In this document: piece after piece, positions 1-64,000 of the stretch
How positions within the stretch are numbered: the first letter of the stretch is position 1
Layout: every line of letters begins with the position of its first letter
Origin: Tannerellaceae bacterium
GTDB lineage: Bacteria; Bacteroidota; Bacteroidia; Bacteroidales; Tannerellaceae
Direction of reading: 5' to 3'
Assembly (NCBI GenBank): GCA_031288175.1
Contig: JAITRW010000040.1
Location: forward strand, 62,001-126,000
Length of the DNA: 64,000 nt
The notes under the pieces: generated by a model
Told to the model about the DNA's origin: nothing
Seen by the model: the letters and a program-made list of their open reading frames with translations, nothing else
Databases searched by the model: none
Translations under genes and position numbers: made by a program

Positions 1-13
1 TTTGTATAAATAG

Positions 14-21
14 TACTTTTG
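14..21 (+). promoter_or_regulatory. Probable -7 promoter element of mutAB
   Basis: TACTTTTG fits the Bacteroidota -7 consensus TAnnTTTG and lies about 35 bases before the mutA start codon. The matching -33 element would fall before base 1, so it cannot be checked. Confidence 0.45.
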
Positions 22-55
22 GCGGTCGTTTTTTAGGTGATCATGGTGCGATATT

Positions 56-1929
56 ATGGCAGAAGAAGAACAGAGAGAGAGACTTTTTTCTGAGTTTCCT
101 CCCATTTCTACGGCGGAGTGGATGGAGAAAATAACGGCAGACCTCAAAGGGGTGCCATTTGAGAAGAAATTAGTCTGGAGGACAAACGAAGGGTTTAATG
201 TCAACCCTTTCTATCGTCGTGAAGACATTGAAGATCTGAAGAGTGTTACTTCCTTACCGGGTGAATTTCCATTCGTCAGGGGAACAAAAAAAGGAAATGA
301 ATGGAAAGTTCGACAGGACATTGTTGTTGCTGATTTCAAAGCCGCCAATGCCAAGTCTCTGGATATATTGCAAAAGGGTGTTACTTCTTTGGGGTTCCTC
401 ATAGAGGGTGACGGGGTGACGAAAGAAAATATCGCTTGCTTGCTTGACGGTATCTATCCGGACTGTGTGGAGCTTAACTTCACTACTTGCAACAGCAAAG
501 TAGCCGGATTACTTCAGATATTGACCGATTACTTCAAAGATAAGTCTGTAAACTTGTCGAAGTGTTACGGGTCGGTAAACTATAACTCTTTCAAAGGTCC
601 GTTGGTACAGGGGACAACTGCCGATGATTGGGTAAAAGAAACTGCTAAGGTATTGATCGCTTCAAAAGCGCTTCCTAATTACCGCGTCCTTTCTGTCAAC
701 GCTCACCTTTTCAACGATGCAGGATCGTATATCACTCAAGAGTTAGGTTACGCACTGGCTTGGGGTAATGAGTTAATCGCCCACTTGTCCGACGAAGGTT
801 TGCAACCTGGTGACGTCGCAGATAAAATCCGGTTTAACTATGGAATAAGTTCTAATTATTTCATGGAGATTGCCAAGTTTCGAGCGGCACGCTGGTTGTG
901 GGCAGAAATAGTGGATGCCTACAAACCCGAGAGCCGGTACAGCAGTAAGGCTCATATCCATGCACAAACGTCGGCATGGAATATGACGCTGTACGATGCA
1001 CACGTCAATTTGCTCCGTTCCCAGACAGAAGCTATGTCGGCTGCTATTGCCGGAGTAGATAGTATCACCGTCGTCCCCTTTGATTACATTTACAAAACAC
1101 CTGACGATTTTTCCGAACGGATAGCTCGTAACCAACAGTTGCTCCTCCGTGAAGAATGTCATTTTGATAAAGTGGTCGACCCCGCTGCCGGATCTTATTA
1201 CATCGAAGTCCTGACACACTCTATTGCCGAACAGGCATGGAAACTTTTCCTGGATATTGAAGAAAAAGGTGGTTTTTATGCTACGCTGAAAATCGGTGAG
1301 ATACAAACAGCCGTCAATGCTTCCGCCTCTGCGCGTCGTAAAGCAGTAGCTACCCGTCGAGAAACCTTGCTCGGTACAAACCAGTTTCCTAACTTCACCG
1401 AGACGGTTATTTCCAAGATTGAACAGGGACGTGAAAAGGATTACCCTCATTCCAACGACAATTGTCAGTGTCCGGAAGGAGAATCCTTGTCGGCCCTCAA
1501 TTTCTTGCGCGGATCTTCTGAATTTGAGACCTTGCGTCTGACGACGGAGCGAAGCGGTCGCATACCAAAGGTCTTTATGTTGACTATCGGTAATCTGGCA
1601 ATGCGTTTGGCGCGTTCACAGTTTTCAGGCAACTTTTTCGCTTGTGCAGGCTATAAGGTGATTGACAACCTTGGCTTTGCAACAGTAGAAGAGGGGATAG
1701 AAGCTGCCGTCAAAGCAGAAGCAGACATCGTAGTTATCTGTTCTTCCGACGATGAATATGCCGAGTTAGCACCGGCAGCTTTCAAAGCGTTGAACAGCCG
1801 TGCCGCTTTCGTGGTGGCAGGAGCGCCCGCTTGTTCCGAAGACCTTAAAGCACAAGGTATTACCGATTTCGTGAACATTAAAAGCAATGTATTGGAGACG
1901 TTGAAAGAATTTAATAAGAGGTTGAATTT

Positions 1930-1933
<4 letters not shown>
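56..1933 (+). CDS. mutA: Methylmalonyl-CoA mutase small (beta) subunit
   Basis: The 625-residue product matches the small subunit of heterodimeric methylmalonyl-CoA mutase, which interconverts succinyl-CoA and (R)-methylmalonyl-CoA on the succinate-propionate route. Residues about 10-480 form the TIM-barrel region, with the family signature [20 protein letters not shown]. The C-terminal part (about 490-625) is a degenerate cobalamin-binding fold with no DxHxxG, as expected for the non-catalytic subunit. The ATG at 56 follows a -7 box, and the length is usual for the family. The stop overlaps the start of mutB (ATGA), which points to translational coupling and a 1:1 complex. No epimerase, MeaB chaperone or decarboxylase gene is next to it. 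Confidence 0.95.
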
Positions 1934-4074
<2,141 letters not shown>

Positions 4075-4086
4075 CCGGAAGAAACT

Positions 4087-4121
4087 AAAAAAGGCCGACC
4101 ATGCAACGCACAGCCGACCTT
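4087..4121 (-). terminator. Intrinsic terminator downstream of rpmE2
   Basis: Read on the minus strand, 4121-4091 folds into a continuous 14-bp stem (four G-U wobbles) with a three-base loop, followed by a T6 run. On the plus strand the wobbles become A-C mismatches, so the structure serves rpmE2 better than mutB. Confidence 0.6.
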
Positions 4122-4147
4122 CTTCGTCGCCACTCTAATCTCTCCGA

Positions 4148-4402
4148 CTATTTCTTGTAACGGTTACCGTAACGGTTCATAAACTTATCCACACGTCCGG
4201 CAGAGTCAACGAGCTTAGATTTCCCTGTATAGAACGGATGCGATGTATTTGAGATTTCAACTTTTACTAACGGATAAGAAGTACCGTCTATTTCTATAGT
4301 CTCCCTCGTTTGAATGGTTGAACGGCTGATGAATACATCCTCATTGGACATATCTTTGAAAGCTACAGGACGATAGTTTTCAGGGTGAATACCTTTTTTC
4401 AT
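4148..4402 (-). CDS. rpmE2: Large ribosomal subunit protein L31, type B
   Basis: The 84-residue product matches type B bL31 of the 50S subunit, which contributes to the bridge between ribosomal subunits. The N-terminal [16 protein letters not shown] and the internal [21 protein letters not shown] are family signatures. The protein contains no cysteine, so it lacks the zinc-binding motif of type A L31. Type B copies are Zur-repressed back-ups in some bacteria; no Zur site was recognised here, and an ordinary -7 box lies upstream, so it may be the main L31. It is transcribed divergently from fba and has its own terminator. Confidence 0.95.
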
Positions 4403-4458
4403 GATGCTTACTCTCTATGTGTTAATATTTCTTTACATTACTATCATGGAAGACGACG

Positions 4459-4466
4459 CAAAAATA
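4459..4466 (-). promoter_or_regulatory. -7 promoter element of rpmE2
   Basis: On the minus strand this reads TATTTTTG, matching TAnnTTTG, about 57 bases before the rpmE2 start. It lies back to back with the fba promoter 33 bases away. Confidence 0.55.
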
Positions 4467-4498
4467 ATCTTTTTCTAAACACGTATCCGGAAAAATAA

Positions 4499-4506
4499 TA
4501 CCTTTG
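4499..4506 (+). promoter_or_regulatory. -7 promoter element of fba
   Basis: TACCTTTG is an exact match to the Bacteroidota -7 consensus, about 41 bases upstream of the fba ATG. The predicted leader is short and shows no riboswitch-like structure. Confidence 0.7.
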
Positions 4507-4547
4507 GGTGTTCTTAAATAGAAAGTAATGTCTAAATCTAAAAAACA

Positions 4548-5543
4548 ATGGTAAGTTACAAGGAGTTGGGCTTGGTGAATACTAAAGAGATGTTCAAGAA
4601 AGCGATGGCCGGTAAATATGCAGTGCCTGCTTTCAACTTCAACAACCTCGAACAAATGCAAGCAATCATTCAAGCGGTTGCCGAAACAAATTCTCCCGTC
4701 ATTCTGCAAGTCTCCAGTGGAGCGCGTAAGTACGCCAACCAGACACTGCTTCGCTATCTCGCCGAGGGGGCTGTAGCCTATGCTAAGGAGTTGGGTTGTC
4801 AACATCCGCAGATCGTTCTTCACCTTGATCACGGTGATACGTTTGAGCTGTGTAAAAGCTGTGTAGACATGGGATTCTCGTCCGTAATGATTGACGGATC
4901 ACATCTCTCCTACGAAGAAAACGTAGCCCTGACAAAGAAAGTAGTAGAATATGCACACAAGTTCGATGTAACCGTCGAAGGGGAACTTGGTGTCCTCGCT
5001 GGTGTCGAAGATGAAGTCAGCGCCGAGCATCACACTTATACGGAACCCGACGATGTAGTTGATTTCGTTACAAAGACAGGTTGTGATTCCCTTGCCATAT
5101 CTATTGGTACCTCGCACGGCGCCAATAAGTTTACACCTGCACAGTGTACCCGTGACGCGAAAGGACAGCTCGTTCCTCCTCCCCTCCGTTTCGATATCCT
5201 TGAAGAAATCGAACGTCGTATACCCGGTTTCCCCATTGTGCTGCATGGCGCCTCCTCTGTCCCCCAAGAAGAAGTGGCAACTATCAACAAATATGGAGGT
5301 GCTTTGAAAGATGCTATCGGTATTCCTGAAGAGCAACTCCGTAAAGCTGCTGCCTCAGCGGTATGTAAGATCAACATTGACTCCGATAGCCGCCTGGCGA
5401 TGACGGCCGCCATCCGCGAAGTCTTCGTACAGAAACCCGCTGAGTTTGACCCCCGTAAATATCTCGGCCCTGCACGAGATAATGCCAAGAAACTTTACAA
5501 GCACAAAATAGAAAACGTGCTTGGTTCAGCCGGAAAGATCTAA
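4548..5543 (+). CDS. fba: Class II fructose-bisphosphate aldolase
   Basis: The 331-residue cytoplasmic enzyme interconverts fructose 1,6-bisphosphate with dihydroxyacetone phosphate and glyceraldehyde 3-phosphate in glycolysis and gluconeogenesis. Class II (zinc-dependent) signatures are present: HLDHGD (catalytic Asp and a zinc-ligand His), EGELG (Glu ligand region), SIGTSHG (His ligand) and VLHGASSVP; the late NIDSDSR binds phosphate. The sequence resembles the long Bacteroidota aldolases of about 330 residues. It has its own promoter and is the first gene before mnmD, whose probable TTG start lies inside its last codons. Confidence 0.96.
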   Translation: MVSYKELGLVNTKEMFKKAMAGKYAVPAFNFNNLEQMQAIIQAVAETNSPVILQVSSGARKYANQTLLRYLAEGAVAYAKELGCQHPQIVLHLDHGDTFELCKSCVDMGFSSVMIDGSHLSYEENVALTKKVVEYAHKFDVTVEGELGVLAGVEDEVSAEHHTYTEPDDVVDFVTKTGCDSLAISIGTSHGANKFTPAQCTRDAKGQLVPPPLRFDILEEIERRIPGFPIVLHGASSVPQEEVATINKYGGALKDAIGIPEEQLRKAAASAVCKINIDSDSRLAMTAAIREVFVQKPAEFDPRKYLGPARDNAKKLYKHKIENVLGSAGKI

Positions 5544-6216
5544 AATACCCGTCCTTGTCCGGACTGCCGATGGAAGTCCGACGCTTTTTGCTCCGGAAGT
5601 AGGGGAACATTACCATTCCCTGCATGGAGCAGTTCAGGAATCAGAACATATTTTCATCCGTTCTGGTTTCCGGATGTGGGAAGCCTCCGCCTCGCATATC
5701 CTCGAAGTAGGGTTAGGAACAGGATTAAATGCCTTTCTGACGCTTCGGGATTGCGAGTGTCAGGGGCTTTGCACATATTACTATGCTATCGAACGGTATC
5801 CGCTGGATCCTTCTTTGGCCCTCTCGTTGCATTATGCCACGCAAGTTTGGGCAGAAGGCGCTCCTCTTTTCGAGGCGTTGCATACCGCTCCGTGGGGGCA
5901 GCCTGTGGAGATCACGCCTCGTTTCACCTTGCATAAGGTCATGGCCGATGCCACGGCTTGCGCTTTTCCACCTTGCGATGTAATCTATTTTGATGCTTTT
6001 TCACCCGAACGGCAACCGGAGTTATGGGAACCAGGTATTTTCCGTCGACTGGCAGAGGTGGCTTCACAGGGAGCGATCCTCGTTACCTATTGCGCTAAAG
6101 GCGAGGTGCGGCGAAGGATACAGGCTGCAGGCTTTGATGTCCGACGCCTGCCCGGCCCTCCGGGTAAACGGCATATCCTGCTTGCGAAATATGACAATCA
6201 GAACTTTATCTTGTGA
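5521..6216 (+). CDS. mnmD: tRNA (5-aminomethyl-2-thiouridine)(34)-methyltransferase, MnmD type
   Basis: The 231-residue SAM-dependent methyltransferase belongs to the DUF752/MnmD family, which methylates the aminomethyl group on wobble uridine 34 of certain tRNAs. An N-terminal TADGSPTLF, the SAM-binding LEVGLGTGLNAFL and the hallmark YFDAFSPERQPELW are all visible. The FAD-dependent oxidoreductase domain of bifunctional MnmC is absent, as in other stand-alone MnmD proteins. No in-frame ATG precedes the conserved N-terminus, so translation probably starts at TTG 5521, overlapping the end of fba by 23 bases. Coupling to fba translation is therefore likely. Confidence 0.85.
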   Translation: MVQPERSKIPVLVRTADGSPTLFAPEVGEHYHSLHGAVQESEHIFIRSGFRMWEASASHILEVGLGTGLNAFLTLRDCECQGLCTYYYAIERYPLDPSLALSLHYATQVWAEGAPLFEALHTAPWGQPVEITPRFTLHKVMADATACAFPPCDVIYFDAFSPERQPELWEPGIFRRLAEVASQGAILVTYCAKGEVRRRIQAAGFDVRRLPGPPGKRHILLAKYDNQNFIL

Positions 6217-6318
6217 AAAATCTTTATGTACGTATTCTATTTCCGGATTCAGGGATAATTTAATCTCCAAGTATCCCTCGTTACGAAGCCAAATAACAGA
6301 TATAGTATCCAGCAGGTT
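6217..6318. other. Short intergenic stretch, nothing recognised
   Basis: About 100 AT-rich bases between mnmD and the small lipoprotein gene. No consensus promoter, hairpin with a T run, or RNA gene was seen. Confidence 0.5.
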
Positions 6319-6829
6319 ATGAAACAAGGGTTAATTACATTGTGTATCTTCATATTCCTCTCCTGTACCCATAGGGAAAAATGGTCGGTTACTTTGCATA
6401 AGTCGTTGATTAATGAAACAAATACAGACTTATATTATGAGGTACACACAGACACGGGAACAAACGGTGTATTTGTCAGCGCCTTCAATAGTGCAAATAT
6501 GGTGTTTTATCAAGAAGATATTGTTGAGTCTTCAATATTACTTTCTACTGTTTTGCAAGATAGGATAAAGATAGAAAAAGAAAGCCTGTTTAATCTCACG
6601 GATACAAGTAAATATGTATATAATCTTGCCTACGAAATTATTCCCAAGCAAGGAAAAACAGAAGAGGAAAAAAATTTTTGCTCGACATCTTAACTGGGTA
6701 CTTGGGTCTGGTTCTACCGACAAAAACACCGTAATCATTATCAAATTAAATGCAACGGATTCTATCGTCGATATCATGCAAAAAGATTACACCCTATTGG
6801 ATAAGTTCAAGGAGTATTATGCGAGATAG
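6319..6829 (+). pseudogene. Small hypothetical lipoprotein, frameshifted
   Basis: The first frame starts at ATG 6319 with a lipoprotein signal peptide (lipobox FLSC), so the product would be a periplasmic or outer membrane lipoprotein. It stops at 6693 after 124 residues. A second frame (+1) is open from before the break to 6829 and continues smoothly with FARHLNWVLGSGSTDKNTVI. The two frames meet at an A7T5 run (6668-6679), where removing one base would restore a protein of about 169 residues. No known domain was recognised. This may be a decayed gene, a slippage-prone gene or a sequencing error. It converges on the lamin-tail gene with only eight bases between. Confidence 0.6.
6668..6679 (+). 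repeat. A7T5 homopolymer at the frameshift point
   Basis: Seven A followed by five T mark the place where the reading frame of the small lipoprotein breaks. Loss of one base would join the two frames. Confidence 0.7.
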
Positions 6830-6837
6830 CGCCTACC

Positions 6838-8856
6838 TTACTTATCGGAGGGGTGTACAAGGAATGCTTGTTTGAAGTGGCGGACGATACCATCCTTGTG
6901 GTACACTTCGGCGTAAAAGATGTAGACGCCATAGGGCAGGCGCTCGCCTTTCTCATTACAACCGTCCCATATCTCCTCACCCTGTAAGTTCCATAAGCTG
7001 AAGATAGGAAGGATAGCCCATTGGTGACCTTCCACATCGTAGACGACAAACTTGCATTTGTATCCCGAACGGTCCACGTGATAGGGGATGAGGTAGAGCT
7101 TTCTTGCGTGGTCATAGGTTGGGGGGAGGATGGAAATGGTCTGGTCCGGCTTTTCATTTGAGAAAGAGGTGTCAATGGAGGTAGGTGGTTCCGTATTAGA
7201 AGGAAGGACAGGCACTTTCTCACCCTTAGGTAAGGAGTTGGGAGCGCCTGGCGTTCCCCCTTTGCTGTCGGAAGAGAGGTGCCACCACTCTCCTTCCCGC
7301 TCCCACGACCGTCCTGCCTTGGCCTCATGGTACCAAACGCTGTCTATCACATGACCCTCTGCGTCAAGAATTGACAAAACTTCTCCCGTATTGACTAACT
7401 GAGCAGGGAATTTCGCCAGAGGCCGTTCGATACCTCCTTCGTCTATCGTTATATTTTTCCCCGACCGATATAATACCATGTAACTACCTCCATCCAGCGT
7501 CCCTCCGCCTAAATCCACTTTCATTTTGTCGTAATTAAAAGAACATCCTGTCAATATGAGGGGATTATCCGTCAAGTTCCACAATTCTACATACTCTGTC
7601 TCTGCCAAACCGGATACCCCTTTCGGGTCAGCCATCACCTCACTGATAATTAACATCCCTGCCTCAGGAGGAACAGGTTCTCTTTCAGGTTCTTCCGGAA
7701 AAACAGGCTCCTCAGGAACGGAAGGAAGGACAGGAAATCGCTCACCCTCGGATACAGAGTTAATTGACCCTGGCGTGCCTCCCCTGATGTCGGAAGAGAG
7801 GTACCACCACTCCCCTTCCCGCTCCCACGATCGTCCTGCCTTGGCCTCATGGTACCAAATGCTGTCTATCACATGACCCTCCGCGTCAAGAATTGACAAA
7901 ACTTCTCCCGCATCAGCTAACTGCGCAGGGAAGTCCGCCAGAGGCCGTCTGATACCTCCTTCGTCTATCGTTATATTTTTCCCCGACCGATATAATACCA
8001 TGTAACTACCTCCATCCAGCGTCCCTCCGCCTAAATCCACCTTCCTTCCACCGTAATTAAAAGAACATCCTGTCAATATGAGGGGATTATCCGTCAAGTT
8101 CCACAATTCTACATACTCTGTCTCTGTCAAGCCGGATACTACTTTCGGAGCAGCCATCACCTCGCTGATAATTAACATCCCTGCCTCAGGAAAAACAGGC
8201 TCCCTTTCAGGTTCCTCCTTCGTTGGCTGAAATTGTACAATCGTCACGTCATCCACAAACTTATCTTGACCATGATTAGCGCTGTACTTCATCTCAATCA
8301 TAAAATAACCAATTTCATCCGGCAGAGTCAGATTGGTAACACCTTCCTGTACAAACCGGCTCTCTCCCGCCACCTTACTATACAACACAAAATGCCCGTT
8401 TTCCGTCACCTCTACCTTTACTTCCACTTCCTGAGGTCCCTCAAACAGACTTCTTCCTTCTATCAGCACATCTATTTTCCCTGTCTCTTTCCTCCAACAG
8501 AGGCTGATATTCTTTTTCGTATATCCCAAGCGAACATATACCGCCTCTTTTTTTTCTTCTGCCGAGAGGCTCCATAGATAAACACACACATAATTTGCCG
8601 TCGTCCCCCCATATTCGTTCCTTACCATGAACGACCAAGCATTTTCTCTACACGACACACCATAGAGGGAAAGTAAGGCTTCTCCTTTCTCTGCCTCCCA
8701 CAATTGTAATTCTCCATCGTTTATTCGAAATTTCCCCGTATCTCCTTCCCACGGATAATTTTCTCTCACCGATACCCCTCCAAAGGTCTCCTGCATCTGT
8801 GCATGGCTTGCAAACAAAAACAACAGTCCCTGTAATACTAAACCCCATCTTCTCAT
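6838..8856 (-). CDS. Secreted lamin-tail domain protein with duplicated domain
   Basis: The 672-residue product begins with a signal peptide ending near FASHAQ. An N-terminal beta-rich region (about 20-210) resembles that of other Bacteroidota lamin-tail proteins. Two lamin-tail (LTD) domains follow, at about 224-365 and 399-540, both starting MLIISEVMA and containing EYVELWNLTDNPLILTGCSF. They are joined by Pro/Glu-rich linkers. The C-terminus (about 570-672), with WDGCNEKGERLPYGVYIFY, resembles FlgD-like or gliding-type C-terminal domains used for T9SS export; that assignment is tentative. Bacterial LTD proteins are extracellular and of unclear function. The ATG overlaps the stop of the upstream gltA-like gene, so they are co-translated. 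Confidence 0.8.
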   Translation of the reverse strand: MRRWGLVLQGLLFLFASHAQMQETFGGVSVRENYPWEGDTGKFRINDGELQLWEAEKGEALLSLYGVSCRENAWSFMVRNEYGGTTANYVCVYLWSLSAEEKKEAVYVRLGYTKKNISLCWRKETGKIDVLIEGRSLFEGPQEVEVKVEVTENGHFVLYSKVAGESRFVQEGVTNLTLPDEIGYFMIEMKYSANHGQDKFVDDVTIVQFQPTKEEPEREPVFPEAGMLIISEVMAAPKVVSGLTETEYVELWNLTDNPLILTGCSFNYGGRKVDLGGGTLDGGSYMVLYRSGKNITIDEGGIRRPLADFPAQLADAGEVLSILDAEGHVIDSIWYHEAKAGRSWEREGEWWYLSSDIRGGTPGSINSVSEGERFPVLPSVPEEPVFPEEPEREPVPPEAGMLIISEVMADPKGVSGLAETEYVELWNLTDNPLILTGCSFNYDKMKVDLGGGTLDGGSYMVLYRSGKNITIDEGGIERPLAKFPAQLVNTGEVLSILDAEGHVIDSVWYHEAKAGRSWEREGEWWHLSSDSKGGTPGAPNSLPKGEKVPVLPSNTEPPTSIDTSFSNEKPDQTISILPPTYDHARKLYLIPYHVDRSGYKCKFVVYDVEGHQWAILPIFSLWNLQGEEIWDGCNEKGERLPYGVYIFYAEVYHKDGIVRHFKQAFLVHPSDK
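7198..7660. repeat. Direct repeat copy A (lamin-tail domain 2)
   Basis: Near-identical to 7720-8182 at a fixed offset of 522 bases (174 codons). It encodes the second lamin-tail domain. Confidence 0.85.
7720..8182. repeat. Direct repeat copy B (lamin-tail domain 1)
   Basis: Partner of 7198-7660. The offset is in frame, so recombination between copies would add or remove one whole domain without breaking the gene. Confidence 0.85.
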
Positions 8857-10259
8857 AGAGAGGAAAATTGAGAGTGTATGGAAGCGGCAGCTCGGCGGCC
8901 GTCGCCCATAGCAAGGATAACTGTGGCGCCACCACGCACGATATCTCCACCGGCATAAACCTGGGGAAGGGAAGAAAGAAGGGTATCTGCTTGAACCGTA
9001 ATAGTTCCGCGGCGGCTTATCTCTAATCCATGAAAAGACTTGGGAATAAGCGGATTGGGAGACACACCCACACTGACGATGACAACATCGGCGTCAATCG
9101 TTTCTATAGCTCCTTCAATAGGGATGGGGGAACGACGGCCGGAAGCATCAGGATCGCCAAGACACATCCGTTGGATACGTACCTGACTGACTACTCCCTG
9201 TTCATCGCCCAAATACTCCACCGGATTACAAAGAGTTAAGAATTCAACACCTTCCTCTTTGGCATGACGAATTTCTTCACGGCGGGCGGGCATCTCTTCT
9301 TCACTACGACGGTATATTATCATTGCTCGTTCTGCTCCCAGGCGAAGGGCGGTACGTACGGAATCCATCGCAGTATTCCCACCTCCGACAACAGCCACAC
9401 GCTTACCCATACGTACAGGTGTATCACTTTCCGGATTGGCCGCATCCATTAAATTGACTCGCGTCAGGTATTCATTGGAAGACATTACACCGACAAGATT
9501 CTCTCCCGGAATATTCATAAAATTAGGAAACCCTGCTCCTCCGGCTACGAAAATCCCTTGATATCCTTCCGCAAGAAGTTCCTCATAACCAAGTGTTTTA
9601 CCGACAACGCAGTTCGTCACAAAGTGCACCCCGAGGCGCCGTAACCCTTCAATCTCCACTTCTACGATACGGTTAGGGAGTCGAAACTCCGGAATACCAT
9701 ACTTCAAAACGCCGCCAATCTCGTGCAGTGCCTCAAATACCGTCACGTTATACCCCCATTTAGACATATCTCCGGCAAAAGACAAACCAGCTGGCCCCGA
9801 ACCGGCCACAGCTACCTTAATTCCGTTCGAAGGCATCCTCTCCGGCAAGATCGTCTGGCCGCTTTCCCGCTCATAATCGGCCGCAAAACGTTCCAAATAA
9901 CCAATAGCGACCGGTTCCTTGTTCATCTTCGTATGAATACAGCGGCTTTCACACTGCTTCTCCTGGGGGCAGACTCGTCCGCAGACAGCCGGCAAAGCAC
10001 TGGTCTCCCGTAACGTACGGGCGGCATCAAGAAAGCGCCTCTCTTCAATGTATTTGATAAAGACAGGTATCTGTATCCCCACAGGACAACCTTCCACACA
10101 ACTTGGCTTCACACAACCAAGACAGCGTTGCGCCTCTCGTTGCGCCTCCTCAACAGTAAGACCACAATTAACTTCTTCGGTACGAACACGACGGCGGTAA
10201 TCGGCCGACAATTCGGTCATGTGGACACGAGGTAATTCTATACGCTCTTTATTTGTCAT
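8853..10259 (-). CDS. gltA: GltA/NfnB-like NADPH-dependent FAD oxidoreductase
   Basis: The 468-residue product is the glutamate synthase small-subunit type flavoprotein (GltA, NfnB or SudA in different annotations). The N-terminal domain (about 1-130) has two cysteine clusters for Fe-S centres (RCLGCVKPSCVEGCPVGIQI and VCGRVCPQEKQCESRC). An FAD-binding GSGPAGLSFA and an NAD(P)-binding VVGGGNTAMDS follow, with the closing YAGGDIVRGGATVILAMGDG of the family. It moves electrons between NAD(P)H, FAD and an iron-sulfur partner. A separate large glutamate synthase or NfnA subunit is not adjacent, so the substrate is uncertain. It lies 35 bases downstream of hisG and overlaps the lamin-tail gene. 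Confidence 0.85.
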   Translation of the reverse strand: MTNKERIELPRVHMTELSADYRRRVRTEEVNCGLTVEEAQREAQRCLGCVKPSCVEGCPVGIQIPVFIKYIEERRFLDAARTLRETSALPAVCGRVCPQEKQCESRCIHTKMNKEPVAIGYLERFAADYERESGQTILPERMPSNGIKVAVAGSGPAGLSFAGDMSKWGYNVTVFEALHEIGGVLKYGIPEFRLPNRIVEVEIEGLRRLGVHFVTNCVVGKTLGYEELLAEGYQGIFVAGGAGFPNFMNIPGENLVGVMSSNEYLTRVNLMDAANPESDTPVRMGKRVAVVGGGNTAMDSVRTALRLGAERAMIIYRRSEEEMPARREEIRHAKEEGVEFLTLCNPVEYLGDEQGVVSQVRIQRMCLGDPDASGRRSPIPIEGAIETIDADVVIVSVGVSPNPLIPKSFHGLEISRRGTITVQADTLLSSLPQVYAGGDIVRGGATVILAMGDGRRAAASIHSQFSSL

Positions 10260-10294
10260 AACTTCCTGCGTGAATCGTAAAATGATGTAACAGA

Positions 10295-11146
10295 TCAGGG
10301 TATCATTTTCTCAATAGGCAAAACCAAAATACCCTCTGCCCCTAATTTTTTCAATTGTCCGACAATAGCCCAGAATTCTTTATCGGTAATCACCGACTGC
10401 ACGGAAAACCAATTTCCGTCGGCCAGGGGCGTCACCGTAGGGCTTTTCACGCCTGGCAAAAGACGGGTAATCTCCGTCAGCTTTTCCTTGGGAGCATTGA
10501 GCAAGACATATTTTTTGCCCTGTGCCCGCTGCACCGATTCGATACGAAACAGCAACTCGTTGAGAACCGCCTCCTTGTCCGGCGTCAGCACATGGCCGGC
10601 CAACAGCAAAGCCTCACTCGGGAGTACCGTCTGTACTTCCTTTAGACGGTTACTAACCAGTGTACTTCCCGAGCTGACTATATCGAAAATTGCATCCGCC
10701 AATCCTATGCCGGGCGCTATCTCCACCGAGCCGCTGATCACATGTAGATCTGCTCGTACACCCCGTTCTCGTAAATACTCTGAAAGGATAACAGGATAAG
10801 AAGTAGCTATCTTTTTCCCTTCGAACCATGACAATCCTTGATAGTCCTCATTTTTAGGAATAGCCAGCGAAAGACGGCAGCGGCTAAAACCAAGCCGTTT
10901 GACCAAACGTGCTTTCCTTCCTTTTTCTACGTACTCATTTTCTCCAACAATTCCCGCATCAGCGATACCGTCTGCCACCGATTGAGGAATATCGTCATCT
11001 CTCAAAAAAAGCAATTCTATAGGGAAACCGTCCGCCGGTATTAATAAGATACGTTTACCTTCGTTTACCTTTATTCCCGCCTCACGAAGCAGACACATCG
11101 TCTCTTCATACAAGCGTCCCTTCGATTGTATAGCAACACGCAACAT
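10295..11146 (-). CDS. hisG: ATP phosphoribosyltransferase, long form
   Basis: The 283-residue enzyme catalyses the first step of histidine synthesis: ATP and PRPP give phosphoribosyl-ATP. The N-terminal RVAIQSKGRL, the ADAIFDIVSSGSTL PRPP-binding loop region and a C-terminal ACT-like regulatory domain (about 205-283, ending KKLGAEGILVLPIEKMIP) identify the long form (HisGL), which is feedback-inhibited by histidine and does not need HisZ. No other his gene follows; the next genes are the gltA-like and lamin-tail genes. A near-consensus -7 box, CACCTTTG on the minus strand (11224-11217), may be its promoter, but confidence in that is low. Confidence 0.95.
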   Translation of the reverse strand: MLRVAIQSKGRLYEETMCLLREAGIKVNEGKRILLIPADGFPIELLFLRDDDIPQSVADGIADAGIVGENEYVEKGRKARLVKRLGFSRCRLSLAIPKNEDYQGLSWFEGKKIATSYPVILSEYLRERGVRADLHVISGSVEIAPGIGLADAIFDIVSSGSTLVSNRLKEVQTVLPSEALLLAGHVLTPDKEAVLNELLFRIESVQRAQGKKYVLLNAPKEKLTEITRLLPGVKSPTVTPLADGNWFSVQSVITDKEFWAIVGQLKKLGAEGILVLPIEKMIP

Positions 11147-11271
11147 CTTTCTATATTATATTTTGAACATCTATTTCACACAAGCTGTGTTGGTATCCTG
11201 TTCCCATGAAAAGTCTCAAAGGTGAGAAAAATATTTCAATAGAAGGAAGACGTGAAACGGGGAATTTATCC

Positions 11272-11279
11272 TACCTTTG
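11272..11279 (+). promoter_or_regulatory. -7 promoter element of the nusA-infB operon
   Basis: TACCTTTG is an exact consensus match 86 bases before the nusA start at 11365. It shows that the longer open frame starting at 11206 is not the true gene start. Confidence 0.7.
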
Positions 11280-11298
11280 CCGACGTTATCAAGATCAG

Positions 11299-11320
11299 GA
11301 GGGGACAGGGGCGTCCCCTC
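11299..11320 (+). promoter_or_regulatory. GC-rich hairpin in the nusA leader
   Basis: GAGGGGAC and GTCCCCTC form a perfect 8-bp stem around a six-base loop, about 12 bases after the expected transcription start. No T run follows, so it is not a plain terminator. It could influence nusA expression or leader stability; that is inference. Confidence 0.5.
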
Positions 11321-11364
11321 TCTTGGTGTATGCGGGTTATGTATTTAAAGACTACAACATAGAA

Positions 11365-12663
11365 ATGGCTAAAAGAGCGGAAACGGTCAGTATGGTTGAG
11401 ACCTTGGCGGAATTCAAGGATCTCAAAAATATTAACGAGGAAACCATGATCAAAGTCTTGGAAGAATCGTTTAGGAGTAGTATAGCCAAAATGTTCGGTA
11501 CGGACGAAAATTATGATATCATAGTAAACCCAAAGAAGGGAGATGTTGAAATATGGCGTAATCGCGTCGTCGTGGAAAAAGGAGCTCTGACCGATCCGAA
11601 TTTGGAATTGACTATTGATGAAGCTCGTAAAATTGATTCTGATTGTGAAGTAGGAGAAGAAGTAACCGACAAGGTATTTTTTGAATCTTTTGGACGTCGT
11701 GCTATCCTGAGCCTGCGTCAGACCTTAGCCATGAAAATACTGGACTTGCAAAAGGAGGCATTATTGGCTACTTACCGCGAACGCCTCACTGGGCTGATTG
11801 TCGCCGACGTTTATCAGGTGTGGAAAAAGGAAGTGCTCCTGCTTGATGATGACGGTAACGAATTGATACTCCCTAAACAGGAACAGATTCCCGCCGATTT
11901 CTACCATAAGGGGGATACCGTACGTGCCGTCATCAAGGAAGTAGAATTGGTGAATAATGCTCCACGTATCGTGCTCTCTCGTACCGACAACAACTTCCTC
12001 AAGCGTCTTTTCGAATTAGAAGTACCCGAAATAAATGACGGACTGATCACCATCAAAGCCGTTGCCCGCATCCCTGGTGAACGGGCAAAAATAGCCGTTG
12101 AATCTTACGACGACCGAATTGATCCCGTAGGCGCTTGTGTCGGGATGAAAGGTTCCCGTATACATGGAGTAGTTCGCGAATTGAAAAATGAAAATATTGA
12201 TGTCATTATCTATACTGTCAACACCGCTCTTTTTATCCAACGTGCTTTAAGTCCTGCCAAAGTATCCTCTATCAAACTGTACGAAGAAGAGCAACGTGCC
12301 GAAGTTTACATGCGCCCCGAAGAAGTTTCTCTGGCTATAGGACGTTCCGGACAGAATATTAAGTTAGCCTGTATGTTGACAGGGCATACCATTGACGTCA
12401 TCCGTGACATTGAAGGCGCCGAAGAAGAAGACATTTACCTTGACGAGTTCGCTGATGAGATTGATACTTGGGTTATTGACGCCCTTAAAGGCATTGGATG
12501 TTATACGGCCAAGTCTGTCCTGAACAAGGATAGGAGTGAAGTGATTGAACTCTCCGACTTGGAAGAACAGACGGTAGATGAAGTCTTGCGTATCTTGCAG
12601 AGCGAATTTGAAGAGGACGAAGAACTTGTACCGGAAAACGACGAGGAGACGCAAGTAGAATAA
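11365..12663 (+). CDS. nusA: Transcription termination/antitermination factor NusA
   Basis: The 432-residue product binds RNA polymerase and nascent RNA to control pausing, termination and antitermination. The order is the N-terminal RNAP-binding domain (about 1-130, with FGTDENYDIIVNPKKGDVEI), an S1 domain, and two KH domains (GACVGMKGSRIHGVVREL and EEVSLAIGRSGQNIKLA). The tail is acidic and ends in a helix-hairpin-helix-like part. I chose ATG 11365 (MAKRAETVSM) because the promoter lies between it and the earlier ATG at 11206. infB follows after nine bases. rimP, which precedes nusA in most bacteria, is absent; the upstream neighbour is divergent hisG. Confidence 0.95.
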   Translation: MAKRAETVSMVETLAEFKDLKNINEETMIKVLEESFRSSIAKMFGTDENYDIIVNPKKGDVEIWRNRVVVEKGALTDPNLELTIDEARKIDSDCEVGEEVTDKVFFESFGRRAILSLRQTLAMKILDLQKEALLATYRERLTGLIVADVYQVWKKEVLLLDDDGNELILPKQEQIPADFYHKGDTVRAVIKEVELVNNAPRIVLSRTDNNFLKRLFELEVPEINDGLITIKAVARIPGERAKIAVESYDDRIDPVGACVGMKGSRIHGVVRELKNENIDVIIYTVNTALFIQRALSPAKVSSIKLYEEEQRAEVYMRPEEVSLAIGRSGQNIKLACMLTGHTIDVIRDIEGAEEEDIYLDEFADEIDTWVIDALKGIGCYTAKSVLNKDRSEVIELSDLEEQTVDEVLRILQSEFEEDEELVPENDEETQVE

Positions 12664-12672
12664 AAGATCGGT

Positions 12673-15531
12673 ATGGCGGTTAAGCTGAACAAGATAGCAA
12701 GAGAATCGAATATAGGCGTCGGTACTCTTGGAAACACTTTACGTGCAATGGGGCTTGACATTGAGGACAACCCCAATGCTCGGGTTCCTGACGAGTTAAT
12801 CTCGCCACTCATTGATGAGTGTGCCAAAAATCTCTCGCAACAGGAACGCGCTAACCTTGTCGCTCGGCTTCTTCCGCAAACCGTCGTACAACAGCCAAAA
12901 GAAGAAGAACCTCTCCCTGTCCTCAAACCACTGGTTGTGGAAGAAACGGAAATAAAAACCGTCATCCCCGAAGAGGTCAAACCTAAACTCACCATTATCG
13001 GACATACCGATAATATCGCCACAAACAGCCGTCCGAAAAAGAAATCCAAGCCTAAGTCTTCCGAAAAACCTGTCTCCCCAGAGAAAGAGAAAAAGAAAGA
13101 GAGTAAGACTAATGTAAAAAAGGAGATCCCTAAAGAGACCCCTCCGACCATTCCGGTCATCTCTCCCGTTGACGTCCCGCCGATACCTGATCCGGAACCC
13201 GCCCCTCAACTTGTCGAAGAAGATAAATCTCCTCAACCTGTACTTGTACCTGAATATGACATTGAATCTGCTTTACCCCTTGTTTCTTCCGCATTGGAAC
13301 CGGCCAAAGAAGATACTCCTTTCCGGTTGGAACGGAAATCGGACATTGAGTTTAAAGTCGTAGACAAAATAAACCTTGACGCTATCCCCCAACAAAACAG
13401 GTCTCGACGCAAGGGAGGAAAAGACGAACAGACTCCGGCCGCCGCTACCCCTACAACGGCCACCGCCGCCAACGAGCCTAAGAAGAAAAGGAAACGCATC
13501 AAAAAAGATCGTGTAGATATCCACAATACCCCTGGTACCAATGTCCGTCCTTCATCCGTACAACAACGGCCTCAACAAGACAATACCCCTAGACGCAAGC
13601 TTAAAAAACCCGTCAAGCAAGACACCACAAGTGAAGATATCCAGCGGCAAGTAAAAGAAACTCTCGCCCAGCTCACCGCCAAAGGTAAAAGTAAAGCCTC
13701 CAAGCATCGTCGTGATAAGCGTGAAGCCGCTGCTATCCGCGACACTAGTCGGCAAGCGCAGGCAGCGCAGGAAAGCCGTGTGCTCAAACTCACCGAGTTC
13801 GTCACCGCCAATGACCTCGCCAATATGATGGATGTCCCCGTCACTCAGGTAATCGCCACCTGTATGTCTATTGGTATTATGGTCTCCATCAACCAACGCC
13901 TTGACGCCGAGACTATCAATATTGTGGCCGACGAGTTTGGTTTCCGTACCGAGTATGTCAGTGCCGAAGTCGTCGAAGCTATCAAGTCTGATAACGAAGA
14001 AGTCTCTTCCGAAAATTATGCCACCCGTCCTCCTATCGTGACCGTCATGGGACACGTAGACCACGGTAAAACATCCCTCCTTGATAATATCCGTAGTGCC
14101 AACGTCATTGCTGGTGAAGCAGGAGGTATTACTCAACACATCGGCGCCTATAACGTAGCCCTCCCTAACGGACGGCATATCACTTTCCTGGACACTCCAG
14201 GCCACGAAGCCTTCACTGCCATGCGTGCCCGCGGCGCAAAGGCAACGGATATTGTCATCATCATTGTTGCCGCCGATGATAGTGTCATGCCCCAAACCAT
14301 TGAAGCCATCAATCACGCTTCCGCCGCCGGTGTTCCCATTGTGTTCGCTATCAACAAGATTGACAAACCCGGAGCTAATCCCGACAAGATCAAGGAAGAA
14401 CTGGCCAACATGAATTATCTCCTCGAAGAGTGGGGCGGCAAATACCAAAGTCATGATATCTCCGCAAAGAAAGGTATTGGTATTGAGGAATTGCTCGAAA
14501 AGGTACTGCTCGAAGCTGACCTCCTAGAACTCAAAGCCAACCCTAAACGGCGTGCCATTGGTACCATCATTGAATCGACTCTTGATAAGGGGCGTGGTTT
14601 CGTCGCTACCGTACTTGTCAGCAACGGTACCCTTAAAATAGGTGATATCGTATTGGCCGGTACCCAATATGGCCGTATCAAGGCTATGTTCAATGAACGT
14701 AACCAACGCGTCACCGCCGCTGCTCCTTCCGAACCCGTACTCATCCTTGGCTTAAACGGTGCACCTCAAGCCGGTGATACCTTTAATGTACTTGAAACCG
14801 AACAGGAAGCCCGGGAAATAGCAGGTCGACGCGAACAACTCCAGCGTGAGTTAGGGTTACGTACTCAAAAGATGCTTACCCTTGATGATATCGGACGCCG
14901 CATTGCCATTGGTCGTTTCCAAGAACTCAACGTGATTGTCAAGGGGGACGTTGACGGTTCTGTCGAAGCCCTTTCCGATTCTTTTATCCGCCTTTCCACC
15001 GAAGAAATACAGGTCAATGTCATTCACAAGGCCGTCGGACAGATCTCCGAATCCGACGTCACTCTTGCGGCTACATCGAATGCCATTATCATTGGCTTTC
15101 AAGTACGTCCTGCTCAGGCAGCGCGGCGAGCCGCAGAAAAAGAAGGTGTGGAAATCCGTCTCTATTCGGTCATTTATGATGCCATTGAAGAAGTCCGTTC
15201 CGCTATGGAAGGCATGCTCTCTCCCGAAATCAAGGAAGAGATCACTGCCAGTGTGGAAATTCAGCAGGTATTCAAAATCACCAAGGTTGGAATAATTGCC
15301 GGTTGTATAGTGAAAGAAGGAAGACTCAAACGCACAAACAAAATACGCCTTATTCGCGACGGTATCGTTATCCACACCGGCCTTCTGGGTTCTCTCAAAC
15401 GGTTTAAAGATGATGCCCGTGAAGTGAGCGCAGGACAAGACTGTGGCCTCAACATTCAGAACTTTAACGACATTCAAGTCGGCGACGTGATCGAAGCCTA
15501 CGAAGAAACAGAAGTCAAGAAAACTCTTTGA
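12673..15531 (+). CDS. infB: Translation initiation factor IF-2
   Basis: The 952-residue GTPase places initiator tRNA on the 30S subunit and promotes subunit joining. The N-terminal 60 residues are the IF2-N domain. Residues about 70-370 are a low-complexity Lys/Pro/Glu-rich linker. The G domain has GHVDHGKT (460-467), DTPGH, NKID and a SAKKG-type loop. The C-terminal domains, including the beta-barrel that binds fMet-tRNA, are complete. Length is typical of Bacteroidota IF-2. The gene is nine bases downstream of nusA and 24 bases upstream of the M24 peptidase gene. Confidence 0.97.
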
Positions 15532-15555
15532 ATCCGGTTCTGGTTTCGGAAAAAG

Positions 15556-16731
15556 ATGATGCAGTTGAAGGACGAGTACAGGGAACGATGGAGACAGTTA
15601 CAGGAAGGGATGGCAACAGCAGGGGCGGATGGTTGCCTGGTGTCGACGGTCGTCAATTGGTTCTACCTCACAGGAAGGGTGATGAGTGGTTTCGCTTACC
15701 TACCCGCAGAAGGTGAGCCTTGGTTTTTCATCAAGCGACCGGTAAATGAACAAGGCGAGCATATCCGTTACATTCGCAAACCGGAGGACATTCCGGCATT
15801 GATACGGGAAGTAGGTATTCCCTTGCCGGAAACGTTACTCCTTGAAGCAGACGAGTTACCGTATAGAGAATATGTCCGTCTCGAAGGAATATTTCATCCC
15901 AAAGCCACAGGTAATGCCACAACCCTTTTCCATGCCGCTCGACGTATCAAGACTGACTATGAATTAACTCTTTTCCGTCTTGGAGGAAAGGCTCATACGT
16001 TAGCCTACCAGTCTATACCTGATCTTTTCACACCAGGTATGAAGGAGACGGAATTGCAATGGGAAATAGAGCGGGTTATGCGCCGTTGTGGTTGTATGGG
16101 GCTTATTCGCACGTTCGGTACTTCGATGGAGATTTTCATGGGGAGCGTCTTGGCGGGAGATAATGCAGAGGCACCCTCTCCCTACGATTTTGCACTCGGT
16201 GGTGGTGGTGTTGACTTTTCCCTTCCCATAGGGGGAAATGGGACAAACATTGAGAAAGGGATGACCGTCATGGTAGACATCGGTGGGACGGTGACACCTT
16301 ATATTACGGATATGACACGGGTTTTTTCCTACGGACGCTTGCCGGAAGAAGCTTATCGGGCACATCAGGTTTCCATTGATATACAATCCGTTGTCTCCGA
16401 ATTAGCTATACCGGGCGCAGTTTGTTCGGAGTTATATGATGTAGCCGTTCGTATAGCCTCCAAGGAAGGTCTGGAGGATTTCTTCATGGGAACAAAACAG
16501 AAAGCGCAGTTCATAGGACACGGCATAGGCTTGCAACTGAACGAAGGCCCTATTCTTTCGCACCGTTCAAAAGATATTTTGGAGAAAGGTATGGTATTTG
16601 CTCTTGAACCGAAATTCGTTCTTCCGGAAATCGGTGCTGTAGGAATAGAAAACAGTTTCATTGTCCATGAACACGGCCTTGAAAAGATCACCACTGCCGA
16701 AGAGCAGATACTGCCCTTCCTCGAAACTTGA
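15556..16731 (+). CDS. M24 family metallopeptidase (Xaa-Pro aminopeptidase-like)
   Basis: The 391-residue cytoplasmic enzyme has a creatinase-type N-terminal domain (about 1-140) and a C-terminal pita-bread fold. All five metal ligands of family M24 are visible: Asp in VDIGG, Asp in TDMTR, His in GHGIGL, Glu in ALEPKF and Glu in GIENSF. Such enzymes remove N-terminal residues in front of proline; the exact specificity cannot be read from sequence. Two ATGs in a row occur at 15556 and 15559; either could start. It lies in the nusA-infB run, four bases before the TTG start of folK. Confidence 0.88.
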   Translation: MMQLKDEYRERWRQLQEGMATAGADGCLVSTVVNWFYLTGRVMSGFAYLPAEGEPWFFIKRPVNEQGEHIRYIRKPEDIPALIREVGIPLPETLLLEADELPYREYVRLEGIFHPKATGNATTLFHAARRIKTDYELTLFRLGGKAHTLAYQSIPDLFTPGMKETELQWEIERVMRRCGCMGLIRTFGTSMEIFMGSVLAGDNAEAPSPYDFALGGGGVDFSLPIGGNGTNIEKGMTVMVDIGGTVTPYITDMTRVFSYGRLPEEAYRAHQVSIDIQSVVSELAIPGAVCSELYDVAVRIASKEGLEDFFMGTKQKAQFIGHGIGLQLNEGPILSHRSKDILEKGMVFALEPKFVLPEIGAVGIENSFIVHEHGLEKITTAEEQILPFLET

Positions 16732-16737
16732 TTTACC

Positions 16738-17265
16738 TTGATTACCCTACTCGGATTAGGTTCCAACCTCGGTAACCGCCGTGCTTTTCTAGTACGTGCC
16801 GCCGCAAGATTGGCAGAATATGGTGGAGATGTCCTTATTCTCTCTTCTTTCTATGAAACGGCGCCTTGGGGCTACGACTCGGAGAAACATTTCCTCAATG
16901 CTGCCCTCCTCCTCGAAACGCCATTTTCTCCCGAAGAATTGCTTGATGTTATCCATCAGATCGAAGATGAACTTGGGCGACAACGGCTCAATGCTTCTTA
17001 TACCGATCGTACTATTGACATTGACATCCTCCTTTACGATCATATCGTTCTCAATACGCCGACGCTAACTATACCGCATCCCCTGATGCACCTCCGCCAA
17101 TTCACCCTCGAACCCCTCGTCGAAATTGCTCCCGACTATGTACATCCCGTCCTGCAACAGACGCTCCGACAACTCCGCGAAACATTACTTTCAGAGGAGG
17201 AACGAAAAAATTATCCCGTATTTAGTCGTCCCTATCAAAAAAAGACTTTACTTTGCCCCCGATAA
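16738..17265 (+). CDS. folK: 2-amino-4-hydroxy-6-hydroxymethyldihydropteridine pyrophosphokinase
   Basis: The 175-residue HPPK transfers pyrophosphate from ATP to 6-hydroxymethyl-dihydropterin in folate synthesis. It shows LGLGSNLGNR at the N-terminus, SSFYETAPWGY, the Mg-binding DRTIDIDILLY and IPHPLMHLRQFTLEPL. The start must be TTG 16738: an in-frame TGA, shared with the upstream gene's stop, lies only two codons earlier, and the family motif begins at residue 5. It is probably coupled to translation of the M24 peptidase. folC, a later folate gene, lies elsewhere in this window. Confidence 0.93.
   Translation: MITLLGLGSNLGNRRAFLVRAAARLAEYGGDVLILSSFYETAPWGYDSEKHFLNAALLLETPFSPEELLDVIHQIEDELGRQRLNASYTDRTIDIDILLYDHIVLNTPTLTIPHPLMHLRQFTLEPLVEIAPDYVHPVLQQTLRQLRETLLSEEERKNYPVFSRPYQKKTLLCPR
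17248..17255 (+). promoter_or_regulatory. Possible -7 element for the sigma factor gene
   Basis: TTACTTTG differs from TAnnTTTG by one base and lies at the end of folK. It would give the sigma gene and its followers a promoter of their own. Confidence 0.3.
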
Positions 17266-17342
17266 GTATTGATTTTGTATCATCTAAAAAGAATTCGCCT
17301 ATTGCACATCATTACTCCGTTTCACCAGAGATCAGAGAGGTA

Positions 17343-17939
17343 ATGAGTATACTCAAGCAAATGAATGACGAAGATTTAGTCGTTCTCTATGTAAAAGGCG
17401 ACAATGACGCTTTTGATGTTTTATTGGACCGCTTGAAAGTAGGTTTATTTACGTATATCTCCTATCATGTCCGTAATCATGATGTAGCGGAAGACATCTT
17501 CCAGGAGACTTTTGTAAAAGTAATCTCTACCGTCCGGCAAGGTAGGTATACCGAAACAGGTAAGTTCAAAGCTTGGGTGACACGCATCGCCCATAACCTT
17601 ATCATTGACCATTTCCGCCAAGAACGTAATGAAAATCACGTATCCAATGATGACTCCGAGAGCGATCTCTTCAATAACGCCAAGCTCTGCGACGGTACCA
17701 TTGAAGATCAATTGGTCTTCTCCCAAGTCATGACCGACCTCCGGAAACTCATCCGTTTCCTCCCCGATAATCAACGCGAAGTCTTGGAGATGCGCTATTA
17801 CCTCAACCTCTCCTTCAAAGAAATAGCCGAACAAACCGATGTAAGTATCAATACCGCCTTAGGGAGGATGCGGTATGCCATTCTCAACATGCGCCGTATG
17901 GCCGCCGAACATAATATAGAGTTATCCCTCCCTAAATAG
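17343..17939 (+). CDS. RNA polymerase sigma-70 family (ECF-type) factor
   Basis: The product of about 198 residues has sigma region 2 (VAEDIFQETFVKVI, the RNAP core-binding and -10 recognition part) and region 4 (REVLEMRYYLNLSFKEIAEQ followed by VSINTALGRMRYAI, the helix-turn-helix). The frame is open back to a TTG at 17253, but ATG 17343 (MSILKQMNDEDLV) matches the usual start of this Bacteroidota group. No anti-sigma factor is adjacent. Such constitutively expressed sigma-70 members lie near translation genes in many Bacteroidales; the regulon cannot be told from here. tlpA follows after 12 bases. Confidence 0.88.
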   Translation: MSILKQMNDEDLVVLYVKGDNDAFDVLLDRLKVGLFTYISYHVRNHDVAEDIFQETFVKVISTVRQGRYTETGKFKAWVTRIAHNLIIDHFRQERNENHVSNDDSESDLFNNAKLCDGTIEDQLVFSQVMTDLRKLIRFLPDNQREVLEMRYYLNLSFKEIAEQTDVSINTALGRMRYAILNMRRMAAEHNIELSLPK

Positions 17940-17951
17940 CCCTACCTTGAT

Positions 17952-18527
17952 ATGAAAACGATAAAGACAGTTAATTCGATACATTGTTTAACGCAGGTTA
18001 TTCGATGTGAGAAAAAGTTAGTTTATGTTAGACGCACGCGCCCCTTACTAATAGCCCTCACCCTCCTCCTCGGCACCCTGTGTATGGCCTCAGCCGAAAA
18101 GTTTATTGACGTGGAATTATCAGATCCCTCCGGCAAAAAGCACAAGCTCTCCGAGTATGTCGGCCACGGTAAGCCCGTCCTTCTTGATTTCTGGGCTTCT
18201 TGGTGCATGCCCTGTCGGAGGGAAATGCCCGAAATGGTAGAACTGTATGCCACATACAAGGGGAAATTTGAAATTGTCGGAATATCCCTTGACAGGTCGG
18301 TAGACGCCTGGCAGAAAGCCATCGCCGACTTACATATCACCTGGCCGCAACTCTCCGACTTGAAGCTCTGGAACAATGAAGCGGCCGTTCTTTACAAGGT
18401 ACGCAGCATCCCGCACTTCATCCTCGTCGGAGCGGATGGAACGATACTCGCTGCCGGTATTCACGGTGAAAAACTTCGGGCAAAGATCGCCGAAGCCCTC
18501 AAACAGCCGGTAGTTCCCAAGGAATGA
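17952..18527 (+). CDS. TlpA-like periplasmic thioredoxin
   Basis: The 191-residue product is a thioredoxin-fold protein of the AhpC/TSA-Redoxin-TlpA group. An unusually long N-terminal stretch (about 30 residues) precedes a hydrophobic signal segment (LLIALTLLLGTLCMASA), so export is expected; the true start may be later but no other ATG is available. The active site is WCMPC, preceded by LLDFWAS. SIPHFILV, with the cis-proline, comes later. It probably reduces disulfides in exported proteins or haem handling. The stop overlaps the start of the beta-helix lipoprotein (ATGA). Confidence 0.88.
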   Translation: MKTIKTVNSIHCLTQVIRCEKKLVYVRRTRPLLIALTLLLGTLCMASAEKFIDVELSDPSGKKHKLSEYVGHGKPVLLDFWASWCMPCRREMPEMVELYATYKGKFEIVGISLDRSVDAWQKAIADLHITWPQLSDLKLWNNEAAVLYKVRSIPHFILVGADGTILAAGIHGEKLRAKIAEALKQPVVPKE

Positions 18528-19942
18528 AACTGCACCTGCCGGTCATACTGGCGATTGTCGGCTGGGCAGTAGTTGGTTGTGAGGGTTTTGAAGAAAAATA
18601 TGCCTTTGGTGCCGGTTACCGTTTGTCTTTCTCTGCCGATACACTTTCTTTCGATACATTATTCAGTAACGTCGCTTCCACTACCCGCGCCTTAATGGTG
18701 TACAATCGTTACGGCCGCTCGCTTGACATCGCCTCCATTCGCCTTGAAGGAGCGGGAAGAACCGGTTTCCGTATCAACGTGGATGGGCGTAAGGGTACTC
18801 ATTTCGAGCATGTAAGTCTCCACTCCGGCGATAGCCTTTACATTCTTGTCGAGGTAACTCTTCCTCCAAACGACTCTCCCCTACCCCAACTTACTGCCGA
18901 CCAGCTCAGCTTTGCCCTCAACGGGCAGAGACAGTCTATCCGCCTCGAAGCCTGGGGGCAAGATGTCACGTTCTTTCGTGGCGGATATATTTTTCATTCC
19001 GATACAACACTTATTGCCGAACGCCCTTTCGTGGTCTACGACAGCCTTGTAGTCGCTACCGGTGCAACGCTTCATCTCGCCGCTGGAACTACGTTGTACC
19101 TGCATGACCGTGCCAACCTCGTTGTACAAGGAACGCTCATTGCCGAAGGTACCGCCGAAGCCCCCGTTACCTTGCGCGGCGATCGCCTCGACCATGTCCT
19201 TGATACCGTCCTTCATTACGACAGCGAACCTGCTCAATGGGGAGGTATCACCTTTCATCGGACAAGTAGCAACAATGTTCTCCGTCACACGCTTATCCGT
19301 AACAGCTCTTCTGGACTTACTTTCCTGTCCTCCTCTCCCGAAGCATCAGACCTGACACTCTCCCACTGTCAGCTGACTAACACCGACGGTAATCTGTTGG
19401 ACGCCGTCAATTGGAAAATGGATATCGCCGATACGGAGCTGACCAATGCCGCCGGAACCGTCGTCCGTCTTGTTGGGGGAGACTACCGCTTCATCCATTG
19501 TACCATCGCTAATCACTTCCTTTTCGGTAGGAACGATACCGCCTCTTACGTCTTAGCGCTGTCCAACAAACAGGCTCCGCTTTCCGTCGCTTTTGACAAT
19601 TGCCTGATTGACGGAAGCCGTAGCGCAGGTTACGAATTTTCTTTCGAGGAAAGTAAAGGGAACTTCTTTGATTACCGCTTCGACTATTGTGTCATCAAGG
19701 CAGACGCCGATAGCCTCTCCGCCCATCAATCCGATTGCATCTTTATCACCGAGAGTCCGCTTTACCGCAAGAGAGGGCGTACGGAAGACAAGTATACCTT
19801 CGACTTCCGTTTAGACACCCTCACCGCCCCCGGCATCGGTAAGGCTAATCCCGACATCTCGGCACTATATCCCGTAGACCGTTACGGCGTCAGTCGCCTT
19901 GAAGGAGAACACGGTCCAACCATCGGCGCTTACGAATTTTGA
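18524..19942 (+). CDS. Predicted beta-helix lipoprotein
   Basis: The 472-residue product starts with a lipoprotein signal (lipobox VVGC at about residue 19). An N-terminal beta-sandwich with SFDTLFSNVASTTRALMVYN resembles choice-of-anchor domains. From about residue 170 to 420, short repeating strands (LVVATGATLHLAAGTTLYL, NLVVQGTLIAEGT, APVTLRGDRLD) indicate a right-handed parallel beta-helix, and it ends with PTIGAYEF, a common closing motif of such proteins. It is likely surface or periplasm exposed; ligand unknown. It is co-translated with the TlpA-like gene and ends the plus-strand run, three bases from the end of the efflux operon. Confidence 0.8.
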   Translation: MKLHLPVILAIVGWAVVGCEGFEEKYAFGAGYRLSFSADTLSFDTLFSNVASTTRALMVYNRYGRSLDIASIRLEGAGRTGFRINVDGRKGTHFEHVSLHSGDSLYILVEVTLPPNDSPLPQLTADQLSFALNGQRQSIRLEAWGQDVTFFRGGYIFHSDTTLIAERPFVVYDSLVVATGATLHLAAGTTLYLHDRANLVVQGTLIAEGTAEAPVTLRGDRLDHVLDTVLHYDSEPAQWGGITFHRTSSNNVLRHTLIRNSSSGLTFLSSSPEASDLTLSHCQLTNTDGNLLDAVNWKMDIADTELTNAAGTVVRLVGGDYRFIHCTIANHFLFGRNDTASYVLALSNKQAPLSVAFDNCLIDGSRSAGYEFSFEESKGNFFDYRFDYCVIKADADSLSAHQSDCIFITESPLYRKRGRTEDKYTFDFRLDTLTAPGIGKANPDISALYPVDRYGVSRLEGEHGPTIGAYEF

Positions 19943-19945
19943 TTT

Positions 19946-20239
19946 TTAGACAGCCTGCTCTACATTCCAGACGAAGGCGCGTAATCCTTGCGCTTCGGTG
20001 GCCGCATCCAGTTCGTGCAGCTCTTCGAGGAAAGGGGGAACTCGTTCGGTATCAATCACTGCAAGGATTGCCGAGTTCAGTGTAGGCCATGCATGACTGC
20101 CGAAGTGGGGTTCACCGTTGTGAGAGCCGCGCCCTTGCACGACATCCCATCGTGTAAAGCCACGTATATAGTTTCGTTTCATGACATCAAGAATAGCCTC
20201 GTAGTACGCCTGGTTGAAGGTGATAAATACTGATTTCAT
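19946..20239 (-). CDS. Small PII-like protein at the end of the RND operon
   Basis: The 97-residue cytoplasmic protein has the size and pattern (MKSVFITFNQAYYEAILDVM start, then alternating strands and helices) of PII-like ferredoxin-fold proteins such as DUF3240, which are found next to RND efflux genes. The assignment is structural inference, not a strong motif match. Its start overlaps the stop of the RND pump gene, so it is the last gene of the tolC-mfp-rnd operon. It may sense or modulate the pump. No nucleotide-binding T-loop signature is evident. Confidence 0.6.
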   Translation of the reverse strand: MKSVFITFNQAYYEAILDVMKRNYIRGFTRWDVVQGRGSHNGEPHFGSHAWPTLNSAILAVIDTERVPPFLEELHELDAATEAQGLRAFVWNVEQAV

Positions 20240-23200
20240 ATTCGCGTCTTATAATAATGGTTATATGATTGTTTGGCCAACTTGCGGCGACGGCGCTTGA
20301 TACCGTTGGCTGCAAAGACAGTATAGAGCGTAGGCACAATAATAAGGGTAATAAGAGTGGAGACGGCCAGCCCCCAAGCTACTGTCATGCCCATGGGTCG
20401 CCACATTTCGGCGCCTTCACCGGTACCTATGGCCATGGGTACCATACCTAAGATCGTAGTGAGGGAAGTCATCAGCACGGGGCGTAATCGAGCCTTACCG
20501 GCAGCTGTAGCCGCCTTGATAACCGTCATACCACGTTCACGGCAGAGAATAATATGGTCTACCAACACGATCCCGTTCTTCACCACAATCCCGATTAACA
20601 TAATCACCCCGATTAGCGCCATCACACCCAGCGGCGTATGGGTCAGTCTCAATCCCAGCAGCACCCCCGTGAAGGCAAAGGGTATTGAGAACATAATCAC
20701 AAAGGGATCTACCAGTGACTCAAACTGCGACGCCATCACGATAAACACCAGGATGATTATCAGCCCCATCAACAGTCCCAAGTCCCCAAAGGTATCCTGC
20801 TGATCTTCGTACGTCCCTCCTAACTGCCAACTAATCTCCGATGGTATATCCATCTGACGCATCTCTTTATTGGCCGCGCTCACTATATCACTGAGCACCG
20901 CCCCCGGCCCTGCTACCGCCGACACCGTAATCACCCTCTCCCTGTTTTTACGTTCAATCGTCGGCGGCACCAGCCGTTCCACCACCTTACCTACTTCGCC
21001 GATACGCACGCCCTTACCTTCCGCATTGTACACAAGGATATTCTCCATATCCTCCACCGACTGCCTGAATTGGGGCGCAAGGCTAACGCGAATATCGTAC
21101 TCGTCTCCATCCTCCCTATACAACGACGCCGTCTGTCCGTTTACCCTGTTGCGCAGGAATGTAGAGGCGGTAGATATATTCAGCCCATTCAGCGCTAGTT
21201 TCTCTCTATCGAAATCTACTTGGTATTCAGGGATATAATCCTTTCGACTGATATTCACCTGCGAGATACCCTCGTACGTCTTCAGCCGCTCACTTATATC
21301 CGCCGCCACTCTGTCCGTCATCCCAAAATCAAATCCATAGATCTCCACATCTACCGCCGCTTCTCCTCCCATCAAACTCATCCCTCCTCCGGCAAGAACC
21401 TCATACGTCTTTATCTCCGTATATTTCTCCAGGTCTTTCCGCATTTCCTCGCAAATCTCCGTCAGACCGCGTACCTTCCCCTTCTCTATCTCAGGTCTCT
21501 TTTTTACATTATACAGCCTTATATCGTATTCTATAAAGTGCGTACCATTATCCGACAACTGCGCCCAGCTATTATCCGTGTCCGCCATCCCTTCGCTAAA
21601 GCTAATCATTTCTATCTCAGGGTATTTCTTTACAAATTCATCGTGAATCAGCATCCCCAGTTCTCTCGTAATCTCTTGGCGCGTCCCTATCGGCAATTCT
21701 ACATTGATCGCTATCCGCGAGTTGTCGTTGGTAGGCAGGAACTCCGTCTTGATGCCCGGCAACAGCAGCATACTCCCAAAGAACAATGCCAACGCCGACC
21801 CAAGTATTATCTTCCTATGCCGCACACACCAGTTCACTAGCCGCGAGTAGGCCTCATCCAACCCGTCGAAGGCATTCTCTATCGGCGTGAGTATCGTCTC
21901 CTGAAACCTGCCTTTCTTCGGATTCAGCCGCATCATCTGTGAGCACAGCATCGGGGTCAACGTCAATGCCGCCAGTAACGATATGATGATCGTGATACTG
22001 ATTATCCACCCCAATTGACGGAACATGATCCCTGCCATCCCGCTAATCATCGTCAACGGCAGGAATACCGCCAGTATCGTCAGCGTCGACGCCATTACTG
22101 CCACGCCCACTTCGTTCGTCCCATGGATAGCCGCCTGTTTGGGGGCGCTACCTCGCTCTATATGCGTCGTGATATTCTCCAGCACCACAATCGCATCGTC
22201 CACCACCATCCCGATAGCTATCGACAGTGAGCTTAGCGAAATGATATTCAACGTATTCCCACTCCCGTACAAATATGCAAACGCCGCTATCAACGAGATC
22301 GGTATCGTCAACGCAATGATAAACGTCGCCCGCCACCTCTGCAAAAAGACATATACCACTATCATCACAATCACTAACGCCAATAACACCGTTTCCACTA
22401 ACGTATTAACCGTGTTCAGGATGTTCTCCGACGTATCCATCATGATTGACAGCTTCACGTCCCTGGGCAGCGACTCCTCTATCTCCGGTAGCTGCTCCTT
22501 TATCTCCTTGACTATGTTTACACTGTTCGCCCCCGATTGTTTTTGCACGATAATCAATCCCCCTCTTTCCCTGTTAATATAACTTTCCTGGGCACGCTCT
22601 TCGGTAGCATCCTCTACCGTGGCTACATCACGCAGATACACCGTCTTGCCGTTCCTCGACCCTATCACCAGATTCAGCATCTCTTTGGCTTCCGTAAACT
22701 CCCCCTGCACGCGTAGCGAATACGTGTTGCTCCCTATATCTATCCGTCCTCCTGGCGTATTCCTGTTCTCCTGGGCAATCACCGCCGATATCCCTTCTAT
22801 CGTCAGCGTATACGCCTCCAGCTTATCCCTGTCGCAATAGACCTGCAGCTCTCTAATTGGCGTCCCCGCTATCGACACTGCGCCTACTCCTTTTACCCGT
22901 GCCAATGTATTGGCCACCTTATCATCCAATATTTTGTAGAGTCCGTTCGTGCTCTCTTTTGCACTCACCGCCAACATCATAATTGGGATATCATCCGTCC
23001 CGAACTTGAACAGTATCGGATTCTGCGCATTATCCGGAAGGGCTGCTTCCACCATATCCAATTTATCCCGGACATCATTCGTGGCCACATCAATATCTGT
23101 TCCATACTCAAACTCCAGCGTGATGATTGATATGTTCTCCCGCGATTGCGAGATGATCTCCTTCAGATCACTTACGCTATTGAGTACATTTTCCAGGGGC

Positions 23201-23394
23201 TTGGTCAAATTCATTTCGATATCCGATGCGCTGGCACCCTGGTACGCCGTCATCACTAAAATCACATTCGCGTCTATCTTCGGCATCAAGTCTACGCTTA
23301 GCCTTGACAATGAAAACAAACCCATCACTATCACCCCCACAAACACCAGAGCCGTAGTTATCGGCTTCCGCACCGCTCCGCTATACAAGCTCAT
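20236..23394 (-). CDS. RND efflux pump, inner membrane transporter (AcrB/HAE1 family)
   Basis: The 1052-residue proton-driven pump has 12 expected membrane segments and two large periplasmic loops. TM4 carries GMVVDDAIVVLEN, with the Asp pair of the proton relay. The N-terminus (RKPITTALVFVGVIVMGLFS) and C-terminal GIVVKNGIVLVDH are family features. The motifs suit the HAE1 (hydrophobe or drug) branch rather than the heavy-metal branch. The pump works as a trimer with the adaptor and outer membrane channel encoded upstream. It lies 49 bases after the adaptor gene. Substrate unknown. Confidence 0.93.
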   Translation of the reverse strand: MSLYSGAVRKPITTALVFVGVIVMGLFSLSRLSVDLMPKIDANVILVMTAYQGASASDIEMNLTKPLENVLNSVSDLKEIISQSRENISIITLEFEYGTDIDVATNDVRDKLDMVEAALPDNAQNPILFKFGTDDIPIMMLAVSAKESTNGLYKILDDKVANTLARVKGVGAVSIAGTPIRELQVYCDRDKLEAYTLTIEGISAVIAQENRNTPGGRIDIGSNTYSLRVQGEFTEAKEMLNLVIGSRNGKTVYLRDVATVEDATEERAQESYINRERGGLIIVQKQSGANSVNIVKEIKEQLPEIEESLPRDVKLSIMMDTSENILNTVNTLVETVLLALVIVMIVVYVFLQRWRATFIIALTIPISLIAAFAYLYGSGNTLNIISLSSLSIAIGMVVDDAIVVLENITTHIERGSAPKQAAIHGTNEVGVAVMASTLTILAVFLPLTMISGMAGIMFRQLGWIISITIIISLLAALTLTPMLCSQMMRLNPKKGRFQETILTPIENAFDGLDEAYSRLVNWCVRHRKIILGSALALFFGSMLLLPGIKTEFLPTNDNSRIAINVELPIGTRQEITRELGMLIHDEFVKKYPEIEMISFSEGMADTDNSWAQLSDNGTHFIEYDIRLYNVKKRPEIEKGKVRGLTEICEEMRKDLEKYTEIKTYEVLAGGGMSLMGGEAAVDVEIYGFDFGMTDRVAADISERLKTYEGISQVNISRKDYIPEYQVDFDREKLALNGLNISTASTFLRNRVNGQTASLYREDGDEYDIRVSLAPQFRQSVEDMENILVYNAEGKGVRIGEVGKVVERLVPPTIERKNRERVITVSAVAGPGAVLSDIVSAANKEMRQMDIPSEISWQLGGTYEDQQDTFGDLGLLMGLIIILVFIVMASQFESLVDPFVIMFSIPFAFTGVLLGLRLTHTPLGVMALIGVIMLIGIVVKNGIVLVDHIILCRERGMTVIKAATAAGKARLRPVLMTSLTTILGMVPMAIGTGEGAEMWRPMGMTVAWGLAVSTLITLIIVPTLYTVFAANGIKRRRRKLAKQSYNHYYKTRI

Positions 23395-23443
23395 CTCTTC
23401 GTATTTATATATCTAGTTCCTGTATATCCACATTCGTAAATCA

Positions 23444-24460
23444 CTACCGTGCATCAATTACCGCCACTTCAACGCCGTCATTCAGTCGATTTAGACTCGT
23501 AACCGCCACTTGATCGTTGTCGGACAATCCTTCCAGTATCTCATATCGGTCGCCTGTCCTGCGCCCCAGTTTTACTTGCTGGTAAACCACCTTACCTGCT
23601 TTCAAAACATACACAAATCGTTCTCCAGACCCCGGCTGCTTGATGATCGCCCGATCCGGCACCGTCACGCGCTCCTGTGTCCCGAACGAAAGCGTCACCC
23701 GTGCAAACATACCCGGCCGCACTCGCCTGTCTTTATTCTCTATCTTGATCTCCACCGCAAATGTACGCGTCCCCTCATCTATCGTAGGATATATCAATCC
23801 TACCTTTCCTTCGAAAACTTCCTCCGGATAGACATCGCACCGTATGGCAGCGCTCATCCCCTTCTTTACTCGCGCAAAAAAACGCTCCGATACATTCACA
23901 TTCATCTTTACAGGACTAATTTCTTCCACCACATAGACCGGCAATGCCCCGTTATACATGTCTCCTTGATCATAATTACGCACTGTCACGATTCCTGCAA
24001 TCGGACTCAGCAGACGATTGTTATCCAACAGGTTTTTATAAGTCGTCCGGCTCACCTCTAACGTCGTATACTGCGCATCTCTTACCGAACGCGATACTCC
24101 GCCGACCTTATACAGTTCGTCAATCCTGAGAAATTCCTGCTCTACGTGATCCAGCTGCACCTTAGCCTGGTTCAATGCCGTGGCATCCGTCATGGCCAAC
24201 AATTGCCCTTCCTTCACCGCATCGCCTACTTCCACCAACAGCTTTTCTATCCGCACCGGCGCCTGAGGTGCTATCTTATTCGTCACATTCGCCGTCACAT
24301 TCGCCGTCAACTCCGATAATTGCTCCACCTCTTGCCTATAAACCGTCTCCACGCGCACCTTCACCCGCGTATCTGACGCCTCTTCCCTCCCCTCAGCCTG
24401 CTTATCCTTTTCCCCACAGCCCGATAACAACGCCAGCACAACCAAAAATCTTTTCATCAC
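23444..24460 (-). CDS. RND efflux periplasmic adaptor lipoprotein
   Basis: The 338-residue membrane fusion protein (HlyD/AcrA family) starts with a lipoprotein signal (lipobox LSGC), so it is anchored by lipid. A split lipoyl domain (PVRIEKLLVEVGDAVKEGQ and LLSPIAGIVTVRNYDQG) flanks an alpha-helical hairpin (about 95-145), followed by a beta-barrel and a membrane-proximal domain. It bridges the RND pump and the TolC-like channel across the periplasm. The gap to tolC is about 15 bases. Confidence 0.93.
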   Translation of the reverse strand: MMKRFLVVLALLSGCGEKDKQAEGREEASDTRVKVRVETVYRQEVEQLSELTANVTANVTNKIAPQAPVRIEKLLVEVGDAVKEGQLLAMTDATALNQAKVQLDHVEQEFLRIDELYKVGGVSRSVRDAQYTTLEVSRTTYKNLLDNNRLLSPIAGIVTVRNYDQGDMYNGALPVYVVEEISPVKMNVNVSERFFARVKKGMSAAIRCDVYPEEVFEGKVGLIYPTIDEGTRTFAVEIKIENKDRRVRPGMFARVTLSFGTQERVTVPDRAIIKQPGSGERFVYVLKAGKVVYQQVKLGRRTGDRYEILEGLSDNDQVAVTSLNRLNDGVEVAVIDAR

Positions 24461-24475
24461 GCTTGTTTTTTATAT

Positions 24476-25984
24476 TTATAAATCCGAAAGCACCCCTCTT
24501 GTCTTCTCAAGCTCCGCCTGAGTAACTACAAAGTCATAGATAGCCTGGTTAAAGTTTAACTTTGCCTGCGTCAATGCCAACTCAGCATCATTAAGCTCCA
24601 ACAGTGCGCCGGCTCCCGTTTCATACCGCTTCCTGGCAATGACTCGTCCCTTCTCAGCCTGTTCCACTCCATGCTGCGCCGCCTGATAACGCTTCACGCA
24701 CGTTTCCATATTGTCCTTGTACTGTTTAATAGCCAGTGCCAAGTTTCGTACCAGATTAATCCGCTGTATCTCCAGCTGCTGTACCGATATTCGTGTCTGC
24801 CTAAGCTTCTGTACTCTCCCTCCTCCTTGAAATAAAGGGAAAGAAAGCGATACCGCAACCGTAGAGAACGGGTTCCAGAGATAGTCCTTAAACTTAAAGT
24901 CGTTATTCATCGCGCTCCAATTATATGCCCCGCTTAACGCAAGCGTCGGTAGGAAATCCGCCTTTTGCATAGATAACGTACGTCTAAGCATTTTCCCCTG
25001 CTTATCCAACTGCCGCAACGAAGAATTGTTCTCCATTGATGTATCCACAGCCAACAGGCATCCTTCAAACAATCCTTCCTCATAATCTGTCAACTGTCCC
25101 TGACACTCTACTTTCAATTCCAACTCTAATCCAAGCAAAACCTTCAACTGCCACTTCGCCAACACCACTGCATTTTCCGCCTGCAATACGTTAGGCTCCA
25201 CATTTCGCACTGCCACGTCCGCCCGTATCTTATCATATTCGGCCACCAATCCCTGTTCATACTTACGCACTACATCGTCGTAATTCGCCTTCGCATGATC
25301 AAGGCTCTCTTTCAGCACCTTGTACGAATCCTTCGCCAACATCACCCCATAAAATGCACGCTTCACCTGATTCGCCAGCTCTATCCTCGAAGAACGTGCC
25401 TGTTCAACCGCCAGCTCCACATCTGCCGCCGTAATAGACAAGCTTTTCCACAACGCCACATTTACTAACGGCATACCCCCCGTAAAACCGAAGCTCCAAT
25501 TGTTATCCCTGCCCACACTGATTCCTTCATTGCCCGAATCCTCTACCACAGGCGTCGCCTCCTTGATATTCTGCAATAACGTTCCTTCCTGATAACCCGG
25601 TGACACACCCTGAAAAGTCTTATCTATCCCATTAAAGGTTGGCATCATCATAGCCGTCATGTCGAACGCCCCATCCATATACATCACTTGCTTTTTCAAC
25701 GTCCGGCTGTAATCCGCGCCGAAGTTCAACTGAGGGAAAAGCACCGCATATGCTCCCTTATGCGCGTAACGCTTCTTTTCCACTTCCTTATCTGCCACTT
25801 TCACCGTTGGGTTCTCGCTCATCCCTATCCGCAACGCATCTGCAAGGGTCAATACAACAAGGTCCGAATCATTATCTTTTACCTCCGCAAGACCGACCAG
25901 GGGACGTAGCACGCAAATGGCTGTTATCAATAACGCCAAAAAACTACGGCCTACTTGTCGCTTCATTTTCCTATTCATTTCCAT
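24476..25984 (-). CDS. TolC family outer membrane efflux channel
   Basis: The product of about 502 residues has a signal peptide and two OEP (outer membrane efflux) repeats of long helices, with LADALRIGMSENPTVKVADK at the start of the mature part and YETGAGALLELNDAELALTQ in the second repeat. The frame is open from ATG 26026, but the promoter -7 box overlaps that codon, so translation must begin later: ATG 25984, 25978 or 25966. The last gives the neatest signal peptide. It is the first gene of a four-gene efflux operon (tolC-mfp-rnd-PII-like) with no local regulator. Confidence 0.92.
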   Translation of the reverse strand: MEMNRKMKRQVGRSFLALLITAICVLRPLVGLAEVKDNDSDLVVLTLADALRIGMSENPTVKVADKEVEKKRYAHKGAYAVLFPQLNFGADYSRTLKKQVMYMDGAFDMTAMMMPTFNGIDKTFQGVSPGYQEGTLLQNIKEATPVVEDSGNEGISVGRDNNWSFGFTGGMPLVNVALWKSLSITAADVELAVEQARSSRIELANQVKRAFYGVMLAKDSYKVLKESLDHAKANYDDVVRKYEQGLVAEYDKIRADVAVRNVEPNVLQAENAVVLAKWQLKVLLGLELELKVECQGQLTDYEEGLFEGCLLAVDTSMENNSSLRQLDKQGKMLRRTLSMQKADFLPTLALSGAYNWSAMNNDFKFKDYLWNPFSTVAVSLSFPLFQGGGRVQKLRQTRISVQQLEIQRINLVRNLALAIKQYKDNMETCVKRYQAAQHGVEQAEKGRVIARKRYETGAGALLELNDAELALTQAKLNFNQAIYDFVVTQAELEKTRGVLSDL

Positions 25985-26023
25985 ATCAAATAGTTTAGGA
26001 TTGCCTTTTTCTCTGAGACATCG

Positions 26024-26031
26024 CAAAGGTA
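26024..26031 (-). promoter_or_regulatory. Promoter of the efflux operon (-7 box)
   Basis: On the minus strand this reads TACCTTTG, an exact -7 consensus. A TTTTTTG run 18 bases upstream (26056-26050) fits the -33 element. The transcript would start near 26017. Confidence 0.7.
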
Positions 26032-26072
26032 CATCTCAACAAGCTTTTTCAAAAAATCAAAATCGTTGGATT

Positions 26073-26114
26073 AGGATTTTCTCCCGATGAACAAGGATTT
26101 TTTCCCGACCAAAC
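26073..26114. repeat. Two direct units with 21-base spacing
   Basis: Units at 26073-26093 and 26094-26114 share 16 of 21 bases (both begin AGGATTTT and contain CCCGA). They lie between the giant gene's stop and the efflux promoter. The period equals that of the larger array at 56929-57285, but the sequence differs. Confidence 0.6.
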
Positions 26115-26151
26115 CCTAATATAACCCCTAGTCCGAAAAAATAAAACAGGC

Positions 26152-29100
26152 CTATTCTTTATAGAAACGAAATACCTGCTGATAAACACAGAGGATATAA
26201 ATACCAGAAGGAAGGGAAGATACATTAAGAATATCGTCGGTTTTCTGTAACAAGCGGATACGTCCCGTCATGTCAAGGAGACGGACAAGGACAGATTCTT
26301 CCAATCCACCGATATGAAGCACATCCTGCGCCGGAAGCGGATAGAGGAAAAGTCCTGCGCCGGAAGGCCCTGACAACGCGGTAGAGCCTTTCCTATAGAA
26401 GAAGATCGCATCCATGTCAATAGCTGTCCGGGGTATGCCTGTAGAAACAAACGTAAGGATATTGACATCGCCGGTAAAAGGCTGGTCGTAGGTCACCCCC
26501 TGTTGATTGAGCAAGGACAGAGGTACTTCTATCTCATGCCACAAACCGTCGCGTGGGAAATCATAATCGGGAGAACGTCCTTCAATCGATTCATTGCCAA
26601 TGAGGAGACGAGCTTCCTGCCGTGAGTCAGAGAACGTGAAGAGATAGAAGGTAGAAGTCTTCCGGCTACGCAGAGCGATATGGAACACAAAGTCGGAGGG
26701 CGTCTCTGCTATTGGGGTCATATCCACCTGTCCAAAAGCCTCTTTCAAGTTGTAAGCACCGCCTGACCAACCTATGGATACCTCCGGTACGGCCAGACTT
26801 GTCCAGCTTTCCCGAGTACCATAACTATTGATCCCCGTCGAATGTCCTACTTCAAAGCTATTTCCCCAAACTTGAAGTTGCGAAGTAATGTTGTTGGGAC
26901 GGAAATCTTTCGCTACCTTACTCCGTATCACCTCAAAAGGAGCCTCTGCGAGGGAGATTACGTAATAATCGTCTCCCTGTAACGAAGGATAAGTAGTCGG
27001 CGCCGGTGGCTCAGTGATGACGGTAACCATACAAGTATCGGCAACGTCTCCGCAGGAAACTTCAATCAATGTGACGCCTTCCTTCACTGCCTTAACCATT
27101 CCCGTAGTGCTGACAGTGGCTATGACAGGGTTATCCGAACGCCATGTATTTCCCCCTGTGCCTTTGAAAGCCGACCGGTCAACCGTCAATACTTCTTCCA
27201 TTCCTGGGGAAAGGAGCAGGTCTGTCTTATTCAAACGGATAATAGAAGGCTTGTATACGGTAACTACGCACGTAGCGCTATACTGGCCTGTGTGAGCGAC
27301 GATAGTAGCCGTCCCTTCTTTTATTCCCTTCACTACGCCTTTATTGTCTACCGTGACGAACTCTTCCTGTTCACTTCCCCACGTGATATCGCCTGCAAAA
27401 GCGTGCGGCGGTGTAAGGACAGGCTTTAAGGTAAGGGTTTGCCCCAAAGGAAGCTCGACAGTGGTTTTGTCCAAACCGATACCTGTGGTGTATGCCGGAT
27501 GACGATAGAAAAATACGGCATCCATATTGAGGAGGTCGCCTTCTTTTCCTCCTGCGGAGAAAGCCATCACGTCAGTTCTTCCGCCCGATATGGAACCAGT
27601 ACGGCTATCAAACAACGGATCAAAGATGGGGTGATTCAACGGGACATCTATCTCGTGCCATTGTCCATCACGAGCAAAATCGAAGAGGGGAAGCACGCCG
27701 TTCTCTCCTGCACGGTTACCGATGACAAGACGGATGGTATCGGCACAGTCAGTGAAGGTAAAGGTATAAGCGCTCGTTGCCTGCGAACTCTTCAAGGCGA
27801 TATGGAACGAATACTCCTGCCTGTTCTGCATGGAAGTCCAGTCCGGCATATAGCGGTTGGAAGGTACGTTGAAAGAGCTTCCCGACCAGCCTTTACCGGT
27901 TACTTTCATCTGCAACCACTCGTCAAGATGACCGTAACTATTCGCACCACTTCCGTTCCCTGCGTCGAAAGTTCCTTCCCAAATATAGAGTTCGTTATCA
28001 TCCTTACCCGGACGTAAGTCTACCACGTTGAGGGCGCTAGATATCGCTTCAAAAGCACCCGTCCCCATCATCAGCACAACGTAGTTGCTGCCATGCAAAC
28101 TATTGACAGTACCAAGACCCGTAACCGTTACTTCACATGTCTTCGTAATGCCGTTACATGTGGCTGTTATCTGTACCTTCCCTTCGTTAATCCCTGTCAC
28201 GAAAGCATCGTTCACCGTCGCTATTGACGGATTAGATGACGTCCACAGAACAGATGACGTGGCTGCATCGGTAGGAACAGTCCCTACAGTGAGCCGACGT
28301 ACCGACTGTTTAGGAAGGGAGAGAATTTGGTCGCTTAACACTATATCCGTAAGCGTTACGGGACGTTTGTAGAAGAACAGCGCATCCATATCTAATACCG
28401 TTCCCTGCGTACCTCCGGCAGAGAAAGCGATGACATTCACCGTGGAAGTAGTGATCACAGATTCGTAGAGTGCATTGAACTCCGGCAAGGATAAAGGGAT
28501 GTTAATCTCATGCCACTTTCCATCGCGCACAAAGTCGTAACGCGGAGAAATATCGTCCCCGTCCGGACAATTACCGATAACGATCTTGGCCACATCTGCC
28601 CCATCGGAGAAAGTGAAGGTGTAGGCACTCTCGGCCTGTGTACTTTTCAGGGCGACGTGGAAGAAATATTTATCCCGTTCGTCGTAGAGGCGGCACAGGT
28701 TAAGCTCATTACCGGCAAGCGATGTGACGTAAGCACTTCCCGACCAGCCTTGATCCAATACGACCATGCGTACCCAATTGTCGCTATTACCGTAACTATC
28801 AACCGTAGTACCTGCCTGACCGGCAAAAGTGGCTGACCACACTTGCAATTCGTTATTTGTCCCATTGGGACGGAAATCGTATACTACCTTATCTTTGATT
28901 TGCGCAAGGGCCTTTTCACCTAACTGTACCACGAAGTAGTTACTTCCAAGAAGACTGTTAATGGCTTCCGTAGCTGTTACCGTAACAAGGCAACTTGCGC
29001 TGTAATTGCCATAGGAAGCGGTAATGGTCGTCGTTCCGACGTTAAAAGCCGATACCATTCCTCTATTCACCGTTGCTACGGCAGGATCAGACGATTGCCA

Positions 29101-32100
29101 GGAGACCCAGGAAGCGACGCCTTCCGGCAGAAGTTTGAGATCCAGCTTCCGTACCGTCTGTTGCGGCAAATTCAGCGTAGGGGTGGTAAAATACATGCCG
29201 ACCATTTCTACACGCTCGTAGAGGAATACGGCATCCATGTCCAAGATCGTTCCTTTCTCCCCACCAGCGGAAAAGGCCAGGAGACTGACACCTGTGAGCG
29301 ATTCTACTCCTCCGAAAGGTTTATTAAAAATGGCATCAAATTCAGGTTCACTCAACGGAATATTAAATTCTTTCCAGTGTCCGTCACGTATGAAATTATA
29401 TTTGGGAGCAACGCCATCCATATTGGCTTTCGGTCCAACGACAATGACAGCTTCTTCGCTACCGTCAGAGAAGGTAAAGGTGAAGACGGCATCGGATTGC
29501 GTACTCTTAAGCGTGACATGGAAAGCGTAATCGCTACGTTTAGTACGGATACGTTGCATGTCTATCATGCCAAATTCCGGCGATACATGGAAAGCTCCAC
29601 CCGACCAACCTTTGTCGCCAACCATCAAGCTTACCCACGGTTCCTGCACACCGTAACTATTCGCCCCTACGGTAGGAGAAGCCGTAAAGGTGGATTCCCA
29701 TACCATCAAACTCGTCGGCAAATTCACTCCCTTCGGTCGGAAATCGTAAACTATTCCGTTAGCGATCTCTTTCACGAGGCTTTCTCCTAATGAGAAGACG
29801 AAAAAGCCGACACCCGACAAGCCACCAGCCGACGGACAAGGTACTACCGTTACAAGACAAGTGTCACTGAGACTACCTACCTGGGCGATGATACGCGCTG
29901 TCCCTGCCCTGAGGGCCGAAACAAAACCATTGGCTACCGTCGCGACATCTTTATTCAAAGATCTCCAAACTATTCTACCGGAAGCACCTATCGGCACATT
30001 CGTCGTCAAACGGACAACCTGTTGTTCCTCCACTTGAAGCGTCTCTTTCGACAAAATGACACTTGTCACCTCTTCAGCCTTTGCATAGAAAAACACCGCA
30101 TCTATATCCAGCGTAGATCCCTCTACACCTCCTGCCGAGAAGGTCAGCAGATTGACTTGCTCCCCATTGAAATTCGATTCGTAAAAACCGGCAAACTTGG
30201 GATGAGTAAGCGGAATCTCTATTTCGTGCCATTTTCCGTCACGCACAAAGTTATACGACGGATCAATACCTTCCCCGTTGAGATCGTTACCAATTACAAA
30301 AGAGGTCGTATGAATCCCATCGGTAAAGCCCAAGGTGTAGACTGTCTGCTGCGTACTTTTCAAGGCGATGTGGAAATAGTATTTTTCTCGCTCAGCGACG
30401 ATAGCTTTCAAATCTATGTCGCTTGCCACCTTGAAACTAGCTCCTGACCAACCTTTATCGGCTACGGCCAAAGTTACCCAAGACTCTTTTAATCCGAAAC
30501 TGTTTGCTCCTCCCAGCAGGGTCGCAACCTCAAAGGTGTTGTCCCATACCTGTAACTCGCCACCTTTCGCTAATCCCAAACGCCAATTCTTTACTATCGT
30601 CCGATTCGTTCCCAACAGTGTACCGTAAGATGAGGCATCCAGAGATAACAGATAATAGTAATCTCCCTGCAAGCTTTTTGTATCGGGGGTTGCTTCTACC
30701 GTCACCGAACAAGTCACTTCCTGCGAACCACGTTTCGCTGTGATGGTCGCCTGACCTGCGCTAACACCTGTTATAAAACCTTTGTTCACTGCCGCAATAG
30801 TAACATTCGATGACGACCATACCACCTCCCCATATACCCCTTCGGGTAATAACCGGACTACCTCCTGTTCCTTTATTGTCACAGTCTGCGGCAACTCAAT
30901 ACCTATCGCTTTCTCTCCTGCTTTATAGAAGAAAGCAGCATCCATATTTAACGTCGTCCCCACATCGCCTCCTGCCGAGAAGGTTACAAGATTTACGCTA
31001 CCCTGCGTTCCGCCGAAAGGTTCTTTATATAAGTTGTCGAACTCCGGCAGACTTAGCGGTATTTGTATTTCATGCCAAAGGCCATCCCTTGTAAAATTAT
31101 ACTTCGGCATCAGCCCATTTACATTTTTCCGGTTACCTACCGCTATCTGCACCGTATCTTTTCCCCCGTCTGTGAAAGAGAACGTGTACACCGATACCGG
31201 CTGCATACTTTTTAAAGAGATATGAAAACAATACTTGCCTCTGTCGGAACGTACCTGAGTCAGGTCTATGTGACCCGTTATGGCAAAGGCACCGCCCGAC
31301 CAACCTTTATCACTTACCGTCAGGCCAATCCAAGGATCTGCTATACCGTAACTGTTTACTTCATTTGAAGTGGATGAAGCATTGAAAGTGCTTGTCCATA
31401 TTTGTAAATCACTGTTCGCACGCCAATCGGTCACCACTCTATTTTGTATGGACTTGAAGGAGTTTTCCCCCAGAGACAATACATGGTAATTACTACCGTA
31501 CAAACTCTGCTCCCACTTGCTTGTATTGACTTTTATGTAACAAGTATCAGTACGGCCACTTCCATACACAACAATAGGTATTGCCTCACCTTTGGCCTTG
31601 AAGCCCGTCACAAATCCTTCATTTACCCCGACAGAAGCCGGATCAAGCGACTTCCAGTCTAACTCCACAAAGACTCCCTCCGGTTCCACTTCTACATCCA
31701 GCAGTACTACATCCTGCTCTTCTATGGTCATCTTTTTTGTCGACAATTTCAGTTGCTCCAATGGCAACTGACGTTTGTAAAAGAAGGCGGCATCTATATC
31801 CAAAGTCGTCCTTTCCACTCCTCCGGCGGAAAATGCCAAAATCGCCACTTGTTTTGATGTTGAGCCAAAGGGTGCGGCGTACATCCCATCAAACTCCGGC
31901 AAGCCCATCGGAATATTTATCTCGTGCCACTGCCCGTCACGAACAAAATCGTACTTCGGTAAGATATTTTTCTCACCCGGACAGTTTCCCACTACAATTT
32001 CAGCCGTATCGGTTCCATCGGTAAACGTGAATGTATAAGATGACACTTTCTGTGTACTTTTCAAGGCAACATGGAAATAATAGTCGTCACGAGCCTTGGA

Positions 32101-35100
32101 AATAGCCTGCAAATTCATCTCACCAGTCACTGCGAAGGCGCCACCCGACCATTCTTTACCGGTCACTTCCAAACCAATCCAAGGTTCTTCCTTTCCGTAG
32201 CTGTTCGCTCCTGTCTGTTCTGAGGCTTTGAAAGTAGCCTCCCAGACCTGTAATTCGTTACCGGAAATTGCTCCCGGACGCCAATCCGCCATGATGATTC
32301 TCTCGGTAGCCAACAGGGAATTGAAGGTATTTTCTCCCATTGACAATACGTAGTAATGGCTTCCCTGCAAACTATTTTGTTTTGCTTTCGCCAAAACTTT
32401 CACCGTACAGGAGGCTTGCATCTTGTTGCAAGTCGCAGTGATGACTGTTTCTCCTCCTTTGAAACCCGATACCAGATTGTCATTCACCGTCGCTATGGAA
32501 GCATCTTGCGACACCCATGAAATCTTACCATAAGCACTGGGGGGATCGTAGGTCACCGGTACATACGTTACGGCACCTTCCTCTACAACAATAACGGTCG
32601 GCAGACTAATCCCTTTCGCCGCTTCCTCACCTCTGTAGAAGAACACCGCATCCATATCCAATATATCTCCTTCTATACCGCCTGCTGAGAAAGCTACGAT
32701 ACTCGCGACCTTTTGCACACTGCCGAAGGTTTCATCGTACAAGTTTGCAAACTCCGGTAAAGACAATGGGATATTCAATTCATGCCACTGTCCGTCACGC
32801 TTGAAATTGTACCTCGGCGGCGTCAAATTGTCTCCCAGGCGATCTCCCACAACAATCCGCGCCGTATCTTTTCCATCAATAAAGGTAAAGGTGTATACCT
32901 GTTCCGGTTTTGTACTTTTCAAAGCCACATGGAAAAAGTACTTGTCCCGCAGTGTACGTACATCGCGCAGGTCTACTTCCCCTACTATTGTAAAGGCGCC
33001 GCCCGACCAGCCTTTATCAGTCACAATCCATTGCAGCCAGGGTTCTTCCACTCCGTAACTATTCCAACCTGCTGCTGTTCCCGCCGTGAAGGTCTGCTCC
33101 CATATCATCAGATTGTTGGCAGGGCTTATTCCCGGACGCCAATCTTTCTCCACTATCCTATTAGTTCCGAGAAGCGAATTAAACGCGTACTCACCAGACA
33201 ATAACAGATAATAGTGACTACCTAGTAAACTGTTCGCCTTCGTTGCCGCTTCTATCGTCACTTGGCACGATCCTATCACCTTCCCTTTATAAATCGCTTC
33301 GATAGTAGTTTTACCTACGTTCATTCCCGATACAAAGCCATCATTCACTGTAGCGATATGAGTATCAGTCGACCGCCACTGCAAGGTATCAAACGCATCT
33401 TCGGGCACAAACGTACCTTTCATCAATACTACATCCTGTTCCTTTATCGTTACATCCGGCAATAGATAAGCTGTCGGGGCAGGCACTTCTTTATAGTAAA
33501 AGACCGCATCCATCTCCAACACCGCCCCTTTTTCACCCCCCGCCGAGAAAGCCACAAGATTTGATATCGTTCCACCGTAAAGCTGATCGAACAAATGATC
33601 GAACTCCGGCAAAGAAAGAGGAATCTCTATTTCATGCCATAGCCCGTCGCGTTTGAAATTATATCTGGGGAATATACCAGCCTCTGCACTATCTCCAATA
33701 GCAATCTGCACTGTATCTTTATCATCGGAGAACGTAAAAGTATAGACCGTTTTCGGTTGCGTACTCTTCAAAGCCACATGGAAATGGACTCTCTCACGTT
33801 CCCTGTACAATTCTCGAAGATCTATAACCTCACCTGTCACAAAGGCGCCGCCTGACCAACCTTTGTCGGTAACCGTCATTCGTATCCATTGTCCAAGATT
33901 TCCATAACTATCAGTCCCGCTTTCCGGTTGGGCGTTGAACGTACCTTCCCAGATATGCAAATCGTTTCCCTCACCTGTATTGGGTCGCCAATCTTTCACA
34001 CGTATCCGTTCTTGCTGCAAAAGAAAACTAAAGACATCCGTACCTAGCAGCATCACGTAGTAACTGCTACCTGACAGATTATTAGGACGTATCTTTGGCA
34101 TGACAGTGATCCTACACGTATCTGTGAGCCATTGCGTATCCGATAAACCTTTACAGTAAACGACAACCTCTGCTTTCCCTTGACCGACTGCCGACACAAC
34201 ACCTTCGCGTACAGTAACGACATCCGTATTTAACGACTTCCATTCATATATTACATATGTCTCTTCGGGAGACGGCGTCACCGTCAATTTTATTACGTCT
34301 TGCTCTAACAAGGTTACCGACTTCTTGTTTACTTGCAGACCGGAGAGTCTCGTTGAGTTTTTATAGAAAAATACCGCATCCATATTGAGCGGAGTACCTT
34401 GTACACTACCCGCTGAAAAAGCTACGATATTGTTTGTCGTTCTGTCCAGTTCTTTGTCAAAAAGGCCGGAAAATTTCGGATTGTTCAACGGTATATTCAA
34501 TTCGTGCCATTTCCCATCACGTACAAAGTTGTATGACGGTAAACTTCCATCTTCTGTCGGCCGGTCACCGATAATGACCTGTATCGTATCTTCGCTATCC
34601 GTAAAGGTAAAAGTGTACAAATGGTCTGTCTGACTTCGTAGCGCAACGTGGAAATAGTAATCTTGCCTTTCGGCATGAATACTCCTCAAATCTACGTTAC
34701 CTTGTACCACAAAAGCACCACCCGACCATCCTTTATTGTTTACCGACCATCCTATCCAAGGATCTTCATGACCATAACTGTTTGGACCTGTAGCTGCCCC
34801 TGTGATGAATGTCTCTTCCCATATATTCAGCTTGTTCAGTGATTTTACTCCCGGACGGAAGTCTGCCAGAATACTTCTTTCTTTAAGTAATAAGGTATCA
34901 ATAGCCTTCGCTCCCATGAACAACAGGTGATAATGACTACCAAGGAGGCTATTTCTTGATTCCCCCGGTTCTACCGTTACTTGACAAGTATCACTCACTC
35001 CATCTACAGAAACTTCAATTTCAGCTTTTCCCGGCGCGATTGCCCAAATGACTCCTTGTCGCGCTGTAGCCACAAGGGGATTCAACGAACGCCAAACCGG

Positions 35101-38100
35101 CTCTCTTTTTGCAGTTTCAGGTTTCATTACGGTGGACAAGTATACCGTTTCACCTGCCTGCATTGTCAAGGAGGATTGTATCTGGATAGATTCTGCCAAG
35201 ACCTCCTGTTTATATAAGAACACCGCATCCATGTGTAATTCATCACCTGTCACCCCGCCTGCCGAGAAGGCCATCAGGTTCGCCGGAGATACTTCACTAC
35301 CGAACAAAAACTCATACATACCATCGAACTCCGGTAAACTCAGCGGTATATTCAATTCTTGCCATTGTCCGTTGCGTATGAAGTTATACTTCGGCCCCAC
35401 ACCACTGGCATTTACTTCATTTCCTACCACAATCTGCGCTGCATGGCTACCGTCCGAGAACGTAAAGGTGTAAGTTGTCTGCCGTGTACTCTTTAAAGCG
35501 ATATGGAAAAAGTGATTATTCCTCTCTTCTATAACTCTCCGCCAGTCCACAGATTTTAACACGGCAAAAGCACCGCCTGACCAGCCTTTGTCAGTTACAC
35601 TGAGCCGTATCCACTCTTCATGCTGTCCAAGACTATTCGTATCCGTGGCTGACAGACCTATAAAAGTATTTTCCCATATCTGCAGTTCTTTTTCCCGCTG
35701 TAGTACCTCAGGCGGATCAGGCCGGAAATCCTGTATCACCGCTCCACGCTCGTTCAGTTTATCGAAAGTGGAGTTACCAAGCAAAAGCGGGTAATAACTG
35801 AGACCTTTCAACGCATTGATTTTCTCCTTCGGTAAAACCGTTACATCAACCGTTGTATCGGTTTGCCCCGCACTTATCCACACCTTGGCTGTTCCTGCAC
35901 GTAATCCGGATACCCAACCATCGCGCACAGTGAAAATGGATTCATCCAACGATTTCCATTGCAAGGGGGCATAAGCACCTTCCGGCAGTAAAAGCACCGA
36001 CAGTTTCTTTACCTCCTGCTCTTTCAGCGTCAGTGATTCGGGGACCAGCTGTGTAGGCGGTATCCGTTTGTAAAAGAACATTGCATCTATTTCCAGCGCA
36101 GTTCCTGCCACACCGCCTGCTGAGAATTCCACGAGATTTAACGGTTTATTCGGACCGGTGAAAGCGACTTTATACAACAAGTCAAATTCCGGCAAACTCA
36201 GCGGTATGTCCACTTCGTGCCACTTCCCGTCGCGTGCAAAGTCATATTTCGGCTGCTGCCCCGATAACCCTTCTCCATTACCTATGACTATATGGGCTTT
36301 ATTCCCCCCATCTTCATCGGTATCAACGAAAGTAAACGTATAGGCTGATGCCGGTTGCGTACTCTTCAAAGCAATATGGAAAAACCAATTTTCCCGTTCT
36401 GTACGAATCTCCTGCAAGTCTACTCCATCCTCGACGACAAAAGCACCACCCGACCAACCTTTATTACTTACTTCCAACCCTACCCATCTCTCGTACTGGT
36501 TAAAACTATTCGGTCCTGATGTGTAAAGTTCACTGAGAGTCCCACTCCATAACTCTAACCTATTGTTGTTAACACCCGGACGCATATCTTGTACGATATT
36601 GCCCATGTCCTTTAATCTCTTTGCCGTGATACTGTCCAAAGACAGAAGATAATAGCGTGTACCGAAGAGGGGATATATTTCTTCTTTTGGGGACACTTTC
36701 ACGGAAACCGTCCTCACAATCGTACCTACTTGCGCCTCCAGCACTGTGGTTCCTTCTTTCAGTGCGGAAACAAAACCATTGCGCACGGTAGCTATTTCCT
36801 CATTGCGCGACCGCCATACTACCGTTGCATAAGAACCAACCGGCAACATCTTCACCGAGAGTTTCTTTACTTCCTGCTCTCTCATTTCCAACAGCGAAGG
36901 CGATACTTCTATATCCTCCGGCGCCATAAGTTCCCTATAGAAGAACAGCGCATCCATGTCCAACACTGTTCCTTTTTCTTTTCCTGCCGAAAAGGCCACG
37001 AAGCTCAATTTCTTGCCATACTCTCCAAACGGTTGGTCATACAGCCCGTTAAATTCCGGTAGGTTAAGCGGAATATCTATTTCCTGCCATACTCCGTTAC
37101 GTTTGAAATCGTATTTCGGCAGTATTCCGTCGTCATTCGGCTTATTACCAATCACAATCCGCGCCGTATCTTCCGATCCATCCGTAAAAGTGAAGGTATA
37201 AGCCGATACATCCTGCCTACTTTTCAAAGCAACATGGAAATTATGAATCACCCGTGTAACGGCAATAGGCATCAAATTTACCATATTCCCTATCGTAAAG
37301 GCTGCTCCCGACCAACCTTTGTTACCCACTTCCAATCGTATCCATGGAGACAACCGTCCATAGCTATTCGTTTCTCCCGTTTCTGAAAGAACATTAAAAC
37401 TTCCCTCCCATATATCCATCGCATAGCCGTCTGCTATGTTCGGACGCATATCTTCTTGCACTACACCTCTTCCAGTCAATCCGCTCAATGTGGTTTCATC
37501 CATTGAGATAACATAATAACGGCTACCATTCAATCCCGCCGTCTGTCGTTTCGGCAGTACCTCAATAGGGATCTGTGTCAAAGCATTACCGGCTTGTACC
37601 TCAATAGAAGTTGTACCTATTCCGATAGCCGAGACTATACCGTCGTGCACGGTAGCAACAGATTCATTTTTCGATAGCCAGGTCACTTTTCCGTAAGCAC
37701 CTTCCGGTAGTAATTTCGTCGTCACTACCGTCACCGTCTGTTCTTCTACACGTATCGATGTAGGTGTGACGGCAACTGCTGCCGGTTCCTCCATCGTTTT
37801 GTAGAAAAACACCGCATCTATATCCAATGTTGTCCCTTGAATACCACCTGCCGAGAAAGCCAGCACATCTATTGACTGACCTACTGTACCGAAAGGACCG
37901 GTATATAATCCGTTAAATACCTGATCACTCAACGGAATATCCAATTCATGCCATCTACCGTCACGAGGAAAGTCATACGTTTCTCCGTCACCAATGATTA
38001 TTTGTGCAGAACTTGCCCCATTGGAAAAAGTAAATGTATACGGCAAATTATGTTCACATTTCAAAGCGATGTGGAAGAAATATTTGTCTCGCACTTCCTC

Positions 38101-41100
38101 CTTAACAATAGGACGTAGATCAATTCCTTGCGGGTCGCTCACTACGAAGGAGGCATCCGACCAACCCTTATCCGTTACTGCCAAACTGACCCAGTTAGTA
38201 TTAAGATACCCGTAACTGTCTGCGCCTACCCGTCCCGTAGCGTTAAAAGAAGCGCCTACCACATTCAAACGGCACCCTTCCGACTTACCTGGACGCCAAT
38301 CTTTAATCACCATCCTGTCGGCCAGATTTGCGAAAACAGCATCCCCCATTGATAATACGTAATAATGGCTACCTGTTAGGCTACCGATTATTTCCGGAAT
38401 GCTTTGTATTCCTACGTAGCAAGTGTCTTTGAAGTTACCAAACTTCGCCTCTACACCTACATACACCGAAGAAGCGACCTTCGCTAGTAACCAATTATCT
38501 TCTTCTATCGTCAGCAAATCGGTATTTAATGAACGCCATGTTATCGGCTCTCCGCTAAAAGCGTCTACGGGCAAGAAATCCGTTTGCAATTTAAACGCTT
38601 CACCCTCATACACCCACACCGTATCCTTACGCATTCGGAATCCTTCCACAGGTATGGGACGTTTATAGAAAAAGATCGCATCCATACCCAATTCATTACC
38701 TGCGCCGGAAAGGATGAAAGCAAAAAAATCGACGGAGGTAGAAGCAGCTATCACGTCATCAAAGAAACCATCGAACAAGGGGGAATCCAGATGGATGTCT
38801 ATTTCATGCCATTGTCCATCACGAGCGAAGTCATAGATTGGCAAGAGTCCACCCTCCCCCCATTGGTTACCGATGACGAAACGTGCCGTATCTCCATGTC
38901 CATTTGCCAACTGAAATGTATAAGAGGAGAATGGTTTCGTACTACGAAGCGCCATGTGCAAACTATACTCATTCCTCGCCAGGGCAACATGCTTCATGTC
39001 AATACCATTACCCAGCGGCTTTATACGGAAGGCACCGCCCGACCACGTCTCGCCCCGTTTTGTCGCCATCCGCAACCAATCTTTCTCCAACCCATAACTA
39101 TTCGTTCCCTGCTCTAAGGAAGGGAGAAAGTCCAGCTGGCCTTTCCAATTATCAAGATCACAGACATTCGTACCCGGACGAAGATCACGCTCCAAACGCT
39201 CCCCAAAATAGGCAAAAGTCGTCTCATCTACGAAGAAAGTATGATAGTGAGAACCATAACGGCTATTCACTATCTCTTCTTTCGTCACATGCACCACACA
39301 CCTCTTTTCCAGGCCTTCTAACGACGCTACAATTGTAGCATCGCCCGCTTTCAACCCTGTTACGAAACCTTCGCTCGCCACCGTAGCTACTTCAGGGTTC
39401 AGAGACTGCCATTTCACCTGATGTACCTTAATTGCAGGAGTTGTCACCGCATTAAGCTTGACAGATCCCTGCACTTTCATATTTACTTCCTGACGATCTA
39501 CAGAAAGGCTCAACTGTTGCTCGGCCACGTCATAGAAAAAGAGCGCATCCATGTCCAGTGTAGTCCATGGTTCTCCACCGGCCAAGAATGTCAGGAAATT
39601 CAAACCGGTTCCTTCCACATGTATCGGATTCTCAAACATATCGTCGAATTCCGGAAGACTTAGTGGAATATTTATCTCATGCCATGCTCCATCACGGGCA
39701 AAATCATATTTCGGTGCAATTCCTCCTTCACCTTCCTTATTCCCTATCACAATAGAAGCCGATTTTATTCCATCACTGAAAGTGAAGGTATAGGCAGATC
39801 TCTCGTCTTTACTTCTCAAGGCCATGTGAAAGAAGAATAAACCTCTGCGTGCCGCTGTGGATAACGCCGTCAAGTCCACATCAGCCGTACCCACAGGGAG
39901 GAAAAAAGCGCCACCCGACCAACCTCTACTTCCCACTTGTAATCCTATGTTGCCGCCATCTGTTTTTCCATAGCTATCCGTATCGTTCTCTACAAGTTCT
40001 CTCTTAGAGAAAGAACTCTCCCATAGTTGAAGGGCAAGTTCCCCCCGCAAATCACGTTTGATTACACTGGAAGGAAGAGTATCCATCATTGCATTCCCAA
40101 ATGAGAGTACAGTGTAATCCACGCCTTCCAAACTGGGTATCGTTGCACGCGGCAACACTGTAATGGTACAGGTATCCGAGATGAACGGCTGAGAAGGCGT
40201 TGCCTGCGGTTTCTGATACACCCTGACGTAATCCACCAGAAATTCCCGCGGCCATATATCTGCGGAAGGCGTACCACCCAAGTAACCTCCTACGGCTTGA
40301 TTGAGGATAAGATAGAAATTTTCATCAAACGGCCATTGCGTATAGTTAACATTCGCAGTTTTGTCAAAAGAAAAGAAAGGTATAGCTCTATCATCTATAT
40401 ACCATTTTATACTATCCTCATTCCATATCAGCGTGACCTTATGCGGCTCCATTTCGGCGTCCGGTAACACATTATACGTTCCCGAAGGGCCTGTTTCACC
40501 GGAAGCTCCCGCCATGTGTACAGTTCCCATAATAGATGTCGGCAACCGTCCCACATGTTCCATAATGTCAATCTCACCACTGGCAGGCCACGCTCCGTAT
40601 ACATTATTTACGGGTAACATCCATACGGCCGGCCATGTACCGAATCCAGAAGATAACTTAAAAGATACCTCCACTTTCCCATATTTCCAACCCTGTTTCG
40701 AACGTAAACGCGCCGAAGTATACTCGGAATCAAAGAAATTCTCTTTTTTCGCAGTAATTACCAGATGGCCGTCACGCATTCGGGCGTTTTCTTTATTAGC
40801 AGTATAATATTGCAATTCTCCGTTTCCCCAGCCACCTTCTCCGGTACCTATGTCATAACCCCAACGCCACTTGTCGGGAAGCGCATCGTTAGCGCCATCG
40901 AACTCATCCGACCATACTAATACGTACTCGTCGTCATTCATCGACGGATCTTCTACCTGTTCATCCCCATAGGAAACAACCAATTTGGTGGAGCCCTGTT
41001 TCAATCCACTCACGAAACCTTCATTAGTCGCAGTAGCCGTTGTATTGTTTAACGTTTTCCATCGCAGTAAGCCATGAATATCCTCCGAGATGGCTTCCGC

Positions 41101-44100
41101 TTGTATTACTTCCCCTTCAGGCACCACTATTTCATTCGGTAGCGTAATATTTGTGATCGGACGATACCGGCGATAGAAAAAGACGGCGTCTACACAAAGA
41201 TCTGTCGGCGCAATATCACCTGGGTTTCGCGTCGTCACAAAACTCACTATATTCAAACCTCCTTCCGGCACAATGATAGGGCTATTGAAAAAATCTTTAA
41301 ATATCGGATGGGTTAAAGGTATCTCCAATTCGTACCATTTTCCATCGGAAGGGAAGTTCCGTATAGGTATCTCATTTTTAGCTATCGGAGATGTATTGTC
41401 CATCCAAATCCGGTTTCCGATGATGAAACCACGTTCTTCCCTACCGTTCGAGAGGATAAAACGATACCCAGCATCCACCGTTTTCCTTCTCATCGCAACG
41501 TGGAATACATACTCTTCGGGTTTTTCAGCTAACTCCGTCAGATCTATCTTGGCACCACTACCCGGCAAACGAAAGGCGCCACCACCCCAATTCGATTCTT
41601 CTGACACTCGGAAATTCAGGAAAGCTATTTCGTTCGGACCACCCGCTCCATAACTGTTTACCGGTTTTTCTATACCATCTTTGAGCGTAAGGCTTTCGTT
41701 GTCATCCAACCAAATCTGTATTTCCGGGGTACCCGCTACTCCAGGCACACCGGTACGCAGATCGCTCACGGTACGCTTTTCGATAGTGGTGAAATTATAC
41801 CTGTCCATGAAAACCACATGGTAACGCGATCCTAAAAGACTGTGTCGGAAAGGCGATTCTCCCACCGTCACATTAAATTTTACTTTCTGTGAAATATCCG
41901 GTACAGAAAACTCTACTTGTGCTTCTCCTTCTTGGTACGCTGTCAATACACTGCCGCGCACGGCTACCACCGGTTGTTGTCCTACATTCGTTTCCGACGT
42001 CACTGTCCACGTCCATTTGTTATCCGGTACATAACCGGCATATGGTTTGAAAGAGGGAATCACCTGTATCGCTTCCAAGGGTAATAACAAGGTATCCGCA
42101 AAGGCGAATGTCACGGCCGTCGGTATCTTTCTTGGGCAATAGAAGAAAATAGCATCCATTTCCATCTTGTTCCCCGGCTCGCCCAGACGGAGGAAAGAGA
42201 GCAGATCGAAGCCCATTTCACTGTTCATCACCTCGCTGTACAGGTTTTCACCTCCGGGCAGCAACAACAATTCGGAAAGGGGGATTTCTAATTCATGCCA
42301 AGTTCCGTCGTGCGGGAAGTCACGGATGGGGAACAACTCTTCGTACCACGTATTTCCTATCGCAAAATGACACGTATGTACCCCATCGGTAAGTGAAAAC
42401 TTGTAGGAAACAATCGGTTCTGTCGTTTTCAAGGCGATATGGAAGACATAATCTTCTTTATGAGCGACCATTTCCCTCAAATCAATGGGGATACCTTTTC
42501 CTGTGGAGAAAGCACCTCCGCCCCACCCTTTGTCCGTTAAGGCGAGACCGACATAGCTATCCTCCATTCCATAGCTATTCTTTGTACCTGCGGGAATATC
42601 GGCCGTTTCCATGGTTGACGCCCAGATTTGGAGTGAAGAGAGACCGGCGGTACCCCTCACGTCAGGCCCCCAGAAATCATCCAGACGATAGTGTACCGAA
42701 GCACGCAAGGTTTCCATCGTCTTTGCACCCGCCATGAAGATACGGTAGTGGGTTCCCTCCAGGCTGGTAGCACCCGCCGCCTTGACAAAAGAAGAAGGTT
42801 TTACCGTGACTGTGCAACTATTCTTTATTGCAGGATAACCGGGCAAATGAACTGAAATAGTTACCGTCCCCTCTTTAAGGGCCGTCACTATACCGCTCTG
42901 CACCACTGCGACAGCCGGGTCACTCGTTTCCCAAATCATATCGCCTGGAGGACAGTAAGCCTCAGTCGGTACAATGTTGGCGATTTCCAATAAACTCGTA
43001 TACCCTACCTCCAGCGTCAATTCTCCATGGTTCAATGTGATCGAAGTGGGAGGAGCACCTCCCACAGTATAGAAAAGGGCAGCGTCAAAATCCAGTGTCT
43101 GCCCCTTATCAAAGTCGGCAAAGGTGGTAAAGGTAAAATACGGCGTACCGCTGTCTGCTTCCAAGACATTCTGCCCGTTCTTAAACAATTTATTAAAGAG
43201 CGTATCCGTAAGGGGAATCCGCACGCTATGCCATTTCCCATCATGGGGGAAGGTCCGGTATGGCTCCACTCCATCGGGATTCGGACAGTTTCCGATCACA
43301 AAGGGTGCGGTCTGGTTTACCCCGTCATGCAGGCGGAAGGTATAGGAAGAGAGCGGCTGTTCACTTTTCAGGGCGATATGGAAGCAACTTATTGAACGAT
43401 ACGGTTCAATACCAAAGGGGAAACGATGCCGTTCAAGCGTGGTATTGACGATGGCGCCGCCTGCCCAGTTCCTGGTGTCGGGCATCTGTAAGCTGAGCCA
43501 TGAGAGATTTTTTTCGAAACTGTTACGTTCCTCCGTTTCTTTGTCGCGAGGGGTAAAGGATTCGTCCCATATCTCTATGATGCGATGGACGTCATTGGGG
43601 CGAAGGTCATCAACCATCCTACCGCCACCGAGGGAGGAAGCGGTCTGCGGGTCCATCAACAGCAATGCGTAGTTGAATCCTTTATCGGCAGGCTGGAAGG
43701 GGAACAAAGAAGGATGTACGGTAATCTCTACTGTTGATTTCACCACGGGGGAAGAGCCAAGGTAACGAGCCGTTATTGTTCCTTTACCTGATTGTTCGGC
43801 ACAGAGATAGCTGTTTTCCCCTGTGAGCCATTCTTTGTCACTCGTCCATTCTAAGTCTTCGGGAAGTACCTCTCCCAAAAAATCAGGGATTGATCTGACC
43901 TTTATCTTACCTGTTTCACCGACACGGATACCATCGACAGGCGGCGTCAGGCTAAGACCTTCCAAAGTAGGAAGTCCATTGTGGAAAAAGAAAGCGGCAT
44001 CAACAGCAATAGCTGCAGAGTCTATTCCTTCAACCGTTATGGAGAGGATATTCAACTCACCCGTAGTAGGCAGTTTTTTTTCGAAAAGGGTCGTGACTTT

Positions 44101-47100
44101 ACCGGAGGGATCTGTCACATCGAACAGATCGTCCGAGAGAGGGATACATAGTCCATACCATTCTCCGTCCCGCGGGAAGTCATATTTCGTAGGCATTCCG
44201 TTATTGCCATCCCTTCCCAGAGGTATCCGTATCGTATCCGTACCGTCGGTAAACCGCAAGGTAACCAGTGAAGGTTCTTCATCTTCTTTAGCGCGCAGGG
44301 CAATATGGAAATAATACTTGTTCCGCGCATAAGGAATACGGCGCAGATCCTTTTGAGTGTCCTTCTCAAGGTCTACACGGAGAGCTATCCCTGCCCAGTC
44401 TCCGCTATCTTTTTTCAAGAGCACGCCTCTACTATATTTTCCGTAATATCCCGGCAAGGTCTCACCGGCGGCGGTGGTGTCGGGGGAAAGCGCCCCGCGC
44501 CAGAGGTCAAGCAAGCGGCTTTCATCGTTCGGACGAAGATCGTCGGCGATATACTTGTTTGCGAACATACCGGCGGTAGTCGCCTCGTGCCCGAAATCGG
44601 CGTCAAATAGAAGAGGATAAAAACTTCGACCTGTCGATGGTTTTACCTGTGTAGCGGATACCACTGTGACGGCAGCAAAGCCGGTCACGGTATCTATTGA
44701 ATAGTCGGAAGCACTCACCAAATGGAAGTTCCCGTCGTTCAGTGAATGCGTAGGCCACCAGGAGGTATACTCTATCTGTACCGGTTGTGCGGTGGGTGCT
44801 ACCCCGTAAATGCGGCCTAAGTTATCTACCCGTATATGGGACTTAGAGCCGTCTTTCACCTTTAGGCGCATCGGGTAATTCGGCGTACCGACAGGGTAAC
44901 ATACTACTCCCGCTGTCTGTGTGCCGACAGGAAGGGTCAAAGCCTTTCCCTTCACACAGACAGAATCGGGTATCGGCATGCGGTAGAGATAGACGGCATC
45001 GAGGTGAACCTCTGCGGCGGTATCGACGACGTAGTACTTTTCCTTGGTATTTTCAAAGGAGCGGGAGGGTCCTGTGGAGAAAGTCAGGAAGTTATATCCC
45101 CCTGCTTCACCGCCTGCGGTGGAGGCTCCGGCAAAGGGCACGGGCATCCCCGTTTGTTTGAGGGGGATACTCATCTCGTACCATTCGCCATCGGGCGAAT
45201 ACCCTCGCAGGACACGGTAGCCTTCATATTCCACAACCTCGCCTTCCTTCTCGTATTTGATGGGGGTGATCGCTATTTTGTAGGAAGAATCTTTGCCGTC
45301 GGCGGTTTTCCAGGAGAAGGTGAATTTGGTGATGTCCCCTGTTTTTCCGGGCGGGACGCGTGCGGCTACATGGAGGTAATAGTCGCCGACATTCTCTTTG
45401 ATTTTCGAGACATCAAGAGGTTGCGTTGCTCCCATACGGAAGGCGGCGCCTGTCCAGAAGGGGTTATTACGCTTGAAAGAGATCCATTTCTGGCCGGGAT
45501 GGTCGAAACTATTAAGCTCCTCATCGGGTGTAACCACAGCCCGATAGGTGTTATCCCAGACATCTAAGGTATTCTTACCGCCGTCCGTACCGGGGCGCAG
45601 GTCATAAGCCACACGCCCTCCGGCATTGAGCCGAGAGGCGACGCTTTCGTCAATCGACATCAGGTAATAGTCAAGCCCTCCATGATATTCCGGTCCCAGG
45701 ATGGAACGGACGACATCCGAGTACTCCTCTTTTTGGCGCTCAACCACATGTACATCGCATGAGGCTGTCTTCGTTACGCGATTTGTGGATACGCCCGTGA
45801 CGGTCACTGTGCCGGTGATGCCCGACTTAAGGCCTGTGACGACGCCGTCGGAGCTGACCTGTATGAGAGGATGGTCGGATTCCCAGCGAATGCTGTGCAT
45901 GTAACAATCTGCCGGGTCATAGGTAAGCTTCAAGGCCTGTGGAATGCCTTTCTCCACCGTTACCGGTTCTCCGTTTCTGGACAACGTAAGATTACCCGGA
46001 ATCTCATAGTAGAAGAACATCGCATCCAAGCCTAGCCTGTCTCCCGGGCCATTCGAATAGAAGCCGTGCGGAGCATCAAGAATAAAACTCTCCCTATAAT
46101 TTATGTAGGGAGATATCTTGGGAATTTCATCGGTGGGGTCAAACCCGTAGAGACCAGAAAGAACTCCCTTGTAGTCCTTTATATACTCTTTTTCCTCTTT
46201 CCGTACATCCCACCGGAATAGTAAGTCATCACTGAAAAGCTTGTGAGGAATAGGATAAGGATTATACGTTCTCGGATTCATAGCTCCCGACATACGCCAG
46301 AGCGTATGTTCGCCCGACTTCCATACCTGCTCGAAGCGGTCCAAACTTCCATCATTGGCATTCGGCTTCTCCCCGAAAATATCCTTCAGCCTGAACTTAT
46401 GGCCCTTCCATTCGCCTTTAGGTAGCATTTCGTAAGGAAATAACTCCCCATCCGTCGGATATATGACACTACATTCTCCCTCTATTACATAGTCGGGAAT
46501 AGTAGAACGCTCCTGTAACCATAATCTATGGTCAGAATGACAATGGCGAAGGCTGCTTTCAGGATCTTCGGTTGTAGTGCCAATAGCAGTCTCTGCCACA
46601 CAGCTGATCCAGGGAAGAAGACTTAGGTAGCTGGAGGCATACGGCGGACAATTAGCATCCGCCATTTTCGAGGTATTACTCTGAACCGCACTAGACACCC
46701 CTGCTAAACATAGGCAGGCCGTATAATCATATTTCCAGTCAAGCAATACTTCATCTATTGTCACTGTACGATACTTCGGCTCTTCCAACTTCCAGAAAAC
46801 AAAGATGGAATCGGCGTCCGTCTGCGTTTTATGGACATATTCATCCTGAAGGACAAAAAGATAGTCATTATTTGTATTAATATGTATTACATTTTCTGAT
46901 ATTCGCGTGACTAAGGAGGGCATTTCCACTCGTGGTGCGACCAGAATCACGCGTTTTATTTCTTCTTCACCGTTGAGTTTTTTCCAAGGGAACTCCATCT
47001 TGAGGTAACCGGACAAGCCGCTCCGTATAGAAACAAAGAGGTAAGCGTCATCCCAGTGCTCCAGAAGGGCGGTCATATCATAGGGCTGGTTTTCGGAAGC

Positions 47101-49032
47101 AGAAAAATGACTTTCCATCCCAAACCATCCTCCTACGTACGAGCTCGCGGGGTATTTATCGGTCAATTTAAAGCCTCCCTTCTCCAACTGACAATAGAAG
47201 GGGGCTACGGTAAGACTCATCCAATCGTTGGGCTGTCCGAAATAACCCAGCCCCTGTTCATCGAACTCATGATCATTGGTACTACGCGTATAACGCTCAT
47301 TGGAAGAGTACCAATACTCTCGCGTATCGGTACGCTTCCCCTGTATCAGGGTAGGACGCCCCAGTGCGGGGTCTTCTACCAAGTGGGAGGAATCCCGGTC
47401 GGGGTCATAAATCCAGTCATTATTGTATATCCAGAGGTTACGGGAAGGGTCATTCCAACGATAGTCCTTGATGATGGGATTGGTCTGCCGGTTACTGTTC
47501 ATGGCTTGTCGCGAACGCGTCGCCAACCAATCATTGATCACCGCATCCGAGCCGATCAGCCAGTGATAACCCGCTCCCGCCAAGGGATAGACATTATCTT
47601 GTCGGCGCTTGGTTTTGTTCATACCGAGGGTTGAGAATTCGTTCTTCACCACACAGGAGGTCAGAATCTCCGCCAAACCGTCGTAATTACGGGCCTTCAC
47701 TGTGATGGTGGAGGTTCCCGATTTCCCCGTGAAAGTAAGGATTCCATATTTTACGCTCACCACATCTTCGTTTGACGAGAACCACTCCAAATAGAGCGGC
47801 AACGCATCCTTGGGCGTAAATTGCAGTTTCAACGGCACCTTTGCATCCTCCCTCTTTTCGAATAGCACCGTTGTCCCCGAACATACTTCCATATTATCCC
47901 CCCCCCCTTCCCTTACAATCCGCAAGTCCGTTATATCCTCCTGCGGCTTGTAATAAAACACGTTGTCCATATCGGCTTTGGCGCCCGGCTTGCCGTGTGA
48001 TTCAATAGACCCGCCGGTGATAGCATTGTCCATATGGACAAAGCCCAGGACAGTGATTCCGCCGTTATCCTGATAATAACCGGTGCCTTCATCTATTTCC
48101 TCTTTGCCGGTGTACATGCACTCGTTGGCCGCCACGCTACCGTCATTCAACCATTGAGAGACCGGTCCGGATAGGCGCTGCCAATGCCCATTGGAACGAG
48201 GGCGCCAGAAATATAACCCGTCGCCCGTCAGATTCGAAAATTTACACCAAGGCTTCGACATATATTGCACCCGAAGATAACCCTCGTCACCACCATCAAG
48301 ATCGAAATCCCGAAGGCGGTAGGAGACATTCAGGTAGTACTTATCTCTTTCCTCCCGCACTCGTGTCAAGTCAAGAACGTTTACCTGAGGGAAATAACGT
48401 CCATTCGGCTGTCCATTCGTATAGGCACCACGGTTCGTCCGCACGATACGTATCCCCGTTCCACACCAGGGAGGCGGATACAAGCCGGGCATTTGTGGTG
48501 TATCCTGACCCGCATTCAACTGCATGCTTATCCACCGTACATCATCATTGTCGGTAGTGGGCGGAAGGTCAAAAGGATTGACCCCGTCATTACTTATCGT
48601 GGCAATACTAAATCCCTGTATATTTTGCGACCACCAGTCGTGGCACATGTATGCAGTGTAATCTTCAACCTGTCTGGATTTGATGACCTCTCTAGCATGT
48701 TTATCTCCCATCGCAAAGAGGATATATCCACTACCGAGCAGCAGAGACTTCTGCTCACGTTCATACTTCACAGTATCCGCAGCCTCGGCCTCGGGAGTAT
48801 AATCGGGATCCTCGGGATTACTAGAACCCATACCAGCAGGTAGAAATCCACTATTCGTATAAGGGTAATCGCTCCTTCCGATTACCGGCCCCCATTCCTG
48901 GGCGTAAGCTACCCCGCCCACGAAGTCGCCTACCAGCAGGCACAGGAAAAATATCCCCAAGACATTTATCCGGCCTTTCGGACAAAGGCCAAGCGTCCTT
49001 TCCCTGATCCCTATCTTATATCCTTTTACCAT
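26152..49032 (-). CDS. Giant T9SS-type surface protein with CBM-like/Big_2 repeats and an inserted GH16 domain
   Basis: The product of about 7,626 residues has a signal peptide ending GVAYAQ when started at ATG 49032; the frame is open back to ATG 49110. About 24 beta-sandwich modules alternate with Big_2 domains (VSGLKAGT-type). Typical module motifs are GSHYYVLS, DWRPG, NSYG, WIGLEV, KGWSGGAF, FHVALKST, YTFTFSDG, DFARDGQWHEI, IPLSLPEFD, AFSAGG and MDAVFFYK. The three N-terminal modules are very divergent; modules in the middle and C-terminal half are close to each other. A GH16 domain sits at about 2728-2968 (numbered from 49110). A T9SS type A sorting domain ends the protein (LYPLPAQDVLHIGG, LPSGIYILCV). 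The likely role is binding and cutting beta-glucan at the cell surface; the ligand of the modules is unknown. It is divergent from a TonB receptor. Confidence 0.85.
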   Translation of the reverse strand: MVKGYKIGIRERTLGLCPKGRINVLGIFFLCLLVGDFVGGVAYAQEWGPVIGRSDYPYTNSGFLPAGMGSSNPEDPDYTPEAEAADTVKYEREQKSLLLGSGYILFAMGDKHAREVIKSRQVEDYTAYMCHDWWSQNIQGFSIATISNDGVNPFDLPPTTDNDDVRWISMQLNAGQDTPQMPGLYPPPWCGTGIRIVRTNRGAYTNGQPNGRYFPQVNVLDLTRVREERDKYYLNVSYRLRDFDLDGGDEGYLRVQYMSKPWCKFSNLTGDGLYFWRPRSNGHWQRLSGPVSQWLNDGSVAANECMYTGKEEIDEGTGYYQDNGGITVLGFVHMDNAITGGSIESHGKPGAKADMDNVFYYKPQEDITDLRIVREGGGDNMEVCSGTTVLFEKREDAKVPLKLQFTPKDALPLYLEWFSSNEDVVSVKYGILTFTGKSGTSTITVKARNYDGLAEILTSCVVKNEFSTLGMNKTKRRQDNVYPLAGAGYHWLIGSDAVINDWLATRSRQAMNSNRQTNPIIKDYRWNDPSRNLWIYNNDWIYDPDRDSSHLVEDPALGRPTLIQGKRTDTREYWYSSNERYTRSTNDHEFDEQGLGYFGQPNDWMSLTVAPFYCQLEKGGFKLTDKYPASSYVGGWFGMESHFSASENQPYDMTALLEHWDDAYLFVSIRSGLSGYLKMEFPWKKLNGEEEIKRVILVAPRVEMPSLVTRISENVIHINTNNDYLFVLQDEYVHKTQTDADSIFVFWKLEEPKYRTVTIDEVLLDWKYDYTACLCLAGVSSAVQSNTSKMADANCPPYASSYLSLLPWISCVAETAIGTTTEDPESSLRHCHSDHRLWLQERSTIPDYVIEGECSVIYPTDGELFPYEMLPKGEWKGHKFRLKDIFGEKPNANDGSLDRFEQVWKSGEHTLWRMSGAMNPRTYNPYPIPHKLFSDDLLFRWDVRKEEKEYIKDYKGVLSGLYGFDPTDEIPKISPYINYRESFILDAPHGFYSNGPGDRLGLDAMFFYYEIPGNLTLSRNGEPVTVEKGIPQALKLTYDPADCYMHSIRWESDHPLIQVSSDGVVTGLKSGITGTVTVTGVSTNRVTKTASCDVHVVERQKEEYSDVVRSILGPEYHGGLDYYLMSIDESVASRLNAGGRVAYDLRPGTDGGKNTLDVWDNTYRAVVTPDEELNSFDHPGQKWISFKRNNPFWTGAAFRMGATQPLDVSKIKENVGDYYLHVAARVPPGKTGDITKFTFSWKTADGKDSSYKIAITPIKYEKEGEVVEYEGYRVLRGYSPDGEWYEMSIPLKQTGMPVPFAGASTAGGEAGGYNFLTFSTGPSRSFENTKEKYYVVDTAAEVHLDAVYLYRMPIPDSVCVKGKALTLPVGTQTAGVVCYPVGTPNYPMRLKVKDGSKSHIRVDNLGRIYGVAPTAQPVQIEYTSWWPTHSLNDGNFHLVSASDYSIDTVTGFAAVTVVSATQVKPSTGRSFYPLLFDADFGHEATTAGMFANKYIADDLRPNDESRLLDLWRGALSPDTTAAGETLPGYYGKYSRGVLLKKDSGDWAGIALRVDLEKDTQKDLRRIPYARNKYYFHIALRAKEDEEPSLVTLRFTDGTDTIRIPLGRDGNNGMPTKYDFPRDGEWYGLCIPLSDDLFDVTDPSGKVTTLFEKKLPTTGELNILSITVEGIDSAAIAVDAAFFFHNGLPTLEGLSLTPPVDGIRVGETGKIKVRSIPDFLGEVLPEDLEWTSDKEWLTGENSYLCAEQSGKGTITARYLGSSPVVKSTVEITVHPSLFPFQPADKGFNYALLLMDPQTASSLGGGRMVDDLRPNDVHRIIEIWDESFTPRDKETEERNSFEKNLSWLSLQMPDTRNWAGGAIVNTTLERHRFPFGIEPYRSISCFHIALKSEQPLSSYTFRLHDGVNQTAPFVIGNCPNPDGVEPYRTFPHDGKWHSVRIPLTDTLFNKLFKNGQNVLEADSGTPYFTFTTFADFDKGQTLDFDAALFYTVGGAPPTSITLNHGELTLEVGYTSLLEIANIVPTEAYCPPGDMIWETSDPAVAVVQSGIVTALKEGTVTISVHLPGYPAIKNSCTVTVKPSSFVKAAGATSLEGTHYRIFMAGAKTMETLRASVHYRLDDFWGPDVRGTAGLSSLQIWASTMETADIPAGTKNSYGMEDSYVGLALTDKGWGGGAFSTGKGIPIDLREMVAHKEDYVFHIALKTTEPIVSYKFSLTDGVHTCHFAIGNTWYEELFPIRDFPHDGTWHELEIPLSELLLLPGGENLYSEVMNSEMGFDLLSFLRLGEPGNKMEMDAIFFYCPRKIPTAVTFAFADTLLLPLEAIQVIPSFKPYAGYVPDNKWTWTVTSETNVGQQPVVAVRGSVLTAYQEGEAQVEFSVPDISQKVKFNVTVGESPFRHSLLGSRYHVVFMDRYNFTTIEKRTVSDLRTGVPGVAGTPEIQIWLDDNESLTLKDGIEKPVNSYGAGGPNEIAFLNFRVSEESNWGGGAFRLPGSGAKIDLTELAEKPEEYVFHVAMRRKTVDAGYRFILSNGREERGFIIGNRIWMDNTSPIAKNEIPIRNFPSDGKWYELEIPLTHPIFKDFFNSPIIVPEGGLNIVSFVTTRNPGDIAPTDLCVDAVFFYRRYRPITNITLPNEIVVPEGEVIQAEAISEDIHGLLRWKTLNNTTATATNEGFVSGLKQGSTKLVVSYGDEQVEDPSMNDDEYVLVWSDEFDGANDALPDKWRWGYDIGTGEGGWGNGELQYYTANKENARMRDGHLVITAKKENFFDSEYTSARLRSKQGWKYGKVEVSFKLSSGFGTWPAVWMLPVNNVYGAWPASGEIDIMEHVGRLPTSIMGTVHMAGASGETGPSGTYNVLPDAEMEPHKVTLIWNEDSIKWYIDDRAIPFFSFDKTANVNYTQWPFDENFYLILNQAVGGYLGGTPSADIWPREFLVDYVRVYQKPQATPSQPFISDTCTITVLPRATIPSLEGVDYTVLSFGNAMMDTLPSSVIKRDLRGELALQLWESSFSKRELVENDTDSYGKTDGGNIGLQVGSRGWSGGAFFLPVGTADVDLTALSTAARRGLFFFHMALRSKDERSAYTFTFSDGIKSASIVIGNKEGEGGIAPKYDFARDGAWHEINIPLSLPEFDDMFENPIHVEGTGLNFLTFLAGGEPWTTLDMDALFFYDVAEQQLSLSVDRQEVNMKVQGSVKLNAVTTPAIKVHQVKWQSLNPEVATVASEGFVTGLKAGDATIVASLEGLEKRCVVHVTKEEIVNSRYGSHYHTFFVDETTFAYFGERLERDLRPGTNVCDLDNWKGQLDFLPSLEQGTNSYGLEKDWLRMATKRGETWSGGAFRIKPLGNGIDMKHVALARNEYSLHMALRSTKPFSSYTFQLANGHGDTARFVIGNQWGEGGLLPIYDFARDGQWHEIDIHLDSPLFDGFFDDVIAASTSVDFFAFILSGAGNELGMDAIFFYKRPIPVEGFRMRKDTVWVYEGEAFKLQTDFLPVDAFSGEPITWRSLNTDLLTIEEDNWLLAKVASSVYVGVEAKFGNFKDTCYVGIQSIPEIIGSLTGSHYYVLSMGDAVFANLADRMVIKDWRPGKSEGCRLNVVGASFNATGRVGADSYGYLNTNWVSLAVTDKGWSDASFVVSDPQGIDLRPIVKEEVRDKYFFHIALKCEHNLPYTFTFSNGASSAQIIIGDGETYDFPRDGRWHELDIPLSDQVFNGLYTGPFGTVGQSIDVLAFSAGGIQGTTLDIDAVFFYKTMEEPAAVAVTPTSIRVEEQTVTVVTTKLLPEGAYGKVTWLSKNESVATVHDGIVSAIGIGTTSIEVQAGNALTQIPIEVLPKRQTAGLNGSRYYVISMDETTLSGLTGRGVVQEDMRPNIADGYAMDIWEGSFNVLSETGETNSYGRLSPWIRLEVGNKGWSGAAFTIGNMVNLMPIAVTRVIHNFHVALKSRQDVSAYTFTFTDGSEDTARIVIGNKPNDDGILPKYDFKRNGVWQEIDIPLNLPEFNGLYDQPFGEYGKKLSFVAFSAGKEKGTVLDMDALFFYRELMAPEDIEVSPSLLEMREQEVKKLSVKMLPVGSYATVVWRSRNEEIATVRNGFVSALKEGTTVLEAQVGTIVRTVSVKVSPKEEIYPLFGTRYYLLSLDSITAKRLKDMGNIVQDMRPGVNNNRLELWSGTLSELYTSGPNSFNQYERWVGLEVSNKGWSGGAFVVEDGVDLQEIRTERENWFFHIALKSTQPASAYTFTFVDTDEDGGNKAHIVIGNGEGLSGQQPKYDFARDGKWHEVDIPLSLPEFDLLYKVAFTGPNKPLNLVEFSAGGVAGTALEIDAMFFYKRIPPTQLVPESLTLKEQEVKKLSVLLLPEGAYAPLQWKSLDESIFTVRDGWVSGLRAGTAKVWISAGQTDTTVDVTVLPKEKINALKGLSYYPLLLGNSTFDKLNERGAVIQDFRPDPPEVLQREKELQIWENTFIGLSATDTNSLGQHEEWIRLSVTDKGWSGGAFAVLKSVDWRRVIEERNNHFFHIALKSTRQTTYTFTFSDGSHAAQIVVGNEVNASGVGPKYNFIRNGQWQELNIPLSLPEFDGMYEFLFGSEVSPANLMAFSAGGVTGDELHMDAVFLYKQEVLAESIQIQSSLTMQAGETVYLSTVMKPETAKREPVWRSLNPLVATARQGVIWAIAPGKAEIEVSVDGVSDTCQVTVEPGESRNSLLGSHYHLLFMGAKAIDTLLLKERSILADFRPGVKSLNKLNIWEETFITGAATGPNSYGHEDPWIGWSVNNKGWSGGAFVVQGNVDLRSIHAERQDYYFHVALRSQTDHLYTFTFTDSEDTIQVIIGDRPTEDGSLPSYNFVRDGKWHELNIPLNNPKFSGLFDKELDRTTNNIVAFSAGSVQGTPLNMDAVFFYKNSTRLSGLQVNKKSVTLLEQDVIKLTVTPSPEETYVIYEWKSLNTDVVTVREGVVSAVGQGKAEVVVYCKGLSDTQWLTDTCRITVMPKIRPNNLSGSSYYVMLLGTDVFSFLLQQERIRVKDWRPNTGEGNDLHIWEGTFNAQPESGTDSYGNLGQWIRMTVTDKGWSGGAFVTGEVIDLRELYRERERVHFHVALKSTQPKTVYTFTFSDDKDTVQIAIGDSAEAGIFPRYNFKRDGLWHEIEIPLSLPEFDHLFDQLYGGTISNLVAFSAGGEKGAVLEMDAVFYYKEVPAPTAYLLPDVTIKEQDVVLMKGTFVPEDAFDTLQWRSTDTHIATVNDGFVSGMNVGKTTIEAIYKGKVIGSCQVTIEAATKANSLLGSHYYLLLSGEYAFNSLLGTNRIVEKDWRPGISPANNLMIWEQTFTAGTAAGWNSYGVEEPWLQWIVTDKGWSGGAFTIVGEVDLRDVRTLRDKYFFHVALKSTKPEQVYTFTFIDGKDTARIVVGDRLGDNLTPPRYNFKRDGQWHELNIPLSLPEFANLYDETFGSVQKVASIVAFSAGGIEGDILDMDAVFFYRGEEAAKGISLPTVIVVEEGAVTYVPVTYDPPSAYGKISWVSQDASIATVNDNLVSGFKGGETVITATCNKMQASCTVKVLAKAKQNSLQGSHYYVLSMGENTFNSLLATERIIMADWRPGAISGNELQVWEATFKASEQTGANSYGKEEPWIGLEVTGKEWSGGAFAVTGEMNLQAISKARDDYYFHVALKSTQKVSSYTFTFTDGTDTAEIVVGNCPGEKNILPKYDFVRDGQWHEINIPMGLPEFDGMYAAPFGSTSKQVAILAFSAGGVERTTLDIDAAFFYKRQLPLEQLKLSTKKMTIEEQDVVLLDVEVEPEGVFVELDWKSLDPASVGVNEGFVTGFKAKGEAIPIVVYGSGRTDTCYIKVNTSKWEQSLYGSNYHVLSLGENSFKSIQNRVVTDWRANSDLQIWTSTFNASSTSNEVNSYGIADPWIGLTVSDKGWSGGAFAITGHIDLTQVRSDRGKYCFHISLKSMQPVSVYTFSFTDGGKDTVQIAVGNRKNVNGLMPKYNFTRDGLWHEIQIPLSLPEFDNLYKEPFGGTQGSVNLVTFSAGGDVGTTLNMDAAFFYKAGEKAIGIELPQTVTIKEQEVVRLLPEGVYGEVVWSSSNVTIAAVNKGFITGVSAGQATITAKRGSQEVTCSVTVEATPDTKSLQGDYYYLLSLDASSYGTLLGTNRTIVKNWRLGLAKGGELQVWDNTFEVATLLGGANSFGLKESWVTLAVADKGWSGASFKVASDIDLKAIVAEREKYYFHIALKSTQQTVYTLGFTDGIHTTSFVIGNDLNGEGIDPSYNFVRDGKWHEIEIPLTHPKFAGFYESNFNGEQVNLLTFSAGGVEGSTLDIDAVFFYAKAEEVTSVILSKETLQVEEQQVVRLTTNVPIGASGRIVWRSLNKDVATVANGFVSALRAGTARIIAQVGSLSDTCLVTVVPCPSAGGLSGVGFFVFSLGESLVKEIANGIVYDFRPKGVNLPTSLMVWESTFTASPTVGANSYGVQEPWVSLMVGDKGWSGGAFHVSPEFGMIDMQRIRTKRSDYAFHVTLKSTQSDAVFTFTFSDGSEEAVIVVGPKANMDGVAPKYNFIRDGHWKEFNIPLSEPEFDAIFNKPFGGVESLTGVSLLAFSAGGEKGTILDMDAVFLYERVEMVGMYFTTPTLNLPQQTVRKLDLKLLPEGVASWVSWQSSDPAVATVNRGMVSAFNVGTTTITASYGNYSASCLVTVTATEAINSLLGSNYFVVQLGEKALAQIKDKVVYDFRPNGTNNELQVWSATFAGQAGTTVDSYGNSDNWVRMVVLDQGWSGSAYVTSLAGNELNLCRLYDERDKYFFHVALKSTQAESAYTFTFSDGADVAKIVIGNCPDGDDISPRYDFVRDGKWHEINIPLSLPEFNALYESVITTSTVNVIAFSAGGTQGTVLDMDALFFYKRPVTLTDIVLSDQILSLPKQSVRRLTVGTVPTDAATSSVLWTSSNPSIATVNDAFVTGINEGKVQITATCNGITKTCEVTVTGLGTVNSLHGSNYVVLMMGTGAFEAISSALNVVDLRPGKDDNELYIWEGTFDAGNGSGANSYGHLDEWLQMKVTGKGWSGSSFNVPSNRYMPDWTSMQNRQEYSFHIALKSSQATSAYTFTFTDCADTIRLVIGNRAGENGVLPLFDFARDGQWHEIDVPLNHPIFDPLFDSRTGSISGGRTDVMAFSAGGKEGDLLNMDAVFFYRHPAYTTGIGLDKTTVELPLGQTLTLKPVLTPPHAFAGDITWGSEQEEFVTVDNKGVVKGIKEGTATIVAHTGQYSATCVVTVYKPSIIRLNKTDLLLSPGMEEVLTVDRSAFKGTGGNTWRSDNPVIATVSTTGMVKAVKEGVTLIEVSCGDVADTCMVTVITEPPAPTTYPSLQGDDYYVISLAEAPFEVIRSKVAKDFRPNNITSQLQVWGNSFEVGHSTGINSYGTRESWTSLAVPEVSIGWSGGAYNLKEAFGQVDMTPIAETPSDFVFHIALRSRKTSTFYLFTFSDSRQEARLLIGNESIEGRSPDYDFPRDGLWHEIEVPLSLLNQQGVTYDQPFTGDVNILTFVSTGIPRTAIDMDAIFFYRKGSTALSGPSGAGLFLYPLPAQDVLHIGGLEESVLVRLLDMTGRIRLLQKTDDILNVSSLPSGIYILCVYQQVFRFYKE
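26155..26375 (-). other. T9SS C-terminal sorting domain of the giant protein
   Basis: The last 74 residues have the Por_Secre_tail pattern: a YPLPA start, a VRLLDMTGRI middle and a SLPSGIYILCV end. Such domains send proteins through the type IX machinery and are removed when the cargo is attached to the surface. Confidence 0.8.
40208..40930 (-). other. GH16 laminarinase-like catalytic domain within the giant protein
   Basis: About 240 residues run from LVWSDEFDG to FLVDYVRVYQKP. The catalytic signature is GEIDIMEHVG: Glu2846 (nucleophile), Asp2848 and Glu2851 (acid/base), numbered from ATG 49110. WPAVWMLP and WPASGEIDIME fit the laminarinase-like subgroup, so beta-1,3-glucan is the most likely substrate. 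The flanking sequence is split Big_2 domain. Confidence 0.88.
47898..47907. repeat. C10 tract (G10 in the coding strand) inside the giant gene
   Basis: Ten G in a row encode part of EGGGD near residue 402 of the giant protein (from ATG 49110). One-base slippage would put the remaining 95% of the gene out of frame. Confidence 0.9.
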
Positions 49033-49054
49033 AACCGACCGAATGCGAACGGCA

Positions 49055-49062
49055 CGAAGGTA
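49055..49062 (-). promoter_or_regulatory. Weak candidate -7 box for the giant gene
   Basis: On the minus strand this reads TACCTTCG, one mismatch to TAnnTTTG, 23 bases before ATG 49032. No -33 element was seen. If correct it excludes the ATG at 49110. Confidence 0.25.
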
Positions 49063-49138
49063 ACTATTCCCTCCCGTGGTTTCCTCCTCCCTAATTATGT
49101 TAGACAACATGTTCTTCCTTTATCCTCCGGATGTTTTC

Positions 49139-49146
49139 TACCTTTG
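49139..49146 (+). promoter_or_regulatory. -7 promoter element of the TonB receptor gene
   Basis: TACCTTTG is an exact consensus match 71 bases before ATG 49217. The leader it predicts contains the C9 tract and two very short upstream open frames (ATG 49154 and ATG 49178). Confidence 0.55.
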
Positions 49147-49166
49147 CGGCGTCCATGTGCGGTTTA

Positions 49167-49175
49167 CCCCCCCCC
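49167..49175. repeat. C9 tract in the intergenic region between the giant gene and the TonB receptor gene
   Basis: Nine C lie about 14 bases after the expected start of the TonB receptor transcript, within the short open frame that begins at ATG 49154. Confidence 0.85.
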
Positions 49176-49216
49176 TTATGATGTTGAAAATCAATAATCT
49201 GTAAGATTTCGGCCGG

Positions 49217-51676
49217 ATGACAGGCAGTACCAAAAAAAAAGCGGAAAAATTGCTCGTCGCAGGGATTCTCAGCGCCATGCTGAGCGTCGGAGTAATGGCC
49301 GAGGGGGGTAAGGTGCGCATTTCCGGTTATGTACGTGACGGGGAGGACTATCCTTTGGAGCTGGTGGCAGTGACCACAGGCGGTCACGGAGGAGCGGTGA
49401 CGAATGAAAAAGGGTTTTATTCGGTAGACGTACAGGCAGGGGATTCCGTCCGTTTAGTCTTTTCCTGTCTGGGTTACGGCAAGGTGGAGCGCATTATTCC
49501 GGAAGTGATGGGCGACCTGCGTGTAAACGTACGGATGAATTACATCTCCTTTGCACTCGGTGAGATCACGGCCACGGCTACGCGACGCCAGATCTCCGCC
49601 ATGGAAACCCTGGATGCCGACAAGATACGTTTCTTGGCTGACCCTTCGGGGGGAAGCATAGAAAGCCTGGTGGTGACGTTTGCAGGGGTGTCGTCGGGCA
49701 ATGAACTGAGTTCTCAATATTCCGTCCGCGGCGGGAGTTACGATGAGAATATGGTGTATGTGAACGGGGTGGAAGTGTTCCGCCCGTTGCTGATCCGTTC
49801 CGGTCAGCAGGAGGGGCTAACGTTCACGAATCCGGACCTGACGGAATCCGTACGTTTTGCGGCAGGCGGATTTGAAGCGCGGTATGGAGACAAGATGAGT
49901 TCGGTGCTGGATATTACCTACAAGCGGCCAAGTAATACGGAGGGGTCGGTGACGGGCGGATTGATGGGCGGAAACGCATACGTGGGGAGCGGTGCGGGTA
50001 AATGGACGCAAATCACGGGTGTTCGCTACAAAACGGCGCGTTCACTGCTGGCGACGATGGATACGGAAGCGGAATACGACCCTGAGTTTCTTGATCTCCA
50101 GAGTTATATCACTTACCGCCCCTCCCGAAAATGGGAAATAGGGATTTTAGGGTACCTCTCCCGAAATACCTACCGTTTCCGCCCTTTCAGCAGGGAGACG
50201 TCGTTCGGTACGCCAGAGAAACCGCAAAACTTTTTTGTCTACTTCGACGGCATGGAGCAAGACCGCTTCGAGACGCTTTCGGGCGCTTTTTCGGTGAAAT
50301 GCTATGCCAATGAACAGATGGAACTGGGGTTGCAAGGTTCGGCCTTCCATACCCGGGAAGAAGAAAATTATGACATCCTGAGTGAATACTGGATAGGAAA
50401 GAACGGTACTGTGAATCAGGATGAGGAAGGAATCACCAGTGCACGTACAGTGGGCGGTTTCCTGGAGCATGCCCGTAATAAACTTCACGCCACGATACTA
50501 AACCTGACGCACTCCGGATCGTTCCGCCTGCGGGGAAATACCGTACAGTGGGGCGCTTCCATACAGGGAGAGCGTATCCGCGACCGCCTCCGCGAATGGG
50601 AACGGAGAGATTCGGCCGGATACTCCCTGCCTCATACGGGAGAAGGCGTCAACGTCTTTTCTTCGCTCTATGCCGACGAAACTATGTCAAGCCTCCGCCT
50701 GTGGGGCTATGTACAGGATGTGGCCAAGTTTCGTACCCCGCAAGGGTTATTTACCTTCATCGGAGGAGTACGGGGAAGCTATTGGGACTACAACCGTGAA
50801 TTTATTGTCAGTCCGCGAGCCTCTATCGGGTTTATCCCGAACTTTGATCAGGACATAACCCTTCGTCTGGCCGGTGGGGTCTACTACCAGTCCCCTTTCT
50901 ACAAGGAGTTACGCAAAGTGGTACGGGATAGTGAGGGGAACGAAACGGTTGCCCTGAACGCATCCCTGCGTTCGCAACGTTCCATGCAGCTCATCGTTGG
51001 CGGGGATTACAGTTTCAAAGTATCCGGAAGGAATTTCAAAGTGACGGCCGAAGCTTATTATAAGAAGTTAGACCGTCTTGTGCCCTATACGATTGATAAC
51101 GTAAAGATACGCTACTACGGAGAAAACTGCGGGGCAGGGAGGGTATGGGGATTGGACACCAAACTTTTCGGGGAGTTCGTACCGGGAGTGGATTCATGGC
51201 TCAGTTTTTCGTTGATGGATGCCCGTCAGACTATACGTCGTACGCAAGAAACGGGAACAACGACAGTACGTACCGTCCCTTTGCCTAACAGCCAGGGATA
51301 TAACATTTCCCTCTATTTTCATGACTATTTTCCGCGTTACGACCGTCTGAGTGTCACTCTCAAAGGGATGCTCTCCGGAGGTTTACCTGTCACCATTCCC
51401 CATAAAGGGTATGAGGACGGTTATTTCCGGTTACCTCCTTACCGTCGTATTGACCTTGGCTTTTCTTATCGTTTGTCAGGGGCAGGCGTTTCTTCCGAAC
51501 GAACAAGTTTTTTCGGCTTGCGTAATATCTGGCTTGCGTTGGATGTATTCAATCTTTTCGGCATCAATAACACAAACTCTTACTATTGGCTGACCGACGT
51601 CTACGGACAGCAATATGCTGTCCCTAACTATTTGACCGGTCGTCAGCTCAACGTAAGATTGATGGTAGATTTCTAA
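49217..51676 (+). CDS. TonB-dependent outer membrane receptor
   Basis: The 819-residue product has a signal peptide, then a carboxypeptidase-regulatory-like domain (about 35-110; ISGYVRDGEDYPLELVAVTT, NEKGFYSVDVQAGD), a plug domain (about 115-240; SQYSVRGGSYDENMVYVNG, RYGDKMSSVLDITYKR) and a 22-strand barrel ending LNVRLMVDF. It takes up a ligand through the outer membrane with TonB-ExbBD energy. It is shorter than SusC-type receptors and no SusD partner follows, so a polysaccharide locus cannot be claimed. It is divergent from the giant gene. An A9 run occurs at codons 6-8. The DUF2520 gene follows after six bases. Confidence 0.92.
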   Translation: MTGSTKKKAEKLLVAGILSAMLSVGVMAEGGKVRISGYVRDGEDYPLELVAVTTGGHGGAVTNEKGFYSVDVQAGDSVRLVFSCLGYGKVERIIPEVMGDLRVNVRMNYISFALGEITATATRRQISAMETLDADKIRFLADPSGGSIESLVVTFAGVSSGNELSSQYSVRGGSYDENMVYVNGVEVFRPLLIRSGQQEGLTFTNPDLTESVRFAAGGFEARYGDKMSSVLDITYKRPSNTEGSVTGGLMGGNAYVGSGAGKWTQITGVRYKTARSLLATMDTEAEYDPEFLDLQSYITYRPSRKWEIGILGYLSRNTYRFRPFSRETSFGTPEKPQNFFVYFDGMEQDRFETLSGAFSVKCYANEQMELGLQGSAFHTREEENYDILSEYWIGKNGTVNQDEEGITSARTVGGFLEHARNKLHATILNLTHSGSFRLRGNTVQWGASIQGERIRDRLREWERRDSAGYSLPHTGEGVNVFSSLYADETMSSLRLWGYVQDVAKFRTPQGLFTFIGGVRGSYWDYNREFIVSPRASIGFIPNFDQDITLRLAGGVYYQSPFYKELRKVVRDSEGNETVALNASLRSQRSMQLIVGGDYSFKVSGRNFKVTAEAYYKKLDRLVPYTIDNVKIRYYGENCGAGRVWGLDTKLFGEFVPGVDSWLSFSLMDARQTIRRTQETGTTTVRTVPLPNSQGYNISLYFHDYFPRYDRLSVTLKGMLSGGLPVTIPHKGYEDGYFRLPPYRRIDLGFSYRLSGAGVSSERTSFFGLRNIWLALDVFNLFGINNTNSYYWLTDVYGQQYAVPNYLTGRQLNVRLMVDF
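49232..49240. repeat. A9 tract at the start of the TonB receptor gene
   Basis: Nine A encode three Lys codons close to the start codon. Slippage here would abolish the receptor. Confidence 0.8.
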
Positions 51677-51682
51677 ACCTTT

Positions 51683-52459
51683 ATGCCCACTGATACAAGT
51701 AGTTACCCTGTAGTTTTTGTCGGGTCGGGAAATCTGGCCACTTGTCTTGCAGTAGCGATGCGGGATAAAAAAATACCTATTATTCAGATATTTAGTAGGA
51801 AAGCTACTTCGGCCAAAGCTTTAGCTTCACGCATCGGTTGCGCCTGGACAAACGATCCCGACAAGATCCGGACGGACGCCGCCTTGTACATCTTCGCCGT
51901 TAGGGACGATGTGCTGGTGGAAACTATCGGGAAGATTCCTCCTAACGGCGGTCTATGGGTACATACGGCAGGAAGTATGCCGATGGATATATTTGGGGAC
52001 ACAGTAAACCGGTACGGGGTATTTTATCCGATGCAGACATTCAGCAAGGCCCGTCCGGTGTCCTTTCACTCAATACCTATTTTTATAGAAGCTTCCTCCG
52101 CGTCCGACGGATTACTGCTCCAAAGCATCGCCGCCTGCCTTTCCCGTGAAGTACATTTTTTATCGTCGGAGCAACGGCAACAATTTCATCTGGCGGCAGT
52201 CTTCGCCAGCAGTTTCACCAACCGGATGTATGCTATCGCTTGTCACCTGCTGGAACGCAAGGGATTAGACGGACGGCTACTGCTCCCTTTGATCGACGAA
52301 ACGGCCGCAAAAGTACATGACCTTCCCGCCGTCAAAGCACAAACAGGCCCCGCCGTCCGCCACGATGTAGCCGTTATGAAAAAACATCTTGATATGCTTG
52401 ACCATGAAACCGATCTCAAAGAACTGTACCGGCTAATAAGCCGTAACATTCATGGATAG
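51683..52459 (+). CDS. Rossmann-fold DUF2520 protein
   Basis: The 258-residue cytoplasmic protein has an N-terminal NAD(P)-binding Rossmann domain (VVFVGSGNLATCLAVAM, then HTAGSMPMD) and a C-terminal all-helical DUF2520 domain (about 130-255; QFHLAAVFASSFTNRMYAIA, TGPAVRHDVAVM). It resembles the pyrroline-5-carboxylate or 6-phosphogluconate dehydrogenase superfamily. The substrate of the family is not established. It is six bases downstream of the TonB receptor gene and converges on the MurB-YgjP gene with 15 bases between. Confidence 0.85.
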   Translation: MPTDTSSYPVVFVGSGNLATCLAVAMRDKKIPIIQIFSRKATSAKALASRIGCAWTNDPDKIRTDAALYIFAVRDDVLVETIGKIPPNGGLWVHTAGSMPMDIFGDTVNRYGVFYPMQTFSKARPVSFHSIPIFIEASSASDGLLLQSIAACLSREVHFLSSEQRQQFHLAAVFASSFTNRMYAIACHLLERKGLDGRLLLPLIDETAAKVHDLPAVKAQTGPAVRHDVAVMKKHLDMLDHETDLKELYRLISRNIHG

Positions 52460-52474
52460 CCTTTATCATCTTCC

Positions 52475-54010
52475 TTATTGCATGCCTTTCATCTTCAGTT
52501 CCTTGCGAAGCCGGTGGGCAGAGCCGTTCGTCACCTCATCAAGTAGCCTCCAGAAACCGGTGCCGTGATTCATCTCCTTAGTATGACACAGTTCATGCAG
52601 CAAGATATAATCAATCAGATGCTCCGGAAGAAGTAGAAGGAAACAGGAAAGATTGATCACCTTTCTACCCGAACAACTACCCCACCTCGTCCGAGCACTA
52701 TTCACTTTACTATCTTCATAAATAAACCCGTGCCGTTCGGCAAGCATAGATAGACGGACAGGAAGAAGCCGTTTCGCCTCGTCCCGAAGGACATTCCGCA
52801 GGATCGTCTGCAACTGCCACTGGATTGCTCGTTCCTCGAAACACGTGTCAGGAGAACAAAGAACCACTAACAGTCCCTCACGCAGTGAGATGCGGAAATG
52901 TTCACGTAGCCTCAACGGAGTATCCGAACGCCGTATCACAAGCCTGAAAGAGAACGTTTGAAGATCGGTCTCCTCGGAAAAGATCTTCGGAACAAGGGGA
53001 CCGGCAACGGCGCTGATATACTTCACTTCCGGAGTAAGCCGGATAGCGAAACGTGATTGTACCTTCTCGACAATCCGTTCGGCCAATCGTGCAATATCGG
53101 CGCCTGTCGCCTTGCCGTGATTGACAAGTACCAAAGCCTGTCGCTCATACACACCCGCATCGCCTTGTCGGAAACCTTTGAAACCGCACTGTTCAATCAG
53201 CCATCCGGCCGGAATCTTATATTGTTCGCCTAACGAATAATAAGGGATATCCTTAAAGCGAGATTGAATCTCTACAAACTGTTGCGGGGAAACTACGGGA
53301 TTCATAAAGAAACTACCGGCATTACCCAGCTCACTGGGATCAGGTATTTTCGATCGGCGAAGACGGATAACCGCTTCCCTGACATCAAGCGGAGTAGGAC
53401 AATCCGGCAGATCGTCATACAATCGTCCGTAATCCGTGACACAACGACCCTGGTTACGGGAAAAACGAAAAACTACGTGAGTAATAATAAACGGTGAATT
53501 ATCTTCCTTGAAACGACTATAGCGGTACTCATAGTTACACTCAGAGGCCGCAAACGCATAGCCATGCCCGGTATATTTGTCCATCACTTCGACACTATGG
53601 ATAAAATCTTTCACTTCCGATGCATAAGCCCCGATATTCTGCACTGCCGCCGCCCCTACCTCACCGGGTATAAATGAAAGATTCTCCGGCCCTGACCAAC
53701 CTTGTTTAAGGACAAAAATTACCACATCGTCCCAAAGTATCCCTGCCCCAACGCGTAAAAAGATATCATCACCTTCCTCACGTACTTTCATACCGCCTAT
53801 CCCCGAATGGAGGACAATACCGTCATAGTTTTTCAGGAAAAGGAGATTACTTCCTTTCCCTATATGGATAGATTTACAGTGGCTGAAATACTCATCGCGC
53901 AAAAGACGGCTAAGATCCTCATCGTCGGCATACTCTATAAACCATCGTGCTGAGACATCAATACCGAAGGTATTATAGTGTCGCAAGGAATAGTTTTCAT
54001 GTATCAGCAT
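52475..54010 (-). CDS. murB: MurB-YgjP fusion: UDP-N-acetylenolpyruvoylglucosamine reductase with a YgjP-like metallopeptidase domain
   Basis: The 511-residue product starts at ATG 54010, 14 bases after the PorZ stop; the frame is open further back but homology begins here (SLRHYNTFGID). Residues about 1-335 are full MurB, which reduces UDP-GlcNAc-enolpyruvate to UDP-MurNAc for peptidoglycan: FAD-binding GKGSNLLFL and PGEVGAAAVQNIGAYA, catalytic Ser in GNAGSFFMNP, and LTPEVKYI at the end. After about ten linker residues, 345-511 is a YgjP/DUF45 metallopeptidase-like domain with RWGSCSGRKVINLS, HELCH (472-476, zinc ligands) and HGTGFWRLLDE. Both halves keep their active residues. The domains are normally separate proteins. 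Confidence 0.9.
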   Translation of the reverse strand: MLIHENYSLRHYNTFGIDVSARWFIEYADDEDLSRLLRDEYFSHCKSIHIGKGSNLLFLKNYDGIVLHSGIGGMKVREEGDDIFLRVGAGILWDDVVIFVLKQGWSGPENLSFIPGEVGAAAVQNIGAYASEVKDFIHSVEVMDKYTGHGYAFAASECNYEYRYSRFKEDNSPFIITHVVFRFSRNQGRCVTDYGRLYDDLPDCPTPLDVREAVIRLRRSKIPDPSELGNAGSFFMNPVVSPQQFVEIQSRFKDIPYYSLGEQYKIPAGWLIEQCGFKGFRQGDAGVYERQALVLVNHGKATGADIARLAERIVEKVQSRFAIRLTPEVKYISAVAGPLVPKIFSEETDLQTFSFRLVIRRSDTPLRLREHFRISLREGLLVVLCSPDTCFEERAIQWQLQTILRNVLRDEAKRLLPVRLSMLAERHGFIYEDSKVNSARTRWGSCSGRKVINLSCFLLLLPEHLIDYILLHELCHTKEMNHGTGFWRLLDEVTNGSAHRLRKELKMKGMQ

Positions 54011-54024
54011 GTGTACATATATAA

Positions 54025-56916
54025 CTAACGAATGACCATAATTTTGGTGACTACACGCTGGGCGGCATTTTCCGTGGCAGCGAAGACAAGATAAACGCCC
54101 GTAGTGACGGGATCTCCCGACGGACGAGTACAATTCCAGAAAAACTGACCGCCCACAGCCTTACCTTCTGCTACAGGATGGCCATTGAAGTCGGTAATAC
54201 GGACGTAGGAATCTTGCACAAGGTTAGTAACGGTGACATATCCCTGATAATTGGGCCGGACAGGGTTGGGAAAGGCCGTAACTTCGGCATAGTCGGCTTT
54301 GCCACGAGTGACACCGGCGGTATAAGACACTATTCCTTTGTCGGTACCGACAAAGACTTCTCCCGTTGTAGGATGGATAGCGATACTTTGGACGAAGTCG
54401 GACGGTAAAGGGGAATTTGCGGTAGTAAAATGGGCAATAGTTTCTTTACCATCCTCAGAGACAAGTATAAGGCCGGAACTTTGCGTACCCAACCATTTAC
54501 GGTTGCCGCCATCTACGGCAATGGCACGTACATTTTCCCCATCCAGGAAATAAGCGAGCTTACCCTCTTCATCCGTTCGGACAATACGATTGGCATACAT
54601 GTGCGAAGGATCCGTCACTGCGTAAGAGGGTGTCGGGCAAATCAGCGGACCCAGGCTAGTACCGAGCCAAATCCGGCCGTTTAAGTCCTCCGCCATGCAG
54701 TAATAGGCGGAAGGGTCGGTAACAAGCTGCCCTTCGGAAGTAGGAGAGGAATGGAAAGAGGAAAAGAAGTTAGCTATGTCATCGGAAGGGTCATCAATCG
54801 TTCCACGATCGTCCACGACAAGGATACCGGCATCCGTCCTTCCGGGGATATTGATCCATTTGTGATTATTACGGGTAAGAAGAATTTTATCCATAATCAC
54901 GCAGGCAGGCAAACCGTCATAAGAAAGGGAAAGCCATTCCCCGTTCGGTTTCATTACCTTGATGGCATGTAGATCTCCGTCGCCGTTGGTTACCCAAAGA
55001 TTATTGTTTTGGTCAAAAGCCAGCCCATCGATGCGGACATACCTATGCCTTTCGGGATCTGAGGCAGGGACGAAGGACTCTAAGTTAGAATTCGTATAGT
55101 CATACCTCTTAACGAATTCATTATTGAGGAACTCAAAGACACCGTCTCCCCACGTACCGACAAAACAATGGTTTTCGTTTAAGGGATCGACCGCTACGGC
55201 GGTAGCTTCGGCAAAGGCATGTCCGGCTTGCCCGGAGATAGCCTGTTCATCGAAATTATACCAGGAAGAACCGTCATAGGTCATAAAAGTAGCGTCCCTG
55301 AAAGTTCGGAAAGTTCCCGCGCCGTCTCCGGTAACGAACAGTTTGTCTTTATGGAAGGTCATAAAAGCCGCATGATCGCGCTTAGGCCCGTTGAGACGAA
55401 TACCGGAGATAAGCGTTTCGTACCGATCGTCTACAGACTTGAGCGCCTTCAGTCCCTCCGTGCCTGCGGCTATCCAATAAACGTCGGAAACGGCGGAGAG
55501 ATCGTACGCCGAGCGGACAGGTATAGTCCGGTAGTCTTTCACGGAGGTATATACCCTCATATCACCCCAACGGCGCACGATCAGTTTGTCGTTTTTATAG
55601 AATATATCCCACACGTCGTCTACGTGCGGTCCGTTGGTCGTTAGGCCATCGTCATATAATTTATTGTCTTCTCCGAGGATCATAATATAATCCGCTAAAA
55701 AGAATGCTTTCTTTATCGGAATATCTATAAGAAAGGAAAGGCGTTGCCAATTAGCTTTATCTAGTAAATTACTTCTTTCATTGCCGATAAAGACTCCGGA
55801 ATCTGTAGCGGCAATCAGCGCATCGTCATTAAAATAAACGGACCGGGTGACGCCTATACGGTAAGTATCCATAATCTCTCGCTTACGGAGGTCGATAGCC
55901 ATGACCCCGAAGTTAGTGGCTAGGTAGACATAATCTCTATAAAAGAACAAGTCGTTGACCGTTTTATCCCGTATCCCTTGGCTATTCATCAGATGGGGAA
56001 TATTATATATCCCTTCCTTGGAAAGCAGGTCTATATTGCTATTCGTATAGAGAATGAAAAGAATATCAAGGCTATGGCTATATCCGATACGGCTAATGTA
56101 AGTATCACTTATCCCGTTCTCCTTGGAATAAAGGGTAACGCTCCGATCATTTTTCCCATAGGAATATAAAGCACCCGACGCACGATCCGAAATACCCGTA
56201 GCGGGATTGCGATCGAAGCCTGCCAACACGAACACTTCCTCCGGCGTTTCTTCCACCATGAACGTGGAGTGATAGGAAGGATACGTTTTCCAAATCGCAT
56301 CTTGCGCCCATGTCGGGAAAGAGACGTAAAGGAGGCAAGCTATGGCGCCCAGGCAGGCCAGAATCCTATCCATCTTACGCATAGCCTGCGCTCGATGGCT
56401 AATTTTATCCTTTATATCGGGGCCTAATTCGGCGAAGGTTTTATCATAGTCTTTGGGAATGAAGACAGCGTCATATCCGAATCCAAATAGTCCCCTTTTA
56501 TGTTGGGAAATGGTTCCTTCCACTATACCTTCGAAAAAATAACGTTGGTTTCTGACGATAAGCGATACCGCTATCTTGAAACGAGCGTTACGGTTATCCT
56601 TCCCTGCAAGGATACTCAACAGCTTATTCATATTAGCCTTATCGGTACCTTCAACAGAGTAACGTGCCGAACGCACTCCCGGCCTATTCCTTAAAACTTC
56701 TACCTCCAATCCGCTATCTTCGGCAAAACAATCTCTACCGCATTGACTGTATATTGCCTCTGCCTTCAAGCGTGCATTCTGTGCGAAAGTGACTCCTGTT
56801 TCAATGACGTTCTCTTTAAAGCCAATGTCATCTAAACTCAGCACATTCGTAAAAGGAAGCATCTTTCTTACCTCTTCCAATTTAAACCGGTTCCTGGTAG
56901 CGAACACTAGCTCCAT
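54025..56916 (-). CDS. RdgB-PorZ in-frame fusion: dITP/XTP pyrophosphatase followed by a T9SS PorZ-like beta-propeller protein
   Basis: One frame of 963 residues from ATG 56916. Residues 1 to about 180 are RdgB/HAM1, which hydrolyses dITP and XTP: FATRNRFKLEEV, EDSGLEVE, GFGYDAVFIP and SHRAQA. The normal RdgB C-terminus merges at MRKMDRILACLG into a signal peptide (ILACLGAIACLLYVSFPTWAQ). The rest (about 785 residues from ATG 56382) is PorZ-like: two beta-propellers (IWKTYPSYHSTF at the start) and a T9SS sorting domain (AFPNPVRPNYQGYV to KIMVIR). PorZ belongs to the PorU/V/Q/Z surface attachment complex. Internal initiation at ATG 56382 or 56373 would give a normal secreted PorZ (the P. gingivalis one is a similar size). 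The frame also runs back to ATG 57000 through heptad repeats. Confidence 0.85.
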   Translation of the reverse strand: MELVFATRNRFKLEEVRKMLPFTNVLSLDDIGFKENVIETGVTFAQNARLKAEAIYSQCGRDCFAEDSGLEVEVLRNRPGVRSARYSVEGTDKANMNKLLSILAGKDNRNARFKIAVSLIVRNQRYFFEGIVEGTISQHKRGLFGFGYDAVFIPKDYDKTFAELGPDIKDKISHRAQAMRKMDRILACLGAIACLLYVSFPTWAQDAIWKTYPSYHSTFMVEETPEEVFVLAGFDRNPATGISDRASGALYSYGKNDRSVTLYSKENGISDTYISRIGYSHSLDILFILYTNSNIDLLSKEGIYNIPHLMNSQGIRDKTVNDLFFYRDYVYLATNFGVMAIDLRKREIMDTYRIGVTRSVYFNDDALIAATDSGVFIGNERSNLLDKANWQRLSFLIDIPIKKAFFLADYIMILGEDNKLYDDGLTTNGPHVDDVWDIFYKNDKLIVRRWGDMRVYTSVKDYRTIPVRSAYDLSAVSDVYWIAAGTEGLKALKSVDDRYETLISGIRLNGPKRDHAAFMTFHKDKLFVTGDGAGTFRTFRDATFMTYDGSSWYNFDEQAISGQAGHAFAEATAVAVDPLNENHCFVGTWGDGVFEFLNNEFVKRYDYTNSNLESFVPASDPERHRYVRIDGLAFDQNNNLWVTNGDGDLHAIKVMKPNGEWLSLSYDGLPACVIMDKILLTRNNHKWINIPGRTDAGILVVDDRGTIDDPSDDIANFFSSFHSSPTSEGQLVTDPSAYYCMAEDLNGRIWLGTSLGPLICPTPSYAVTDPSHMYANRIVRTDEEGKLAYFLDGENVRAIAVDGGNRKWLGTQSSGLILVSEDGKETIAHFTTANSPLPSDFVQSIAIHPTTGEVFVGTDKGIVSYTAGVTRGKADYAEVTAFPNPVRPNYQGYVTVTNLVQDSYVRITDFNGHPVAEGKAVGGQFFWNCTRPSGDPVTTGVYLVFAATENAAQRVVTKIMVIR
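56371..56382 (-). other. Candidate internal start of PorZ inside the rdgB frame
   Basis: Two ATGs (56382 and 56373, minus strand) directly precede the hydrophobic segment of the PorZ signal peptide. Starting here gives a standard N-terminal signal peptide with Lys/Arg in front. Confidence 0.5.
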
Positions 56917-56928
56917 CCTTCTCGGTTT

Positions 56929-57285
56929 ACTTTCCGTCATTTCCATTTTACTTTCCGTTTTTAAAAAAATACTTTCCGGAATAAAGATAATACTTTCCAT
57001 GGTATCCGCAAAACTTCCCGTTATAAAAACAAAACCTTCCGGGGTATTCGTAAAACATTCCTCTCTTTCTGTAAAACCTTCCGGGGAAGTAAGGTTTAGT
57101 GTTTTGAAGACATCGCGGAAGGTTTTGCGGAAAGGGAGGAAAGATTTATAAACACCGTAGAAGGTTTTGCGAATACCCCGGAAGGTTTATCATACGTTCC
57201 GGAAGGAGTGCTACCTATCTCTGAAAGAGTGATTTACACCTCTGGAAGAGAGTTTTACGTCCCGGAAAGAGAGCCGGATATCCCG
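56929..57285. repeat. Array of seventeen 21-bp units, inverted at its centre
   Basis: Units are exactly 21 bp. Eight units (56929-57096) begin ACTTTCC or ACCTTCC on the plus strand, one divergent unit (57097-57117) forms the centre, and eight units (57118-57285) begin GAAGG or GAAAG, i.e. the inverse orientation. The segment 57160-57180 is complementary to 57040-57060 at 19 of 21 positions. The array begins at the base next to the Porin_10 stop codon and ends 12 bases before the rdgB ATG, filling the whole intergenic space. 21 bp is two helical turns and also seven codons. No spacers, no cas genes and no consensus promoter were seen. Confidence 0.9.
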
Positions 57286-59091
57286 TCAATCGTTGAAATG
57301 AACGAGGAGACCGAATTTGAAGACAAAGGGAGTTAGGGGATAATGAGGGAGAGAGAAATAATCGGGGCTGAGGAATAGGGAAGCAAGGTTATAGGTCGAA
57401 ATAAAAAACCGTGTCTGTTTAAGGTGAAAATTGGCGTAGGCGTTGACGAGCGGGAAATCGCCGACGGCTACCGGGGCGTCGTCGGCCTGGAGGCGGAAGG
57501 TCATCGTGGCCGGTTCGTAATAGGGCGCATCGTATCGGGAGAAGTAATGCACGTCAAAGCCGAGTTGAAGCGAAAGGACGGGTACCGGCTTAACGTCTAT
57601 ATAAGTATTGGAATAGGCACAGAGCAAGGGCAAGGGGAGTAGGCGATCCTTAGAGGCGTGTTGTACGATTATCTCACCGTCCCAACCGAAAATCCCGGCG
57701 CGGAAGGACTGTGCCAGGCGGGCGCAGAGGACTTGGATATTCCCCGTATATTGGTCGGGATAACCTGAGAAGCCTATATAGACGTGATTACGGATAGTAT
57801 GTATACCTGCGTTCAAGCGTGAACTCGTAGCGGCGATCCGGAGCGTTCCGCCGACATACGCTTGCCGTTCGTCGTCAAAGGCATTGTCCCACGCGAAATA
57901 CCGGGAACGATACCGGCGAAGGAAAAAGGCGGGAGTGACGTTCTTGAGGCAAGCCTCGGCAGAGAGGAACGCCTCCTTACCCCACAAAGGGAAGGCCGTA
58001 CGCATATCGCCGGTGAGGCGGAACTCCCCCAAGTCATCCCCCACAAGACAAACTTCGCCACGGGCATTGTAGGTAAGGAAACGGCCGCGACGCTTGGCCC
58101 ATTGGCCTCCTAGGTAGGTAGAAAATTCTTTGGCGTCCCGCATATCGGCCATCGCGTAACGCCGTCGCTCAAAGCGGACGAAAGCAGTGAGGCCGAATTT
58201 CACCCAATCTCTGAATCCCTCGACAAGGGAGAGGGAAAAAGTGTTGTGGATAGAAGACGAGGAGGGACGGTCGTGGAGGGCGGAATCGGACGAGGCATAT
58301 TTTTTAGGATAACAGGCATCCAGCGCGTCAAGGGAGGCGGTCGTAAAGTGACGACGGTCGGCGGTATAGGAAAAAGTGTGTCCCAGGCTCACTAGGGAAT
58401 GGTATTGCTGGGAAAAGTGGTATTGTTTCTCCCTCACGGTATTAAAGACGTCTTGCATGCGGACGGGAAAGGCTTTGGAATCTATCGTACGACGGCCATC
58501 CGTGAATCGGGAAGGGTCGGTAATATAGGTGTCATCGGTCAATCCGCCGTTTTCGGCAGTGATCAGGTAATAGTTGCTCACATAGCCGCGTGCCTGGTAT
58601 TTATCCGTGACATAGCTGCCGAATAAGCGGTAGCTCACCGACTTGTTCCCATTTGAGGGGTAATGTCCCCTACTATAAATATAGTCTGTCTCGCCTCCTA
58701 CATTGATACGTTTACCGAAGTTCCACGTGAGTAGGCCTTTTAGGCGTTCTTCCTTTTTCCTGTCCCCCGAATGGAAGGTGTAGGCTAATTGTGTATAGGG
58801 TATTTTCGTGTCAAAAAAGTAAGGCTTGCCTTGTAATGTATCGGAGTTGGTAATGAAGGAGGTAATGTAGTAGTCAAGAGGGTCGGCGAAAATGAAGTCA
58901 CGGCTTTCTTTCCTTTCGGAAAAGACCCTGTTGTGCATCGGCGAACCCATATTACCCAAATAACCGACTGCGATTCCCTGTCCCTCTACGAATGTACTGT
59001 TGGCAAAGTTAAGCCTCCCCGTATCCTGGGCCGTTATCTGTGTGACTATTGTCCATACGCCAAACAACGGTATCCATACCCTCTTCATCAT
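57286..59091 (-). CDS. Putative outer membrane porin (Porin_10-like)
   Basis: The 601-residue product starts with a signal peptide ending TQITAQ, and the mature part is a long run of amphipathic beta strands. GQGIAVGYLGNMGSPMHNR, then YYITSFITNSDTLQGKPYFF, and the closing FKFGLLVHF fit the Bacteroidota putative-porin family. It should form an outer membrane barrel of unknown substrate. Its start overlaps the end of folC (ATGA), so both are co-translated. The 21-bp array begins at the base after its stop codon, then rdgB-porZ follows on the same strand. Confidence 0.82.
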   Translation of the reverse strand: MMKRVWIPLFGVWTIVTQITAQDTGRLNFANSTFVEGQGIAVGYLGNMGSPMHNRVFSERKESRDFIFADPLDYYITSFITNSDTLQGKPYFFDTKIPYTQLAYTFHSGDRKKEERLKGLLTWNFGKRINVGGETDYIYSRGHYPSNGNKSVSYRLFGSYVTDKYQARGYVSNYYLITAENGGLTDDTYITDPSRFTDGRRTIDSKAFPVRMQDVFNTVREKQYHFSQQYHSLVSLGHTFSYTADRRHFTTASLDALDACYPKKYASSDSALHDRPSSSSIHNTFSLSLVEGFRDWVKFGLTAFVRFERRRYAMADMRDAKEFSTYLGGQWAKRRGRFLTYNARGEVCLVGDDLGEFRLTGDMRTAFPLWGKEAFLSAEACLKNVTPAFFLRRYRSRYFAWDNAFDDERQAYVGGTLRIAATSSRLNAGIHTIRNHVYIGFSGYPDQYTGNIQVLCARLAQSFRAGIFGWDGEIIVQHASKDRLLPLPLLCAYSNTYIDVKPVPVLSLQLGFDVHYFSRYDAPYYEPATMTFRLQADDAPVAVGDFPLVNAYANFHLKQTRFFISTYNLASLFLSPDYFSLPHYPLTPFVFKFGLLVHFND

Positions 59092-60467
59092 GTATTAACC
59101 TTGAATCTTTCAAACAAAGGGAGAGCTTCTCCTACCACGAAAAAACTACCGCCGATAAAAAGGAAATCTTCCTGTTCCACAACCCCCAAGGCTTCGGCAA
59201 GGGCCTCGGCCACCGTAGGATAAGCTTTACCGTTCACAGCCCCATGAGCTTTTATTTTGTCAAGAAGCGTATGAGCCTCAAGGGCACGGGAAACGGAGGC
59301 TTGCGTAAAGTAAAAAACGGCGCTCGAATAAGAAAGGGGGAGGTAGGGAATGATCGCTTCTATGTCCTTATCCGCCGAAAAACCGAGCACAAAGTGAAGT
59401 CTTCCGAAGCGTCCTCGTTTATCGTAGGCAACTATCTGCTCTTTGATATGCTTCCATGCATCGGCGTTGTGCCCGCCGTCACAAATTACTAACGGACAAC
59501 TACTCAATTGTTGCCAACGTCCCTTCAATCCTGTGAGACGATCCACATGAGCAAACCCTTCGGCTACGTGCTGATGAGTAAAAGTGAAACCCTGGGAAGT
59601 AAGCACGCCAAGCGCCGTCAATACCGTAGCGGCATTAGCGCGTCCTGCCTCTCCTGTGAGCGAAGTATGTATACGTCCGTACAATCGGCTGTCAAAGCAG
59701 GATTCCGCAGCAGTGATGTATGTCCTTCCGGCAGGATTGGTCACAGTACTGAAATCAGTGTAGAAACGACACAGCTGCTTATCATCCCAAGCGGAATGAA
59801 TCGCTGCATTACAATCCTTTGCCCGCTCTTGAAGGATACCATATACGCCGTCTCTGTCGCTCCGAATGTCGTATCCCAAGACAACAGGAACCTTATGCTT
59901 GATAATACCGGCTTTTTCAGACGCAATAGCTTCCGGATCTTCTCCTAATAAGTTGGTATGGTCGCGACCTATGGCAGTGATGATACTCAAGACGGGGGAT
60001 ATAATATTCGTACTGTCCAAACGTCCTCCCAATCCTGTTTCGATGACAGCCACCTCCACACCTGCATCCCGAAAATAAGAGAATGCCAAGGCTGTCGTCA
60101 CCTCGAAAAAGGAAGGATTGAGCGGTTCAAAGAAACTTTTGTAGCTGTCCACAAAATCTATGACGTAGTTTTCTGGTATCCACTGCCCATTTACTTGTAT
60201 CCGCTCCCTGAAATCAACCAAGTGGGGAGAGGTATATAATCCGACTTTGTATCCGGCACTGCTCAATACAGCGGCAAGGAGGTGGCATACGGAACCTTTG
60301 CCGTTAGTGCCTGCTACATGGATAGTATGGTAGGCAGCATGAGGATGACCACAATGGGTGCTGAGGGTTTCCATTGTTGCCAAACCCGGCTTGTAGGCCG
60401 AGATACCTGTTTTCTCAAAGACCGGCGTAGCGGTATATAGGTATTGAAGCGTCTCTTGATAAGACAT
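59088..60467 (-). CDS. folC: Folylpolyglutamate synthase / dihydrofolate synthase
   Basis: The 459-residue ATP-dependent ligase adds glutamate to dihydropteroate and to folates. The N-terminal ATPase domain has the P-loop GTNGKGS (53-59), LYTSPHLVDFRERIQVNG, and VIETGLGGRLDSTN with TAIGRDHTNLLG. The C-terminal Mur-ligase-like domain contains LVICDGGHNADAWK. Length is usual. It lies 12 bases after the cytochrome-SUMF1 gene and overlaps the porin gene. folK is 42 kb away in this window. Confidence 0.94.
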   Translation of the reverse strand: MSYQETLQYLYTATPVFEKTGISAYKPGLATMETLSTHCGHPHAAYHTIHVAGTNGKGSVCHLLAAVLSSAGYKVGLYTSPHLVDFRERIQVNGQWIPENYVIDFVDSYKSFFEPLNPSFFEVTTALAFSYFRDAGVEVAVIETGLGGRLDSTNIISPVLSIITAIGRDHTNLLGEDPEAIASEKAGIIKHKVPVVLGYDIRSDRDGVYGILQERAKDCNAAIHSAWDDKQLCRFYTDFSTVTNPAGRTYITAAESCFDSRLYGRIHTSLTGEAGRANAATVLTALGVLTSQGFTFTHQHVAEGFAHVDRLTGLKGRWQQLSSCPLVICDGGHNADAWKHIKEQIVAYDKRGRFGRLHFVLGFSADKDIEAIIPYLPLSYSSAVFYFTQASVSRALEAHTLLDKIKAHGAVNGKAYPTVAEALAEALGVVEQEDFLFIGGSFFVVGEALPLFERFKVNT

Positions 60468-60479
60468 GTAAAGGTTTAC

Positions 60480-62072
60480 TCATTTCGAGGTAAGAAAAGA
60501 GGCGTCACAAGCCACCCTAAACCCGATACCCCGCACGTCAGAATACCACCAGATACTTTTGGGCTGCTGAGGATCGGTTTTCATCCATTCGTCATGACGA
60601 GTATGACCGCGTGCAGCCGAACGAACTTCGGAAGCATCAGAAGCATAATTGCCTCCGCGCACAACCCATTCGTTACCTTCACTTTCCGTTACAAGCGGAT
60701 CGGTAATCTCCAAAGAGGTTTTCACGTAGGCTTGCGGATCGTATTTGTCGGCGCAATATTCCATCACGTTTCCCAGCATATTCTTCAAGCCAAAAGGATT
60801 TGCCAAGACGGCTTCCGGCTCCTGCGTACGGTTTTTGCTGTTGTTCGCATAGATAACATAGTCGGAGATGCCTTCTGTCTTGGCATCAAGGAACTTCCTC
60901 CAAAAACCTTGATTAGAAAAAGATCGCGGCGTCCCTGCAAAAAAGTAAGGCGTCTCCGTCCCTCCACGCGCAGCATATTCCCACTCAGCCTCGGTAGGCA
61001 ACCTGTAAGGCTTCCCTGTCTTAATGGAAAGCCATTGGCAAAAGGTCTTGGCGGCATAATGCGTCATGGTAATAGCAGGGCGCTCTCCCCCACCCCATCC
61101 CTGGTCGGGCAAACCGAAAGGAGGTGTAGGTCCGGAAATGGCGTCAGTCAACGGATTGGCATTTGCTGCATAGACGACTTCAGGAGGGATACGGCCTTCA
61201 CTCATCGTTTGAGCATAAAAAGCCCAGAATTGGTTCCAAGTCGTTTCTACCTCAGCCAAAAAGAAAGGACTGACAGTGACGGTACGCTGCGGACCTTCAT
61301 CAATACGACGATACTGTTCCCGTTCGGCGCTACCCATACGGTATTCGCCTCCCTGTATAGCCTTCATACGGATAGTCACATTCGTCCCGGGTATCTGTTC
61401 TGTGAAATCCGTAAAAGAATTCACCTCTGTCGGCATTGAATAGGATTCGGAATCAGGCAAGGCAGTAGAACGAGAAGGGATTCCCCTCATCTTCTCGTGT
61501 GTATAATTGGGATCATAGTGTCCGGCATCCAAATGGCAGCTGATACACTGTAAGTTGAGTTTTGATTCGTTTTCTTCATAGTAGAGATGAGCAATCACTC
61601 CGTCGCCGGAAACACCTTCGGGGAAAAGGTTTCGGTGACAATCCTTACAAGATGTATTGGGAATATAAGTAGTGGCGCATTCAAGCTCCCTTTTTGATTC
61701 CCAATCAAAATCGGCGCTGTCTTTCATAAAGTAACTCCAGACATGTCCCAAACCAAATTTTATTTTGGAGGAGTAATGCGCCCATGTATCGTGGCGCGGC
61801 GGAAGATGACAATCAGTACAATGCACGGACACTCCACTTCTATTGTTTACATGGGAAGAGAGTTTCCAACTTGTTTCCGCATGCGGATGGACATGACATA
61901 AGGCACAAGATTCATTCGTCGAAAAATGTTCACTTGTCAGATAAGCTGCCAGAAAAACAGTAAGCCCTATTACAAGTCCTCCAAAAAATACCACCGCTTT
62001 TCCCAAATCGGTTTGCCTTCTCTTTTCGTGATTGTAATAGTAATGTTTACTTCTATGCTTCCGACTTGTCAT
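60480..62072 (-). CDS. Tetraheme NapC/NrfH-like cytochrome c fused to a SUMF1 domain
   Basis: The 530-residue product has one N-terminal membrane anchor (about 25-45) and four c-type haem sites: CALCH (56-60), CTDCH (85-89), CKDCH (142-146) and CISCH (176-180). This matches NapC/NrfH quinol dehydrogenases that pass electrons from menaquinol to periplasmic reductases. From about 225 the protein is a SUMF1/formylglycine-generating-enzyme fold: GGEYRMGS, RLPTEAEWEYAARGG, GNVMEY and RGGNYASDASEVRSAARG. The cysteines used by true FGE in that last region are missing, so it is probably structural or binding, like GldK/GldJ. No NrfA or other reductase gene is adjacent. It heads the run to folC and the porin. 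Confidence 0.85.
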   Translation of the reverse strand: MTSRKHRSKHYYYNHEKRRQTDLGKAVVFFGGLVIGLTVFLAAYLTSEHFSTNESCALCHVHPHAETSWKLSSHVNNRSGVSVHCTDCHLPPRHDTWAHYSSKIKFGLGHVWSYFMKDSADFDWESKRELECATTYIPNTSCKDCHRNLFPEGVSGDGVIAHLYYEENESKLNLQCISCHLDAGHYDPNYTHEKMRGIPSRSTALPDSESYSMPTEVNSFTDFTEQIPGTNVTIRMKAIQGGEYRMGSAEREQYRRIDEGPQRTVTVSPFFLAEVETTWNQFWAFYAQTMSEGRIPPEVVYAANANPLTDAISGPTPPFGLPDQGWGGGERPAITMTHYAAKTFCQWLSIKTGKPYRLPTEAEWEYAARGGTETPYFFAGTPRSFSNQGFWRKFLDAKTEGISDYVIYANNSKNRTQEPEAVLANPFGLKNMLGNVMEYCADKYDPQAYVKTSLEITDPLVTESEGNEWVVRGGNYASDASEVRSAARGHTRHDEWMKTDPQQPKSIWWYSDVRGIGFRVACDASFLTSK

Positions 62073-62114
62073 TTTTTTCGTTCACTACACCTTTCCTGCA
62101 TGAGATATTAGGCA

Positions 62115-62122
62115 TAAAGGTA
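62115..62122 (-). promoter_or_regulatory. Candidate -7 box for the cytochrome-SUMF1 gene
   Basis: On the minus strand this reads TACCTTTA, one base off consensus, 43 bases before the start codon. Confidence 0.35.
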
Positions 62123-62150
62123 GTAGTGTTTTTCCTTTTCCTTATCTATT

Positions 62151-62840
62151 TCAGTGAAAAAAATAGGTTTTGAGCGCCGTCCAATCGTCGGCAAGTGCTT
62201 TCATATCTGAATACAAACGATGGGTACCCGCTTGAATAAGGACATCATCGGCAAGCGGACCTGTATTGACAGCGACGGTGAAGATACCGGCAGCGACGGC
62301 AGATTGTATTCCCAATGGAGCATTCTCTACTACAAGAGCTTGCGAAGCGGAGACACCTGCCTTCCGTAACCCAATAAGGTAAGGTTCGGGATGGGGCTTA
62401 CCATGAACGACATCAAAAGCGGTAACGATCTTATGGCTATCAAAGTATCCTGGAAAATCTTCGCTGAGAGCATCAAGGAGGGTATGCTGCGCCGAGCCAG
62501 TGACTACGACAATTTGCACACCGGAGTCTTTAACCTTTTCCAATACACTGAGAGCATTGCGCATAGGTTGTCTCCTGATGTGATAACTCTCAAACAAGAC
62601 AGTTTTTTCTTGATAAATTGTATATCTCTCGTCAGAGGTAGCATGACGATTATATGTACGGAGGAAAAGCTTATCAATGGTATCTTCTCCCGTCATCCCT
62701 TCAAACAAATAAAAGTCGGTATCGGAAAAGACGAGGTGATGCTGTGCCGCCACTTCCGACCATGCCTTAACGTGCGCAGGCATCGAATCATACAACGTCC
62801 CGTCCATATCGAACAGGACAGCTTTAAGCGCAGATGGCAT
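62151..62840 (-). CDS. HAD-family phosphatase, beta-phosphoglucomutase-like
   Basis: The 229-residue cytoplasmic protein has all HAD motifs: FDMDGTLYDS (10-19; nucleophile and acid Asp), VVTGS (motif II Ser/Thr), a Lys in HGKPHPEPYL (motif III) and ENAPLGIQSAVAAG (motif IV region). A helical cap lies between motifs I and II, as in the beta-phosphoglucomutase and sugar-phosphate phosphatase group. The substrate cannot be told. It follows pgi by nine bases, so a sugar phosphate is plausible. Confidence 0.85.
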   Translation of the reverse strand: MPSALKAVLFDMDGTLYDSMPAHVKAWSEVAAQHHLVFSDTDFYLFEGMTGEDTIDKLFLRTYNRHATSDERYTIYQEKTVLFESYHIRRQPMRNALSVLEKVKDSGVQIVVVTGSAQHTLLDALSEDFPGYFDSHKIVTAFDVVHGKPHPEPYLIGLRKAGVSASQALVVENAPLGIQSAVAAGIFTVAVNTGPLADDVLIQAGTHRLYSDMKALADDWTALKTYFFH

Positions 62841-62849
62841 TAGAACAGA

Positions 62850-64000
62850 TTAATAACCCGGTTTCTTGAGCAACGTGAACATATTCTTTTTATACGTTTC
62901 CACCCCCGGTTGATCAAAGGGATTGACGCCAAGCATATACCCACTGATGCCGCAAGCCTTTTCGAAGAAATAGAAAAGTTGCCCGATATAATAGGGAGAA
63001 ATTTCAGGAAGGGTGATCTTGATGTTAGGGGCATTCCCCTCGACATGAGCCATGCAAGTACCAAGTTCAGCCATTTTGTTGACTTCGTCTACACGCCGTC
63101 CGGCAAGGTAGTTGAGACCGTCAAGGTCGTTCGCATCGGAAGGTACTACAACTTTGTGAGAGGGACTTTCCACGGAAATAACCGTCTCAAAAATACTACG
63201 CTCACCATCTTGTATCCACTGCCCCATGGAATGAAGATCGGTAGTGAGATCCACAGAAGCGGGAAAGATACCTTTCCCTTCTTTCCCTTCACTTTCGCCA
63301 TAAAGTTGCTTCCACCATTCAGCGATATAATGAAGTTTAGGATGGAAGTTGGCAAGTATCTCTATCTTCTTGCCTCTAAGATAGAGTTCATTCCGGACGA
63401 CGGCATAAATAGCAGCAAGGTTCTGTGCAAAAGGGACACCCGTAGCGGTCGCCTTTTCCATGTCTGCAGCTCCTTTAACCAAATCACGTACACTCACCCC
63501 TGCTACAGCAATAGGTAACAATCCGACGGGAGTAAGCACGGAGAAACGGCCACCGACATTGTCGGGAATCACAAAGGTCGTATAACCTTCTTGAGTAGCG
63601 AGGGTACGCAAGGCGCCACGTCGTGCGTCGGTGACAGCAATGATACGTGTACGGGCTTCTTCTTTTCCAACAGCTTCTTCAAGTTGCTTTTTCAAGATAC
63701 GGAAAGCAATAGCCGGTTCGGTCGTTGTCCCCGATTTGGAAATATTAATAAGGCCAAATTGTTTCCCTTTAAGTACGGCGGAAAGTTCAAAAAGGTAATC
63801 CTCACCTATATTTTGTCCGGCATAGAGAATAACTGGGTCCTCACGTTCTGTTTGCAGCAAGTCGAAACTATTGTTGACAGCTTCCAATACAGCACGTGCA
63901 CCCAAATAACTACCTCCAATACCAATAACAACTACGATTTTACACTTTTTCCGAAGTTGTATCGCCGCTCTTTCAATCTCCACCAAACTATCTTCCGTAA
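62850..64000 (-). CDS. pgi: Glucose-6-phosphate isomerase, 5' end outside the window
   Basis: The frame is open to the right edge (about 383 residues present); about 60 N-terminal residues lie beyond base 64000. It interconverts glucose 6-phosphate and fructose 6-phosphate. [35 protein letters not shown] and [14 protein letters not shown] bind sugar phosphate. The active-site Glu lies in [11 protein letters not shown], and [11 protein letters not shown] and [11 protein letters not shown] are further family motifs. The fit is to the shorter (about 445 residue) bacterial form. It precedes the HAD gene in an operon. Confidence 0.94.

Follow-up and report, generated by a model that had tools for sequence, protein, structure and literature searches.

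The gap between a porin gene and rdgB in the window (the whole 64,000-nucleotide stretch of Tannerellaceae DNA analysed here) is filled by a real array of seventeen 21-bp units that inverts at its centre. The array is one of three dispersed copies in its own genome, in all of which the strand carrying GAAGG runs toward the following gene and the ordered last units are conserved. We tentatively read it, at somewhat less than even confidence, as a non-coding, intergenic, promoter-bearing minisatellite of the constant-period class of 20 to 24 nt, whose rdgB copy would have been joined head-to-head with a second array.

Structure of the array between the porin gene and rdgB

The unit table divided the 357 bp into 17 units of 21 bp with no remainder, in agreement with the initial annotation. 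Autocorrelation gave an identity of 0.55 at lag 21 and 0.51 at lag 42, against a window background of 0.27, and lags 21, 42 and 63 at the array locus were the top three among lags 5 to 79 across the 64 kb. TRF, for its part, reported three overlapping arrays with a period of 21 or 42 bp at the same position. The orientation flip at the centre was also borne out, with eight left units on the minus strand and eight right units on the plus strand, the direction switching near 57095. The right edge of the array adjoins the porin stop codon (57286-57288), as described earlier, whereas the proposed contact with the rdgB start was only nearly exact, 12 bp remaining between the left edge and the ATG at 56916. 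That ATG is the homologous rdgB start; another one, at 57000, falls within the array. The rdgB frame is indeed open upstream of the gene, to about 57186.

Distinct unit kinds were recognized, namely A (EGFTERE-type), B (EGFTNTP-type) and the terminal units T1 and T2, which partly alternate to give a 42-bp dimer. Divergence among the units is about 45%, yet the 21-bp register is exact across all 17. The outer right units (57202-57285) are far more diverged from the family, mostly with 6 to 13 matches out of 21. An assembler misjoin at the array centre might underlie the inversion, although the two other two-armed arrays in the genome lower the probability of this.

The rdgB and porZ (type IX secretion) genes form a single open frame in the window, with no stop between them. 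A single frame also spans both genes in one relative (G013, L147), and there is an open frame of comparable length (958 aa) at rdgB in another (G064).

Table 1. Positions of the array, its parts and its neighbours in the window
Feature	Position	Strand	Basis
Head-to-head array of seventeen 21-bp units filling the porin-rdgB gap	56929..57285	.	Autocorrelation, unit table, TRF
Left arm; GAAGG strand is the rdgB strand; order A-B-C-D-T1-x-T2, ending at rdgB	56917..57081	-	Agreement of T1 and T2 with the sister arrays' last units
Terminal unit T1, GAAAGTATTATCTTTATTCCG	56977..56997	-	Unit comparison with C2 and C27
Promoter-like TTTG-N19-TATCTTTA, one -7 base off the consensus TTTG...TAnnTTTG	56982..57012	-	65 nt before the rdgB ATG
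Divergent centre, with TTTAGTGTTTTG at 57095-57106	57082..57117 (or 57076-57117)	.	Similarity to the 5' start of C2
Right arm, inverse; four typical units, then four diverged outer ones; reaches the porin stop	57118..57285	+	Unit table
rdgB-porZ open frame, Ham1 then PorZ beta-propeller	54025..57000	-	Domain match
Putative porin, Porin_10, complete to the last residue	57286..59091	-	PF14121, E 7e-164

Dispersed copies and a promoter-like end

A search of the array's own genome (an assembly of 1.60 Mb in 45 contigs, 77% complete) with the array as the query returned two sister arrays, C2:26662-26905 and C27:~3359-3640. Both are one-armed, and each lies upstream of a gene. A scan for periodicity at lags 18 to 26, covering the genome except for two contig tails of about 0.5 to 0.7 kb, gave hits outside ordinary genes and microsatellites that corresponded to the three arrays and to a second family described below. 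The core GAAGGTTTT is common to the three arrays, and units of kinds A, B, T1 and T2 are common to different loci. Between loci, T1 units agreed at 17 to 18 of 21 positions and T2 units at 15 to 16, and the order at the gene-proximal end was kept. The T1 of the window matched unit 10 of C2 at 18 positions and unit 11 of C27 at 17, the other units of C2 and C27 reaching at most 15. The 12-bp TTTAGTGTTTTG of the divergent centre recurs at the 5' start of C2, and the right arm resembled the sequence upstream of C2 (P 0.005) in an alignment that enters the repeat by 6 bp. Extra unit matches elsewhere in the genome had E values of 0.06 or worse and were taken as noise, and a reverse-oriented pair of degenerate units upstream of C2, judged by eye only, is not claimed.

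The GAAGG strand was directed at the next gene in the three loci, stopping at or near the gene start. The genes that follow are rdgB in the window, a gene for a 233-aa protein without known identity, and a HAD hydrolase gene, the last some tens of base pairs off.

Bacteroidetes promoters carry TTTG near -33 and TAnnTTTG at -7. In this genome TAnnTTTG was present in 172 of 568 upstream intergenic regions, compared with 35 in mononucleotide shuffles, at a median position of 48 nt before the ATG; since it is enriched upstream of genes, the signal is in use. The end of the C2 array contains a strict TTTG-N17-TATCTTTG located 40 nt before the ATG, and the base missed by the rdgB motif (Table 1) is the last one of the -7 element. 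Each of these two motifs occurred in 0.2 to 0.5% of the shuffles of its own stretch (0.5% for rdgB), the stretches having been picked after the fact. Inside the C27 array there was no promoter-like motif, TATATTTG sitting a few tens of base pairs beyond it. A promoter-like motif is thereby found in two of the three family copies, the promoter activity itself being a prediction; the evidence comes from three loci, a small number, and the motif was sought once the arrays were known.

Judging from the sequence, the array end would likely supply a predicted promoter to the next gene. The array may then be regarded as promoter-upstream DNA. Its last units would provide the following gene with a -33/-7 promoter in two of the three copies, while the upstream units, each of two helical turns, could line up repeated binding sites along one face of the DNA or form a spacer lengthened by slippage. 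The window copy would have become two-armed when a second array landed head-to-head with the rdgB array, at a porin-rdgB junction absent from the sampled relatives. This reading is supported by the position of all three arrays directly upstream of a gene, in one common polarity, by the match of T1 and T2 across loci beyond any other unit of the partner array, by the absence of a coding signature and of a strand bias in the wobble mismatches between the arms and, by analogy, by a published Bacteroidales minisatellite with promoter activity (PMC4596501). Counting against it, the right arm (57118-57285) has no promoter-like end and is aimed at the 3' end of the porin gene. Besides, the two-armed form occurs at three loci of two families, a hint that the inversion might be more than accidental.

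Curvature by phased A/T tracts was not exceptional, the array ranging from the 7th to the 98th percentile and its sisters from the 75th to the 97th.

Inverted arms and competing explanations

The second two-armed family of this genome, unrelated in sequence to the 21-bp array, is represented at C42:2283-2557 and C36:3943-4230. In both arrays TTATCCCTTCTCAGG-type units are followed by CCTCCCCAGGATAACG-type units, the two sets aligning as inverted arms: six units of ~24 bp and then about six inverted units of ~21 to 22 bp. One of them lies about 60 bp downstream of an AAA/DUF4143 gene; close to the other are an HTH gene and one that matches a phage capsid (SU10_MCP). With the window array, the two-armed loci amount to three, from two unrelated families, with roughly 6+6 or 8+8 units of 21 to 24 bp arranged head-to-head, and at each of them the best partner of the left arm is the right arm of that locus, those of the other loci pairing less well. 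Such arrays could make up a separate type of element within this lineage, in which fold-back copying or a dyad-symmetric protein-DNA structure would preserve the likeness of the arms as DNA, an idea that we consider improbable.

The same arms bear on the suggestion, made in the initial annotation, that the transcript folds into a long imperfect stem. For the window copy the stem is real: the whole gap folded as RNA with a z score of -4.5 on the gene strand and -6.9 on the other strand, as expected from arms that are inverted copies, and the duplex between the arms gave a z score of -11.3. The suggestion did not extend to the one-armed sisters C2 and C27, which showed no fold (z of -0.7 and -1.8). 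That the arms form a long imperfect hairpin, of RNA or DNA, after the porin gene, ending, protecting or separating the porin and rdgB transcripts, is described here as rather doubtful. It would agree with the arm-to-arm pairing of the two two-armed arrays of unrelated sequence (z of -7.1 and -4.1), with the preference of each left arm for its own right arm at the three loci and with the failure to find an ordinary intrinsic terminator in the porin-rdgB gap. However, the antisense strand yields the more stable fold at the window array, and G.U and A.C mismatches between the arms are balanced at the three loci (12:9, 8:7 and 6:7), so that selection on an RNA strand is not indicated. The RNA-hairpin reading is therefore weak, and inverted copying at the DNA level is a simpler account; DNA rearrangement or fold-back copying would more likely have produced the inverted arm than a selected RNA hairpin. 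No Rfam model scored above its gathering threshold, and the sub-threshold matches were far below it, seven of the eight being to eukaryotic microRNA models.

The strongest competitor of the promoter-bearing minisatellite, quite possible although on balance improbable, is a neutral satellite, in which a 21-bp unit multiplied by replication slippage and was copied in the inverse direction by template switching, the product surviving between genes with no function. The strong divergence of the units, the decay of the outer right ones, the confinement of the unit sequence to this genome among those sampled and the placement of related repeats of other genomes anywhere between genes are all in agreement with it. 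It does not easily accommodate terminal units that are conserved, order included, at three loci, a uniform polarity toward the next gene or the exact register over 17 units despite their divergence. A mobile MITE with an internal minisatellite, similar to BrickBuilt, would account for dispersed copies with conserved tail units and for the leader TTTAGTGTTTTG common to two copies, but terminal inverted repeats were found in no copy (P 0.11 to 0.65) and there was essentially no homology outside the repeats, so that we regard it as very unlikely.

Least probable of all is a protein-coding array, with EGFxxxP heptads translated either into small proteins or as extra N-terminal sequence of RdgB. 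The EGF frame contains one stop in 266 codons, compared with 4.6 expected from column shuffling (P 0.025), the array frame is in register with rdgB and with the gene after C2, and C27 holds a 93-aa ORF starting with ATG. Against this, frame +3 is depleted of stops as well (5 versus 11.7 expected), a stop precedes the C2 gene in the C2 frame, the rdgB genes of relatives have no N-terminal extension, and the C27 ORF has no Pfam match. Codon usage did not single out the EGF frame, and its pN/pS was not clearly lower: A units gave 0.61, versus 0.30 in frame +2, and B units gave 0.56, versus 0.64 to 0.81 in the other frames. Stops are mildly depleted in the open array frame, but the substitution pattern is not coding-like and lends no support to the heptads proposed in the initial annotation; a protein-coding role is unlikely.

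Known repeat classes and other genomes

The array is not a CRISPR, REP/BIME or IS, as initially stated; its units abut without spacers, and only a core of ~9 bp recurs. The wider statement that it fits no known type has to be corrected, since constant intergenic tandem repeats of 20 to 23 nt had been published (PMC8161180, citing J Bacteriol 2020), as had a promoter-active 23-nt minisatellite of P. gingivalis (PMC4596501). Subirana and Messeguer described intergenic tandem repeats of 20 to 21 nt (20 to 23 nt across bacteria), constant in size and species-specific in sequence (PMC8161180, PMC6749651), remarked on their length of two helical turns, as the initial annotation did for this array, and suggested nucleoid binding or small RNAs (PMC8161180). 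The array shares with that class the two-turn period, a short common core, the presence of several arrays per genome and an intergenic, probably non-coding nature. Its 17 units are of constant length, and three arrays of the family are present in its own genome, in agreement with a species-specific sequence. The order is head-to-tail within each arm and in both sisters, the window array as a whole running in opposite directions from its centre. Unlike the published repeats, the units are far more diverged, there is a central inversion, ordered terminal units are common to the arrays, and the arrays adjoin the starts of genes. Regularity was a requirement of the published search, and head-to-head arrays are not described in the available part of the paper (PMC8161180).

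BrickBuilt, reported by Klein et al. in Porphyromonas gingivalis, has 23-nt units, and its promoter activity was measured in E. coli (PMC4596501). Like the present family, it is an intergenic Bacteroidales tandem repeat without spacers and with dispersed copies. It differs in its unit, which is of another sequence, in its 19 copies and in its long non-repetitive leader and tail with terminal inverted repeats, such inverted repeats not being found in the window family. Its conserved leader and tail may have counterparts here in the 12 bp common to two copies and in the conserved tail units, which are repeat units themselves. The array fits the constant-period class except for its inversion and divergence, and would work in a BrickBuilt-like manner only if the promoter reading holds. 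What is new is the two-armed form and the promoter-like rdgB end, the repeat class being already described. Short constant-period intergenic repeats are scattered across bacteria, and this genome connects them with the starts of genes, in a constant direction and with an end that resembles a promoter. A vague repeat class becomes testable in this way, by comparing array length with the expression of the next gene and by looking for protein binding at 21-bp steps.

DNA searches found the array sequence in none of 40 relatives, and distant blastn searches of plasmids and phages gave no match. Among 396 genomes of the phylum, the core pair at spacings giving a period of 16 to 26 bp occurred only in the array's own genome, and always at 21 bp; a composition-matched control pattern gave no matches. 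The porin gene is next to rdgB in no sampled relative, which makes the junction look lineage-specific. One relative (G074; L159, 1000-1480) has an unrelated 42-bp (2 x 21) array that ends at the rdgB start, is in frame for 147 codons and has further copies elsewhere in that genome. Its similarities to the window array are 21-bp half units beginning GGAAG or similar, dispersal, one copy abutting rdgB and an open frame; it differs in sequence, in the high identity between units and in being one-armed. As far as we know, these arrays are unpublished.

A scan of a genome collection with the core pattern returned 24 stretches, about half of them chance pairs, many within ordinary genes. The rest were 21-bp arrays from Bacteroidota, Spirochaetaceae, Planktothrix and further taxa, and both orientations occurred together in none; because they were selected by the core, their kinship with the window array is not proven. 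Viral contigs yielded five single matches. Intergenic 21-bp arrays with GGAAGGTTTT cores and otherwise different bases are found in unrelated phyla: three lie on three contigs of a Dysgonamonadaceae-titled MAG (L116, L123 and L132), two are from Spirochaetaceae (L117 and L126), and one is on a Planktothrix plasmid (L119, 3229-3485). The array's own genome also has 21- or 42-bp repeats inside long open frames (L070 at 5550 and 7035, L085 at 1477 and L097 at 1989), which correspond to proline-rich and alanine-rich repeat proteins and are unrelated to the intergenic arrays.
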